Assembly (NCBI GenBank): GCA_023954855.1
Contig: JAGSGY010000035.1
Span: 1-52,081, forward strand
Length of the DNA stretch: 52,081 nt
Reading direction: 5' to 3'
Origin: Pseudomonadota bacterium
Lineage (GTDB): Bacteria > Myxococcota_A > UBA796 > GCA-2862545
Part shown: positions 1 to 52,081 of the stretch, piece by piece
Layout: every line of letters starts with the position of its first letter
How positions within the stretch are numbered: the first letter of the stretch is position 1
Position numbers and translations under genes: made by a program
Notes under the pieces: generated by a model
Databases searched by the model: none
What the model saw: only the letters and a program-made list of their open reading frames with translations
Told to the model about the DNA's origin: nothing

Positions 1-1917
1 CGCAGCTGCCTCGGGCTCCGCGGGTGCTTCGGGCTCCGCGGGGGCTTCAGGCTCCGCGGGCGCTTCGGGCTCGGTCGGTTCGGTCGGCTCGGTCGGCTCG
101 GTCGGCTCGGTCGGCTCGGTCGGCTCGGTCGGCTCGGTCGGCTCGGTCGGCTCGGCGGGCTTGATCGGCTCGTCGATGTACTGGACCTCTTCCTCGAAGG
201 ACTCGTCGCGCTTCAGGATGTTGAACTCGACGCGCCGGTTCTCAGCACGCCCGGCAGCCGTCGTGTTCTCCGCAATCGGCGTGGACTCGCCATAGCCCTT
301 GGCGACGAGGCGCTCGGGAGCCACGCCCTTGTCGATGAGCCAGGTGCGCACGCTGTCGACGCGGCGCTGCGAGAGGTCCATGTTGTAGCCGGCGTCGCCT
401 TCCCAGTCGGTGTGGCCACCGAGCTCGACTTCAAGGATCTCGGGGTGCGCCACGAGGATGGCCGCGACCTCATCGAGGAGCGGTCCGGACTTGGGATCGA
501 TCGTGTCGCCGTTGAAAGCGAAGTACACCTTCTCGAGGATGTCGATCTTTTCGCGCTTCACCACCACGCGGTTGCGGACCAGCTTGACCTTGATCAAGCG
601 GTCTTCATCCTTGGTGAGCTCGACCGTCTCGTTGTGCGGGCTGTAGGAGTCCAGCGTCACCGTGATGGCATGCTCGCCCACACCGATGGCCTGGGTGCCC
701 ATATGTGTGCCCTTGAGCACCATCGGCTCGTCGGGAACACAGCGGTACGCCTCGCTCTGCCACGACACGGTGGCGTTGGGGAGCGGCTGGTCGTCCTGGT
801 CGTAAACCTCGACACGGACCTGCGCCTCGATGCGAGCCAGATCGATGAGCAACGGGGCCACATCGGTCTCGGGCACCATCGAGCGACCGAGTCCGGCAAG
901 ACAGGGTCCGAGCACCGCCGTGCCCTTGTACACATCACCAGGGGTGAGGTCGTTGATGGCGTACGGCTCGAGCCCACTGGTGAGTTCGAAGGTCTGCGGG
1001 CCAATGATCCAGGTGCGGGCCTCGGCCACCGCCTCGCCATCAAGCATGACCTCGATGGCCAGACCCCCCATCGGCGGAGGGGGTTCGGGCGGCGTGCTTC
1101 CGAAGCCACCACCCACGAAGATGCGGAAGTTCGCCGCCGAAGCGCCTGACGACAGCGACGTGGCGCCGCCGACGACGACATGGGCGCCATTGTTGAAGCG
1201 TCCGTGTCCGTGAAGCAGCAGCTCCATCGGCCTGTCGGTGCCGATCTCTTCGTTCTTGGCAAAGGGCGACTCGACCCGAAGCTCGGCATTGATGCCGATG
1301 GCTTCGCTCGCGCGCACACCGACGTGCGCACCGGTGAGGATGCGGTCGGAGCCCTGCAGGTTCGCGAGGGTCAGGTCCGGCCGGAAGTACGGTCCCACGC
1401 CCACGCCGAAGGCCAGCGGGCCAGCCTCGAGCCGGCCGTTGACCATGCCGCCGCCAGCGACGCCACCCTGGCCAAGACTCTCGGCCGAGGCACCGGTCGG
1501 CAGGTCGATGAACGGCGACACACCGAGTGCGAACGGCCCGTCGATGATGACGACATCACCGCCCAGACGCACATCGCCGAAGTCGGCTCCGTTGCCGCCG
1601 TCAATGCCCATCGACGTGAGGTACACGGGGGCCGAGACGTGCAGACGCAGCCGCTTGAGGGGCGACCAGTTGCCGCTGAGGTTGAGCGCGAGCAGGTTGT
1701 CGAGCACCGGATGCACAGACCCATCGCCGTCGATGCGGACGAGGGGCGCTTTGGCATACTCGAAGACCGCGCCCGCCGCCCAGGTCTTGGGCTGCCAGGT
1801 GCCGGGAACCGACATCTCGAGCGGTGTGGCCGGGTCGTCATTGAACGCGCCGAGGCGAAAGCCGTGGGCATCGAAGTTGTCGGCCGCAAAAGCAGATGCG
1901 AGGAGAAAGACGATCAC
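1..1917 (-). CDS. OmpA-family outer-membrane protein with Pro/Thr/Glu repeat tail (3' end outside window)
   Basis: Reading from a GTG that overlaps the upstream stop (GTGA, 4 bp shared), the frame is open to the window edge, giving at least 639 residues. It starts with a very short export signal (about 12 residues, ending AFA-A). The next 250 or so residues look like a beta-barrel (alternating hydrophobic and Gly-rich strands), followed by carboxypeptidase-regulatory or PEGA-like beta segments around residues 300-450. A clear OmpA C-terminal peptidoglycan-binding domain follows at about 455-565, with YFAFNGDTID, the GGHTDWEG motif, LSQRRVDSVRTWL and NRRVEFNIL. After it comes a tail of PTE and PAE units encoded by tandem DNA repeats. 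Known for the family: this domain ties the outer membrane to peptidoglycan. The OmpA assignment is firm. The role of the barrel and tail is unknown. Confidence 0.9.
   Translation of the reverse strand, partial: MIVFLLASAFAADNFDAHGFRLGAFNDDPATPLEMSVPGTWQPKTWAAGAVFEYAKAPLVRIDGDGSVHPVLDNLLALNLSGNWSPLKRLRLHVSAPVYLTSMGIDGGNGADFGDVRLGGDVVIIDGPFALGVSPFIDLPTGASAESLGQGGVAGGGMVNGRLEAGPLAFGVGVGPYFRPDLTLANLQGSDRILTGAHVGVRASEAIGINAELRVESPFAKNEEIGTDRPMELLLHGHGRFNNGAHVVVGGATSLSSGASAANFRIFVGGGFGSTPPEPPPPMGGLAIEVMLDGEAVAEARTWIIGPQTFELTSGLEPYAINDLTPGDVYKGTAVLGPCLAGLGRSMVPETDVAPLLIDLARIEAQVRVEVYDQDDQPLPNATVSWQSEAYRCVPDEPMVLKGTHMGTQAIGVGEHAITVTLDSYSPHNETVELTKDEDRLIKVKLVRNRVVVKREKIDILEKVYFAFNGDTIDPKSGPLLDEVAAILVAHPEILEVELGGHTDWEGDAGYNMDLSQRRVDSVRTWLIDKGVAPERLVAKGYGESTPIAENTTAAGRAENRRVEFNILKRDESFEEEVQYIDEPIKPAEPTEPTEPTEPTEPTEPTEPTEPTEPTEPEAPAEPEAPAEPEAPAEPEAAA
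16..150. repeat. Tandem repeats inside the OmpA-family gene (18-bp then 9-bp units)
   Basis: Positions 16-69 hold three near-identical 18-bp units, and 70-150 hold nine 9-bp units (ctcggtcgg, the second with a single change). All units are multiples of three and in frame with the minus-strand gene, where the 9-bp unit encodes Pro-Thr-Glu. Changes in copy number would lengthen or shorten the tail without shifting the frame. Confidence 0.95.
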
Positions 1918-3053
1918 GCCATGCCTCCACGACGACGAACGAGTGCGACCACGAGGGTCAGCACCATGAAGCCGCCCGAGCCCGAGCCCGTGTTGCAGCT
2001 CGCACAGCCGCCTGCGTAGTAGCTGGGCACCGGCTCTGAGGTGTCGCCCGTGTCGATGATGACGCCACCGGTGTCGATCGGCTCGAACTCACCGCAGTCG
2101 TCGGCATTGACGCCGTTGAACAGCACCATAGAGCGCGCCACGACGCTGCTCTCTGGAAGCTCGACTGCGTTCGCCCGCGAGGCACCGTAGTAGTAGAGCA
2201 CCGCCGAGTCATAGTCGGCGCTGACCGTGGAGGAGGTGTAGGCCCACACCGCACCCGTGAGGTTCGGCCACGAGCCGTAGACCACGCGGTCCGGAGTCTC
2301 GGTGTGCGGAAAGCCGCCCAGATGAACGGTCGACGTGTAGTTCTCGACGACCGGCGTGATGCCGTCGTTGTTGATCATCTGGTAGAAGTCGTCGAGCTGC
2401 GCGCCGTTGAAGTCGGTCTCGTTCGACGTGGCGGTCGCGACGCTGAAGGGGTCGCAGACAACTCGCGCGAAGGTCGGACCGTCGTCGTAGCCGCTCTCGT
2501 AATCAATCTGCCAGCGAAGACCGATCTCGTTCGCCGCCGAGGCGGTGACCGACTGCGTCAGTCGAGTTCCGGAGTTCAGGGCTGAGTCGCCAAAGGTGAC
2601 GACCTCATGCCGCCAGACATACTGATTGCCGGCGGAGTCGGTCAGCAACCACTCGGTCTCAAGTCCCCGGCTTCCCACTTCGGAGTCGGTGTCGGTGGGG
2701 TCGAAAGTGCACGTGCCCAGCGGCGTGACCGTCACCGCACCCGTCTCAGTCGAGGTCGAGAAGTGCTCGCCAGTTCCGTAGAAGTACACGCCCAGCGAGG
2801 ACGTGCCCGGGCTGCCCGTAGACCCACCGTAGATCACGTTCTGCGGAAACCCACCCGAGGCCTGAGTCGCGGGGTGCGAGGCACCGGTCGAGACCGAGTA
2901 TTCGCCTGAGGAGCAGTCCACGAACACGTCGTAGAAGCTTCCAGACTGCGACTGCACGCCGGACACACAGGTGTTCGAGCACGACAGCGAAGCGAAGGCG
3001 GATGCGGGAAGGCACAAGGCCGAGATGAAGAGCAGAGATGAGAACTGTCTCAT
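1914..3053 (-). CDS. Secreted protein with MYXO-CTERM-like C-terminus
   Basis: 379 residues from the ATG preceded by GGAAG and followed by a classic signal peptide (MRQFSSLLFISALCLPASAFA). A longer upstream frame exists but lacks a ribosome site and would bury the signal. The mature part is rich in Ser, Thr and Gly, begins with a Cys pair (SCSNTC) and has no domain I recognise. The C-terminus has GGCASC, a hydrophobic segment and RRR, matching the layout of MYXO-CTERM sorting tails processed by myxosortases in Myxococcota. It overlaps the OmpA-family gene by 4 bp, so the two are probably co-transcribed and the product is presumably surface-exposed. Function unknown. Confidence 0.8.
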   Translation of the reverse strand: MRQFSSLLFISALCLPASAFASLSCSNTCVSGVQSQSGSFYDVFVDCSSGEYSVSTGASHPATQASGGFPQNVIYGGSTGSPGTSSLGVYFYGTGEHFSTSTETGAVTVTPLGTCTFDPTDTDSEVGSRGLETEWLLTDSAGNQYVWRHEVVTFGDSALNSGTRLTQSVTASAANEIGLRWQIDYESGYDDGPTFARVVCDPFSVATATSNETDFNGAQLDDFYQMINNDGITPVVENYTSTVHLGGFPHTETPDRVVYGSWPNLTGAVWAYTSSTVSADYDSAVLYYYGASRANAVELPESSVVARSMVLFNGVNADDCGEFEPIDTGGVIIDTGDTSEPVPSYYAGGCASCNTGSGSGGFMVLTLVVALVRRRGGMA

Positions 3054-3269
3054 CGTCACTTCCGGGCGAGAGATGGGCTGATCTACGCGAACTATCGCAT
3101 GGACACGGCTCACCCGCCGCTCTGCGGTGCACCAAGCACACTCAGAAGGACGGGCGTTCGCGCAGGTAACGTGCCAGAGGAGTTCTGGGACCCACCGCTC
3201 TCACGTTTGAGGGCACAACCGCCATCTCGTCGAGAACCTCGATGTAGACTGGCGCGGCTCGAGAGGAAG

Positions 3270-4121
3270 ATGCGCGCACTGTCACTCCTACTGCTCATCG
3301 GCTGCACGGCCGGAGACACCGACGCCCCCGACTCCGCGGACGACTCGAACAGCACCGCCGATTCCGGTACCGAGACGGGCGCGCCCGCCTTCGAGCTGAC
3401 CTGCGAGGACGCCACTTCCGAGGGCTGGACCGGGACCGATGACCTCGGCCCCACCATCCCGTTGACCACAACCGTCAGCGACGGCTTCGACAACGTCGAG
3501 TACCGATGGACCTGGACTGCCCATCCAACGCCCTACGTCCCGGGTCTCGACGTCGCCATCGCTGGAGGGTGGGCAGATGTGCCGACCTCTGGCGTGAAGC
3601 AAGCCCTGCTCGCTGGCGACTACACCGTTCAGGTGGACGCCCGCTCGGGAACCGAAGAGGCGACCTGTAGCGCGACCGCGACCGTCGCCCGGCAGGGACT
3701 CACAGTCGAGTTGTTCTCTGCCACGAACAGTACCGACGACTTCGACCTGCACTTCGTGGCCCCAGGCGGCACCCTCGGCAGCAACGACGATTGCCACCAC
3801 GCGAACTGCCAGAACTCGCTTGAGTGGGGCGTGCTCGGCGATGAGGACAACCCGGCGCTCTGGGCAGCGCGACCCGTCATCGGCGTCACCCGCTGGGACT
3901 TCGACATCGTGCGGCTGATGGACCCGCCCTTCGGCAGCTTCAGCATCTACGTGCACGACAACACGAGCTCATCCGAGACGGGCTCCACAAGCTTCACCGT
4001 GCGCATCTGGGATGGCGAGACCTTGCTCGCCGAGCTCGACCGCACCGTCTCGGGCGAAGGCACCGACACGCTGGTGGCCAATCTCGAGTGGCCAACGGGC
4101 ATTGTGACCGAGCCGAGCTGA
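3270..4121 (+). CDS. Lipoprotein with YfaP-like domain
   Basis: 283 residues starting at the ATG after gagagga. The first residues MRALSLLLLIGC form a lipoprotein signal with lipobox LIGC, followed by an Asp/Ser/Thr linker typical of myxobacterial lipoproteins. The second half has the pattern seen in YfaP-like (DUF2135-related) proteins: DDFDLHFVAPGG, a DCHHANC pair, LEWGVLGDEDNPAL and then FGSFSIYVHDN. These are usually periplasmic or surface modules of unknown chemistry. It is divergent from the MYXO-CTERM gene across about 215 bp and is followed on the same strand by two genes, so it may open a short operon. A longer frame upstream was rejected because it has no signal or ribosome site. 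Confidence 0.75.
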   Translation: MRALSLLLLIGCTAGDTDAPDSADDSNSTADSGTETGAPAFELTCEDATSEGWTGTDDLGPTIPLTTTVSDGFDNVEYRWTWTAHPTPYVPGLDVAIAGGWADVPTSGVKQALLAGDYTVQVDARSGTEEATCSATATVARQGLTVELFSATNSTDDFDLHFVAPGGTLGSNDDCHHANCQNSLEWGVLGDEDNPALWAARPVIGVTRWDFDIVRLMDPPFGSFSIYVHDNTSSSETGSTSFTVRIWDGETLLAELDRTVSGEGTDTLVANLEWPTGIVTEPS

Positions 4122-4183
4122 TCGGCGACACAGAGTTCGCAAGACCGAGCCGGCCCCACCTCCGCAGCGCGATACGCGGGCGC

Positions 4184-5032
4184 ATGCGCTTCCTCCTGCT
4201 TCTCGCGCCGCTGGCCGCGTGCACTCCACTCCCGACCGAGCTCCTCGCCGAAGACGCCTCCGCATCGGGCGCCGACGGTGAGCGCGGGCCTCTTGGCGCC
4301 GACCTCTACACCTTCATGGCCCAAGCCCGCGTCACAGAACGCATGCACTACGAAGTCGTCGTGCCGGTTGGCGGCGAGGCCCCCTACCCCCTCGTGACGA
4401 TGGTCCATGGTGGTTTCGTGGACACCGAGCGCTACCGCTGGCTCACCGCCCATCTCGCGTCACGCGGCTACGTTGTGGTCGCCGCAGAGCACCCTGCCAA
4501 CCTCGCCATCACCCAGATCGGCAACAGCGAAGTGGCCCTTTCGGACTTCGAGCGCCGCCCCCTCGCGGACCGCCTCGACGCCGACGCGCCGGCCGCGGTC
4601 ATGGGCCACTCTCTCGGCGGCGTCATCGCGGCGATGACCTGGAACACGGACGGCCGCTACGCCGGGCTCGGCTTGCTCGCTTCGTTCCCCGCCGCCGGAA
4701 CAGCCGTCGAGACCCGCAGCGACGGCAGCGTCCTGTCCCTGTGGGGCAGCGAGGATGGCGGTGACGAAGAAGAGGCCATGCACGCGGTCGAGCGCTTCGA
4801 CACCGACGCCAACTTTGCCCGCATCGACGGCATGAACCACTACGCCTGGACGGACGACGCCAGCGCCTCCGAGCTCGGTCGAGACGGCGTCGCAACCCGC
4901 CCTGATGACGAGACCCGCCCCGACGCGCTGCGCGTCTTGGACACCTGGCTCGACGCCGTGCTCTACGAGGACGCAGGTGCCGCAAGCGCACTCTCCGCCG
5001 GACAGTTCGCCAACGTGGAGTGGAACCCATGA
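4184..5032 (+). CDS. Alpha/beta-hydrolase lipoprotein
   Basis: 282 residues from the internal ATG beginning MRFLLLLAPLAAC, a lipoprotein signal with Cys13. The alpha/beta-hydrolase fold is shown by the oxyanion-side motif VHGGF (74-78), the nucleophile elbow GHSLGG (141-146, Ser143), an acid candidate in the strand around LWGSEDGG, and a late His in GMNHYAWTD. The arrangement resembles chlorophyllase and PAF-acetylhydrolase-like esterases, so it probably cleaves an ester or lipid at the cell envelope. The substrate cannot be read. The stop overlaps the start of the next gene (ATGA), which suggests translational coupling. Confidence 0.85.
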   Translation: MRFLLLLAPLAACTPLPTELLAEDASASGADGERGPLGADLYTFMAQARVTERMHYEVVVPVGGEAPYPLVTMVHGGFVDTERYRWLTAHLASRGYVVVAAEHPANLAITQIGNSEVALSDFERRPLADRLDADAPAAVMGHSLGGVIAAMTWNTDGRYAGLGLLASFPAAGTAVETRSDGSVLSLWGSEDGGDEEEAMHAVERFDTDANFARIDGMNHYAWTDDASASELGRDGVATRPDDETRPDALRVLDTWLDAVLYEDAGAASALSAGQFANVEWNP

Positions 5033-5562
5033 TTGCCCTGGCGATGGCCCTCGCATTCGCAGATCCCGTCGCCCATCGCGAGCCGGGATTGGACGGCTAC
5101 GCCGTACACATCGGCACGCCAGAGGCCGGAGCGGCAGTCTGGTTCCTGGACGACTTCGGTCTCGCGGTCGGTCTTCGCAATGACCTGGGCGCCGTCGAGC
5201 TCAGCGCGGTCGAGCGACGTCAGCTCACCGGCGAAGGAGCCTGGGGCCTGGATCTACACGGTGCATTCGGCGCAGGCATCGGACTGGTGCGCCCCTGGCC
5301 GTACCTCACCACGACCCTCGCACTCCATGGCGGGTTTCGCGGAGACAAGTTCGCCTGGACCATCGGCCCTGCCGCTCCGATTGCCTACACCTTCGTCGGG
5401 GGCTGGCGAGCTCGCTTTCCCCTGCTGGTCGAGACCTTCATCGGCCCACGCATCGGCAAAGTACGCCTGATGGCCCGCGGGGCTGCGGGCACCGTGCTCT
5501 CACCAGGCTTGGCACCCAGCTTCGCCGCTCAGGCCGGACTCAGCGTCACTATCCGTCGCTAG
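5029..5562 (+). CDS. Small predicted outer-membrane beta-barrel protein
   Basis: 177 residues if translated from the ATG overlapping the upstream stop (ATGA). An ATG three codons earlier is also open. The N-terminus MIALAMALAFADP works as a short signal peptide. The rest alternates Gly-rich and aromatic strands (LHGAFGAGIGLVRPWPYLTTTLALHGGF) and ends in a strand-like SVTIRR, as in small outer-membrane barrels. No named family recognised. The coupling to the hydrolase lipoprotein suggests they are made together. Confidence 0.6.
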   Translation: MIALAMALAFADPVAHREPGLDGYAVHIGTPEAGAAVWFLDDFGLAVGLRNDLGAVELSAVERRQLTGEGAWGLDLHGAFGAGIGLVRPWPYLTTTLALHGGFRGDKFAWTIGPAAPIAYTFVGGWRARFPLLVETFIGPRIGKVRLMARGAAGTVLSPGLAPSFAAQAGLSVTIRR

Positions 5563-5657
5563 ACCCCGCGAGCGCCGCCTCTCACATGCCATTGAGTGCG
5601 TGAGCCCTCGGCCTTGTCGAGCTACTGTCGCCCACCACGCACGACTCCGGGACCCAC

Positions 5658-6698
5658 GTGAACGCCACCGACCTCAAGCCCAACACCCTGTTCATCGAAG
5701 TCAAAGGCTCGGGCATTCCCGAGGTCGACGGCCTGTTTGTCCCCTCGACGGCACCGCCGACCGAGTCCGAGTCCGGGACCGTGTCGAGCTTGGGCTACTG
5801 GAACGGCAAGATGGCCTGGGATCGCGCCGACGGGAAGTCCGAGCGCAGCCCCGCCCTGTCGTACTCGAACAGCTACAAATCGTGGCGCATCTGTCGGCTC
5901 GATGGGCACCTGGCCTACGACAACACTTGTGACGACGACCTGCCGCCCACCGACACCAAGTGGCACGTCTACAAGAAGGGCGTGGCACCCGCGCCCTCGA
6001 TCGTGATTCACCACTTCGACCCCCGCGAGCCGCTGCCCGAGCCGAACATCGTCTTCGTGCTCGGCGGGCCTGGCTGCGGTAAGGGCACCATGTGCTCCCT
6101 CGCGGAGTCCCAGCTCGGCTGGACCCACCTCTCGGCCGGCGAGCTACTGCGCAATGAGCGCGCGTCGAATGGCCCCGAGGCCGCGATGATCGAGAAGTGC
6201 CTGGCCGCAGGCGAGATCGTGCCCACCGAGATCACCGTGTCGCTGCTCAAGCGCGCCATGGAGACGGCGATGCGCACGACGGGCAAGAAGAACTTCCTGC
6301 TCGACGGGTTCCCGCGCTCGATCGACAACATGGAAGGCTGGCTAAACGTCTACGGTCGCGACAGCGAGCTGCCGTCGATGCTGTACTTTGAGTGCCCCTA
6401 CGACGTACTCGAGGAGCGCATTCTCGGCCGCGCCAAGTACTCGGGTCGCAGCGACGACAACGTCGAGAGCATCAAGCTTCGCTTCGACACCTTCAAGGCC
6501 AAGACGCTGCCGACCCTCGAGTTGTTCAAGAGCAAGAACAAGGTCGTCGAGGTGGACGCCAGCCGCAGTCGCGAAGAGGTCTACGCGCTGGTCGGCGAGA
6601 GCCTCGCCGCGCACACCGACCCCGAGCTCGCCGCACAGCCCCTGACCGAGCGCGCCGAGATGCTGCTTGGGCTGAGGCCCTACCCGCCGCGGAGCTAG
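5658..6698 (+). CDS. Eukaryote-type UMP-CMP kinase with extra N-terminal domain
   Basis: 346 residues from a GTG. Residues 130-318 are a nucleoside-monophosphate kinase closest in wording to eukaryotic UMP-CMP kinases: P-loop GGPGCGKGT (136-144), THLSAGELLR (156-165), IVPTEITVSLLKR, LLDGFPRS..N (214-224), a short LID with SGRSDDN (262-268) and VDASRS near the end. The long adenylate-kinase LID is absent. Function: phosphorylation of UMP/CMP with ATP. Most bacteria use the unrelated-in-detail PyrH and Cmk enzymes for this. Residues 10-115 form a separate domain with repeated Trp/Tyr positions (YWNGKMAWD, YKSWRIC, LPPTDTKWHVY and then PAP), a pattern I associate with small domains in algal and protist proteins. 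Transfer from a eukaryote is possible but inferred. The P-loop Cys is unusual. Confidence 0.85.
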   Translation: MNATDLKPNTLFIEVKGSGIPEVDGLFVPSTAPPTESESGTVSSLGYWNGKMAWDRADGKSERSPALSYSNSYKSWRICRLDGHLAYDNTCDDDLPPTDTKWHVYKKGVAPAPSIVIHHFDPREPLPEPNIVFVLGGPGCGKGTMCSLAESQLGWTHLSAGELLRNERASNGPEAAMIEKCLAAGEIVPTEITVSLLKRAMETAMRTTGKKNFLLDGFPRSIDNMEGWLNVYGRDSELPSMLYFECPYDVLEERILGRAKYSGRSDDNVESIKLRFDTFKAKTLPTLELFKSKNKVVEVDASRSREEVYALVGESLAAHTDPELAAQPLTERAEMLLGLRPYPPRS

Positions 6699-6707
6699 CC
6701 GCGTGAG

Positions 6708-6743
6708 AAGGGTCGCCGAGCACCATGCGCGCATGCGACCCTT
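6708..6743 (+). terminator. Inverted repeat, possible terminator after the UMP-CMP kinase gene
   Basis: Perfect 9-bp arms AAGGGTCGC (6708-6716) and GCGACCCTT (6735-6743) flank an 18-base loop. The loop itself contains the 10-bp palindrome ATGCGCGCAT (6725-6734). It lies 10 bases after the stop and before the next gene's ribosome site. There is no T-run after it, so it is not a textbook intrinsic terminator. It could instead be a protein site or an mRNA-stabilising hairpin. Confidence 0.45.
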
Positions 6744-6770
6744 CGCTCTCTAGCCACACCAGGAGGCCCG

Positions 6771-7541
6771 ATGACTCGTCACCCTGCATCGCGGCCGTGG
6801 GCCCGCCGACTGCTCGTCGCTGCCGGACTTCTCGCAGCATTCCTGGTGCTCGCTGTCGGCGGGCTCGCGCTCAGCCTCCATCAGCCGCGACCCGCCACGG
6901 GACAGCAAGGTGAGGTCGCCGACGCCTTCGCTCACCGCATCGAGGCCGCCACAGGACAGCAGGCGTGGAAGGAACTCGGCGCGGTGCAGTGGCGCTTTGC
7001 CGATGCGAACGACCACCTCTGGGACCGCAGCCGCGAGCTGGACCGCGTGCGCTACGACGGTGTCGAGGTTCTTCTGCACGTGCACGACGCCACCGGTGTG
7101 GCCACACGGAACGGGCAGCCCCTGGACGGCGACGACACGAGCGAGGCGCTGAGCAAAGCCCAGAAGCTGTTCTACAACGACTCGTACTGGCTCAACCCCT
7201 TCTCGAAGCTGTTCGACCCAGGCGTGACCCGCTCCATCATCGAGACCGACCGTGGCGAGGCCCTGCTCGTCGAGTTCTCGAGCGGAGGCTCCACGCCCGG
7301 AGATGCCTTCGCCATCTACGTCGATGCCGACGGCCTGCCCGTGTACTGGGAGATGTGGGTCAGCATCCTGCCGCTAGGCGGCGTGGGCACAAGCTGGGAA
7401 GGGTGGCAAGACCTGGGTGGGGGCGCCCTGAGCGCGACGCTGCACCGCGTCGGGCCCATCACCTTCGAGCTCACCGACGTGCGGGCTGCTGGGACCCTAA
7501 GCGAGCTCGAGGAGGACCCGTTCGCCGAGCTGCGGCCCTAA
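6771..7541 (+). CDS. Membrane-anchored protein with lipoprotein-sorting-like motif
   Basis: 256 residues starting after a strong aggagg. One N-terminal membrane helix (residues 14-35) precedes a periplasmic domain. That domain has WRFADANDHLWDR, an NDSYWLNPFSKLFDPGV segment (about 138-152) and later YVDADGLPVYWEMW. I associate the NDSYWL..P.KL.DPG pattern with uncharacterised proteins of the LolA/LolB-like fold, which bind lipids or lipoproteins in the periplasm. That link comes from memory of the pattern, not from a search. It is followed 90 bp later by the ketosteroid-isomerase-like gene on the same strand, so a role in handling a lipid for that pair is conceivable but unproven. Confidence 0.6.
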   Translation: MTRHPASRPWARRLLVAAGLLAAFLVLAVGGLALSLHQPRPATGQQGEVADAFAHRIEAATGQQAWKELGAVQWRFADANDHLWDRSRELDRVRYDGVEVLLHVHDATGVATRNGQPLDGDDTSEALSKAQKLFYNDSYWLNPFSKLFDPGVTRSIIETDRGEALLVEFSSGGSTPGDAFAIYVDADGLPVYWEMWVSILPLGGVGTSWEGWQDLGGGALSATLHRVGPITFELTDVRAAGTLSELEEDPFAELRP

Positions 7542-7631
7542 CCTCCATCGCGAAACACTCTGAAACCCTTGCGTCCTTGTCAGGGGACGCGTCCAGGCAT
7601 AGCCAAGCCGAGTGGACCAAAGGGAGTTTAG

Positions 7632-8069
7632 ATGTCGATTGTCGGAACCTGGGGCGCGATGATTGCGGCTGCGCAAGGCGTGCACACCCACGAGGACGTG
7701 GAAGCCACCGTGCGTGCGTACTTCGACTCCTGGGCCAACGGGGATGTCCAGGCAAGAGCCGCCCTCTTTGCTCCCGACGCCGCATTCTCAGACCCCATCG
7801 GCGCGCCTGAGCTCAACGGCCTGCCCGCCATTCAGCGCTTCTGGTCGATGGCTGCCTCGATGCCGATCACCACCACCCCCGAGGTCCATCGCATCGTCAT
7901 CAGCGGCGACCATGCGCTGGCGCACTTCACCATGCATCTCGCCGGCGAACAGGGACCGGTGGGCTCCCTCGAGGTCTTCGAGACCTTCGACTTCAACGAC
8001 CAGGGCCAGATCACGCGGCTGGGTCCCTACTGGGACCGCTCCTGCGTGACCAAGGCCGGCGACGCATGA
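7632..8069 (+). CDS. Ketosteroid-isomerase-like protein (NTF2/SnoaL fold)
   Basis: 145 residues, with ribosome site GGGAG. The length and sequence fit the NTF2-like fold. Tyr30 (VRAYFDSWANGD) and Asp54 (FSDPIG) lie 24 residues apart, the same spacing as the catalytic Tyr16 and Asp40 of Pseudomonas putida ketosteroid isomerase. The third active-site residue, Asp103 there, would be 63 residues further on; here that position is Glu117 (VFETFDFN). Known enzymes move the double bond of 3-oxo-delta5 steroids to delta4. The gene overlaps the steroid 5-alpha-reductase gene by 4 bp (ATGA), which strongly supports a steroid role. NTF2-like proteins are diverse, so another hydrophobic substrate is possible. 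Confidence 0.72.
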   Translation: MSIVGTWGAMIAAAQGVHTHEDVEATVRAYFDSWANGDVQARAALFAPDAAFSDPIGAPELNGLPAIQRFWSMAASMPITTTPEVHRIVISGDHALAHFTMHLAGEQGPVGSLEVFETFDFNDQGQITRLGPYWDRSCVTKAGDA

Positions 8070-8824
8070 ACGAGACCGTCTACCGCGTCCTGCTGGTCTT
8101 CATCTTCGCGATGTCGGCACTCACCTTCGCAAGCTCGATGAAGCGGGTCACCCGCTACGGCCGCTACATGAAGGACCACCAGAAGAACACCCTCCCCGCA
8201 CTCTGGGGCTGGCTGCTCTTCGAGTCGCCCCAGGTCGTGGCCTTTGCCCTGTGCTTCTGGCTCACGGCCGAGAGTCCTTCTGTCGTCGCCATCGGCATCT
8301 TCTGCGTGTGGCAGGCCCACTACGTGCATCGGGCGGTGCTGTTCCCGCTTCGTCTCAACAACCGCCACAAGCGCTTTCCCGTCGGAGGCGTGCTCGCCGG
8401 GCTGGTGTTCAACTCGATCAATGGCGTGTTGAATGGCTGGGCGGTGGCCCACGCCGCGCACCTCGACTCGACCACCTGGCTGACCGACCCTCGCTTTGTC
8501 GTCGGAGCCGCCATCATGGCCGTCGGCTGGGGCATCAACTTCCACTCCGACAACACGCTGATCGGCTTGCGAAGCGACGGCTTCAAGGGCTACCGCATTC
8601 CCACCGGCGGGCTGTTCACCTACGTCTCAGCCGCGAACTACTTCGGCGAAATCGTGATGTGGACGGGCTTTGCGCTGATGACGTGGACCGCCGCAGGTCT
8701 TGCGTTCGCGGTGTTCACCGTGGCCAACCTCCTGCCCCGCGGACTGGCCCATCACCGCTGGTACCTCAAGACCTTCGACGACTATCCGCCGGAGCGGCGT
8801 GCGATTCTGCCTGGACTGCTCTAG
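8066..8824 (+). CDS. Steroid 5-alpha-reductase family membrane enzyme
   Basis: 252 residues, polytopic membrane protein. It aligns by eye along most of its length with animal SRD5A1/SRD5A2: FESPQ with Glu53, AHYVHR with Tyr86 (spacing close to the catalytic Glu57-Tyr91 of human SRD5A2), TDPRFVVG, NFHSDNTL (158-165), YRIPTGGLFTYVSAANYFGE (176-195), LAHHRWYLKTFDDYP (227-241) and a hydrophobic end at LPGLL. Known reaction: NADPH-dependent saturation of the C4-C5 double bond of 3-oxo-delta4 steroids. The substrate would be the product of the isomerase encoded by the overlapping upstream gene. Its stop codon shares CTAG with the stop of the convergent gene. Confidence 0.92.
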   Translation: MNETVYRVLLVFIFAMSALTFASSMKRVTRYGRYMKDHQKNTLPALWGWLLFESPQVVAFALCFWLTAESPSVVAIGIFCVWQAHYVHRAVLFPLRLNNRHKRFPVGGVLAGLVFNSINGVLNGWAVAHAAHLDSTTWLTDPRFVVGAAIMAVGWGINFHSDNTLIGLRSDGFKGYRIPTGGLFTYVSAANYFGEIVMWTGFALMTWTAAGLAFAVFTVANLLPRGLAHHRWYLKTFDDYPPERRAILPGLL

Positions 8825-9909
8825 GGCACCGACCGCGTCCACGGAGCGAAGTACAACGGGCCAAGCTGTTGGCGCACAAACGGCTGCCGGAACTTCCAGA
8901 GAAATCCGTCGGTGACGAAGTGGAAGAGCGCCAGCCCGTCGAAGGCGTGAATGGCAAGCCGCGTCACCGCACCGGGGTCCGTCGGGAACACGGCCGCGGT
9001 CAGTCGTCCCCAGCCCGTTGCGATGAAGGCCAGCAGAATCAGGACCAGGTAGAACGCGAGCTGACGTCCCCGGAAGAAGGCCATCACCCGGTCGAGGCCA
9101 AAGCGGGTGTCGAGGGGCAGTCGGAACAGCCGCGGCTGCATGATCACGTGGTACTCGACGTAGTGCACGGCGAGGGTGGCGGCGTAGAGAAGGGTGTACG
9201 CCGCGGCAAGCGCCGAGCACAGCGCTTGGATGATGAAGTAGGCCACGACCACACGCTGTGCGCGCAGCCCCGAGACCTGCGCCGCCCGGACGTGGGCGAA
9301 GAGCAGCACGACAAAGAGCACCCCAAGCCCTGCGGCGACCAGCTTCACCAGCGGTTGCTCGAGCGCGATGGTGCCGCCAGCAAATGAGGTGTGCACTTGA
9401 AGGCCTGCCATGACCAGGAAGAAGCCGTTCTCCCAGTTCTTGGTCCATGCCGGCGACTGCCCGCGGGCTTGGCCCTTGAAGAGCTGCAGTACCCCGAAGG
9501 ACTGGCGTCCGACGTGGCCGTAGTTTGCGATGCGCAGCACGTAGGCCGTCACTACACCGACCACGGGAATGGCCTCGGCCACCTTGAAGGCCCCGAGTGC
9601 CGCCATCGTCAGCAAGATGATGACCGGAAGCGCGTACAGCGTGAACGTCGACCACCGATCACGTGCGAAATAGCGCCGATTCTCGTGCTGAAAGTACAGG
9701 AAGAAGGTCAGGATGAAGTGCGAGACGCCGAAGACTGCAAAGTAGAGAAGCGCGATGGAGGCCGTCACCGGGTGCTCGCTCGGCGGGCGGTTGATGAGCA
9801 GCCACCCGAGCGGAAGGGTCAGCAGGAAGAACGAGCCCAGGATGCCGCCCCACACCGGCGGAAGCTGTAAGAGGGTGCGTTCGTTCACGGCGGGTTCTGT
9901 CGCCTGCAT
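8821..9909 (-). CDS. Polytopic membrane protein with conserved-looking His motifs
   Basis: 362 residues with about nine to ten hydrophobic segments and ribosome site GGAG. His-containing motifs are spread through the membrane segments: FGVSHFILTFFLYFQHENRRYF (about 60-80), NYGHVGR, HYVEYHVIMQPR and FHFVTDGFLWKFRQ near the C-terminus. Such paired His and Asp residues recall membrane oxygenases or metal-dependent membrane enzymes such as Brp/Blh carotene dioxygenase, but the motifs are not a match to any family I can name. It converges on the steroid reductase gene with a shared CTAG stop, so it is not in that operon. Confidence 0.6.
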   Translation of the reverse strand: MQATEPAVNERTLLQLPPVWGGILGSFFLLTLPLGWLLINRPPSEHPVTASIALLYFAVFGVSHFILTFFLYFQHENRRYFARDRWSTFTLYALPVIILLTMAALGAFKVAEAIPVVGVVTAYVLRIANYGHVGRQSFGVLQLFKGQARGQSPAWTKNWENGFFLVMAGLQVHTSFAGGTIALEQPLVKLVAAGLGVLFVVLLFAHVRAAQVSGLRAQRVVVAYFIIQALCSALAAAYTLLYAATLAVHYVEYHVIMQPRLFRLPLDTRFGLDRVMAFFRGRQLAFYLVLILLAFIATGWGRLTAAVFPTDPGAVTRLAIHAFDGLALFHFVTDGFLWKFRQPFVRQQLGPLYFAPWTRSVP

Positions 9910-9986
9910 CCTGTCTCCGGTTCCGGATTCAGTGGCTCCGGCTGCCAGTGTCGAGCATCCCTACTGAGCGAGGGACGCCCCGGGTC

Positions 9987-12503
9987 CTACTCCCGATCGA
10001 CGGCCCGCTGCACCGCCGCGAGACGGAACTGCACAAAGGTGTTGGTGGGCGCGAGCCGACGCGCCTCGATGAGCAAGGGCAGCGCGCTCTTGTCGTCGTC
10101 CTGCATGGTGAAGTCGCGAGCCGCCCAGAGCAGCTCCATCACCTTCTGACTCTGGCCCATTGCCTCGGCGTCCGGGTGGGGAGCGGTCAGCACCGACTCG
10201 AGGGGGGTGCGATGCGCGAGCGGCTGGGCCATGCGAAACGGCTTGTTCTCGTAGCGCAAGAAGTGCTCGACCCGGGGACGGTCGTCGGTCACCACCGCCG
10301 CATCGCCGACAAAGGCCGCTAGGTCCTCGTCGGCGCTGATGAAGGTCGCGAGGAGGTCATCCACGGACTCCACGCCCACCTTGCGGAGGTCCTCTTTGAC
10401 GTCAGCCTCCTCCATGCGAAGGCGAAGCGCCTCGTGGTCGATCTGCAGAGGGTGGTGAGAGCCGATGATGATGCCCTCGTAGTTGCCCGGTACCCACAGC
10501 GAGACATGGGGGTAGACCTCCATCATCGTGCGAATCAGCATGCGATGAATCTCTTCGAAGCCCTGGTGGAACGGAATCCACTGCGCGACCACGGCATCGG
10601 AGTCGAGGCGCGCATCGGCGAGCTCGTAGAACTCCTGGCTGTAGAGGTTGACCACACCCGCCTCGACCGGTGGAGGCGGCTCGAAGGTGAGCACATCGAA
10701 GCGCGTGTCGCTCACTTGCAAGAAGTGGCGTCCATCCGAGGCGACCATCTCGACCGCGGGGTTCGTGTGGAACGAGTGGTTGACGGGGACGAAGTACGGC
10801 GCGAAGCCAAAGATGTGCCGAGTGATGTCGACCGCCCACACCCGCTTCTTTCGGTCGTGAATCGAGGCCGCGCCGATGGTGGTGCCGGTGCCGACGCAGA
10901 TCACGACGGTCTCTTCGGGCTCGGGCATCAGCAACATGGGCAGGTGCGCGAGCAGCGACATGTAGCGCCGGCCCTCGGGCCGATTGTTCGCGTACGAGGT
11001 GCCGTTGACGACCACCGACTGAAAGGTGCCTGCGTGCTCGTCCTCGTACTTGAGCACGACAAAGGTCGCATCGTCGGTCTCTTTGTAGACCAGCACCTCG
11101 CCGTCGTAGCGGGACTGCGACTCGCGCAGGTAGCCGGGCCCGTATGCGAGCAAGATCACCAGGCAAGTCGCCGCCGTCAGCCCTGCTTCTCTTCGAAGTC
11201 CAGGCACCGACCGGAGCTCGTTCTGCGTCGCATAGAGCACCGCGAACAGGGCGAGGTTCCCGAGGGCGAGTAGCGTGAACGCGCTCTGGGCCCCCAGCAG
11301 TGGCAGAAGCACAAAGCCGGCGACCAGCGACCCGAGGACTCCACCGTAGGTGTTGAGCGCGTAGAGCAAGGCCACCCGCGAGCCCAGCCGAGACAGGCGC
11401 TGGACCGTCAGCTCAGAGGCAAGCGGAAACGACAGGCCGATCAGCGTTGTCGGTGGCAGCAGCACCAGCAGCGTCGTGATGACCAGCGGGACCATGCCTC
11501 CGGCGCGCAGCGGGCTGTAGCCAAGGTAGTGAAGGATCACCTTCGACTGCGACGCGACGCCGAGGCTCACGAGCGCTGCCACCGCGATGCCCAGTTGCAC
11601 CCGAGCGAAGTTGGCGAGCAGCTTGTCCTTGTGCGGAGCCAGCCAGCGCGCGCAGGCAAACGAGCCGGCGACCAAACCGAGCAAGTAGGTCGAGAGCATG
11701 GTGCTGAAGCTGTAGACCGTGTTCGCGGCCGAGTACATGAGCAGCCGGAACCAGAGCACCTCGTAGCCAAGCGCGAGAAACCCGCTCGCCGCAAAGACCG
11801 CGAGAAGCGTCATCGCCTGCCGATCGGCGGCGGACGGCTCGGCATCGACCGCGCCAGCAGCCTCAACCGGCAACACGGCTTCGTCGCGGGCCAACCACAG
11901 CGCCACCACGCCAATCGCGATGTAGAGCAGGCTCGCCATCGATGCCGCGGTGAGCACGCCAAAGCTCCCAATGAGCACCAGGCCCATCGCTGCCGCACCG
12001 ACGGCGGCTCCCAGCGTGTTCAGGCCGTACAGAAAGCCAATCTTCTCGGCCAGATCGGTCTTTGCACGCACCAGATAGCGGGCAAGAATCGGGAGGGTCG
12101 CGCCCATCAGGATTGTCGCCGGGAGCATCGCACCGAGTGCCAGGAGCACCTTCACGGGCAGTGCTGTCGCCGAGTCCAGGGACATGAAGGGCCGAAACCA
12201 GCCTACCCACGACGGCCAGGCGGCCAGGAGCTGTGTCGTGCCGAACGACACCACGCCGAGCGCGAGCTCGAGCAGGCCGTACATGCGCAAGGGCCGAGCC
12301 CACTTATCGGAGCGGCTGCCCACCAGAAGACTTCCGGTCGCCAGTCCGCCGAAGAAACACGCGATCACGACCGAGGCGGTGACAGTGTTTCCGCCCAGCG
12401 ACAGTCCGAGCTGTTTGAACCATGCAACCTCGCACATCAGCGAGGCGACCCCGGAGGCGAAGAACACGGCGTAGATCGAGCGGAGCGCGGGGGTGTCGGA
12501 CAT
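9987..12503 (-). CDS. Membrane spermidine-synthase-like protein (MFS-like helices plus Rossmann domain)
   Basis: 838 residues from the ATG of MSDTPALRS; an ATG three codons upstream is equally possible, and neither has a clear ribosome site. Residues 1-480 contain about 14 transmembrane helices with repeated EVAWF/EVLWFR and GATLP/GLSFPLASE motifs, as in fused membrane spermidine synthases. The C-terminal third is a cytosolic Rossmann domain with VVICVGTGTTIGAAS (about 533-547) and VWAVDITRH, where polyamine synthases bind the aminopropyl donor. The classic Gly-Gly-Asp-Gly motif is altered to GTGTTIG, so true aminopropyl transfer is uncertain. A short helical, TPR-like tail follows. The gene lies downstream of the thioesterase on the same strand. 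Confidence 0.82.
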   Translation of the reverse strand: MSDTPALRSIYAVFFASGVASLMCEVAWFKQLGLSLGGNTVTASVVIACFFGGLATGSLLVGSRSDKWARPLRMYGLLELALGVVSFGTTQLLAAWPSWVGWFRPFMSLDSATALPVKVLLALGAMLPATILMGATLPILARYLVRAKTDLAEKIGFLYGLNTLGAAVGAAAMGLVLIGSFGVLTAASMASLLYIAIGVVALWLARDEAVLPVEAAGAVDAEPSAADRQAMTLLAVFAASGFLALGYEVLWFRLLMYSAANTVYSFSTMLSTYLLGLVAGSFACARWLAPHKDKLLANFARVQLGIAVAALVSLGVASQSKVILHYLGYSPLRAGGMVPLVITTLLVLLPPTTLIGLSFPLASELTVQRLSRLGSRVALLYALNTYGGVLGSLVAGFVLLPLLGAQSAFTLLALGNLALFAVLYATQNELRSVPGLRREAGLTAATCLVILLAYGPGYLRESQSRYDGEVLVYKETDDATFVVLKYEDEHAGTFQSVVVNGTSYANNRPEGRRYMSLLAHLPMLLMPEPEETVVICVGTGTTIGAASIHDRKKRVWAVDITRHIFGFAPYFVPVNHSFHTNPAVEMVASDGRHFLQVSDTRFDVLTFEPPPPVEAGVVNLYSQEFYELADARLDSDAVVAQWIPFHQGFEEIHRMLIRTMMEVYPHVSLWVPGNYEGIIIGSHHPLQIDHEALRLRMEEADVKEDLRKVGVESVDDLLATFISADEDLAAFVGDAAVVTDDRPRVEHFLRYENKPFRMAQPLAHRTPLESVLTAPHPDAEAMGQSQKVMELLWAARDFTMQDDDKSALPLLIEARRLAPTNTFVQFRLAAVQRAVDRE

Positions 12504-12567
12504 GGGGCGCATTGTGTCACGGCACCGCGCGAAGTTCAGCACTGCCCCGCAGCGAACGCCAGTGAGG

Positions 12568-13002
12568 CTAGCTGGCGAACTGCGGGAGCTTCTCGAGCGC
12601 ATAGAGATTGAAGGTGCCCACGGCAAAGGCCACCGGCTCACCCGTCGACTCGATCTCGGCGGTGCCGGTCACCACCAACAGCGACTTCCCGGCCGACTGG
12701 AGCTTGGCACGAGCCACCACCGTCTCGCCCTCTGGAGCGGGTCTCAAGAAGTTGACCTTCATCTCGACGGTACTCGTCGCGCGGCCGTTCGCGAGTGCGT
12801 GCGTCAGCGCCACGCCACCGAGCGTGGAGTCGAGGAGTGCCATCAGCGAGCCACCATGGGCGATGCCCGGCGCACCCGTGTGCATCCGCTCAATCGGCAT
12901 GCGTGCGGTCATGACGCCCTCTTCGAGCCCTCCGTCGATCTGCAGCGCGGTGATCAGGCCGCCGTACTCGCGGAGCTTCCGCCAGATGTTCTGCAGGGTC
13001 AT
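12568..13002 (-). CDS. Hotdog-fold thioesterase (PaaI/YdiI-like)
   Basis: 144 residues starting at the ATG after AGAGG; the longer frame upstream lacks a ribosome site. Family motifs include AHGGSLMALLDSTLGG (about 48-63), where His-Gly-Gly and the following acidic residue form the active site of PaaI-type thioesterases, and then VEMKVNFLRPAPEG, typical of the second strand. Known role: hydrolysis of acyl- or aryl-CoA thioesters in the cytosol. It is transcribed divergently from the LysR regulator across an 83-bp gap holding an inverted repeat, so LysR control is likely. It lies upstream of the spermidine-synthase-like gene with a 64-bp gap. Confidence 0.9.
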   Translation of the reverse strand: MTLQNIWRKLREYGGLITALQIDGGLEEGVMTARMPIERMHTGAPGIAHGGSLMALLDSTLGGVALTHALANGRATSTVEMKVNFLRPAPEGETVVARAKLQSAGKSLLVVTGTAEIESTGEPVAFAVGTFNLYALEKLPQFAS

Positions 13003-13019
13003 GGAGCCTCTCTGATGGG

Positions 13020-13048
13020 TAGATAGGCCTGCAACTCCTGCCATTCAA
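13020..13048 (-). promoter_or_regulatory. Candidate sigma70-type promoter for the thioesterase gene
   Basis: Read on the minus strand, TTGAAT (13048-13043) and TATCTA (13025-13020) are separated by exactly 17 bp and lie 17 bases ahead of the thioesterase ATG. The spacing is ideal and the boxes are fair matches. The adjacent LysR-type palindrome would lie just upstream of the -35 box, as expected for activation by a LysR protein. Confidence 0.4.
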
Positions 13049-13049
13049 C

Positions 13050-13075
13050 GCAACAACAGTGGGCAGTTCTGTTGC
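13050..13075. promoter_or_regulatory. Palindromic operator between thioesterase and LysR genes
   Basis: Arms GCAACA (13050-13055) and TGTTGC (13070-13075) form an inverted repeat. A second register, CAACAG (13054-13059) and CTGTTG (13069-13074), overlaps it. Interrupted dyads of this size, containing a T-N11-A core, are where LysR-type regulators bind in divergent intergenic regions. The site also touches the CATAAT box in front of the regulator gene, so autoregulation is plausible. Confidence 0.6.
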
Positions 13076-13085
13076 ATAATTGGAC

Positions 13086-14006
13086 ATGCTTGACGACCGA
13101 CGACTGTTCATCACCCTGGCCGAAGCCGGAAGCCTGGCGCAAACAGCCCGTCTTCTCAACGTTTCGCGCTCCACGGTGATGCGCCGGCTCAATGCCCTCG
13201 AGGACACGCTAGGCTTGACCCTCGTTCATCGTGCCGGTCGACGAATCGCCCTGACAGACACCGGCCGTCGCTATGCCGACAGCCTGAGGCCGATCTTCGA
13301 GTCACTCGACCGGGTCGAGCAGGAGCTGCACGAGGCCGATGGACAACTCCGAGGTCGACTGCGCCTCGCCCTGCCGTTCCTAGGCGCCAGCCGCTTTCTG
13401 ACCCCAGCCTTCGCCCGCTTCCATCGCGCGCATGCCGGCGTCGTGCTGAACATCGAGCTCGCACGCGACGTCCGGCATCTCGAGGTCGGCACCTTTGACG
13501 TGGCTCTGCAGTACGGCACCCGCAGCAATCCCGATCTCGTCGCCCAGCAGCTCTACCGCGAGCAGCTCATCCTCTGCGCGAGCAGCGCCTACGCGGCAGC
13601 AGCGGGCGCACCGCAGACGCTCGCCGAGCTCCAGGGCCACCGCGTCATCATGCAGCAGGACCTCGACGGCCGCTTGGTGCCGTGGCGCCTCCCGGACGGC
13701 GAACGCGTGGCCGCGCCATCGGCCTCTGCGGTGACCAACTCGGTGGTGGTGGCCTACGAGCTGATGCTCGAGGGCATGGGCATCGCTCGCGTTCCGCGCC
13801 TTCTCGCCGCAGACGCCCTCGAGAGCGGTGCCGCCGTCCACGTGTTGCCCGAGGTGCTCACCGAAGCGCCCGTGCTCTTCGTGTACGCCAACGACCCCAA
13901 TCCGGTGACGCGCGCCTTCCTCGACTTCATGCTGCGCGCCCGGTGGTCTACAGCCCCTGCTTCCCAATCCGGTCCTGCGGACGCCCCTCGCTCGGACGCG
14001 CCTTGA
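13086..14006 (+). CDS. LysR-family transcriptional regulator
   Basis: 306 residues from the ATG; a TTG two codons earlier is also in frame. The N-terminus is a winged helix-turn-helix ([36 protein letters not shown] over about 7-41, then [15 protein letters not shown]). It is followed by a linker helix and a periplasmic-binding-protein-like effector domain. No Shine-Dalgarno is visible. CATAAT lies five bases before the ATG, so the message may be leaderless. The gene is divergent from the hotdog thioesterase, its probable target. Its 3' end overlaps the convergent arsH by 59 bp, and its extreme C-terminus is Pro/Ala-rich. The effector is unknown. Confidence 0.9.
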
Positions 14007-14670
14007 ACGCCGCTTCGCGCCGCTCGCTGTAGCGGCTGACCAGTGGCTCACGAAGGTCACGCGTCAGTAGCGTGAAGCGAATCAGCTCCTCCATCACATC
14101 GACCACTCGGTCCCGATAGGCCGAGTCCTTCATGCGGCCATCGTCGTGGAACTCGTTGTAGGCCTTGGCCACGCTAGACTGGTTCGGAATCGTGATCATG
14201 CGCATCCAGCGGCCCAAGCGGCGCAACGTGTTCACGGTGTTGAAGGACTGACTTCCCCCGCTCACCTGCATCACTGCGAGCGTGCGTCCCTGTGTCGGGC
14301 GGACCGATCCGAGCTTCAGCGGCAGCCAGTCGATCTGGTTCTTGAACACCCCTGACACCGCGCCGTGAATCTCCGGGCTGCACCACACCTGGCCCTCCGA
14401 CCACTCCGACAAGGCGCGAAGCTCCGTCACCTTGGGATGGTCTTCGTGCTTGGGTCCCTTCAGGGGCAGATCTTCGGGATCGAAGAAGCGCACCTCGCAG
14501 CCGACGCTCGTCAAGATCCGACCCGCCTCCTCGCCAAGAAAGCGGCTGTAGGAGCGCTCCCGCAGCGACCCATGGAGAATGAGGATCCGCGGGGGATGCG
14601 TGCTGCGCTCCGGCACGGGAAGGTCGGGACGCGCAAGCGCCGGCGGGTTGCCATCGTGCCAGTCGGCCAT
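13948..14670 (-). CDS. arsH: ArsH, NADPH-dependent FMN reductase / organoarsenical oxidase
   Basis: 240 residues from the ATG preceded by AGGAG. It matches ArsH through most of its length: flavin-binding [10 protein letters not shown] (34-43), [74 protein letters not shown], and [20 protein letters not shown]. Known function: FMN-dependent oxidation of trivalent organoarsenicals to less toxic pentavalent forms, with NADPH-dependent flavin reduction. No arsR, arsC, arsB or ACR3 gene lies nearby, so this is a solitary copy. Its 3' end overlaps the LysR gene by 59 bp. Confidence 0.92.
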
Positions 14671-14868
14671 CGGATCTCCTGATGGCGGTCGGTAACGCAG
14701 GGGCCGGAGCACGGGCGGTCGTGGATTGTCGCGAGACGTAAGCGGCGTGCAGATGGCTCGTCTGGACTTCGATCCGACCGAACCGTTCGCGTTGATCGCG
14801 CCTAGTGTCGGCAACCGTACGGACACCGCCCCCCGCTGCCGCTAGGTTATGCCACCGCTGGAGCTGCC

Positions 14869-17800
14869 CTGACCCCCGGAACCCGTATCGGTCGCTACGA
14901 AGTCATCCGCACCCTCGGCGAGGGCGGCATGGGCACTGTGTGCGAAGCGGTCCTGCACGGCCCGGCAGGATTCACCAAGCGGGTAGCGCTCAAGCAGCTC
15001 AAAGAAGGCGGCAAGGGACTCGTGCATGAGGCGAAGCTCGGAGGCCTGCTCCAGCACCCGCATCTGGTCGAGGTCTACGCCCTCGAGCAGGTCGACGGCA
15101 CGTGGCTGTGCGCGATGGAGTTCATCGGTGGTGGCTCGCTCGCCAACTATTTGCCCATGCCCTCTAAGGCCGTGGTCGAGGTTGGCCAAGGGGTGGCACG
15201 GGGACTGGCCCATGCCCACGAGGCCGTCGGCCTAGTTCATCTCGATCTCAAGCCCGCAAACCTGCTGCTCCACCACGGCATGGTCAAGGTCGCCGATCTG
15301 GGCATCAGTCGCGCACGAGGATTCGCGACCGACGGCAAGGTCAAGGGCACGCCGATCTACATGGCGCCAGAGCACCGCCACAATGACAAGCTCGACGCGC
15401 GGGCCGATATCTACTCCCTCGGCGTCGTGCTCATCGAGCTCGCGACCGGCACGCCTTCGAAGGACCCGACCGCCGTCGCGTGGCTCGAGCCGGTGCTTCG
15501 CCGCTGCCTTGCCGAACATCCAAGCGACCGCTTTGCAGACATGCGGGAGGTCGGCCGGGCGCTGGCTGAAATCGAGACGAGTGGACCGGGCTTGGCGGAC
15601 CTCTCTCGTCGGGAAGCGCCCCCCACGGCCACCCTCAGCCACTCCGTCGACACCTACCTCTTCGACGCGCCGGGGAGCGAACCCGAGATTCACCGCACGA
15701 ACATCGGCGGCGAGCCCGATACCTATGTGGGCCGTGAGAGCGAAGTGGGCCTGCTCATCGACCAGCTGCGACCGCCGGGGCTCGTGACGCTCAAGGGCCT
15801 TGGAGGGCTTGGCAAGACGCGACTCGCGAGACGCGCCGCGCGCCAGTGGCGCGAGCTGATGGACGGCGAGGCCTGGTTTGCGGATCTGTCGTCGTGCACA
15901 AGCCCCGTTCAGGTCCTGCGCTCGGTCGCCGATGCGCTCGGAATCGGCCTCTCAGGCGAGGAAGAGGCCGCTCAGGTCCAGCAGGTCGGCTGGGCTCTCG
16001 ACGGGCGCGGCGATGTCGTTTTGGTCCTCGACAACTTCGAGCAGGTGCAGGGTGCGGGCGGCCTGATCACCACGTGGCGTGCCCTCGCCCCTCAGCTTCG
16101 GGTCCTGGTGACCTCACGGGAGCCCCTGCGCCTTGCTGGCGAGCACGTGGTTCACCTCGAGCCTCTCTCGGTAGACGAGGGCGTCGCCCTGCTCATCGAT
16201 CGGGCACGCGCGCGCGGCCAGCGCATCGAAGGCGACCCCGGACTTCCCGAGCTCGCGCGGCGCCTGGACTGCATTCCCCTCGCACTCGAGCTTGCAGCGG
16301 GTCGGCTCGGCCTCTTCGGCGTGAGCGAGATCATCGACCGACTCGACGAGCGTCTGAAGCTGCTGCGCGCAAAGCACTCATCCTCGGCCCGCCAATCCAC
16401 CCTTCGCGGGGCGCTGGATTGGAGTTGGGACCTGCTCAGCGAAGCCGAACGCAACGCGTTTGCGCAGTGCAGTGTGTTCGTCGATGGCTTCACCGTCGAA
16501 GCCGCTGAGGCCGTCCTCGACACGGGGGAGCTCTGGGCTCTCGACGTCGTCGAGTCTCTGCTCGACCGCTCTCTGCTGCACCAGCGGAGCGACGGCCGTC
16601 TCGGCATGTACGAGTCCACACGACTGTACGCGCGTGAGCGACTCACGGACCCCTACGAGCTCGACGAGCGACACGCGAAGTACTTCGCGGAACTCGGCCG
16701 CGCGGGCCGGCAAGCCAGCGCACTCGGGGCACTGCCACTCGAGCTCGGCAACCTGATGGCCGCCGCGCGCGCTGCTGTGGACCATGGCTGGGCCACGGTG
16801 GCTCTGGGGGCCGTCGCGGGGGCGGCGCAAGTCGTGGTGCATCGAGGTCCCGTCAGCCCCGCACTCGACCTCGCCGGCCACGTCACCGGCCTGCTCGGAC
16901 TCGACGTCGACGACCACGTCATGGCACATCAGCTCGCGGGAGAGCTCACCGCCGTTTCGGGAAACAACGCCGTCGCGGCGCTTCACTTCGAGCGGGCAGT
17001 CGCCCTAGCCAGTGGCGCCACGGCTGCAATCCACGCCCATGCGCTCGTCGGTCTCGCATCCGTCCACCGCATCACCGGCGAGCTCACCACGGCCACAGAT
17101 CTGCTCGAGAGGGCGCGGGCACTCAAGCCCAGCCGCCACGTGCAGGGCTTCATCGAGCTCGAAGCCGGCACACTCGCCTACCAGCGCGGCGAGTACGACC
17201 AAGCCACGCACGCCTTCGAGGCCATCCGAGCGCTGGGCGCACGACCGACGCCGCACCCCACCGCTGGTGAAGCCCTCGGAAATCTCGCCCACATCTACGC
17301 AGATCGCGGCCAGATCGAGCTCGCCCGCAGCACCTACCGCCGGGCTCTCGCCGTACACCGCACCCGCGGAGAGCGAGCCTATGAGGCGGCCACGCTCTCG
17401 AATCTCGGCAACATGGACGTCGAGCAGGGCAACTACGACCGCGCCGAGCGCTACTACACGTCCGCGCTGACCATGCAGAAGCAGAGCGGCAACCGCCGCC
17501 GCGAGGGTGTGTCGCGCAGCAACCTCGGCTCGCTGCTGATGCGTCGGGGACGCCTCGAAGAATCGCAGTCCCTCTTCGAGCAGGCGCTCGCCATTCACCG
17601 CGAGGTCGGAAACCGCCGCTCCGAGGGCCTCTGTCTCGGAAACCTCGGCTCGCTTCACCACGGCCGTGGGCGCTACGCCCAGGCCCGTCGGTCCTACGAG
17701 CGCGCCCGAGACCTCGCGCAGGTCCTCGACATCGAGCCCCTCCGTGGAGTGTGGTCCGGCGAGCTCGGCCTGCTACGCATCGAGCAAGGCGACTTCGAAG

Positions 17801-18156
17801 CAGGTCAGCAGGACCTCGAAGCTGCCGTCAGCGCAATCGGCACCCGTATGCCGAGCTATCAGCAACTCTTCATCATTGCCCTCGCCGAGGTTCGCCAGCA
17901 GACCGAGGAGGTCACGCTCGATCTCGCGGGTCCGCTCCGCACGCTGCGGTCGCTCGGGGCGGCGCAGATGCTGGTGCGCGCCCTCTGTGCGCTCGCACGT
18001 CTCGCCGCGCGCCGACGCGATGTCGAAGAGGCCGAACACTGGCTCCAGGAGGCCAAGACGGTGGCCGAGGAACTCGCGGACGGCGGCCTTCCGCACGACC
18101 ATGCCTTGCGGTGGACTCGGGATGTACTCAACGCAGCCACGACGGCGCCCGCCTAG
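14869..18156 (+). CDS. Ser/Thr kinase - NB-ARC/STAND ATPase - TPR signalling protein
   Basis: 1,095 residues if started at CTG, which has GGAG five bases upstream. The only in-frame ATG (14929) falls inside the glycine loop and would remove the first kinase strand. Kinase: GEGGMGTV (17-24), VALKQL Lys42, catalytic loop HLDLKPAN (124-131; the usual HRD Arg is Leu), DLG instead of DFG (143-145) and APE (166-168). NB-ARC-like ATPase: GLGGLGKT (310-317), Walker B VVLVLDNFE (about 383-391), VTSREPL and IPLALELAAG. TPR repeats fill about 690-1000 with recurrent NLG and GNRR.EG. Known for such fusions: signal-gated kinase switches in Myxococcota. The start could instead reflect a one-base frameshift. 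Confidence 0.9.
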   Translation: MTPGTRIGRYEVIRTLGEGGMGTVCEAVLHGPAGFTKRVALKQLKEGGKGLVHEAKLGGLLQHPHLVEVYALEQVDGTWLCAMEFIGGGSLANYLPMPSKAVVEVGQGVARGLAHAHEAVGLVHLDLKPANLLLHHGMVKVADLGISRARGFATDGKVKGTPIYMAPEHRHNDKLDARADIYSLGVVLIELATGTPSKDPTAVAWLEPVLRRCLAEHPSDRFADMREVGRALAEIETSGPGLADLSRREAPPTATLSHSVDTYLFDAPGSEPEIHRTNIGGEPDTYVGRESEVGLLIDQLRPPGLVTLKGLGGLGKTRLARRAARQWRELMDGEAWFADLSSCTSPVQVLRSVADALGIGLSGEEEAAQVQQVGWALDGRGDVVLVLDNFEQVQGAGGLITTWRALAPQLRVLVTSREPLRLAGEHVVHLEPLSVDEGVALLIDRARARGQRIEGDPGLPELARRLDCIPLALELAAGRLGLFGVSEIIDRLDERLKLLRAKHSSSARQSTLRGALDWSWDLLSEAERNAFAQCSVFVDGFTVEAAEAVLDTGELWALDVVESLLDRSLLHQRSDGRLGMYESTRLYARERLTDPYELDERHAKYFAELGRAGRQASALGALPLELGNLMAAARAAVDHGWATVALGAVAGAAQVVVHRGPVSPALDLAGHVTGLLGLDVDDHVMAHQLAGELTAVSGNNAVAALHFERAVALASGATAAIHAHALVGLASVHRITGELTTATDLLERARALKPSRHVQGFIELEAGTLAYQRGEYDQATHAFEAIRALGARPTPHPTAGEALGNLAHIYADRGQIELARSTYRRALAVHRTRGERAYEAATLSNLGNMDVEQGNYDRAERYYTSALTMQKQSGNRRREGVSRSNLGSLLMRRGRLEESQSLFEQALAIHREVGNRRSEGLCLGNLGSLHHGRGRYAQARRSYERARDLAQVLDIEPLRGVWSGELGLLRIEQGDFEAGQQDLEAAVSAIGTRMPSYQQLFIIALAEVRQQTEEVTLDLAGPLRTLRSLGAAQMLVRALCALARLAARRRDVEEAEHWLQEAKTVAEELADGGLPHDHALRWTRDVLNAATTAPA

Positions 18157-18599
18157 CCGGTGGTCACCGCCACAGCGACCGTCCCCACCACCAGATAGGC
18201 CACGATGGCGTAGCAGGGACCGGTCACCAAAAACACGCGCTTGGACTGAGTCTCCGACAGCTTCGCTCCCAGCAGCACCGGATAGATCGCTCGCAAGAGC
18301 ACGTACACCGCGCCAAGAGCGGCAGCGTGGGTGGTGGACACGAAGACCGAGTGCATCCAAAGCCCGGCAAGAAACGGCACCATCTGCTCTTGGGTGTTGG
18401 TCACGGCGCGGTCTGCCGCGAGCATTCGGCGATCCTGGCCGAAGTAGCGGTCGAAGACCTCGCCGCGAGCCGCGTACTCGTCGCGGAGACGGTACTTGGT
18501 ACGGGTCTGAAGGCCGAACAGCATCGTGTACCAGAGACCAAAGTAGGCAGCTGTGACCAGGATCGGGCCGCGGTAGGCGGCCAGCTCAGCAGGACTCAT
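18153..18599 (-). CDS. MAPEG-family membrane protein
   Basis: 148 residues with four hydrophobic segments. The loop after the first helix holds QTRTKYRLRDEY, and the second helix begins with RAVTNTQEQMVPFLAGLW, resembling the R..N..E motif of MAPEG proteins (microsomal glutathione transferase and leukotriene C4 synthase relatives). Known members conjugate or reduce lipophilic electrophiles with glutathione. Bacterial members are poorly studied. The gene converges on the kinase gene and shares CTAG as both stop codons. The start ATG has GGAG eight bases upstream. Confidence 0.75.
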   Translation of the reverse strand: MSPAELAAYRGPILVTAAYFGLWYTMLFGLQTRTKYRLRDEYAARGEVFDRYFGQDRRMLAADRAVTNTQEQMVPFLAGLWMHSVFVSTTHAAALGAVYVLLRAIYPVLLGAKLSETQSKRVFLVTGPCYAIVAYLVVGTVAVAVTTG

Positions 18600-18731
18600 G
18601 TTTGGAACTCCATGGCCCAGCCTACATCGCGGCAGTCACGGGAACGAAGGCGGCTGCTGACGCTCACTGTCAGCGGCCCACCGGCGATGCTCAGTGGTTC
18701 GCAGTACAACCAAGCCACCAGGAGAGCACCC

Positions 18732-19418
18732 ATGAGTGAAATCGCCGCCCTCGAGCCACATGGCCAGCTCCAACCCCTCTTCGACGACGTCTGGAGAGTG
18801 GTTGGGTCCGCCAAGATGGGACCGCTGATGCGCCTCTCGCGAAACATGGTGGTGCTCCGTCACGAGGGCTCGCTGGCACTGGTAAACGCCATCCGACTCG
18901 ACGAGGCAGGCCTCAAGGCCCTCGAGGCCCTCGGCACCATCGACCACGTGGTGAAGATCGGTGTGCACAGCATGGATGATGCGTTCTACGCAGAGCGCTA
19001 CGACGTCAAGCGCTGGCGCCTATCTGGCGTGGAAGGCGGCACCGACGTACTCTCCGAGCACACCCTGCCCCATCCCGGTCTGAGCCTGTTTCGGTTCGAG
19101 CACACCGTGAATCCAGAGAGCGCGCTCATGGTCGACGCGCTCGACCTGTTGATCACCTGTGACAGCGTGCAGCACTGGGAGACCATGCCGATTGCCTCGC
19201 TGCCGATGCGCCTCGCGACCAAGCTGATGGGCTTCGAAAACCCGGCGCAGATCGGGCCACCGTGGCTCAAGATGATGACCCCTCCAGGGGGCTCACTCGA
19301 GCCGGACTTTCAGCGCATGCTGACGCTCGGCTTCAAGCACCTGATCGGCGGCCACGGGGGTCTGGCCCGTGACAACGCCCCGGAGCTGCTCCGGACGACG
19401 ATGACCCGTATGTTCTAG
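18732..19418 (+). CDS. MBL-fold-like protein lacking the metal motif
   Basis: 228 residues beginning at the ATG after aggagagc; the frame is open far upstream but only as a shadow of the kinase gene. The layout follows uncharacterised metallo-beta-lactamase-like proteins: FDDVWRVVGS, RLSRNMVVLRHEGSLALVNAIRLDE (strand-rich start), HVVKIGVHSMDDAFY where HxHxDH would be expected, LDLLITCDSVQHWE, and a late FKHLIGGHGG. Only HSMDD remains of the metal-binding motif, so a hydrolase activity is doubtful. The family assignment is by pattern memory. It converges on the DUF538-like gene with a 3-bp gap. Confidence 0.55.
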   Translation: MSEIAALEPHGQLQPLFDDVWRVVGSAKMGPLMRLSRNMVVLRHEGSLALVNAIRLDEAGLKALEALGTIDHVVKIGVHSMDDAFYAERYDVKRWRLSGVEGGTDVLSEHTLPHPGLSLFRFEHTVNPESALMVDALDLLITCDSVQHWETMPIASLPMRLATKLMGFENPAQIGPPWLKMMTPPGGSLEPDFQRMLTLGFKHLIGGHGGLARDNAPELLRTTMTRMF

Positions 19419-19421
19419 ACG

Positions 19422-19769
19422 CTAGACGAGCGGGAACTCGGAGAGCGGCAGCGCCACGGTGACCGGCCCGACCTCGAAGGCGAGTCCCTCGCTCTTCGCC
19501 GCAATGCCGCCGACCTTGAACCACATCATCTGCTTGGCCTCGACACCCTTCAGGTTCTGCACGCGTCCCTGCGCTAGCTGCCCAGAGATCTGCGTGGCGT
19601 AGCGCACGCGGTAGCCCCCGTGCTTCCGCTCGATCCGCTTGGGAAGCGTCACCGAGAACCGACCGTCGTCACCGATCTCAGCTTCGACGATGCCAGCGGG
19701 CAACAAGCCCTCGGGCAGCTGGTGGTCGCGAAGCACTTCGCGGGTGCGGGGGTCTGCGGTCGGGTCCAT
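19422..19769 (-). CDS. DUF538-like protein
   Basis: 115 residues from the ATG after AAGGAG. The text follows the DUF538 pattern point by point: LPEGLLPAGIVEAEI, then GRFSVTLPK, YRVRYATQISGQLAQGRV, NLKGVEAKQMMWFKVGGI, FEVGPVTVALPLSEF. DUF538 is a beta-barrel family best known from land plants, where it has been linked to chlorophyll or lipid binding and stress; I know of few bacterial cases. There is no signal peptide, so the protein is probably cytosolic. Longer upstream frames lack ribosome sites. Horizontal exchange with eukaryotes is an inference. Confidence 0.72.
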   Translation of the reverse strand: MDPTADPRTREVLRDHQLPEGLLPAGIVEAEIGDDGRFSVTLPKRIERKHGGYRVRYATQISGQLAQGRVQNLKGVEAKQMMWFKVGGIAAKSEGLAFEVGPVTVALPLSEFPLV

Positions 19770-19907
19770 GTGCACTCCTTGCTCACCACCCCGATAACCC
19801 ATCACATACGAAGCGGTATGTGAATCCCGACTGACCCCGACACCCACGACGACGGCACCTTGCGACCGGCCTGGGCCATGCCGAGACACCAGGCACGACG
19901 CCGAGGC

Positions 19908-20627
19908 TCACTCAGCCAGGGGGTCGGCAGCACGCGCGGCATCGCGCAGGCGTTCGACATCCTCGCGGGTCATGCCGCGGCTCGCAAGCGCCTGTTCATC
20001 GGCGAGAAGCCGCTCAAACTCGGCCTCTAGGTCGCCGCGTTCGATGTCCGTACGGGTGGTGAAGGTCCGCTCGCCTTCGTCAGGGTCCATGCGGACCTGC
20101 TGTCCCTCGAGACCGAGGGCCACGCAGTTGTCGAAGAAGACATTGTGCAGGCGTGAACCGTCGGTGAGAATGGCCTCCGCACGGACATCATCGAACTGGG
20201 TGACGCCTTCGGCGGACGCCGCAGGCACCTGGATCTCAATCTCGATGGCCGCGATGTGAAACACCCGCGCGTCCGCCTCAGGCCACTCCGAAGTGCACTC
20301 GTTGATGCGGTCCGACACCAGGTCCATCAGCGGACCCGCATGTAAAGCATCCACGTGATGGAGATCCTCGGGCACGGCATCAGCTTCTTCCCAGAGGTCT
20401 CCGTCCTCGACGTCGGCCTGCTCGACCGGAGCCGTCGCACTCCGAACGACGCGCGTGCCCTCGCCGGCGTCCACGCTCCGCGAGTGTGCGGACGGCGCTG
20501 ACGATTCCAAGTCGGCGACAGTAGGTGCAGCCGTTGGCTCGGTCGTCGCGGCGCCGGTGAGCCAGGCCACCGAGAAGGCCCACAGGACGCCAAGGGCGAC
20601 AACAACGGCAAAGATACGGAGTTTCAT
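19908..20627 (-). CDS. Membrane-anchored or exported hypothetical protein
   Basis: 239 residues from the ATG after GGGAGA. One N-terminal helix (MKLRIFAVVVALGVLWAFSV) is followed by a Thr/Ala/Glu-rich linker and then a folded part (about 110-200) with INECTSEWPEADARVFHIAAIEIEI and FDNCVALGLEGQ. Its two Cys residues could form a disulfide. The C-terminal 40 residues are an acidic amphipathic helix. I recognise no family. It is 100 bp downstream of the small secreted protein gene on the same strand, so the two are probably one transcript. Confidence 0.6.
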   Translation of the reverse strand: MKLRIFAVVVALGVLWAFSVAWLTGAATTEPTAAPTVADLESSAPSAHSRSVDAGEGTRVVRSATAPVEQADVEDGDLWEEADAVPEDLHHVDALHAGPLMDLVSDRINECTSEWPEADARVFHIAAIEIEIQVPAASAEGVTQFDDVRAEAILTDGSRLHNVFFDNCVALGLEGQQVRMDPDEGERTFTTRTDIERGDLEAEFERLLADEQALASRGMTREDVERLRDAARAADPLAE

Positions 20628-20727
20628 GGGTCTCCCAGGGGCAAGCGACGACAAGCCAACGTCTCGAATGTGGCCGCATCGGCCGAAAGCTCTGGCCGAC
20701 GATAACGCCGGCCAGAGGCAGTTCCTA

Positions 20728-20985
20728 CTACTTCGGCAGTTCCTCATCGGGATCGCACTCATCATCGCGAGTGGTGTCGCCGGAATTGTCCGACTGGCCC
20801 CCACCGCTCGACTCGGTCTCGGCCTCGTCGTCCACGGTCTCGGTCTCGGTCACGGTCGTCTTGGACCCCCACGAGATGATGCCGAAGTTGATTTCGAAGT
20901 GAGCCTCTGTCGTGGAGGTGACCGTCTTGGGCCCGCCGAAGGCAAGCCCAGGAAGAAGCAGAAGTAGAGCGACTGTCTTGTACAT
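20728..20985 (-). CDS. Small secreted acidic protein
   Basis: 85 residues. Signal peptide MYKTVALLLLLPGLAFG is followed by a short Thr/Glu-rich stretch and an acidic Ser/Gly/Asp tail with one Cys. The presence of the signal and codon use like its neighbours make it a credible gene despite its size. The ribosome site is weak (GAGTTG). No family recognised. It is upstream of and co-directional with the membrane-anchored hypothetical gene. Confidence 0.5.
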   Translation of the reverse strand: MYKTVALLLLLPGLAFGGPKTVTSTTEAHFEINFGIISWGSKTTVTETETVDDEAETESSGGGQSDNSGDTTRDDECDPDEELPK

Positions 20986-21123
20986 GGATTCAACTCAAGT
21001 TCAGCTCCGCAGCAGCGCGAAGCGGGCGACTGATATGCGCGAATCAGCACCAGCGCACTCTTTTTATTCAAAAAGAGAGCCAGAGCCCAGGAGGCGGGGT
21101 ATCCCCCACTTGTTGGAGGCCGA

Positions 21124-21693
21124 ATGTGGCGTATGTGGCTTGGGTTGATGTTGGGGGCGCTTGCGGGGGGGCTCGGTGGAGCTGGAGGCGCCTTGGCGGT
21201 ACTCTCTTCGGCGTCCTCGACTCCTGAAGGACTGCAGGCCGCTGTATCGATGGCCGGGCTCACACAGCTCGTCCTGCTGGCCTGTGGCTCAGGCCTGGGA
21301 GCGCTCGTCGGACGCACCCTGCATCGTCGACACCAAGAGCGCATGGACGCCGAGAGGGTGGCCGCCGACGCCCACGCGGTGACCCGGATCGTGGGCAGAG
21401 GCGTTCGCGACTACCACGAGCTGAAGCGACGCTTGCCAGAGATGGACGAAACAAGGCTCATTCGCGGCCTTGAGGACGCAGTACTGCGCGGCGACGTCAG
21501 AGAGGGGGTCGACCTCGAGACGGGCGCCTACATCTACGTGCTCGAGAAGTCCGCAAGGCCCATCTCCATTCACGACCGTGAAGAGGCCGCACACCGAAGC
21601 AAAGACATGCACCCCCAGCCCATATCGCAGCAATACCGTTCAAGGCGCGTACTTCCCACCGCCACGCACTCCGCTGCGCGCCATCTTCGCTGA
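21124..21693 (+). CDS. Two-helix membrane protein of unknown function
   Basis: 189 residues after a good GGAGG. Two hydrophobic helices lie at about 4-26 (Gly/Ala-rich, GALAGGLGGAGGAL) and 43-63. A charged, mostly helical cytoplasmic region follows (RRHQERMDAERVAADAHAV and RRLPEMDETRLIRGLEDAVLRGDVREG), then a less ordered Arg/His-rich tail. No family recognised. The next gene starts 57 bp later on the same strand. Confidence 0.55.
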   Translation: MWRMWLGLMLGALAGGLGGAGGALAVLSSASSTPEGLQAAVSMAGLTQLVLLACGSGLGALVGRTLHRRHQERMDAERVAADAHAVTRIVGRGVRDYHELKRRLPEMDETRLIRGLEDAVLRGDVREGVDLETGAYIYVLEKSARPISIHDREEAAHRSKDMHPQPISQQYRSRRVLPTATHSAARHLR

Positions 21694-21750
21694 ACGGCCT
21701 CCGCAACGCCCGGCGGCCGTTAGGTTGTGGGCACTCAACGCGGACCCGCA

Positions 21751-22356
21751 ATGCCCCCAAATCGCCGCCTGGCCTTGCTTCTCTGTGCGCTAGCTCTGTT
21801 CGTGTTCGGCTTCCTCGTCCGAACGCTCGGCAGCGTAGGTCCCGCATGGGTGACCGTCGTCTTCGATGAGCGCTCACCCGTCGCCTGGCTCACAAGCGTG
21901 TTGCTCGCCTCGGCCGCGGTGGCCGCCGCAAGTGCAGCCCTTCACGCCGCACGGCCCCGACCCCTGAGCTTGGTCGCCGTCCTGGCGCTCGCAGCAGGGC
22001 TCGACGAGTGGTTCATGGGCCACGAGCGGCTCAAAGAAGCGCTACTCTTCGGTCCCTTTGAGGGTGACATCGAGGCGATGGGCATCCTCGGCGACCTCCC
22101 CCTCGCCGTTGCCGGGCTGGTCATGCTCGCAGCGCTTGTCCCGCTGTTTCGCGAGCCGCCTCACCCGTGGGTTCGGCCTCTGTTGGGAGCCTTCGTCGCC
22201 TTGAGCGCCTGCGCCCTCACCCTTGACCTCTTCGCCCCGATCGACCCCTGGCACGCGGTAGAGGAAGTCATCGAGTGCGTCGCAGCCGCCCTTGTTTTCG
22301 CCGGCATGCTCTGTTCCGGCGCTCGCCCTCAGGTACAGGCGCTCGCCGACACGTAG
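21751..22356 (+). CDS. Polytopic membrane protein of unknown function
   Basis: 201 residues from the ATG of MPPNRRLAL; a GTG eight codons earlier is open but less likely. About six hydrophobic segments are present. The loop LDEWFMGHERLKEALLFGPFEG (about 82-103) is the most distinctive part, with charged and aromatic residues close to the membrane. No family recognised. The 3' end overlaps the convergent lipoprotein gene by 28 bp. Confidence 0.55.
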   Translation: MPPNRRLALLLCALALFVFGFLVRTLGSVGPAWVTVVFDERSPVAWLTSVLLASAAVAAASAALHAARPRPLSLVAVLALAAGLDEWFMGHERLKEALLFGPFEGDIEAMGILGDLPLAVAGLVMLAALVPLFREPPHPWVRPLLGAFVALSACALTLDLFAPIDPWHAVEEVIECVAAALVFAGMLCSGARPQVQALADT

Positions 22357-24560
22357 CGGTACAGCGTCCACTCACCCGCGATGTTGAGGTAGAGCGTGCC
22401 GAGCTGGTTCCCCGCTTCCGGCGTGGGCAGTCTCGAGAACGCCGCTGTCTCGCTCTTCGCCGTGCTCTCGATCTGCATGGCCACGTCGGCGATGCCATCG
22501 CCGTTGAGATCGAGGGTCCACGAGCCGTCCGGACTTGCCTCGTAGACAGGACGCTTGATGTCGAGCGGCTCTGGCGTGATCAACACCGCCGCGATCTCGG
22601 CCGGCTCGGCGACGGCAATCACCGCGTGAGTCTGCGAGTTGCACGACCCGGCCACGCCCTCCCGGGCTTCGACCAGGCTTCCCTCGAGCACCCTGCCGTC
22701 GGTCGTCACCACGGTGACCGGCGGACGATCTGGGAAGGATGCCTCGATCGCTCCGACCCCCAGCACGTCGACCCACTCGCCGTCGTACCCCCCCTCGATG
22801 GCGCCCGTGAGACGGATCTCGGCGCGGCCGGTGGGAAGGCGCTTCGTGAACTCGAGAATTCCGCTGGGGTCGGCGTAGATGCTTGTTCTCCACCGCAACT
22901 CGGCCTGTCCACCACGGCTCGTGTGCACGCCCGCTCGAGAGCGCTGCGGAGCCAGTAGAATGCCGCCGGGAATCAACATCAGCTGATCGATGTGCGTAAG
23001 CAGAGACGCCCCGGCTGGGACGATGGGCGACTCGTCATCTCCCCAGACGCGCCTGAGCGGACTCGCCACCTCGGTCCGGTAGTACCGCCAGGGTGTTCCG
23101 TAGCTCTCGAGCCCCGTGGGGCGCGTGCCTTCCAGGCTCCGCATCAGCTCTAGCTGTGCCTTCGGGTACTCCACGCCAGAGTCCTTGAGCCACGGAAAGG
23201 TGAAGTTGCTCTCCACGAGACCGAATGCATGATGGGTGGGCGAGATGGCGAAGATCTCGCGGATGACCTCCGTGCGCAGCTCTTCATCGGTTCGGACGAA
23301 CCAGAGCTGCTCGCTCAGCTCGTCCAGACCGGGCTTGGGCAGCCCAGCCTCCAGCTGGAGAGGGAGCTCGACGGACAGCGTTGGGCCGGGCTCGATGGCC
23401 AACGCCTCGATTGCACCGCGGAAGGTGACGCGACCCTCTCGACGCGCGGTCGCCTGGACGGTCCAGGTGCCGAAGGGAACGCCCGGCACCTCGAACACAT
23501 ACTGCTTGTGGGGGTACGACATCGGCAGCTTCGTCACCTCGAGCTCGAGCCGCTGGTCGCCACTCTCGAGCACCAGGTCCACGGCGTCCCAGCTGCCGGG
23601 CCCCGAGATCACCGGCCTCAACTCGAGCTTGCAGGCGGGAACCAGGTCCACCGTGAGCTCTCCTACAAGGCCCTTCTTGCGAAAGCGTAGGGCCTCACCG
23701 CCCCAGAGCCGCGTGCCATCGTCGAGGACGGCGGTCACCGAGACGTCGGCGCCGTGGCTCATCGGGAGCTCGACCACGCCGAGCGTTCTTCCGTCCTCCG
23801 GGCAGGAAAAGGCCGTCTGATGCGTGCTCTCGCCCCGGCCGGCGGTGTGGCGAAGATGCACCTCCACGCTCGCGCAGCCCTCGCTCGGAAGCCCCTCCAC
23901 GTTCAACCCGACAACGAACCATGGACCGGTTCGAAGCGCGAACTCGGCGGGTCCACCCACCGGAATCACGACCTCGACCGGCGCGCTCGAGAGCTTCCGC
24001 CCCGTGCCAAACTCCTTGAACTCGGTGCCCCGTGTCCAAGCGCTGTAGGTTCCCGGCTGCAGCGACGTCACCGCGACGCCAGCGCGGACGGCAAACGTAG
24101 CCTCTGGCTCCCCACGCCTGCGAACCACCACCTCCACCGCGGACTCTTGCGAGACGTCCACGATCTCGACGGGGAAACGCACCTTGACGGGCTCGACCTG
24201 GGCGAGTTCCACCGGGACCGTTCGCCATCCGCCCACGCTGTAGGTGGCCGCGCCCTGCTGGGTGATGACGTGGTTCTCGTGCACGTCGACGCTCACCGTC
24301 CAGGTCTTCGTGGCGATGCCCTCCACATGGACCGTGCGATGGCTGGGCGAAAGGCGTGGGGTCAAGAACTCGCCGTCCTCCGCAGAGCAGTTCACGTCCC
24401 GGGTGTGGCTCTCCTGGTCCGAGGTGAAGGTCACCCGGGCGAAGTAGCACTGGTCGAGATCCAGGCCGTCGAGAGCGATGTCCGCGGACACCTGCACGGG
24501 CTCGGTGCGCGCACAGCTGGCGAGCAAAAGGACGAAACACAGAAAGAATTGCGGATGCAT
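22329..24560 (-). CDS. Large lipoprotein with repeated beta-domains
   Basis: 743 residues from the ATG of MHPQFFLCFVLLLASC, a lipoprotein signal with lipobox ASC; GGGAGA precedes it. The first 450 residues read as several beta-sandwich modules, each with a pattern like PV.VRFPVEIVDV and PGTYSAW or FGTWTVQA, as in Ig-like or PEGA-type domains. Around 640-690 is a short EF-hand-like stretch DLNGDGIADVAMQI, typical of FG-GAP or dockerin-like calcium loops in secreted proteins. It ends with YRYVSASACT. Probably a surface lipoprotein. No precise family. Confidence 0.7.
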   Translation of the reverse strand: MHPQFFLCFVLLLASCARTEPVQVSADIALDGLDLDQCYFARVTFTSDQESHTRDVNCSAEDGEFLTPRLSPSHRTVHVEGIATKTWTVSVDVHENHVITQQGAATYSVGGWRTVPVELAQVEPVKVRFPVEIVDVSQESAVEVVVRRRGEPEATFAVRAGVAVTSLQPGTYSAWTRGTEFKEFGTGRKLSSAPVEVVIPVGGPAEFALRTGPWFVVGLNVEGLPSEGCASVEVHLRHTAGRGESTHQTAFSCPEDGRTLGVVELPMSHGADVSVTAVLDDGTRLWGGEALRFRKKGLVGELTVDLVPACKLELRPVISGPGSWDAVDLVLESGDQRLELEVTKLPMSYPHKQYVFEVPGVPFGTWTVQATARREGRVTFRGAIEALAIEPGPTLSVELPLQLEAGLPKPGLDELSEQLWFVRTDEELRTEVIREIFAISPTHHAFGLVESNFTFPWLKDSGVEYPKAQLELMRSLEGTRPTGLESYGTPWRYYRTEVASPLRRVWGDDESPIVPAGASLLTHIDQLMLIPGGILLAPQRSRAGVHTSRGGQAELRWRTSIYADPSGILEFTKRLPTGRAEIRLTGAIEGGYDGEWVDVLGVGAIEASFPDRPPVTVVTTDGRVLEGSLVEAREGVAGSCNSQTHAVIAVAEPAEIAAVLITPEPLDIKRPVYEASPDGSWTLDLNGDGIADVAMQIESTAKSETAAFSRLPTPEAGNQLGTLYLNIAGEWTLYRYVSASACT

Positions 24561-24962
24561 GTACGGTCTCCCGCTCCTCGACACAGCAACATCGGTGCCA
24601 ATGGCATGGCCACGAGAGAGACGTAGAACCCCCGTTCAAGACCACTCAGCGGACTTGCTATCGCCACACCCACGTACGGCCTTTCATGCACTCTGCCAAT
24701 CGTAAATGCGAATCTATGCGCGCTAGATCCGCTCCACCAAGGCTGCGACGCCGAGGCCGGCTGCACCGCTCACCGCGGCCACCCCGTAGCGACCTCCGCT
24801 TCGCTCTACGCGCGGGCACTGGTCGGCTGGAGGCGAGGGGAATCGGGGGGGTGCCGAGCTCTACTGCCGAGAACGGCGTCTATGTCTCTTTCCCCCACCG
24901 AGAGTGCGCCGGACGACCTCAAGGGCAAGGGCGAGCTCAAGCGCCGGTAGACAAGCCCCGGG
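24561..24962. other. Intergenic stretch without a supported gene
   Basis: About 400 bases between the large lipoprotein gene (reading leftward) and the end of the small secreted protein gene (also leftward). No frame has a convincing start, signal or domain. A 22-codon frame at 24882-24950 exists but has no support. The first 100 bases presumably hold the promoter of the lipoprotein gene. I see no strong hairpin followed by a T-run. Confidence 0.5.
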
Positions 24963-25553
24963 CTAGCGCGCGCAGCGGGCTATGTCTTCGCTCTCGAGGT
25001 AGCTGCAGACGCTGTCGGCCAACGGTTCCTGGTCCGCCGCCCGTGCGTCGTCGATCGCCACCATCAGGTCCCTGACCACCACCGGGTCACGGTCGCCCTT
25101 GAGCACAGAACAGAGGTTGGCATGCACGTTCAACAGCGCAAACTGCTTCTGCCTAACTGTCCGTGCCTCCCGGGTCACGAGCCACGCCTGGGCGGCAATA
25201 CGCCGAGCAGACGCGCATTCTTCGGCCTCGATGAGTGACGCGAGGTGCTTGGTGAATACCGGAAACTCATGCAACATGAAGTCGCCGTCGATCGCCGCGG
25301 TGAACGTCGCTGCGCGGTCTGCCCGCTGGTCGAGTGGCGCGGTCAAGTACCACGCCAGGCCGTACCGCCGCCAATTGTCCCCGCGCTGCTCGACCCTCTG
25401 CTTCATGCAGGACTGGGCGGGCTCTGGCAGGGGTTCACCCTTCATTCGAAGCGCCTTCACCGCCGCCGCATCCCATGCCGCAAGCACGGTCGCGCAGTCC
25501 TGGGGCTCGGCGAAGGCGGCCCCCACCAGCAGCCAAGCGAGAACTCCAAACAT
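24963..25553 (-). CDS. Small secreted protein of unknown function
   Basis: 196 residues after ribosome site GGAGG. Signal peptide MFGVLAWLLVGAAFA is followed by a mostly helical mature protein with five Cys residues (DCATV, SCMKQ, ECASA, LCSVL, VCSYL and a late RCAR) suggesting disulfides in the periplasm or outside the cell. Segments such as RYGLAWYLTAPLDQRADRAATF look like a helical repeat. No family recognised. The upstream 600 bases contain a decayed gene rather than an operon partner. Confidence 0.6.
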   Translation of the reverse strand: MFGVLAWLLVGAAFAEPQDCATVLAAWDAAAVKALRMKGEPLPEPAQSCMKQRVEQRGDNWRRYGLAWYLTAPLDQRADRAATFTAAIDGDFMLHEFPVFTKHLASLIEAEECASARRIAAQAWLVTREARTVRQKQFALLNVHANLCSVLKGDRDPVVVRDLMVAIDDARAADQEPLADSVCSYLESEDIARCAR

Positions 25554-25705
25554 CGCCCCCTCCTACAAGCGGAGGGTCCAAACAACACCACCGCGCAGAG
25601 AACATAGCCTGACAAGCCGGGGGGAGTGGTCCACAACCCGGCCTGGGCAACGTCCGAGCCGCCCTCCGCTGATGGACCATACGGCGATGAATGCTGCGCC
25701 TGGTC

Positions 25706-26097
25706 TCACCGCTCCGAGACGCTCCGCGCTCTACGCGTGGCGCCCGCGTCAGTCCCCTCCGGCCAATCGTAGCGCTGCACCCCGCCCGTCTCGCGGTCGT
25801 GTCGCCTCACCAATTGAACAGGAACCAGACCGCTTTGTTGGTCATCGCGTAGACGTAGCGGTAGGGGTCGGCCGGCGTACTGCCCGTTGATCGTGGGGAA
25901 CTCGGTGACCTCGTCCGAGAGACGCTTCTCGGTGGTCTCACCGGTCACCAAGTTGAAGCGCCAGCCGTGTAGATGATGACCTCGAGTTCATCCGCCGAGT
26001 ACTCGACGGTGTTCGGCCGCCAAGGCCCGGTTCGGAACGGGTGGTCATCGTCGACCGGCAGGTGGCTGGCGTACTGTTTCACAGCGCGTGTGGTCAA
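25706..26097 (-). pseudogene. Decayed carotenoid-oxygenase relic
   Basis: Two pieces of one protein are recognisable. From a TTG start with GGGAGG upstream, the N-terminal piece reads VKQYASHLP, HPFRTGPWRPNTVEY and ADELEVI, like the start of bacterial carotenoid/lignostilbene dioxygenases. It then jumps in another frame to LHGWRFNLVTGETTEKRLSD and EVTEFPTINGQYAGRP, text typical of the C-terminal third. One extra C after GRP shifts the frame to YRYVYAMTNKAVWFLFNW, then a stop, and a further shift gives VRRHDRETGG. Thus a large internal deletion, at least two more frameshifts and a missing end are present. The intact family cleaves carotenoid or stilbene double bonds using Fe(II) held by four His; none of these His regions survives intact. 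Confidence 0.75.
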
Positions 26098-26188
26098 GGT
26101 CGGCCTCCCGGATGGACGGCGCAAACTAGCATGAGCACTCCCCTGAGCGAGGCCGCAACACCCACGGTAGGGTGTGGCCGGAGGTACT

Positions 26189-29100
26189 ATGCGTCTTCTC
26201 CTCGCCGCACTCCTCGCCGCCGCTCCCCTCGCCCACGCAGGTGCCCCCCCGCTCGCGGGCGGCCTGAGCTTCGACGTCGACACCATCGATCCCGGCACGG
26301 TCGCAGAGCTCACGTTCTCGATCTTCACCGACGGCCCTTACTCCGACGTGGACGTCGAGCTGGCCCTTCCGACCGACGTGAGCTTCGCCGGCCCCGCCAC
26401 GACCACCTGCGACGGCGAGCTGACGCTGGCTCAGGACCGACTCACGCTCTCGGGCGCTCGCATCGGCATCGACTGCGAGATCAAGGTCCACGTCCGCGGC
26501 GACGCCGTGGGTTCGCATGACCTCACCACCTCGCAGTTCACGACATCCTCAGAGACTTTCCCGGGTACCAGCACCACCCTCACCGTCGTCGATGACGTGC
26601 CGTGGAATGCCAGCTTCGTGCCCTCGAGCATTCCGGTTGGCGACACCTCGACGCTGCTGGTGAGCTTCGATGCGAAGTCCCAGATCCTACAGAGCGCACG
26701 GTTTACGGTCGACCTACCGCCCGGCCTCGACAACGCGGGGTGGCTGTCCACCGACTGCACCGGCGCGACCGTCTCCGAGACGGCCCAGGGCTTCTCGTTC
26801 TTTGCGGGCTCCCTCAACACGGCGAGCGCGTGCACGGTCTCGGCGGACGTACGGGCCACCAGCGCCGGTGACTACACCGTGGTCTCGAGCGTGTTGCAGG
26901 ACTTCGGAGGCACCCGAACCGGAGCGGTCGCCGCGGAGCTCAACGCCTTTGCAGCACCGCTCCGCGCGGTCTTCGTGGATGACCCCGTGGCCCCTGGTGG
27001 CACCGCCCATCTCGAGCTCACCCTCACGAACTTCGATCGCAGCCTGTCCGCGAGCGACGTCGCCTTCTCGCTCGACCTCGACAGCCTGCTCACGGGACTG
27101 ACGCTGGGCACCCTTCCCGCCGACCCCTGCGGCACCGGCTCTACGGTGAGCGCGACGAACGGCCTGACCTTTGGCGGCGGCTCCCTTACGAGCGGCGAGT
27201 CGTGCCGCTTCGAAGTGCCTGTACTCATCCCGGCGAACGCGACCGGAGGCGACTACACGGCCACCACATCGGCCGTCGACCTGAACCTCGGCGGAAGCGC
27301 GACCCAGTGGAGTGCGGCCCCTGTTCGGCTCCAAGTCTCGCCGGTCCCGACGGTCGGCCTCGAGATCAACCCGACTGCCGCCGGCCCGAGCGAGACCGTC
27401 GACTTCACCTGGACGGTCACCAACACCGACCCCGCACAAGCCCTCACTGGAGGGACCTTCCGCCAGGAGCTCGAGGGACTGGGCGGGCTGGCACAGGTCA
27501 CCCTCCCCGCCGACCGGAGCTGTGGCACGAGCTCGGCGAGCCAGTACTTGCCCGCGACGACCGAACCGGCGCGCATCGTGTTCACGGGGCTCGAGCTCGC
27601 GGCGGGGGCAAGCTGCACCCTGACCGCCAACCTGCTGCTGCCGGGCGACATCGGCTCAGGCGAAGTCAGCTTTGTGCCCGATCAAGTGCAGGCCACGGTG
27701 GGAGGGGCCTCTGTGCTCGGACTCCCGACCGGCGCGAGCCTGACTCTGAACGCGTTGCCACAGCTCTCGATGGCCTTGTCGCCGGCGGTGGCCGGCGCAG
27801 GCGAGACGGTCACAGCGACCTTCGTGATCCGCTTGGGCGAGCACGTCGACCCCTTCACGGACTTGGCGTTTACGCTCGACCTCGATGCCGCGTTGCCCGG
27901 GCTGACGGCGACCTCGCTCCCTGCCGACGGCAGCTGCGGAAGCAGCAGTGAGATGAGCGGTACCAGTGCCCTAACCTTCTCTTTCGGCTCCCTGGGTACC
28001 GCAGGTGGCGGATCGGAAGAGAGCTGCAGCTTCGACGTCGAGCTGACCGTGCCGAGCACACCCGCCGCCGGGGCGCACACCCTGACCACATCGGGCTTGG
28101 ACGTCGCCCAGGGCGGGACGCAGTGGACCACGGAGGCCGCGTCCGCAGACCTGACCATCGCCGAGGTCTCGCTCGACCTCGCCTTCGCGCCGTCGACCGT
28201 CCAGCCCGGTGACACCTTCACGGCGACCTGGACCCTCATCAACGAGAGGGCGGAAGAGGCGTTCGTCGTCGACATGAACGAGAGCCTGCTCAGCGCGCTG
28301 CCCGGCGCCACCGCCGCGAACCTGACGAACCCACCTTGCTCGGGCACCTCGACCTTTGCTGAGGTCGGTGGCGAGCTGCGCTTTGACGAGCCCACCCTCG
28401 CGGCATCCTCGACCTGCACCTTCTCGGCAGACATCACGCTGCCGGCGGACTTCGAGGCCGGTGACGTGCACCACCGCACCTCCCCAATGACAGGCATCTT
28501 CGCGAGCTCCACCTTCGCGGTTCGCGGTGGTGAGGCGACACTGTCGGTGGTCGAGCCCCTCGACTGGCGCGGCACTGCGCTTCGAGCGGCGCACGCGACC
28601 CAGGCCGCCCCCATCGAGGTGGTCATCACCAACTCGACGGCCTCGCCGGCGACCGACCTCGCCTTCACCCTCGACCTCGATGCGGTCGCGACCGGCCTCG
28701 TCGCCGAGGGGCTTCCGACTGCTGACGCCTGCGGCACGGGCTCTTCGCTCACCGGCACCGACCTCGTGACGCTAACGGGCGGCAGTCTCTCGGCCGGGCA
28801 GTCCTGCACGCTGAACTTCGACGTGCGCGTTCCCGCCGACGTCGTGGGGGCGACCACCCTCGTGCTGGCCTCTTCGGACCTGACTGCGACCATCGACGCT
28901 GTCACCGAGAGTGCGAGCCCACTCGGCATCGCCCTGCTCGTCCCCCAGCCCTGTCGCGAGGGCTACGAGCCCGACGACGACAGCTGCATCGACATCGACG
29001 AGTGCACGACGAGCACCGACACTTGCGACCCCCTCGCGAGCTGCGCGAACACGGTCGGAGGGCACGACTGCACCTGCGCCTCCGGCTACTCGGGCGACGG

Positions 29101-29728
29101 ACGCACCTGCACCGACATCGACGAGTGCACCGACAACCTCGACGACTGCGGCACGGACGCAACCTGTTCCAATACCGCCGGCGCCTTCACCTGCGCCTGC
29201 GACACCGGCTTCTCGGGCGATGGCCAGACGTGCGCCGCCATCTGCGGCGACGGCCTCGTGCTCGGCGACGAGGCCTGCGACGACGCCGACACCGCCCCGG
29301 GCGATGGCTGTGACGCGGACTGCGCCGTCGAGCCCGGCTGGGTTTGTGTGGGCGAGCCCTCGGACTGTGCTGAGACCTGCGGCGACGGCGTGCTCGATGA
29401 CGGCGAGGGCTGCGATGACGGCAACACCGACGTCGACGACGGCTGTGATGCGACGTGTCAGGTCGAGCCCGGCTGGGCGTGCGCCGGCGAGCCCTCCGAG
29501 TGCGAGGACACCTGCGGTGACGGCGCGGTCGATGCTACGGAAGGCTGCGACGACGGCAACGCCGAGAACGACGACGGCTGCGACACCAGCTGCCAAGTCG
29601 AGGACGGCTGGGTCTGCGAAGACGGCGACTGCAATCAGGAAGGCTGCGGCTGCGCGGTGAGCGGCCCCGCGTCGCTCGGTTGGCTCGCCCTGACCCCGCT
29701 GGCGCTCATTCGCCGCCAGCGGCGCTGA
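26189..29728 (+). CDS. Giant surface protein: DUF11-like repeats, EGF-like domains, myxobacterial Cys-rich repeats, MYXO-CTERM
   Basis: 1,179 residues from the ATG after GGAGG; signal peptide MRLLLAALLAAAPLAHA. Residues 20-915 consist of about seven beta-sandwich modules of roughly 125 residues that repeat phrases such as DPGTVAELTFSI, LPADPCGTGS and SGESCRFEV, similar to DUF11-type adhesin repeats. Two calcium-binding EGF-like domains follow (DIDECTTSTDTC near 934 and DIDECTDNLDDC near 974), then three disulfide-rich repeats (CGDG..D.GEGCDDGN, from about 1015, 1061 and 1104) known from Myxococcota. The end has GCGCAVSGPASLGWLALTPLAL and RRQRR, a MYXO-CTERM tail from about 1151. It is likely a long cell-surface adhesin processed by a myxosortase. 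Its 3' end overlaps the convergent gene by 23 bp. Confidence 0.92.
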   Translation: MRLLLAALLAAAPLAHAGAPPLAGGLSFDVDTIDPGTVAELTFSIFTDGPYSDVDVELALPTDVSFAGPATTTCDGELTLAQDRLTLSGARIGIDCEIKVHVRGDAVGSHDLTTSQFTTSSETFPGTSTTLTVVDDVPWNASFVPSSIPVGDTSTLLVSFDAKSQILQSARFTVDLPPGLDNAGWLSTDCTGATVSETAQGFSFFAGSLNTASACTVSADVRATSAGDYTVVSSVLQDFGGTRTGAVAAELNAFAAPLRAVFVDDPVAPGGTAHLELTLTNFDRSLSASDVAFSLDLDSLLTGLTLGTLPADPCGTGSTVSATNGLTFGGGSLTSGESCRFEVPVLIPANATGGDYTATTSAVDLNLGGSATQWSAAPVRLQVSPVPTVGLEINPTAAGPSETVDFTWTVTNTDPAQALTGGTFRQELEGLGGLAQVTLPADRSCGTSSASQYLPATTEPARIVFTGLELAAGASCTLTANLLLPGDIGSGEVSFVPDQVQATVGGASVLGLPTGASLTLNALPQLSMALSPAVAGAGETVTATFVIRLGEHVDPFTDLAFTLDLDAALPGLTATSLPADGSCGSSSEMSGTSALTFSFGSLGTAGGGSEESCSFDVELTVPSTPAAGAHTLTTSGLDVAQGGTQWTTEAASADLTIAEVSLDLAFAPSTVQPGDTFTATWTLINERAEEAFVVDMNESLLSALPGATAANLTNPPCSGTSTFAEVGGELRFDEPTLAASSTCTFSADITLPADFEAGDVHHRTSPMTGIFASSTFAVRGGEATLSVVEPLDWRGTALRAAHATQAAPIEVVITNSTASPATDLAFTLDLDAVATGLVAEGLPTADACGTGSSLTGTDLVTLTGGSLSAGQSCTLNFDVRVPADVVGATTLVLASSDLTATIDAVTESASPLGIALLVPQPCREGYEPDDDSCIDIDECTTSTDTCDPLASCANTVGGHDCTCASGYSGDGRTCTDIDECTDNLDDCGTDATCSNTAGAFTCACDTGFSGDGQTCAAICGDGLVLGDEACDDADTAPGDGCDADCAVEPGWVCVGEPSDCAETCGDGVLDDGEGCDDGNTDVDDGCDATCQVEPGWACAGEPSECEDTCGDGAVDATEGCDDGNAENDDGCDTSCQVEDGWVCEDGDCNQEGCGCAVSGPASLGWLALTPLALIRRQRR

Positions 29729-30176
29729 CCTCGCGGCAGCCACCGACGAGCCAGAGAGCGAGGCCCCCGACCGGCACAATCACTGCGTGAGCGCCCACGA
29801 AGAACAGCACCGTCGTCACGACATCCGGCGGGGTGAGGCACACGGCCGACACCGTGCCCACTAGGACCAGCGGCGTCCACACGACCAGCGGGCGCAGCAC
29901 GCGTGACGGGCGGTGTATGGCGGCGGCCACCACCGCGGTCAGTCCGCTGACCACGGTGAGCATCGGTGCGGCGACACGAAGGGCAGTGTGCAGAGCATCG
30001 GACACCAGAAGGCCCATGTCCTCCACCGGTGCATCGAAGCTGAGATGCAGCTGACCATCCCCGGTCATCAGGGTGCGCCAGGGATCGAGCGCACGCGGAG
30101 ACAGCCATACACCGACGGTCACACCCGCAAAGACGACAGCGACGAGAAGCAGGGCAGCGGCGGCAGTTCGGTCCAT
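29706..30176 (-). CDS. Polytopic membrane protein of unknown function
   Basis: 156 residues from the ATG of MDRTAAAALLL; a longer frame begins 19 codons earlier without a ribosome site. Four hydrophobic segments, a periplasmic loop with FDAPVEDMGLLVSDALHTALRV, and a short cytosolic end. No family recognised. It is divergent from recN across about 115 bp and overlaps the convergent giant surface protein gene by 23 bp at its 3' end. Confidence 0.5.
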   Translation of the reverse strand: MDRTAAAALLLVAVVFAGVTVGVWLSPRALDPWRTLMTGDGQLHLSFDAPVEDMGLLVSDALHTALRVAAPMLTVVSGLTAVVAAAIHRPSRVLRPLVVWTPLVLVGTVSAVCLTPPDVVTTVLFFVGAHAVIVPVGGLALWLVGGCREVSAAGGE

Positions 30177-30292
30177 CGGCGGCAGCCTACCAAGACCGTC
30201 TCGAGCAGGTGCAGGCCAAAAAATGTCCGGCACGCCGGTAATACTGCCTTCGTTCGTCCCGCGCAGGCTGGGCGGGCCCTTCTGGAGTCCTG

Positions 30293-31963
30293 ATGATTGT
30301 GGTTCTTCGCATCCAAAACCTGGCCGTGGTCGAGGACCTCGAGATCGAGTTCGGCCCCGGCTTGAACGTCATCACTGGCGAGACCGGAGCCGGAAAGTCG
30401 ATCCTCGTGAAGTCGCTCGAGCTGCTTCGCGGATCACGGGCCACCCCGCACCTGGTGCGCACGGGCGCAAAGTCAGCCTCGGTCGAGGCCCTGATCGACC
30501 GCGACGGCGAGCAGTTCGTGGTGCGCAGAACCGTGTCGGCAAAGGGCGGGTCCCGGGCCTATATCGACGGTGAGATGTGCACCGTGCAGGTGCTGCAGCA
30601 ACGCGCCAAGGCTTGGCTCGACATCAGCGGGCAGCACGAACACCACGCCCTCGTCGACGCCAACAGCCACCTCGTCTGGCTCGACCGCTTCGCGCAGGTC
30701 CAGCCCCTGCGCAGCTCGGTCGCATCCTCGGTCGCTGAAGCACGTCAGGCCCTCGCACGACGCCAGGCCTTCGAGGCGTCGGTACGCGATCGCGACGACC
30801 AGATGGACCTGCTGCGCTTTCAGCTCGCAGAGCTCGACCGGGTCGATGCCAAGGTCGGCGAGCTCGACACCGTGCTCAGCGAGCTCGAGACCCTCACCCA
30901 CGCCGCCGGACTGCAGGAGAGCACCGAGCGCGCCGCCCACCTGCTCAACGGCGACCGGCACTGTGCCGCCATCGGCCTGACCCAAGCGCATGAAGCCATC
31001 ACGCGTGCTGCGCGTATCGACACTTCGCTCGAACCTCTCGCACAGCGCATCGACAGCAGCCGCATCGAGATCGAGGACATCGCCGGAGACCTCGGACTCT
31101 ACGCGAGCCGGCTGGCCTCGGACCCCGGACGCCTCGCCCGAGTACGCGAGCGCGAGAAGCAGCTGTCGCGGTTGGCGCGGCGCCATGGCTCAATCGAAGC
31201 CGCACTCACCCGCCGTGGGGAGCTGCACGAGGAGCTCGACCAGCTCGACCGGGCCGAAGACGACCTCGCCCGAGCAAGAGAGGAGAGTCTGAAGCTGCGC
31301 GACCTCGCGGTTGCGCGGGCCACCGAGCTATCCAACGCACGGCAGCGACACGCGGACCGCCTCGCCGAGGCCGTGAGTTCCGAGCTCGCCGCCCTCGGCA
31401 TGGGCCACGCCCGCATCGAGGTCAATGTCGCCACCGTCCCCGCGCGCCCGGGCGAGCTGCAAGTCGACGGCGCTCGACTCGGGGCCCAAGGCTTCGACCG
31501 CGCCGAGTTCCTCATCGCCCCCAACCCTGGCGAGACGCCTCGCCCGCTCACCAAAGTCGCCAGCGGCGGCGAGCTGTCGCGCGCACTCTTGGCCCTAAAG
31601 CAGGTGCTCGCGGGCCTGGGCCCGGTGGGGAGCTATGTCTTCGACGAGGTCGATACCGGTGTAGGTGGTGCGGTCGCCGAGGCCATTGGTCGCAAGCTGC
31701 ATACCGTCGCCCAGCACCATCAGGTGCTCTGCATCACCCATCAGGCCGTCATCGCCGCGTGGGGGGACCACCACCTTCGCGTCGAGAAACGGGTATCTGA
31801 CGGTCGCACCCGAACTCAGCTCACCGAGCTGAACCCGACTCAGCGGCGCGATGAGCTCGCACGCATGCTCGGCGGTGCCCAAATCACCGCCGGCGTGCGT
31901 CAGGCCGCGGGTGACCTGCTCCGCCAAGCCAAGAAGCCCAGCCACCTGCGCTCCATCGCCTGA
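30293..31963 (+). CDS. recN: RecN, DNA double-strand-break repair ATPase
   Basis: 556 residues, the usual RecN length. SMC-like layout: Walker A GETGAGKS (29-36) preceded by FGPGLNVI, ISGQHEHHAL near 113-122, coiled-coil arms (about 150-370, with many Leu/Ala/Arg heptads such as LSELETL and LARVREREKQLSRL), ABC signature KVASGGELSRALLALK (about 423-438), Walker B YVFDEVDTGVGG, and CITHQAVIAA. Known role: early response to double-strand breaks, bringing DNA ends together with RecA. GGAG precedes the start. It converges with a membrane protein gene, the two stops being one base apart. It is the only clear core housekeeping gene in the window. Confidence 0.96.
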   Translation: MIVVLRIQNLAVVEDLEIEFGPGLNVITGETGAGKSILVKSLELLRGSRATPHLVRTGAKSASVEALIDRDGEQFVVRRTVSAKGGSRAYIDGEMCTVQVLQQRAKAWLDISGQHEHHALVDANSHLVWLDRFAQVQPLRSSVASSVAEARQALARRQAFEASVRDRDDQMDLLRFQLAELDRVDAKVGELDTVLSELETLTHAAGLQESTERAAHLLNGDRHCAAIGLTQAHEAITRAARIDTSLEPLAQRIDSSRIEIEDIAGDLGLYASRLASDPGRLARVREREKQLSRLARRHGSIEAALTRRGELHEELDQLDRAEDDLARAREESLKLRDLAVARATELSNARQRHADRLAEAVSSELAALGMGHARIEVNVATVPARPGELQVDGARLGAQGFDRAEFLIAPNPGETPRPLTKVASGGELSRALLALKQVLAGLGPVGSYVFDEVDTGVGGAVAEAIGRKLHTVAQHHQVLCITHQAVIAAWGDHHLRVEKRVSDGRTRTQLTELNPTQRRDELARMLGGAQITAGVRQAAGDLLRQAKKPSHLRSIA

Positions 31964-31964
31964 G

Positions 31965-32786
31965 CTAGTCCCCGCGCTCGGCGGGAAAGCGTGGAAGGTG
32001 GATGAGCAGCAGACTGCCCCAGACCGCGAGGCTGAAGTAGAGCGACTGCCACACGACCTCGCGCTGCCAGTCTGCCCAGGTGCGCTTGACCTCCCAGCGC
32101 ATGCTGTCGCCAAAGCCCTCTGCCACCGTCAGGAAGTCTTTTCCAGCGGCCAGCTCCTCCTGCCAGCGGAAGTAGTAGGTCGGCACATCCGTGGTGATCA
32201 TGTACGCCAGGTAGAGCAGGCACACCGCGATGCTCGCGACCAGAAAGCGCTTCAGCACAGGGTCCGCGTCGCGCACGCGCATCGCGATCCCCACCATGAA
32301 CAGCACTGCCGTGACGGTCCAGAGCGACTCTTCGACCGCGTGGCCAAAGGCATTGGTCGTGAGGATGCCGTACCAAGAAAACACCTCGGCGACGGCGATG
32401 ATTGGCACGAGCACCTTGGCCAAGCCCATGCCGAGGCCATCGCCGGACCGCTTGCTCAGCAAGTAGAGCAGCAAGGCCCACTGCACGACGAAGGCCATCT
32501 CGGCGACGGTCGCCGTGGTGCGGCCTACAAACACGCTGGTGACGAAGGAGTCGAACATCGCGTAGCGGCGGCCGTCACTGCGAAGAATGAACGAGCGCGA
32601 TGCACAGCCGACCACGTAGATGGCCGAAAACAGCAACTGCGCACGCCGATAGCGCCCTAATTCCTCGGTGGCTCCAGGTCCTGCGAGAACGCGGCGAGCA
32701 GACCCCGCCAACAGCAGCAGATTGAGGATGGCAATGGCGGAGAGCCCACCCCACCAGACGAGAACTGCGGTGTCGAAGCCTTCCAA
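31965..32786 (-). CDS. Polytopic membrane protein with TTG start
   Basis: 273 residues. The start is TTG, supported by a full AGGAGG five bases upstream. About seven hydrophobic segments. Notable loops are CASRSFILRSDGRRYAMFD, EVFSWYGILTTNAFGHAVEES (about 130-150), MITTDVPTYYFRWQEEL and RTWADWQREVVWQSLYF near the C-terminus, with unusually many Trp and Tyr close to the membrane. I cannot name the family. The protein converges on recN and is downstream of the divergent lipoprotein pair's leftward gene on the opposite side of a 49-bp gap. Confidence 0.6.
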   Translation of the reverse strand: MEGFDTAVLVWWGGLSAIAILNLLLLAGSARRVLAGPGATEELGRYRRAQLLFSAIYVVGCASRSFILRSDGRRYAMFDSFVTSVFVGRTTATVAEMAFVVQWALLLYLLSKRSGDGLGMGLAKVLVPIIAVAEVFSWYGILTTNAFGHAVEESLWTVTAVLFMVGIAMRVRDADPVLKRFLVASIAVCLLYLAYMITTDVPTYYFRWQEELAAGKDFLTVAEGFGDSMRWEVKRTWADWQREVVWQSLYFSLAVWGSLLLIHLPRFPAERGD

Positions 32787-32835
32787 GCCGCCTCCTGATT
32801 CGCCCGCGCATAACGTGCCAAACAGCGAAGGGGGA

Positions 32836-33453
32836 TCAGGGCTCGACGAAGGTGACGCTCTGGACCGTGTTGAGAAAGCCGAGCTCGAGATCGATGTGGC
32901 TCAGCTCGGCAGAGGGCTCTTCGCAGGGCATCGCGCAGTAGGTATGCGTGAGCTCGCAGACACCGTCTGCATCCTCGGAAGCGACCATCCGCAGCCGAGC
33001 GTCGATCGGACTGCCGAGCAAGCCGTCGACCTGCATGCGGTCAGCACTCATCGTCAGCTCGTCAATCGACAGAAAGCTCTGCTGAATCGGCGGCGGGAAC
33101 TTAAAGCCATGAGCGGTCATGCCATCGCGCTCGGCGTAGTCGGCGTTCGCAAACCGGTCGCCGAGCCAGAAGGTGTCCTCGACCACCGCACCGTCGATCG
33201 CGTCGTTCTCGTTCGTGTACATCACCCAGAACACCTGAACGGGCGGATTGCGCACTGAGTCGTTGTCGACCAGCGGCTGCAAGAAGGTGCATTCGTCGGA
33301 GAGGCCGACCTCGAGCGACAGGTAGTCGGGCCACACGTCGAACTCGACGCTCGGCATGCGGTGGCGGCTCCCCGAAGTCGCCGCATCGGTCAGGTCGACG
33401 GGCACAGGCTGCTGGCAGCCGAGCATGGCGATGGCGAGGAGGAACGAGCGCAT
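32836..33453 (-). CDS. Lipoprotein of unknown function
   Basis: 205 residues. MRSFLLAIAMLGC is a lipoprotein signal with Cys13. The mature part is a beta-rich domain with FDVWPDYLSLEVGLSDECTF, VFWVMYTNEND, a long middle strand pair and three later Cys (VCELTHTYCAMPC). No ribosome site is visible; an extended -10 (TGCTATAGT) sits five bases before the ATG, so the message is probably leaderless. The gene is divergent from the M23-like lipoprotein gene, which has the same kind of promoter. The product resembles small myxobacterial lipoproteins but no family can be given. Confidence 0.65.
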   Translation of the reverse strand: MRSFLLAIAMLGCQQPVPVDLTDAATSGSRHRMPSVEFDVWPDYLSLEVGLSDECTFLQPLVDNDSVRNPPVQVFWVMYTNENDAIDGAVVEDTFWLGDRFANADYAERDGMTAHGFKFPPPIQQSFLSIDELTMSADRMQVDGLLGSPIDARLRMVASEDADGVCELTHTYCAMPCEEPSAELSHIDLELGFLNTVQSVTFVEP

Positions 33454-33458
33454 ACGGC

Positions 33459-33467
33459 ACTATAGCA
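33459..33467 (-). promoter_or_regulatory. Extended -10 promoter of the leftward lipoprotein gene, probably leaderless
   Basis: On the minus strand the sequence reads TGCTATAGT, an extended -10 element (TGn followed by TATAGT), ending five bases before the ATG. Transcription would begin at or within a base or two of the start codon. No Shine-Dalgarno follows it. Confidence 0.45.
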
Positions 33468-33550
33468 ATGCGTTCGCCCATCGGAAATGGCCTACTGCGT
33501 CCAAGCTGCCGACCCTCACCATCATGGCGCACACGCACGGATCTCAGGCT

Positions 33551-33559
33551 TGCTACAAT
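33551..33559 (+). promoter_or_regulatory. Extended -10 promoter of the M23-like lipoprotein gene, probably leaderless
   Basis: TGCTACAAT is an extended -10 element (TGn plus TACAAT) ending six bases before the ATG at 33566, so the predicted transcript begins at the start codon. No Shine-Dalgarno is visible. It mirrors the element in front of the divergent lipoprotein gene. Confidence 0.45.
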
Positions 33560-33565
33560 GCATTC

Positions 33566-34258
33566 ATGATCCCCCTTCTCCTGCTGTTCACCGGCTGCGC
33601 AGAGCCGAAAGAAGACCTGCTCACCGCCTCGTTTGCCGACCCCGCCGATGTCAGTCGCATCTCGAAGTTCCGCTCGTGCTGCGGACACGACTACTCGCAC
33701 AAGGGCGAAGACAACCGCTCGATGAAGCACTACATCCACCCCGATGCTCGCTTCGGCGTGTCGAACGATGAGATGCCGGTGTACGCCCCTTTTGACGGGC
33801 GCGTGAGCAAGATTCGCACCGATACCCGAGAGCTTCCGTGCTTCGACGACACGCACGGATTTCAGGTGTTCATCCGGCCCGACGACCAGCCCGGCGTGTT
33901 CATCAAGCTCTTCCACGTCAACCCAATCGTCGAGGAAGGGCAGCGGGTGGTGGCGGGCGAGCAGGTGGCATGGGCCGACGTACGCGAGTGCAACAGCAGC
34001 GACGAGAGCCAGATCTCGGAGTTCCCAAGCTCCTTCGACATCGCCCTGCATCGCTTGAACAAGTCCTTTCCGGTGTTCACGCAAATGACCCCGGATGTCT
34101 GGGCCGAGTGGGCCGAAGCCGACGAGCTGTCCGTAGTGGACGAGACGGTCATCCCCGCTGCCGAGCGCGATGCAGACCCGTGCACCGACTACTGGCAGGA
34201 GTGCGAAGCCGGCATGACCGGCCTGTGGGGGAACGAGGACTACCCGCCCTGGTGGTGA
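33566..34258 (+). CDS. Lipoprotein with M23-peptidase-like (LysM/lysostaphin-type) fold
   Basis: 230 residues from the ATG of MIPLLLLFTGC, lipobox FTGC; the longer frame upstream has no signal. The body has the strand pattern of M23-like domains: CCGHDYSHKGEDNRSMKHYIHP (39-59), VYAPFDGRVSKI (72-83), FQVFIRP, FIKLFHVNP (112-120), GQRVVAGEQVAWAD and FDIALHRL (157-164). M23 enzymes cut peptidoglycan cross-bridges using a Zn site of H, D and HxH. Here His41, His55, His58, His117 and His162 are present but the HxH is not in its standard form, so it may be a non-catalytic or divergent member. It ends in a Trp-rich tail (YPPWW). Confidence 0.65.
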   Translation: MIPLLLLFTGCAEPKEDLLTASFADPADVSRISKFRSCCGHDYSHKGEDNRSMKHYIHPDARFGVSNDEMPVYAPFDGRVSKIRTDTRELPCFDDTHGFQVFIRPDDQPGVFIKLFHVNPIVEEGQRVVAGEQVAWADVRECNSSDESQISEFPSSFDIALHRLNKSFPVFTQMTPDVWAEWAEADELSVVDETVIPAAERDADPCTDYWQECEAGMTGLWGNEDYPPWW

Positions 34259-34309
34259 AGCGCGGCTCGCCGTGCTTGCGGACGGTCAGGACACGTGGTT
34301 CGATAGGCC

Positions 34310-35077
34310 ATGGCCTCGCCTCTCGAACCCAGTGCTCAACTCGAAGCGGCTGCAGCCGCACTCGACGAAGGGTCCGAGACGCTCCTGGCTGAGCGCGCCC
34401 TGCAGCAACGCTACGACCGAAAGTACATGCTCGACGCACGAAGGGCCGCGGAGCTAGTGCGAGACGTGGGCGATGGCTTCCAGGTCATTCCAGGACTACC
34501 CCATCGCCTCGCGCGCTACGACACGGTCTACTTGGACTCGGCCGGTCTGGTCGCCTACCACGACCACCGCCGCGGAAAACCCCGGAGGATGAAGGCCCGC
34601 GTCCGCACGTACGTCGATCGAGCGCTGTCCGTCCTCGAGTTGAAGCAACGCACTGGTCGCGGCACCACGGTCAAGCACCGCCTCGAGCGCTCGACCCTCG
34701 GCCCGCTCTCCGACACCGAGAAGGAGTGGCTTCTCGGCTTCGGCGTTCGCCTCGACGGCCCTCCCCTCCGCACGCGCTTCGCGCGCCTGACCCTACTGGG
34801 CGCAGAGACTCCAGAGCGGGTCACCATCGACACGCCCTTGCGCTTCTCTGAGGGCTCCCAGGACCTCACCCTCGCTGGCCTCGCCGTCGTCGAAGTAAAG
34901 ACCGGGACCCCGGGCCAACGCAGTCCCGTCGTCCGCTGGCTCCGCGACCACGGGCTGCGGTCCACTTCCTTCTCGAAGTATTGTGTGGGACGCGCACTTC
35001 TGCAGCCCGACCTGCCCCGCCACGCGTTCTCTGGCGCACTGCGGCGCGCCGCCAAGCTGGAGGCTCATGCCACCTGA
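34310..35077 (+). CDS. VTC-domain polyphosphate polymerase
   Basis: 255 residues with no membrane helices. VTC tunnel motifs: QRYDRKYML (33-41), YDTVYLDS (68-75), YHDHRRGKPRRMKARVRTY (84-102), LELKQRTGRGTTVKHRLE (108-125), RFARLTLLG, ERVTIDTPLRF, VVEVKTG (about 195-201) and SFSKYCVGRALL. Known for the family: yeast Vtc4 makes polyphosphate from ATP inside a basic beta tunnel, with Mn2+. Bacterial VTC proteins are usually encoded beside DUF4956 genes, as here (11-bp overlap with the next gene). The product may be polyphosphate on or in the membrane. The substrate is inferred. Confidence 0.9.
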   Translation: MASPLEPSAQLEAAAAALDEGSETLLAERALQQRYDRKYMLDARRAAELVRDVGDGFQVIPGLPHRLARYDTVYLDSAGLVAYHDHRRGKPRRMKARVRTYVDRALSVLELKQRTGRGTTVKHRLERSTLGPLSDTEKEWLLGFGVRLDGPPLRTRFARLTLLGAETPERVTIDTPLRFSEGSQDLTLAGLAVVEVKTGTPGQRSPVVRWLRDHGLRSTSFSKYCVGRALLQPDLPRHAFSGALRRAAKLEAHAT

Positions 35078-35645
35078 AATCGCATTTCTCCCGCTCAGGT
35101 TTCTGCTCAATCTGTTCTGCATGGGCATTCTCGTCTACGGCATCTACCTGCCTCGCCGGCGCTCCAGAGACTTCGCGTTCACCTACATGATGCTGAACAT
35201 CGTGACCTTCAGCCTGGCGTGGCTGATGAACCGGGTGCCCATGGACCTTGGCTTCGGCCTCGGCATGTTCGCCATCTTCGGCATCTTGCGGTACCGCACC
35301 GAGGCTCTGCGCATTCGCGATCTGACCTACCTATTCGTGGCCATCGGCCTGGCGGTCATCAACGGCCTGGAGTCCGACAAGGTCCCCTTCGAAGCCGTCC
35401 TGTTCCTCGACATCACGACCCTGTTGGTGGTCGGCGTCATGGAGTTCCTCGACGCGAGGCGCACCGGCACGACCGTGCGACTCATCTACGACCGGGTCGA
35501 CCTCCTCGGGCCGTCCCAGCGCGAAGAGTTGCTCGCAGATCTCGAGACCCGCCTGCATCGCAAGTGCGAGGACGTCGAGATCGGGACCATCGACCTGCTG
35601 AAAGAGACCGCAGTGGTGTGGGTCACCCTGGATGGACGTCCGTGA
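35067..35645 (+). CDS. DUF4956 membrane protein
   Basis: 192 residues from the ATG after GGAGG; the frame also opens upstream as an overlap shadow. Four or five hydrophobic segments are followed by a cytosolic alpha/beta region. Text typical of DUF4956: MLNIVTFSLAWLMNRVPMDLGFGLGMFAIFGILRYRTEALRIRDLTYLF is the core, of which GFGLGMFAIFGILRYRTE (about 60-77) is the family hallmark. It overlaps the VTC gene by 11 bp and the next gene by 4 bp. Known association: DUF4956 next to bacterial VTC polymerases, presumably as a membrane partner. Confidence 0.88.
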   Translation: MPPEIAFLPLRFLLNLFCMGILVYGIYLPRRRSRDFAFTYMMLNIVTFSLAWLMNRVPMDLGFGLGMFAIFGILRYRTEALRIRDLTYLFVAIGLAVINGLESDKVPFEAVLFLDITTLLVVGVMEFLDARRTGTTVRLIYDRVDLLGPSQREELLADLETRLHRKCEDVEIGTIDLLKETAVVWVTLDGRP

Positions 35646-36286
35646 GTTGGCTGGCGCTATGGGCGCTGCTCTCGTCTCCCGCCCAAGCCGCCGAGCTCTG
35701 GACGGGTGCTGGCGCGGATGCTCGTGTGGCCCAAGCGGTCAGTGTGGGAGTGTCTGCAAACTGGCGTGCCCTCACCGGCCCCTTCGCCACCGAGCAGAGC
35801 TTCGGGCAAGGCGGTGTCACCTTCCGCATGCATCCGAACTTCCGCATGAGTCTGGGCTACCGGGCGGGGATGCGCAACGACGACCCGAGCCCATTCTTTC
35901 GGCACCGGGTCCAGGTGGATGCCGCGCCTCGATGGCGGATTGGCGAGTTCCGGTTTCAGCTGCGGGAGCGCTACCAGGTTCGCCTGAGGTCGGCGGGGAA
36001 GGACACCCGCCACACCCTGCGGACACGCATCAAGACCACGGCCGACTTCGACCTTCCGGTGCGCCTCGGACTGTCCGCCGAGGGCTTCGTGAATCTTGGA
36101 GACGGCGACGGTTCCGGCGATGGTGTCGGGCTCGACAAGGTGCGCCTCGGCGTGCTGCTGCGAGTGCCGGTCGAAGACCTCGACATCGACCTCGCCTACT
36201 ACCCAGAGGTGCCTGTCCGGGACGCGGTGGGGTCGCACATCCTGAGTCTAGGGCTCACCTACCAGCTCGACTTTCGTCCAGACTGA
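35642..36286 (+). CDS. DUF2490-type outer-membrane protein
   Basis: 214 residues from a GTG overlapping the upstream stop (GTGA). The N-terminus MSWLALWALLSSPAQAAELW is a signal peptide. The mature protein is a beta-barrel with alternating strands (FRMHPNFRMSLGYRAGMR, FRHRVQVDAAPRWRIGEFRFQLRERYQVR, HTLRTRIKTTADFDLPV) and ends in LGLTYQLDF, a typical C-terminal barrel strand. This is the pattern of DUF2490 proteins. It is the third gene of the polyphosphate operon, which suggests an envelope-spanning role for the system. Confidence 0.75.
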   Translation: MSWLALWALLSSPAQAAELWTGAGADARVAQAVSVGVSANWRALTGPFATEQSFGQGGVTFRMHPNFRMSLGYRAGMRNDDPSPFFRHRVQVDAAPRWRIGEFRFQLRERYQVRLRSAGKDTRHTLRTRIKTTADFDLPVRLGLSAEGFVNLGDGDGSGDGVGLDKVRLGVLLRVPVEDLDIDLAYYPEVPVRDAVGSHILSLGLTYQLDFRPD

Positions 36287-36304
36287 TGGCGCGGCGACCG
36301 GGGC

Positions 36305-38122
36305 CTAAGCCTGCCCTTCGCGCCGGCGTGTTGCGGCCAAGACCAGCGGTAGGAACACGAGAAGTGAAGCTGGGGAAGAGGTCGAGCAGCCACAGTTGCC
36401 GCCCCCACTGTTCTCGTCGACCACCTCGCAAGGCGTGTCCTCGTCAATCCGGTCGTCACAGTCGTTGTCGAGTCCGTCGCACACCTCGATGGCGTCGGGA
36501 CTGACCCAGCCATTGGCGTCGTCACAGTCGCCATCAGCTTCGGTCACGCCATCGCGGTCCGCATCATCGGCGCCTTCGTCCACGATGTCGTCGCAGTCGT
36601 CGTCGACGTTGTTCACCTGCTCCTCGGCACCGGGGTGCACGGTGTCGTCGCCATCGTCGCAGTCACCGCCTTCTTCGGAGAGCCCGTCGCCGTCGTCGTC
36701 GGTGTTCGGACTGCCTTCGTCAACACGACCGTCGCAGTCGTCGTCGCGCCCATTCGGTACCTCGGCCGCGCCGGAACCCACCGCCGCATCGCCATCGTCG
36801 CAGTCCCCGTCGAGCTCCGAGGCGCCGTCGCCATCGTCATCCACGTTGACTGTGCCCTCGTCGACGGTTCCGTCGCAGTCATTGTCCAACCCGTCGGGCA
36901 GCTCAGGAGCGCCCGGGAAAGCCGTCGCCTCGAAGGGCTCACAGTCTCCGCCGCTGGTCGCGTCGTAGCCGTCCTGGTCGGGGTCTGCGACGCCCGTATC
37001 CACGCCGCCATCGCAGTCGTTGTCGATGCCATCCCCCTCCACCTCGGTGGCATCCGGATGGATGGCGGAGTCAGCGTCGTTGCAGTCGCGGTCGGCCTCG
37101 GTGAAGCCGTCGCCGTCATCGTCGTAGCACTCGGTCCCCTCGTCGACCGTGCCGTCACAGTCCTCGTCATTGCCGTTGCACGCCTCAGTGGCGACCGGGC
37201 TGAAAGCGACCTGGAAGTCGTTGCAGTCGCCGCCGAGCTCTGTGAAGCCGTCGCCGTCATCGTCGTAGCACTCAGTTCCCTCGTCGACCGTGACGTCGCA
37301 GTCATTGTCGATGCCGTCACACGACTCCACGCCATCGGGGTTGCGGCTGGCGTTGAAGTCATCGCAGTCCGACCCGTTCGTCACCGTGTCCTGCGGCTGC
37401 AGGCAGTCCTGGATGACATTGTTCGCGTCACCGAAACCATCGCCGTCCGCATCGGGGTACCAGGGCGTCTGCAGCCCCTCGTCGATCAGGCCGTCGCCAT
37501 CGTCGTCGAGTCCGTTGCACTCCTCGTTGCATGTGGGCTCGCCCGCGCAGTCCGAGTCGTCACAGTCCACGTCCCCGTCGAGGTCGTCGTCGGTTCCATT
37601 GACGCAGTCCTCGGGGCAACCGGTACCCTGGCTCACATCAAAGGAGAGCGTGTAGCTGAAGTCGGCCTCGTTGCCGCACGCGCCACTGCCTGGAGGGCCG
37701 CCATTCAGCTGGGTGCCGTAGCCCTCGATCACCACGTAGTAGGTGTCGCCCGCCACGCAGGGAAAGGTGATGTCGTCGTCGACAACACCGGGTGATGTCG
37801 ACCCCTCCACGCAGCCCGGGTCCGGGTCGCAGGTGCTGTCGAGAATGTAGATGTCGACGTCGCAGTCGAGGCCAGAAATGTTCATGGTGACGTCGCCGTC
37901 GGCCTGACACTCGAAGGAGTAAATTCCGTCAGGCCCGCGCTGGGTGAGAGGCTCGATCGGATCCCCACACGTGTACACACCGTCCAAGTGCGACGGCGCC
38001 GTCGTGGACACGGTATCGCTGATGACCGAGGAGCAGGTGAGCGCCTGGATGGCCACCGCGTCGCAGTCCGTGGGACCTCCCGCGAGGGCAGACGACCAGA
38101 GCAGAATCAGGGACAGGGGCAT
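36305..38122 (-). CDS. MopE-type protein with D-x-D-x-D-G metal-binding repeats and MYXO-CTERM
   Basis: 605 residues from the ATG after GGAG; signal peptide MPLSLILLWSSALAG. Residues about 20-190 form a beta-rich N-domain with several Cys (DCDAV, TCSSV, YTCGD). The remainder is built from repeats of about 40 residues with ECYDDDGDGFTE, DCDD, A..P.A.E and CDGIDNDCDG..DEG, the putative metal-binding motif common in Myxococcota and related to MopE, a copper/calcium-binding surface protein. The C-terminus NCGCSTSSPASLLVFLPLVL and TRRREGQA is MYXO-CTERM-like. The product is probably a surface-anchored calcium binder. It is divergent from a paralogue 182 bp away. Confidence 0.9.
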   Translation of the reverse strand: MPLSLILLWSSALAGGPTDCDAVAIQALTCSSVISDTVSTTAPSHLDGVYTCGDPIEPLTQRGPDGIYSFECQADGDVTMNISGLDCDVDIYILDSTCDPDPGCVEGSTSPGVVDDDITFPCVAGDTYYVVIEGYGTQLNGGPPGSGACGNEADFSYTLSFDVSQGTGCPEDCVNGTDDDLDGDVDCDDSDCAGEPTCNEECNGLDDDGDGLIDEGLQTPWYPDADGDGFGDANNVIQDCLQPQDTVTNGSDCDDFNASRNPDGVESCDGIDNDCDVTVDEGTECYDDDGDGFTELGGDCNDFQVAFSPVATEACNGNDEDCDGTVDEGTECYDDDGDGFTEADRDCNDADSAIHPDATEVEGDGIDNDCDGGVDTGVADPDQDGYDATSGGDCEPFEATAFPGAPELPDGLDNDCDGTVDEGTVNVDDDGDGASELDGDCDDGDAAVGSGAAEVPNGRDDDCDGRVDEGSPNTDDDGDGLSEEGGDCDDGDDTVHPGAEEQVNNVDDDCDDIVDEGADDADRDGVTEADGDCDDANGWVSPDAIEVCDGLDNDCDDRIDEDTPCEVVDENSGGGNCGCSTSSPASLLVFLPLVLAATRRREGQA

Positions 38123-38304
38123 CGCACACTCCGAAGATCGCCGCACCATACACATCCACGCCTCGCTCCGCCACATCGACGCCCCATTCCGGCCTCCGAC
38201 CTCCAAGCCGCTCGTCGGTCAGGACTTGGTCAGGCCCCCGCGAAATCAAGTGAACGGCCTCTATCGATGCTAACAGCGGAATCTTCACGGTCAGGAGATC
38301 CCAA

Positions 38305-40809
38305 ATGGTGTCTTTGCTTCTCGTCCTCGCCATGCCGGCGCATGCCAACGACGGCCCGCTGCTCAGCTGCGACACCTCGGTGTACGTCGACTCGATGTTC
38401 AACAGCGGCAGCGGCGACCTCGAAGACGATGACTGTGCCGTCTACTCCAGCAGCTGCCAGCAGCCCGCAGGCTCGCCGAGCCCGGACCGATGGCTCCAGT
38501 TCAACACCCCCGGCGATGTCTGGGTCGAGATGAACTCGGCCATCGGCGTCGGCCTAAACATGAACCTGTACGTGCTGTACGGCGCCGATCCCGGATTCGG
38601 TGGCACTTGTGCCAACGAGATTGCCTGCATCGACTGGGAGTTCAACAACGGCCAGAACAACGGGGTCTACGCCGACAACTGGGGCGGCGAGAAGTCCGTC
38701 TACGGCGGACTCCCCGACGGCGCGACAGTCTGGTACGGCTGGGACCTCAATGAGACCCAGCCCGGGGATTCGAGCCTGTCGGTCGATCTCTCATGCTGCT
38801 GGGACCGCGACGGAGACGGCACCTACGATATTGGCACCGAGAACCTCTGCCCGCTGCTCGAGGCCAGTCCCGACCTCATCGACTGCCACGACGACGACCC
38901 GCTGAACTTCCCGACAAACGCCGAAGTCTGCGACGGCCAGGACAACGACTGCGACGGCAGCGTCGACGAGCTTCTGCCCACCTTCACCTACTTCCGTGAC
39001 GTCGACGGCGACGGCTGGGGCGACAGCGCGAGCACGGTCACCGACTGCGGGCCCCCCGCCGGCTACGTCGATCGCGGCGGCGACTGCGACGACAACAACG
39101 CGGCACGAAACCCCGGCCTTGCCGAGACGACCTGCAACGGCATCGACGACGACTGCAATGCGACCACGCTCGACCGCCCCGATGGCGACAACGACGGTGC
39201 GGATGCTTGCGTGGACTGCGACGACAGCAACCCGCTGCGCTCTCCGAACTTCAACGAGACCACCTGCAACGGCATCGATGACGACTGCAACGCAGCCACC
39301 CTCGACGAGCCCGACTTCGACGGCGACGGCTCCAACGCCTGCCTCGACTGCAATGACGCCAACGCCAACATCTCGCCGCTGCTCACAGAGGTCACCTGCA
39401 ACAACATCGACGATGACTGCAACGCGACGACCATCGACCGTCCCGACGGCGACGCCGACGGCGTCGACGTGTGCACCGATTGCGATGATGGCGACGCCAA
39501 CAACTACCAGGGCAACACCGAAATCTGCGATGGGCAGGACAACGACTGCGACACCCTCGTCGATGACCTAGACCCCGATGTCGACGACACGACCGGTGCG
39601 ATCTACTACGCCGACACCGACGACGACACGTACGGCGACGCCGGCAACACCATCGAGTCCTGCAGCGTGCCGGATGGCTACGTCACCAACGCGAACGACT
39701 GCGACGACAACCTCGCCATTCGCAACCCCGGCGAGACCGAGGTCTGCGACGGCATCGACAACGACTGCGACCCGACCGTCGACGAAGAGACCGAGTGCTA
39801 CGACGACGACGGCGACGGCTTCACCGAGCTGGCTGGCGACTGTGACGACGCTCTCAACTCGCTGAACCCGGTGATGGACGAGATCTGCGACGGCATCGAC
39901 AACGACTGCGACACCCGCATCGATGAGGGCACCGGATGCGTTGACGACGACGACGACGGCTACTGCGAGGGCGCCGACATCGATGGCGACGGCCAAGCCG
40001 ACGACTGCCGCGACAGCAGCATCGCTGGCGACTGCAACGACGGCGACAGCGCCGTCAGCCCAGGGGTGACCGAGTTCAACGGGAACGGCGTCGACGACGA
40101 CTGCGACGGAGCCGTCGACGGGGATGCCTTCGACGCGGACGGCGACGGCTACCTGGTCGGTGGCGGCGACTGCGGCGTGAACGACGCGACCGCCTACCCG
40201 GGAGCGCCCGAGCTGGCCGACGGCGTCGACAACGACTGCGACGGAACCGTCGACGAGGGTACCGACAACTCCGACGACGACGGCGACGGAAGCTCCGAGG
40301 CTGAGGGCGACTGCAACGACGTCGACGCGGACATCAACGCCGGTGCGACGGACGTGCCGAACAGCATCGACGATGACTGTGACGGCATCGTGGATGAGGG
40401 CAGCGACAACACCGACGACGACGGCGACGGCTTCTCGGAGCTCGAGGGCGACTGCAACGATGCCGACCCAAACCTCTACCCGGGTGCAGACGAAGTGCTC
40501 AACGGGGTCGACGACAACTGCAACGACCTCGCTGACGAGGGACTCAACGACGTCGACGGCGACGGCTACACCGAGGCGGACGGCGACTGCGACGACAACC
40601 AGGGCTGGGCGAACCCTGGACGCGACGAGCAGTGCGATGGTCTCGACAACGACTGCGATGGCGAAGTGGACGAGGGCACCTGTTCGACCGGTGGCGACTT
40701 CGTACCGGCAGAGAGCGGCTGTAGCTGCGCGACCCCAGGCACTACACCCTTCGCCTGGCTGCCGCTCATCGCACTCGTCGGTCTGCGCCGCAGGGAAACC
40801 CAGCGCTGA
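38305..40809 (+). CDS. MopE-type protein with D-x-D-x-D-G metal-binding repeats and MYXO-CTERM
   Basis: 834 residues after AGGAG; signal MVSLLLVLAMPAHA. Residues 20-170 form a domain with WLQFNTPGDVWVEM and WDLNETQPGDSSLSVDL, unlike that of its neighbour. From about 170 there are some fourteen repeats such as DGDGWGDSAS, GDCDDNNAARNPG, CDGIDNDCDPTVDE and CYDDDGDGFTELAGDCDD, plus a distinct sub-series CNGIDDDCNATTLD near 270-380 not seen in the neighbour. The end SGCSCATPGTTPFAWLPLIAL and RRRETQR is a MYXO-CTERM-like tail. Its final repeat (DGYTEADGDCDDNQGW) is nearly the same as the neighbour's last repeat, showing shared origin. Confidence 0.92.
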   Translation: MVSLLLVLAMPAHANDGPLLSCDTSVYVDSMFNSGSGDLEDDDCAVYSSSCQQPAGSPSPDRWLQFNTPGDVWVEMNSAIGVGLNMNLYVLYGADPGFGGTCANEIACIDWEFNNGQNNGVYADNWGGEKSVYGGLPDGATVWYGWDLNETQPGDSSLSVDLSCCWDRDGDGTYDIGTENLCPLLEASPDLIDCHDDDPLNFPTNAEVCDGQDNDCDGSVDELLPTFTYFRDVDGDGWGDSASTVTDCGPPAGYVDRGGDCDDNNAARNPGLAETTCNGIDDDCNATTLDRPDGDNDGADACVDCDDSNPLRSPNFNETTCNGIDDDCNAATLDEPDFDGDGSNACLDCNDANANISPLLTEVTCNNIDDDCNATTIDRPDGDADGVDVCTDCDDGDANNYQGNTEICDGQDNDCDTLVDDLDPDVDDTTGAIYYADTDDDTYGDAGNTIESCSVPDGYVTNANDCDDNLAIRNPGETEVCDGIDNDCDPTVDEETECYDDDGDGFTELAGDCDDALNSLNPVMDEICDGIDNDCDTRIDEGTGCVDDDDDGYCEGADIDGDGQADDCRDSSIAGDCNDGDSAVSPGVTEFNGNGVDDDCDGAVDGDAFDADGDGYLVGGGDCGVNDATAYPGAPELADGVDNDCDGTVDEGTDNSDDDGDGSSEAEGDCNDVDADINAGATDVPNSIDDDCDGIVDEGSDNTDDDGDGFSELEGDCNDADPNLYPGADEVLNGVDDNCNDLADEGLNDVDGDGYTEADGDCDDNQGWANPGRDEQCDGLDNDCDGEVDEGTCSTGGDFVPAESGCSCATPGTTPFAWLPLIALVGLRRRETQR

Positions 40810-40843
40810 CGTCGGTGGGGGCGTACCCAGCCGGCACGCCTCG

Positions 40844-41710
40844 CTAGAGCATGCACTCCGCGCACAGCGCGAGGTCGGGGTAGAGCGCGACGAGGGTCTT
40901 CAGCGCAGGAAGGCCATAGACACTGCCCTCAGCGAGGTAGTCCTTCAGCGTGGCTCTGCCCATGTCCACCAGACCCGACTTCTCCCAGGCATTCGCCCGG
41001 AGCACCGCCGCCATCGGAGGGAAGCCGTCGGAGATGGGCACATCCTTGTGGCCCGCACCGAGCAGCTCGTGGACGCGGGTGAAGTTCCCCTCTGCCGTAG
41101 CCACCAGGGCCCATCCGATCCGGTAAGCCGAGTCTGCCCGCAGGTCCATCGAGTGCGGGTCGCAGTCCGCGAGCCAGTCCTTGGCCGCCTGCAGATCGCC
41201 CGCCATCACGGCACTTCGGCTCAAGATGCCCAAGATGAACTGCCGGTGATGCGGCAACAGCTTCGCTTCGACGGCGCTCTCGAGTAGACCGCGCTGACGC
41301 TTTGGATCCTTCAGGACCAAGGCGAAGTAGTTGTAGAGCACCAGCGTCACGTGAGTCAGCAGGTAGCTAGCCTCGTGCTCCGAGGACGCCTCCAGCTCGG
41401 CACGGGTGCGGTTGTACAGCTTGATCGCGGTGTTTGCGCTCGCCTTCGTGAGCTGACCCCTCCGCAAGAGCCGTGCGACCTGGTCTGGAGCGGGCAGCGC
41501 TCTGCCCTCTTGCGCCCACAACCGCTGTATCCGGAGCTCTTCGTCAACGGCCGACTTCGCCTTCGAGTTCGCCGGCTCGCGCGGGCGAATCTGGTGCTCG
41601 ACCCCGCAATACCCACAGGTCACCATGCCGCCAGAGACATCGGCGTCGAGGGGAGCCCCGCACTGGCTGCACATCAGCACACGGATGTGGTGGTCGAAGT
41701 CTGTCGACAC
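40844..41710 (-). CDS. Zinc-ribbon and helical-repeat protein
   Basis: 288 residues from a GTG with GGAGG six bases upstream; the frame is open much further upstream only as a shadow of the peptidase gene. Residues 14-35 form a zinc ribbon (Cys14, Cys17, Cys32, Cys35 in CSQC and CGYC). A mostly helical body follows, perhaps TPR-like, with YLLTHVTLVLYNYFALVLKD, RSAVMAGDLQAAKDWLADCD and VATAEGNFTRVHELLG. It ends in ALCAECML, adding two Cys. There is no signal peptide, so it is cytosolic. The start lies 14 bp after the S10 carboxypeptidase stop, so the two are an operon. No family recognised beyond the zinc ribbon. Confidence 0.72.
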   Translation of the reverse strand: MSTDFDHHIRVLMCSQCGAPLDADVSGGMVTCGYCGVEHQIRPREPANSKAKSAVDEELRIQRLWAQEGRALPAPDQVARLLRRGQLTKASANTAIKLYNRTRAELEASSEHEASYLLTHVTLVLYNYFALVLKDPKRQRGLLESAVEAKLLPHHRQFILGILSRSAVMAGDLQAAKDWLADCDPHSMDLRADSAYRIGWALVATAEGNFTRVHELLGAGHKDVPISDGFPPMAAVLRANAWEKSGLVDMGRATLKDYLAEGSVYGLPALKTLVALYPDLALCAECML

Positions 41711-41724
41711 GCTCGCCCTCCGAA

Positions 41725-43149
41725 CTAGCGCTTGTAGAATGCCACCAGATCGGCCTTCAACTGCACGAGACTCGGCGGATGGAAGTACATCATGTGCCCG
41801 GCCGGGTAGTAGGTAGACACGATCTGGTCGGCGAGGTCGGTGTCGACGGACAGGTGGTCGCGCGTGAACTCGGCGGCGAAAAACGGCGTCGCGAGGTCGT
41901 AGAGCCCGTTCGCGAACAACACCTTGAGGTGCGGGTTCGCGATCATCGCCTGACGCAGGTCCTCGGCCGTGTTCACGTAGCCGAGACGCTGCTTGCGCTC
42001 GAAGGTCCAGCCCTGGTTCACCGCCATGGAGAGCACGTTGTAGGCGGACGGCGTGTCCCAGCCAATCTCGCGGCGCAGGAAGTCGTTTACCGCGGCGGTG
42101 TACGCCCCGGCGGCAGCATCGTAGGACGGGTCGCGGGTCAGGGTGCTGCCGTGCGGCGACAGGTCGCGACCGACGTAGCGGCCATCCAGGCGGCCAATGG
42201 TTCGATCGCCCGTTCCGAGCAGCTGGCGGGCGAACCACATGTAGTCGATACGGAGCTGGCGGCGCTCGATCTCCGCAGCGTCGAGGCCTGTGTACGCCGC
42301 GAGCTGACCTGCGAGCTTCGAGCGTCGCTCGGGTGCCAGGCGTGAGCCCAGCAGCAAGGCCGGCGCGTACTCCTCGGCGGCGAAGGTGCGGACTTCTTCG
42401 AGCCAGGCGTCGAAGTCGGCGACCTGGACCTTGCCGTGGTAGTTCGCGAGCGCCGCGAACGTCGGCAGGTACAGCACGTAGGGCAGGTCGTTGCCCGGTG
42501 CCGCGACGATGGTCTGGAAGTTCATCGCCAGCGATACCAACACCGCACCCTGCAGCTGAACCCCCATCTCCTGAAGCTTCAGCGCGAGGCCGCCGGCCCG
42601 AGTCGTGCCGTAGCTCTCGCCCGACACGTACTTCGGACTCGACCACCGACCGTTGGTGGACAGCCAGCGCCAGATGAACTCGGCGACGCTGTCGACATCG
42701 GAGTCGACGCCGTGGAAGTCCTTGGCCTCGATGGCGTTCTCGGGCTGCGAAAAGCCCGTCCCCACCGGGTCGATGAAGACGAGGTCGGTGAGGTCGAGGA
42801 TTCCGTGTGGATTGTCGACGAGTCCGCAGCCACTGGGCGCTGCGATCTCGAGGTCGGGGATGTCGACCCGCTTCGGCCCGTAGGCGCCAAACTGCAGCCA
42901 CACCGAGGAGCTTCCCGGCCCGCCGTTGAAGCAGAAGGTCACCGGCCGCGTCGCGGGGTCCTTCACACCATCGAGCACGTAGGCGACGCTGAAGATGGTC
43001 GCGCGCTCCTTGTGCTTTTCGTCGCGAAGATGCGTGGTCGATGCGGTGACGGTGTACTTGCCGAAGGGCCCGTCAAAGTCGGCGCGAACGGTCTTTTCGG
43101 GAGTGACCTCTGGGGTCTCGTCAGCCTTCTTCTCGTCCTGATCCGCCAT
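41725..43149 (-). CDS. S10-family serine carboxypeptidase without a signal peptide
   Basis: 474 residues from the ATG after GGAGG. S10 motifs: NGGPGSSS (75-82), DPVGTGFS (127-134), SGESYGT (176-182, catalytic Ser179), then Asp in FANGLYDLATPF and His in PAGHMMYFH near the C-terminus. Known enzymes remove C-terminal residues at acidic pH and are normally exported, as in yeast and plants. Here the N-terminus is MADQDEKKADETPE, highly charged with no signal, so either it stays in the cytosol or is exported another way. It is followed by the zinc-ribbon gene in the same operon and divergent from the small membrane protein. Confidence 0.93.
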   Translation of the reverse strand: MADQDEKKADETPEVTPEKTVRADFDGPFGKYTVTASTTHLRDEKHKERATIFSVAYVLDGVKDPATRPVTFCFNGGPGSSSVWLQFGAYGPKRVDIPDLEIAAPSGCGLVDNPHGILDLTDLVFIDPVGTGFSQPENAIEAKDFHGVDSDVDSVAEFIWRWLSTNGRWSSPKYVSGESYGTTRAGGLALKLQEMGVQLQGAVLVSLAMNFQTIVAAPGNDLPYVLYLPTFAALANYHGKVQVADFDAWLEEVRTFAAEEYAPALLLGSRLAPERRSKLAGQLAAYTGLDAAEIERRQLRIDYMWFARQLLGTGDRTIGRLDGRYVGRDLSPHGSTLTRDPSYDAAAGAYTAAVNDFLRREIGWDTPSAYNVLSMAVNQGWTFERKQRLGYVNTAEDLRQAMIANPHLKVLFANGLYDLATPFFAAEFTRDHLSVDTDLADQIVSTYYPAGHMMYFHPPSLVQLKADLVAFYKR

Positions 43150-43224
43150 CACAGCCTCCGTGGACTAGAGGGCTAACGCGCTCAAAGCGAGTACAGAGGC
43201 TAGCCTGTGCCCTAGGAGACGAGA

Positions 43225-43869
43225 CTGCAGCCCACCGCCACCATCGGCCGTCTGTCCGGCCTCATGGGACTCGCGATTCTCGCGGGATGGGCCGCCGTCC
43301 TTTTGGCCACGGCCTGGTGGTGGCCAGAGCCCTACTCCGGCGTCTGGGCCCTCGTCCTCGAGATGGCGTTCACCGGCCGGGCCGTGAACATCGCCCACGG
43401 GTATGCCGACGGCTACAGCCCGTGGTTCCTGCTGATGCAGTGCGGTCTTCAGGACATCTGGCTCATCTTGATTTGCTACCCCCTGTTGCTCGCAGGCGAC
43501 GAGGGCCTGTCGCGGGTTCCGGCACTGGGCAAGATCCGCAGCAGCATGGCCGCAGCAGCCGCCGCACAACAGGGGCGCGTCGAGCGCTGGGGAACCCCAG
43601 GCCTGGCGTTCATGGTCTTCATTCCCTTCTGGTCGACGGGCGCATTGGTGGGCTTGGCCCTCGGTCACGCCATGGCGCTGCGACCCCACCGTCTGCTCGC
43701 CATCGTCATCGGCAGCCACATGGCCAGCGTGGTGACCCTGCTGGTGCTCTTCGACTACGTCGCGTCCTGGGCAGAAGCCCTGAACTCGAGCCTGCTGCGC
43801 TTTCTTCCGTGGGCGGTGCTGGCGCTGCTCGCCGTGGTTCACTTTGGTGGCAAGGCCTTGTCTAGGTAG
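43225..43869 (+). CDS. Membrane protein resembling small multidrug-export family, probable CTG start
   Basis: 214 residues if started at CTG, which has AGGAG six bases upstream. The next in-frame ATG (43264) has no ribosome site. About five hydrophobic segments. The second half carries RWGTPGLAFMVFIPFWSTGALVG (about 121-143), the part that reminds me of Sm_multidrug_ex-type proteins with FIPFW.TG.LVG; the assignment is from memory of this motif. Function unproven. The neighbouring rightward gene (GNAT protein) begins 39 bp later. Confidence 0.55.
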   Translation: MQPTATIGRLSGLMGLAILAGWAAVLLATAWWWPEPYSGVWALVLEMAFTGRAVNIAHGYADGYSPWFLLMQCGLQDIWLILICYPLLLAGDEGLSRVPALGKIRSSMAAAAAAQQGRVERWGTPGLAFMVFIPFWSTGALVGLALGHAMALRPHRLLAIVIGSHMASVVTLLVLFDYVASWAEALNSSLLRFLPWAVLALLAVVHFGGKALSR

Positions 43870-43908
43870 AGTGCCGAAGTCGGTATCGACCCCACGACAG
43901 GAGCGGTG

Positions 43909-44196
43909 ATGAGCGAGAAGGTGGTGCGAGAGCAGCAGGAACACAAGGGTCGCTACGTCTTCGGCGCCGACGAGCCTCGCGCCGAGATGACCTATTCGCA
44001 GGCCGGTGAGTCCGTGTGGATTATCGACCACACCTTGGTTCCAGAACGGTTCCGCGGTCAGGGCATCGGCGGACGCCTGGTCCTGGCTGCTGTCGAGGAT
44101 GCACGACGCGAGGGACACCGCATCGTTCCGCTCTGTCCGTTCGCGGCAGCCCAGTTTCGCAAGCACCCCGAGTACGCGGACGTGCTTCAGGACTGA
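43909..44196 (+). CDS. Small GNAT-like N-acetyltransferase (YjdJ/PF14542 type)
   Basis: 95 residues from the ATG after AGGAG; a GTG just before it is also in frame. The core is AEMTYSQAGESVWIIDHTLVPERFRGQGIGGRLVLAAVEDARREGHRIVPLCPF, in which VPERFRGQGIGGRL (about 46-59) is the acetyl-CoA pyrophosphate-binding motif of the small stand-alone GNAT family, and AAQFRKHPEYADVL is its usual C-terminal end. Target unknown; such proteins are common and short. Cytosolic. Confidence 0.9.
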   Translation: MSEKVVREQQEHKGRYVFGADEPRAEMTYSQAGESVWIIDHTLVPERFRGQGIGGRLVLAAVEDARREGHRIVPLCPFAAAQFRKHPEYADVLQD

Positions 44197-44210
44197 GCGG
44201 CGGGTCGGCC

Positions 44211-45299
44211 CTACAGCTTGCGGCGCATCACTCCGCCGACGAGCACCATCAGGAGTGCGGCAAGGGTCGCGGGCCACGGAGTCCCCGCGCGGTCCAGCCC
44301 GAGACCGCGCTTGTAGACGCCCACGTTTGGCGCATCGGGGTCGTTGACGAACACCGGGTCGATGTCCATCTCTTCCGGGTCCACGAAGGACCGCATCCGG
44401 GTCAGGTACCCGCCGTGGCCGAGCTCCATCGCCGTCGTGAGCTCGAGGTTCGGCAGCAGCTCATACGCGGGCGCGGCGTACTCCACCGTCCATGCGCGTC
44501 CACCGGCGAGCTCTTGTGCCGCGTGCATCGCCGCCTCCCAGCCCGCTCCGTCGGAGATACCGCGGACATCGGGCTCGACCTCGGTCCACGGCGCGCTCGG
44601 CGAGACCCGCTCACTGCCGAGCACGTACACCGTAATCGGCATGTCTGGCGCAGCGGCAGGGGCGGTGAGCTTGAGCGGAACGGTGGGTTCGGTCATGCCA
44701 CAGTCGAGCACCAGGGTGTCGACGGGTCCCGACAGCTCGCTGGGGTTGAGCTTGACGCCGATGAACTCGAATCCACCGTCGATGTAGTGCTGGATCGGCT
44801 CCTCAGCGCGCTCGGGGAGCGTGTAGCCCGCGTCTTCCAACCATCCGAGCAAGGCATCCGTGTCGCCATCGAGCTTCTCGATCGCATAGGGGCCAACAAC
44901 GGCCTGACCCTGCAGGAACACGCTCGCGGCATCGAGCGGGTTGAGATCGGTCGCTGCCACCAGGTCGTCAGAGAGCGCATTGCACGAGGCGAAGTCCACC
45001 AGCTCATCGGGGTTCGTGGTGAGACGCGGGGCCGTGGCGTGCTCGAGGTCATCAAATAGGCCTGCGGGCGCCGTCTTCACGTCGGAGTGCACGTCAAAGC
45101 CCTTCTGAACCGGGATGAGCCACGCGAAGTCCTGGTTGGGCTGTGAGCAGCCGAACTGCACCTCGATGAACGCCGTCCAGTCCTTGTCGCCGTCCTCTCG
45201 GAACAGCACACGCTCGCCGATCTGGTCCACGGGTGCCGAGGACGATGCGAAGCAGCCGCAGGCATTTGCGAGGGCGGTGAACAGCAGTAGTGCCAGCAT
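44211..45299 (-). CDS. DUF2330 exported protein with C-terminal membrane anchor
   Basis: 362 residues from the ATG of MLALLLFTALANACGCF, a signal peptide (longer frame upstream lacks a ribosome site; AGGGGA precedes this one). CGCFASSSAPVDQIGERVLF directly after it is the DUF2330 start. Later landmarks are FGCSQPNQDFAWLIPV, a long beta-rich middle, and GHGGYLTRMRSFVDPEEM near 305-320. The C-terminus has a hydrophobic helix (LAALLMVLVGGVM) then RRKL, resembling sorting tails without the Cys. DUF2330 is common in Myxococcota and its function is unknown. Confidence 0.82.
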   Translation of the reverse strand: MLALLLFTALANACGCFASSSAPVDQIGERVLFREDGDKDWTAFIEVQFGCSQPNQDFAWLIPVQKGFDVHSDVKTAPAGLFDDLEHATAPRLTTNPDELVDFASCNALSDDLVAATDLNPLDAASVFLQGQAVVGPYAIEKLDGDTDALLGWLEDAGYTLPERAEEPIQHYIDGGFEFIGVKLNPSELSGPVDTLVLDCGMTEPTVPLKLTAPAAAPDMPITVYVLGSERVSPSAPWTEVEPDVRGISDGAGWEAAMHAAQELAGGRAWTVEYAAPAYELLPNLELTTAMELGHGGYLTRMRSFVDPEEMDIDPVFVNDPDAPNVGVYKRGLGLDRAGTPWPATLAALLMVLVGGVMRRKL

Positions 45300-45447
45300 G
45301 GCGATTCCCCTACGAGACGAAGCGAGAGACGTCGTGACCGTCGCTGACATTCAAAGAGAATCCAGCGAGAGCGCAGATTTCTCGCGCAGAGGCCACTTGA
45401 GCGCACGAAGCCGCCCGTCGGGTACCCTCTCGGCTGTGGGAGGACCG

Positions 45448-46149
45448 ATGGGCCAACGCACCGTGACGCGCGACGAGTGGATGAAGGCACGCATGGAGCT
45501 GCTCGCCGAAGAAAAGCAGTTCAGCCACACACGTGACAAGCTCGCCCAGATGCGTCGCGAGATGCCTCGGGTTGCCGTCCCCAACTACGTCTTCGAAGAC
45601 GAGGGCGGGCAGGTCACCCTGATGGACCTGTTCGACGGCCGCAGCCAGCTCATCGTCTACCACTTCATGTTCGACCCGAAGTGGGATGCGGGCTGCAAGA
45701 GCTGCAGCTTCGTGGCCGACCACTTCCAGCACGCGGTCCCCCACCTCGCGCAGCGCGATGTGACCTTGGTCGCCGCCTCACTCGCCGGCGTCGCCAAGCT
45801 CCAGGCCTACCGAGCGCGCATGGGCTGGACCCACCGATGGGTGTCTTCGGCGGGGAGTCCGTTCAACTACGACTTCGGCGTGTCGTTCACCGAGGCCCAA
45901 ATCGCCGAGGAAGCGCCGTACAACTACGGCTCCGGCAAGGCCTGGGGAGAGGCACCTGGATTGTCCGTGTTCAGCCGTGAAGGCGACACCATCTTCCACA
46001 CCTACTCCACGTACTCCCGCGGTCTGGACGTGCTGATCAACACGTACAACTACCTCGACCTCGTGCCGAGAGGACGAAACTACGACGGCAACGACGCGTA
46101 CATGGGCTGGCTGCGCCGACGGGACGAGTACCCGCGGGAGCCAGCGTAG
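45448..46149 (+). CDS. DUF899 family (thioredoxin-like) protein
   Basis: 233 residues from the ATG after GGGAGG. DUF899 landmarks: VTRDEWMKARMELLAEEKQF (N-terminal helix), LMDLFDGRSQLIVYHFMFDP, CKSCSFVADHF (C-x-x-C at about 89-92), RDVTLVAASLAGVAKLQAYRARMGWTHRWVSSAGSPFNYDFGVSF, and VFSREGDTIFHTYSTYSRGLD. The fold is thioredoxin-like and related to AhpC/TSA; the exact redox role is not established. No signal peptide. It is divergent from the DUF2330 gene across about 150 bp. Confidence 0.9.
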   Translation: MGQRTVTRDEWMKARMELLAEEKQFSHTRDKLAQMRREMPRVAVPNYVFEDEGGQVTLMDLFDGRSQLIVYHFMFDPKWDAGCKSCSFVADHFQHAVPHLAQRDVTLVAASLAGVAKLQAYRARMGWTHRWVSSAGSPFNYDFGVSFTEAQIAEEAPYNYGSGKAWGEAPGLSVFSREGDTIFHTYSTYSRGLDVLINTYNYLDLVPRGRNYDGNDAYMGWLRRRDEYPREPA

Positions 46150-46182
46150 CCAGCGGAGGACTCACCCGAGTGGACGGGCCCC

Positions 46183-48015
<1,833 letters not shown>

Positions 48016-48110
48016 GGGGCCTCCGATGTCGAACTCCCGAGAGAGCCCAACCGCGCCGACCCGCAGTGTAGCGTTCGCTTCATCGGGCCGCAGAGATTGG
48101 CCGAACAGGC

Positions 48111-48725
48111 CTACGCGCCGCCCAATCGAAGCACGATGCCCTCATTCGTATAGGGCGAGGTAACGCCACCGTTCTCGGTCTGTTCCGGAACCTCGCCGAG
48201 ACACATCACCACCCCGGCCAGGCTGTCGTCGTCCTGAAGATACAGCGTAAGCCCAACCCGGCCCCACTCCCCTTCCGACTCGTTCCAGGTCGGACAACTC
48301 AACGTGCCCGCGAGGGAAGAGAGAGGCATCTCTCCTAAGATGGTGGTCTGCGAGGAGTGCATCTCGAACTCCGAGGCGAAGCTCTCGCTCGAGAGCCCTC
48401 CATCCGCGGCAGTCATCACGACGTCGACATCGGCGGTCAGCCACTCGCCGGAGTTCTCGCAGTCCGACTCGCGCCACAGAGTGGGTTGGCCGAGCGAGCC
48501 GACCTCGAGGGTGACGTCGACCGCTCCGCCCGCCTCCCACGTCGAGGCCACAGTCGTGCTGCCGCTATAGGGCACGAAAGCATCGTTCGCGGTGGTCCCG
48601 GAAATCTCGGCGTCAAGGGTGGTGGACTCGCTCGACACCGAGCAGTCTTCCGGCACCTCGAACTCAGCCCAGGAACTGGTGGGCGAGCAGCCAAACAGCG
48701 GGCAAAACAGCAGGATGACGCGCAT
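48111..48725 (-). CDS. Lipoprotein of unknown function
   Basis: 204 residues from the ATG of MRVILLFCPLFGC, a lipoprotein signal with Cys13. The preceding GGAGGCCCC is identical to that of the downstream lipoprotein gene. The mature protein is beta-rich and Ser/Thr/Glu-rich, with DCSVSSESTTLDAEI, DVTLEVGSLGQPTLWRESDCENS, a middle strand pair and VVMCLGEVPE near the end. Three later Cys could form disulfides. No family recognised. It lies 96 bp upstream of the Asp-Thr repeat lipoprotein gene on the same strand, perhaps in the same transcript. Confidence 0.6.
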   Translation of the reverse strand: MRVILLFCPLFGCSPTSSWAEFEVPEDCSVSSESTTLDAEISGTTANDAFVPYSGSTTVASTWEAGGAVDVTLEVGSLGQPTLWRESDCENSGEWLTADVDVVMTAADGGLSSESFASEFEMHSSQTTILGEMPLSSLAGTLSCPTWNESEGEWGRVGLTLYLQDDDSLAGVVMCLGEVPEQTENGGVTSPYTNEGIVLRLGGA

Positions 48726-48814
48726 GGGGCCTCCGGAAGCCGAGGATACAACGAGGTGGCCAGGCACGAGATCTGTGTGCATCGCATGCCCCTGGGTTCA
48801 CCGTCGCCGTAGAC

Positions 48815-49426
48815 TCAAAGAACGAGTCGGTAGCCGACCAAGGGCGTGATGGCCGCACTGTGCGTGGGACCCGTGATCCTTCCGTTGAGCGCAGACGCCG
48901 TCATCATGGCCTGCACAGCTACCTCACCGGGCCCAGCTTGAATCCGCAGACCCAGCGCGCCGAGCACTCCAATACGGGCATAGACCTCACGGTGCTCCCC
49001 AAACTCTTGGCCGTCCGCGCTGCCGTTCACCCGGCTCTCGAGCAAGAAGACCTGCGGACCGAGCTCCAGGTCGAACACCACGGGCGCATCTGGTCGGGTG
49101 ATCGCAATGGCAATGCCTCCGCCGACCAGTAGTTCCTGCTGCTTCAGCGTGTAGTCGAAGCTCCCAGACCCCACGCGGGCGTCATCGGCAGACCCACTCT
49201 CCTGAGGCGGGGCCCAGGCCGCCCCCGCCCAGAGCCGAATCCTTCGCTGTGCCGGCGGAAGCTCGACGCCAAGCGTGAGTCGCGGCAGCGCGGTGATGTT
49301 GAGGGGCGTGAGCGCAAAGGTCGGGCCGGCGTGAAGGCCAAGCACAAAGGAGGTCGGCTCGGCCATCGCGGAGGCGCTGAACATGAGGCCGAACAAGGTC
49401 GCCGTGCGAATCATGAGGGCCCCCAT
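48815..49426 (-). CDS. Outer-membrane beta-barrel protein, coupled to upstream surface gene
   Basis: 203 residues from the ATG that overlaps the upstream stop (TGATG). A second ATG four codons later is equally usable. Signal peptide ...RTATLFGLMFSASAMA. The mature part alternates short strands and Gly-rich turns (FVLGLHAGPTFALTPLN, RLWAGAAWAPPQESG, LLVGGGIAIAI, VVFDLELGPQVFLLESRV, RIGVLGALGLRIQAG) and ends ITPLVGYRLVL, with a terminal hydrophobic strand as in barrel proteins. No named family. Direct coupling to the large IPT/Kelch protein suggests a partnership at the surface. Confidence 0.7.
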   Translation of the reverse strand: MGALMIRTATLFGLMFSASAMAEPTSFVLGLHAGPTFALTPLNITALPRLTLGVELPPAQRRIRLWAGAAWAPPQESGSADDARVGSGSFDYTLKQQELLVGGGIAIAITRPDAPVVFDLELGPQVFLLESRVNGSADGQEFGEHREVYARIGVLGALGLRIQAGPGEVAVQAMMTASALNGRITGPTHSAAITPLVGYRLVL

Positions 49427-52081
49427 CAGTAGTTGTTCCACTCGACCGCGGTCGAGGCCTGTGCAGTATCGGTGGTTCCGCCCACCACGAAGATGACCGA
49501 CGACTCCTGTGTGGAGCCGGCCAAGTACCTGGGAACGAGCAGGTTCGCTTCGTTGGCTAGGCCATTCCAGTTCTGCAGATCCGGAGGGTCGGGCGGGCCT
49601 GCATTGCAGCCGGGTAGCCCCGTCGCACAGATGCCCGCAGAGTCGCCGCTCACGCTCGGGGACCCCCCGTTTCCACCGAAGACGTACAGTGTGTCTCCCG
49701 CCGAGGCGAAGGCGTAGCCGGCACGCGAGTTGGGCAGGGTGTCGACCTCGACAAAGCCCGTCACGTCACCGCCTGCCGCAATCCGCACCGCGTCGAAGGT
49801 GCCGTCGATCGCAGCGGCCGTGGTGCGACCACCACCGAAGTAGAGCCACGTATCGCCGGTGGGAACGACCGAGTGCAGGTCACTGTCGGCGATGAAGGTC
49901 GCGCCCTCGTAGCGCGGGGTCGTCAACGCCGCCGTAGCAGTGGAGAAGCTGGCCTGGACCTCGTGATCTCCGGGGCCGTTTCGGGTGATCTGAAGCCACT
50001 GAATATCGCTACGCGCGCTCGTGTCATCGAGCCCGCCGGCCACCACCAGGGTGGCGAAACCCGCATCGCCGGGGTCGACACCGATCGCTGCAAAAGGTGC
50101 CTGTCGGCCCGCAGCCATGACCGGAAGCGGCTCCCAATGTCCAAGGTCTCCCAGCCTCAGTGGCGTGAGGGTCCCCGGCGCGTCTCCGACATCGGTATAC
50201 GAGGCGGACGTCACCTCCGCGAGCAGAGCTTCGGTACCACTCGCCGCATCTGCGACCGGCGAGCGGTACACCCGGTAGGCCACGGCACGGGTGTCCGCGG
50301 TCCACGTCAGCGTCGGTGCGACCCCTCCTGGAATGTCCGGAAGGCGCACTGTGAAAGGGTCGCTCGGCAGGCTCTCCCCACCGGGGTTGTCGTTGTCGGC
50401 GGTCGCGTAGACTGCTGACACGCGGTAGGTCCAGCGCCCGGCCACTAGGCCCTGGCCGACCTCGATGCCGAGGTCGGTGATCTGCGGAGCATCGAGTGGA
50501 TCGAGGATCTGGGCGCGCCATCCCGTGTCGACCGTACCGGTGCCGTCATGGCCGCCCACGATGTAGAGAAAGCGGTCGAGGGTCGCGGCCGTCGCACTCG
50601 TCAGAGGCCTTGGCAGAGGCATCGGCAGCATGCGGAAGCCAGCGAGGTCACCGAAGACATCGACCGGGCTCGCCTCAACGCTGTCGAGCACCGTGCCCGC
50701 ACCATCGTCGCCCCCCAACGCGTACAAGAAGCGCGCTGTCGTCGTTGCGCGACCGGCAGCGGCGGCTGGAGCGCGCCGCGGCACGAGCAGGTCCGGCCCT
50801 GTGTTCCACGCAGACAGGTTGCGAGAGGGAAGCGCCACCGACACCGACGCGTAGTTCGCCCAGGTTCCATCGCTGTTGGTCACCCAGACCAAGCAAACCG
50901 AGGGCGTGAGCGTGGAGGTCGGCAACGTCACGTCGATCTGATCGGCCGTCGCGCTTCCGATCGCGCCCTCGACCCGGGCCCCCAGCGTGCCACTCGCAAG
51001 GTCCCTACACTCGATCTCGACGACCGGATTGCGAAAGTTCTCGCCAAGGATGGTCGCCGCCAGGTCATTCTGATTGTCTGTCGAGACCGGCGACACAGCC
51101 GTGATGACCGGGGGCGGATCCGCAGTGATCGTAAACGCCAAGGGCAGCCGCCCCATGCCCCCGTCGGGGTTGACGACGAGCACGTCGTAGCGCCCGGCAG
51201 AGAGCCCGGAAGGCACAACGGCCGTCGCGCGCGACGGCGAGTTGAAGGTCACTCCCACCAACTCGGTCGCGAGGTTCACGTCGGAGGGGGTCTCCGGCGA
51301 TAGGTAGACACGAGGCGGGTCGACGAACCCGGGATTGCCCGCGCGCAGCGTCACCGCCGTCGGACCGGAGGTCCAGCCGAACGGCGGATCGATGGCCAAC
51401 AGGTCCACGGTGAGGTCTCCCTCGACCTCGAAGGCATCCTCCAGGACCGCACTACAGCCCGACTCATCGGTCACACGAACGTCGTAGCTTCCCTCGGAGA
51501 GGCCATCAGGAATGGTGGCGAAGATGCGGCTCGAACGTATGGCTGTCCAGCTGAAAGGCACGCTGGTCTCGTTCCCGGAGGCATCCACAATAGTGACGTC
51601 GGTCACCGATCCCTCAATGCCAGTGACCCACACGGAGACCTGCGTAAAGGTGCCCCGAAAGACGCTCGGCGGATCGACGAAAAAGACAATGGGCTCCTGC
51701 GCGACCTCCAAGGCATCGGTCAGTGTGGTCTCGCAGGCGCCAGCGAGTCCCACCGTCACGTCATGCAAGCCCGGCGCAAGTCCATTCGGGGCTTCGGCCA
51801 CGACGGCGTCGTCCGCCACGGACACGACGCTGGCCTCTACATCTCCCACCCAGACCTGGGTCGCCCCATCGACGAAGAGACCACCCGTGACCGTAAACTC
51901 AGTCCCCGAGCAGACCAGATCGGGGTCGACGCTCTCAAGGGTCGGCGGGCCCACCACCACGAACGAGAGCTCAGTGGTGGCGGAGGACCCATCCGGGTTG
52001 GTCACGGAGACGGTGTGCTCGCCTTCCTCGAGACCGACTGGAAGCTCAAAGCCCATCTGGGTGGAGGAGGTCCACGTCTCA
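49426..52081 (-). CDS. Large surface protein with IPT/TIG and Kelch-like repeats (5' end outside window)
   Basis: At least 885 residues; the frame is open to the right edge, and no start or signal is visible, so the N-terminus lies beyond the window. The first part has four or more Ig-like IPT/TIG domains, each beginning with a phrase like PTLESVDPDLVCSGTEFTVTG or AVSPVSTDNQNDLAATILG. Kelch-like repeats follow (FLYALGGDDGAG, FLYIVGGHDGTG, TLVVAGGLDD, TLYVFGGNGG, VIFVVGGTTD), interrupted near the middle by a fibronectin-type segment (AVAYRVYRSP). Kelch strands form beta-propellers. Together this suggests a large exported adhesin or binding protein. The last codons overlap the start of the beta-barrel gene. 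Confidence 0.85.
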   Translation of the reverse strand, partial: ETWTSSTQMGFELPVGLEEGEHTVSVTNPDGSSATTELSFVVVGPPTLESVDPDLVCSGTEFTVTGGLFVDGATQVWVGDVEASVVSVADDAVVAEAPNGLAPGLHDVTVGLAGACETTLTDALEVAQEPIVFFVDPPSVFRGTFTQVSVWVTGIEGSVTDVTIVDASGNETSVPFSWTAIRSSRIFATIPDGLSEGSYDVRVTDESGCSAVLEDAFEVEGDLTVDLLAIDPPFGWTSGPTAVTLRAGNPGFVDPPRVYLSPETPSDVNLATELVGVTFNSPSRATAVVPSGLSAGRYDVLVVNPDGGMGRLPLAFTITADPPPVITAVSPVSTDNQNDLAATILGENFRNPVVEIECRDLASGTLGARVEGAIGSATADQIDVTLPTSTLTPSVCLVWVTNSDGTWANYASVSVALPSRNLSAWNTGPDLLVPRRAPAAAAGRATTTARFLYALGGDDGAGTVLDSVEASPVDVFGDLAGFRMLPMPLPRPLTSATAATLDRFLYIVGGHDGTGTVDTGWRAQILDPLDAPQITDLGIEVGQGLVAGRWTYRVSAVYATADNDNPGGESLPSDPFTVRLPDIPGGVAPTLTWTADTRAVAYRVYRSPVADAASGTEALLAEVTSASYTDVGDAPGTLTPLRLGDLGHWEPLPVMAAGRQAPFAAIGVDPGDAGFATLVVAGGLDDTSARSDIQWLQITRNGPGDHEVQASFSTATAALTTPRYEGATFIADSDLHSVVPTGDTWLYFGGGRTTAAAIDGTFDAVRIAAGGDVTGFVEVDTLPNSRAGYAFASAGDTLYVFGGNGGSPSVSGDSAGICATGLPGCNAGPPDPPDLQNWNGLANEANLLVPRYLAGSTQESSVIFVVGGTTDTAQASTAVEWNNY

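Follow-up and report, generated by a model that had tools for sequence, protein, structure and literature searches.

A ketosteroid-isomerase-like gene overlapping a divergent steroid 5-alpha-reductase gene: a candidate two-enzyme unit for exogenous 3-oxo steroids

The window, a stretch of 52,081 nucleotides, carries an overlapping gene pair that encodes a small protein resembling ketosteroid isomerases (KSIs) and a membrane protein of the steroid 5-alpha-reductase (SRD5A) family. Judged from sequence comparisons, the pair is best explained as a coupled two-enzyme unit whose substrate would be an exogenous 3-oxo steroid, modified in its A/B rings, a reading to which we give about an even chance. 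The KSI and SRD5A superfamilies themselves are already known. More tentatively, it is possible, though short of probable, that the two subfamilies found here, both uncharacterised, form an undescribed and horizontally spread module, linked independently in three arrangements, which would convert 3-oxo-Δ5-type steroids into 5α-3-oxo steroids in bacteria that make no sterols. To our knowledge, SRD5A homologues are widespread in bacteria and their role is mostly unknown; the pair offers them a specific partner and class of substrates that can be put to the test.

Layout of the gene pair

The base composition at third codon positions is of coding type in both open reading frames, and the 4-bp overlap described in an earlier note on this DNA is borne out by an ATGA stop/start that both frames share (Table 1). 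Based on this layout, the two genes are likely to be translationally coupled through the overlap. The ORF upstream of the pair (6771-7541) has no Pfam match and is absent from the other loci of the pair; similarly, the adenylate-kinase-like neighbour gene of the window is not common to those loci. Two other genes of the window have unusual architectures. The gene at 14929-18156 (forward strand) encodes a protein of 1075 aa in which a protein-kinase domain is combined with an AAA/NB-ARC-like NTPase and TPR repeats, and the gene at 9987-12641 (reverse strand) encodes an 884-aa membrane protein in which MFS-like segments are joined to a spermine-synthase-like domain.

Table 1. Features of the gene pair in the window
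Feature	Position	Strand	Evidence
Likely ribosome-binding site AAGGGAG, 5 nt upstream of the ATG of the isomerase gene	7620..7626	+	read from sequence
KSI2, ketosteroid-isomerase-like protein, 145 aa, ATG start	7632..8069	+	Pfam, PDB comparison, alignment, tree, model
ATGA stop/start overlap of both genes	8066..8069	+	read from sequence
SRD5A-family steroid 5-alpha-reductase, FE clade, 252 aa, ATG start, seven-TM fold	8066..8824	+	Pfam, PDB, alignment, tree, model

The reductase belongs to a divergent clade of the SRD5A family

The second protein is a member of the SRD5A family. Its PF02544 score is 159.1 bits, compared with a curated cut-off of 22.6, and it matches the solved bacterial enzyme PbSRD5A (PDB 7c83) with 209 bits and 42% identity. 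The AlphaFold2 model (pLDDT 93.6) adopts the seven-TM fold and gives Z 35.1 to 7c83 and 30.4 to human SRD5A2 (7bw1), followed by a sterol reductase at 12.3. Glu53 and Tyr86, which the earlier note had cited in calling the protein a 5-alpha-reductase, do align with the catalytic Glu and Tyr of PbSRD5A and are invariant across 33 sequences. In addition, all 13 NADPH hydrogen-bonding residues of PbSRD5A (PMC7815742) are retained in the window reductase.

The earlier note missed, on the other hand, that the protein has Phe52 where the published QEY motif has Gln. This Phe is common to a whole clade, here called the FE clade, which comprises 10 sequences of a 59-sequence SRD5A tree (support 100, stem 0.97), namely those of the window, an alphaproteobacterium, Nevskia and three of its relatives, two Sterolibacterium, a Mycobacterium and an Oceanococcus. 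The clade differs in having Phe52 for Gln/Met, Ala190 for Pro, and a mostly hydrophobic residue for Glu at position 198. The window reductase and its nearest relatives share F52-E53-x-P-Q56 in the alignment, together with SAANY in six of seven sequences and SSANY in the seventh; it is our guess that Gln56, one helical turn on, replaces the lost function of Gln52. Met almost always occupies the QEY-Gln position in a set of 17 relatives that come, with few exceptions, from the order of the window. As Met predominates among the other bacterial homologues sampled, the Gln marks a QEY subgroup and not the superfamily. By its sequence, the reductase is thus assigned to a divergent FEY/FExxQ clade, and its reading as a QEY enzyme is corrected. 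The QEY Gln is required in human SRD5A2 (PMC7815742), and since it is Phe in the FE clade, the substrate may differ. The change from QEY to FExxQ also probes which residues the SRD5A active site truly requires.

The genome of the window has another intact SRD5A copy, on contig C77, which groups with a genome of the same genus (G018). Because that copy groups within the genus and the window copy falls in the FE clade, the tree indicates that the window reductase gene was most likely acquired by horizontal transfer, and the whole gene pair probably has such an origin as well. A third copy, on contig C89 (L160, about 6207-6666, forward strand), is broken: two overlapping frames correspond to the N- and C-terminal parts and the middle is absent, so that it is either a pseudogene or an assembly error. 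An SRD5A homologue from another genome of the order (L028, G054:C1:203002-203733) contains one in-frame TGA.

The first protein has the fold and catalytic residues of a KSI but lies in a sister clade

SnoaL_2 is the Pfam domain of the first protein (69 bits); with the polyketide cyclase SnoaL model (PF07366) it scores 15.6 bits, below the Pfam cut-off of 28.4. Tyr30 and Asp54, whose spacing of 24 residues had been noted before, align with Tyr14 and Asp38 of the Comamonas testosteroni KSI. The window's genome encodes five further SnoaL_2 domains, none of which has both residues, so the Tyr/Asp pair is no trivial SnoaL_2 trait in this genome. Glu117 occupies the position of Asp99 in the C. testosteroni enzyme (the oxyanion-hole acid Asp99/Asp103); the same position is Glu in KSI homologues from Sterolibacterium and from two members of the window's family (G005 and G006), and Ser in 6p3l. 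Trp71 replaces the second active-site Tyr of classical KSIs, and in members of its group the Phe-Tyr of the classical enzymes is Phe-Trp.

KSI chains top the PDB matches of this protein, and by sequence it is closest, among solved structures, to 6p3l/6p44 and the KSIs; 6p3l was deposited as a SnoaL-like protein, and we take it to be a mycobacterial KSI. In a fold comparison against the PDB, the model (pLDDT 84) gives Z 18.4-19.6 and rmsd 1.3-1.6 to KSIs, and all of its best 50 matches are KSIs or KSI-derived, while other NTF2 families may rank lower.

The tree of 29 sequences, built without a short fragment (G124) that was the source of a false long branch in the initial tree, groups the window protein with those of G063, Nevskia (G064), G080, G090, G094 and G112, and this group, named KSI2, is split 100/100 from 22 classical sequences, among them all three solved KSIs. 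The window protein scores 99.5 bits with a profile of the other six KSI2 members versus 79.1 bits with the classical-KSI profile, and its identity to characterised KSIs is about 23%. It lies on a long branch, so its exact placement is uncertain. The first protein therefore belongs, while KSI-like in structure, to an uncharacterised sister clade outside the characterised KSIs; of the isomerase-like identity proposed earlier, the fold and catalytic residues stand, and membership of the characterised clade does not.

Linkage and co-occurrence across genomes

Of the 63 genomes in the window's order, 30 contain an SRD5A homologue; the window copy excepted, identities reach 48% at most. At the 29 other loci retrieved, no KSI gene lies within 1.5 kb of the SRD5A gene. 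The order and class of the window yielded only KSI matches in two same-family genomes, of the classical clade and not adjacent, and two weak ones. Conservation of the pair in relatives, proposed earlier as a check, thus fails within the order, but the same two subfamilies are adjacent in Nevskia and in G112, a genome of the Nevskia family. The three genomes have three orientations, namely a co-directional overlap in the window, a divergent arrangement in Nevskia (L046) with 141 bp between the start codons, and a convergent one in G112 (L166), about 137 bp apart. Adjacency of the same two enzyme types in unrelated bacteria suggests an undescribed two-step remodelling of environmental steroids.

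KSI2 is present in six of the 10 FE-clade genomes and adjoins the reductase in three; in the other four (both Sterolibacterium, Mycobacterium and Oceanococcus), only a classical KSI was found. Among 58 genomes of the Nevskia family, KSI2 is present in 4/4 with an FE-clade reductase versus 1/54 without (Fisher p 1.2e-5, which is too optimistic because the counted genomes are related). The sole exception (G094:C465, L213) has KSI2 and no detectable FE-clade reductase. An all-against-all neighbourhood comparison gave no third gene conserved across the loci of the pair, and the KSI2 neighbours in the Nevskia relatives (TPR-sulfotransferase, GGDEF and penicillin amidase) give no pointer to steroids. 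A search of plasmids returned two distant matches only.

Steroid setting of the two subfamilies

All six FE-clade genomes first found have a KSI homologue and, above its cut-off, FadD3, which marks degradation of the steroid C/D rings. In the alphaproteobacterium G063, the gene for the KSI2 nearest to that of the window is part of a run that also encodes SDRs and a KshA_C Rieske protein. The classical KSI homologue of Sterolibacterium adjoins FadD3, and that of Oceanococcus overlaps a gene for a KstD-like flavoprotein. Directly next to FadD3 and KSI in Sterolibacterium is a gene for CofE, the F420-0:L-glutamate ligase (L133, 10323-11084, forward strand), which hints at the use of F420 in that steroid cluster.

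Of KstD, KshA and FadD3, three genes of 9,10-seco steroid degradation, the window's genome has KstD-like and KshA-like ones but no FadD3. A separate steroid-type cluster is located in the same genome on contig C77 (L159, 13,288 bases), with genes at 1575-2294, 6532-8223, 8156-9139 and 10176-12215, all on the reverse strand. The contig encodes the second SRD5A, two KstD-like FAD proteins, a KshA_C Rieske oxygenase and an IpdE2-like acyl-CoA dehydrogenase. The top NCBIfam match of the Rieske protein is the 4beta-methylsterol monooxygenase SdmA, below the cut-off, and the KstD-like proteins score below the KstD equivalog cut-offs. The combination of Rieske and KstD-like proteins is seen again in G018 (L162).

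Proposed mechanism and alternative explanations

The proposed steps follow established KSI and SRD5A chemistry. In the first, KSI2 would shift the double bond of a 3-oxo steroid from Δ5 (or Δ5(10)) to Δ4, with Asp54 carrying the C4 proton over to C6 and with Tyr30 and protonated Glu117 stabilising the dienolate oxygen. The membrane reductase would then accept the 3-oxo-Δ4 product, its 3-keto group bound by Tyr86 and Glu53; hydride from NADPH would be delivered to the alpha face of C5 and a proton from Glu53 to C4, giving a 3-oxo-5α steroid. A soluble and a membrane enzyme could in this way turn 3-oxo-Δ5 steroids into 5α products in two steps, and the pair may work alongside the KstD-like and KshA-like genes of contig C77. 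Several points count against this explanation: the missing FadD3, adjacency in three genomes only, the four FE-clade genomes in which KSI2 was not found, Phe in place of the QEY Gln, the long branch of the window KSI2, and Trp for its second active-site Tyr. In addition, 5-alpha reduction opposes the usual catabolic direction.

A doubtful but serious alternative is that the pair is functional and its substrate is a non-steroid or unusual terpenoid enone (a polyprenal, a hopanoid-like compound or a fatty enone), isomerised by the KSI-like fold and reduced by the SRD5A-type enzyme. Some members of the SRD5A superfamily do reduce other lipids, the matches of the window reductase include a very-long-chain enoyl-CoA reductase, and both the changes at positions 52, 190 and 198 and the position of KSI2 outside the characterised clade are consistent with it, whereas the FadD3-bearing genomes of the FE-clade reductases and the KshA_C neighbour of the nearest KSI2 point to steroids. 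That chance has put a SnoaL-like enzyme for small molecules next to a steroid reductase, with no joint function, appears improbable: SnoaL_2 is a broad family, the pair is missing from the window's own order and the surrounding genes are unrelated, but this reading accounts poorly for the three orientations and the co-occurrence in the Nevskia family.

It is very improbable that KSI2, instead of being an isomerase, is an NTF2-fold sterol reductase resembling 8,14-Bsr, which is known from methanotrophs, myxobacteria (uncultured ones included), mycobacteria and sterol degraders and has Cyp51 as its genomic partner (PMC13277303). The two are alike in their NTF2/KSI fold, and both would act on sterols in bacteria; the KSI active-site residues, however, align in KSI2 and, by the published description, do not in 8,14-Bsr, which has an active-site set of its own (Tyr43 and Asp133; PMC13277303). 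The annotation of the window from 1 to 20.8 kb contains no P450, and thus no Cyp51.

Some Myxococcota produce sterols (PMC12004948), and yet a role of the pair in endogenous sterol biosynthesis, the earlier idea, is scarcely credible and was rejected, as the window's genome, 97% complete, has no squalene/oxidosqualene cyclase domain and only a marginal, partial squalene epoxidase match of 20.6 bits, with a model that also matches in E. coli. Since neither enzyme is convincingly present, uptake of the substrate is more likely than its synthesis by the cell.

Comparison with known systems

The claim that such a coupled pair is undescribed holds for the open-licence papers searched, in which no KSI and 5-alpha-reductase cluster or operon was found, one unrelated review aside, and no 3-oxo-5-alpha-steroid 4-dehydrogenase paired with a steroid delta-isomerase. 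Gut bacteria have a fusion of a 3-beta-HSDH/delta5-4 isomerase with a 5-beta-reductase (PMC12238238). The logic is similar, a shift to 3-oxo-Δ4 followed by reduction of that double bond, but the protein families are unrelated, the product is 5-beta, and the enzymes are fused where the genes here overlap. Compared with the KSIs of C. testosteroni and Pseudomonas putida and with 6p3l, KSI2 shares the fold and the equivalents of Tyr14 and Asp38. Where the C. testosteroni enzyme has Asp99 it has an acid too, but Glu, and it differs further in Trp for the second Tyr, a separate sister clade and low identity. Similarly, the window reductase resembles PbSRD5A in fold, sequence, catalytic Glu/Tyr and NADPH contacts, but it has Phe52 for Gln and lies in a separate clade; moreover, no KSI partner is reported for PbSRD5A in the available part of its description (PMC7815742). 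PbSRD5A, from a 'Proteobacteria bacterium', groups in our tree with a Polyangiaceae sequence (L070) at support 99, so this solved bacterial enzyme is probably myxobacterial.
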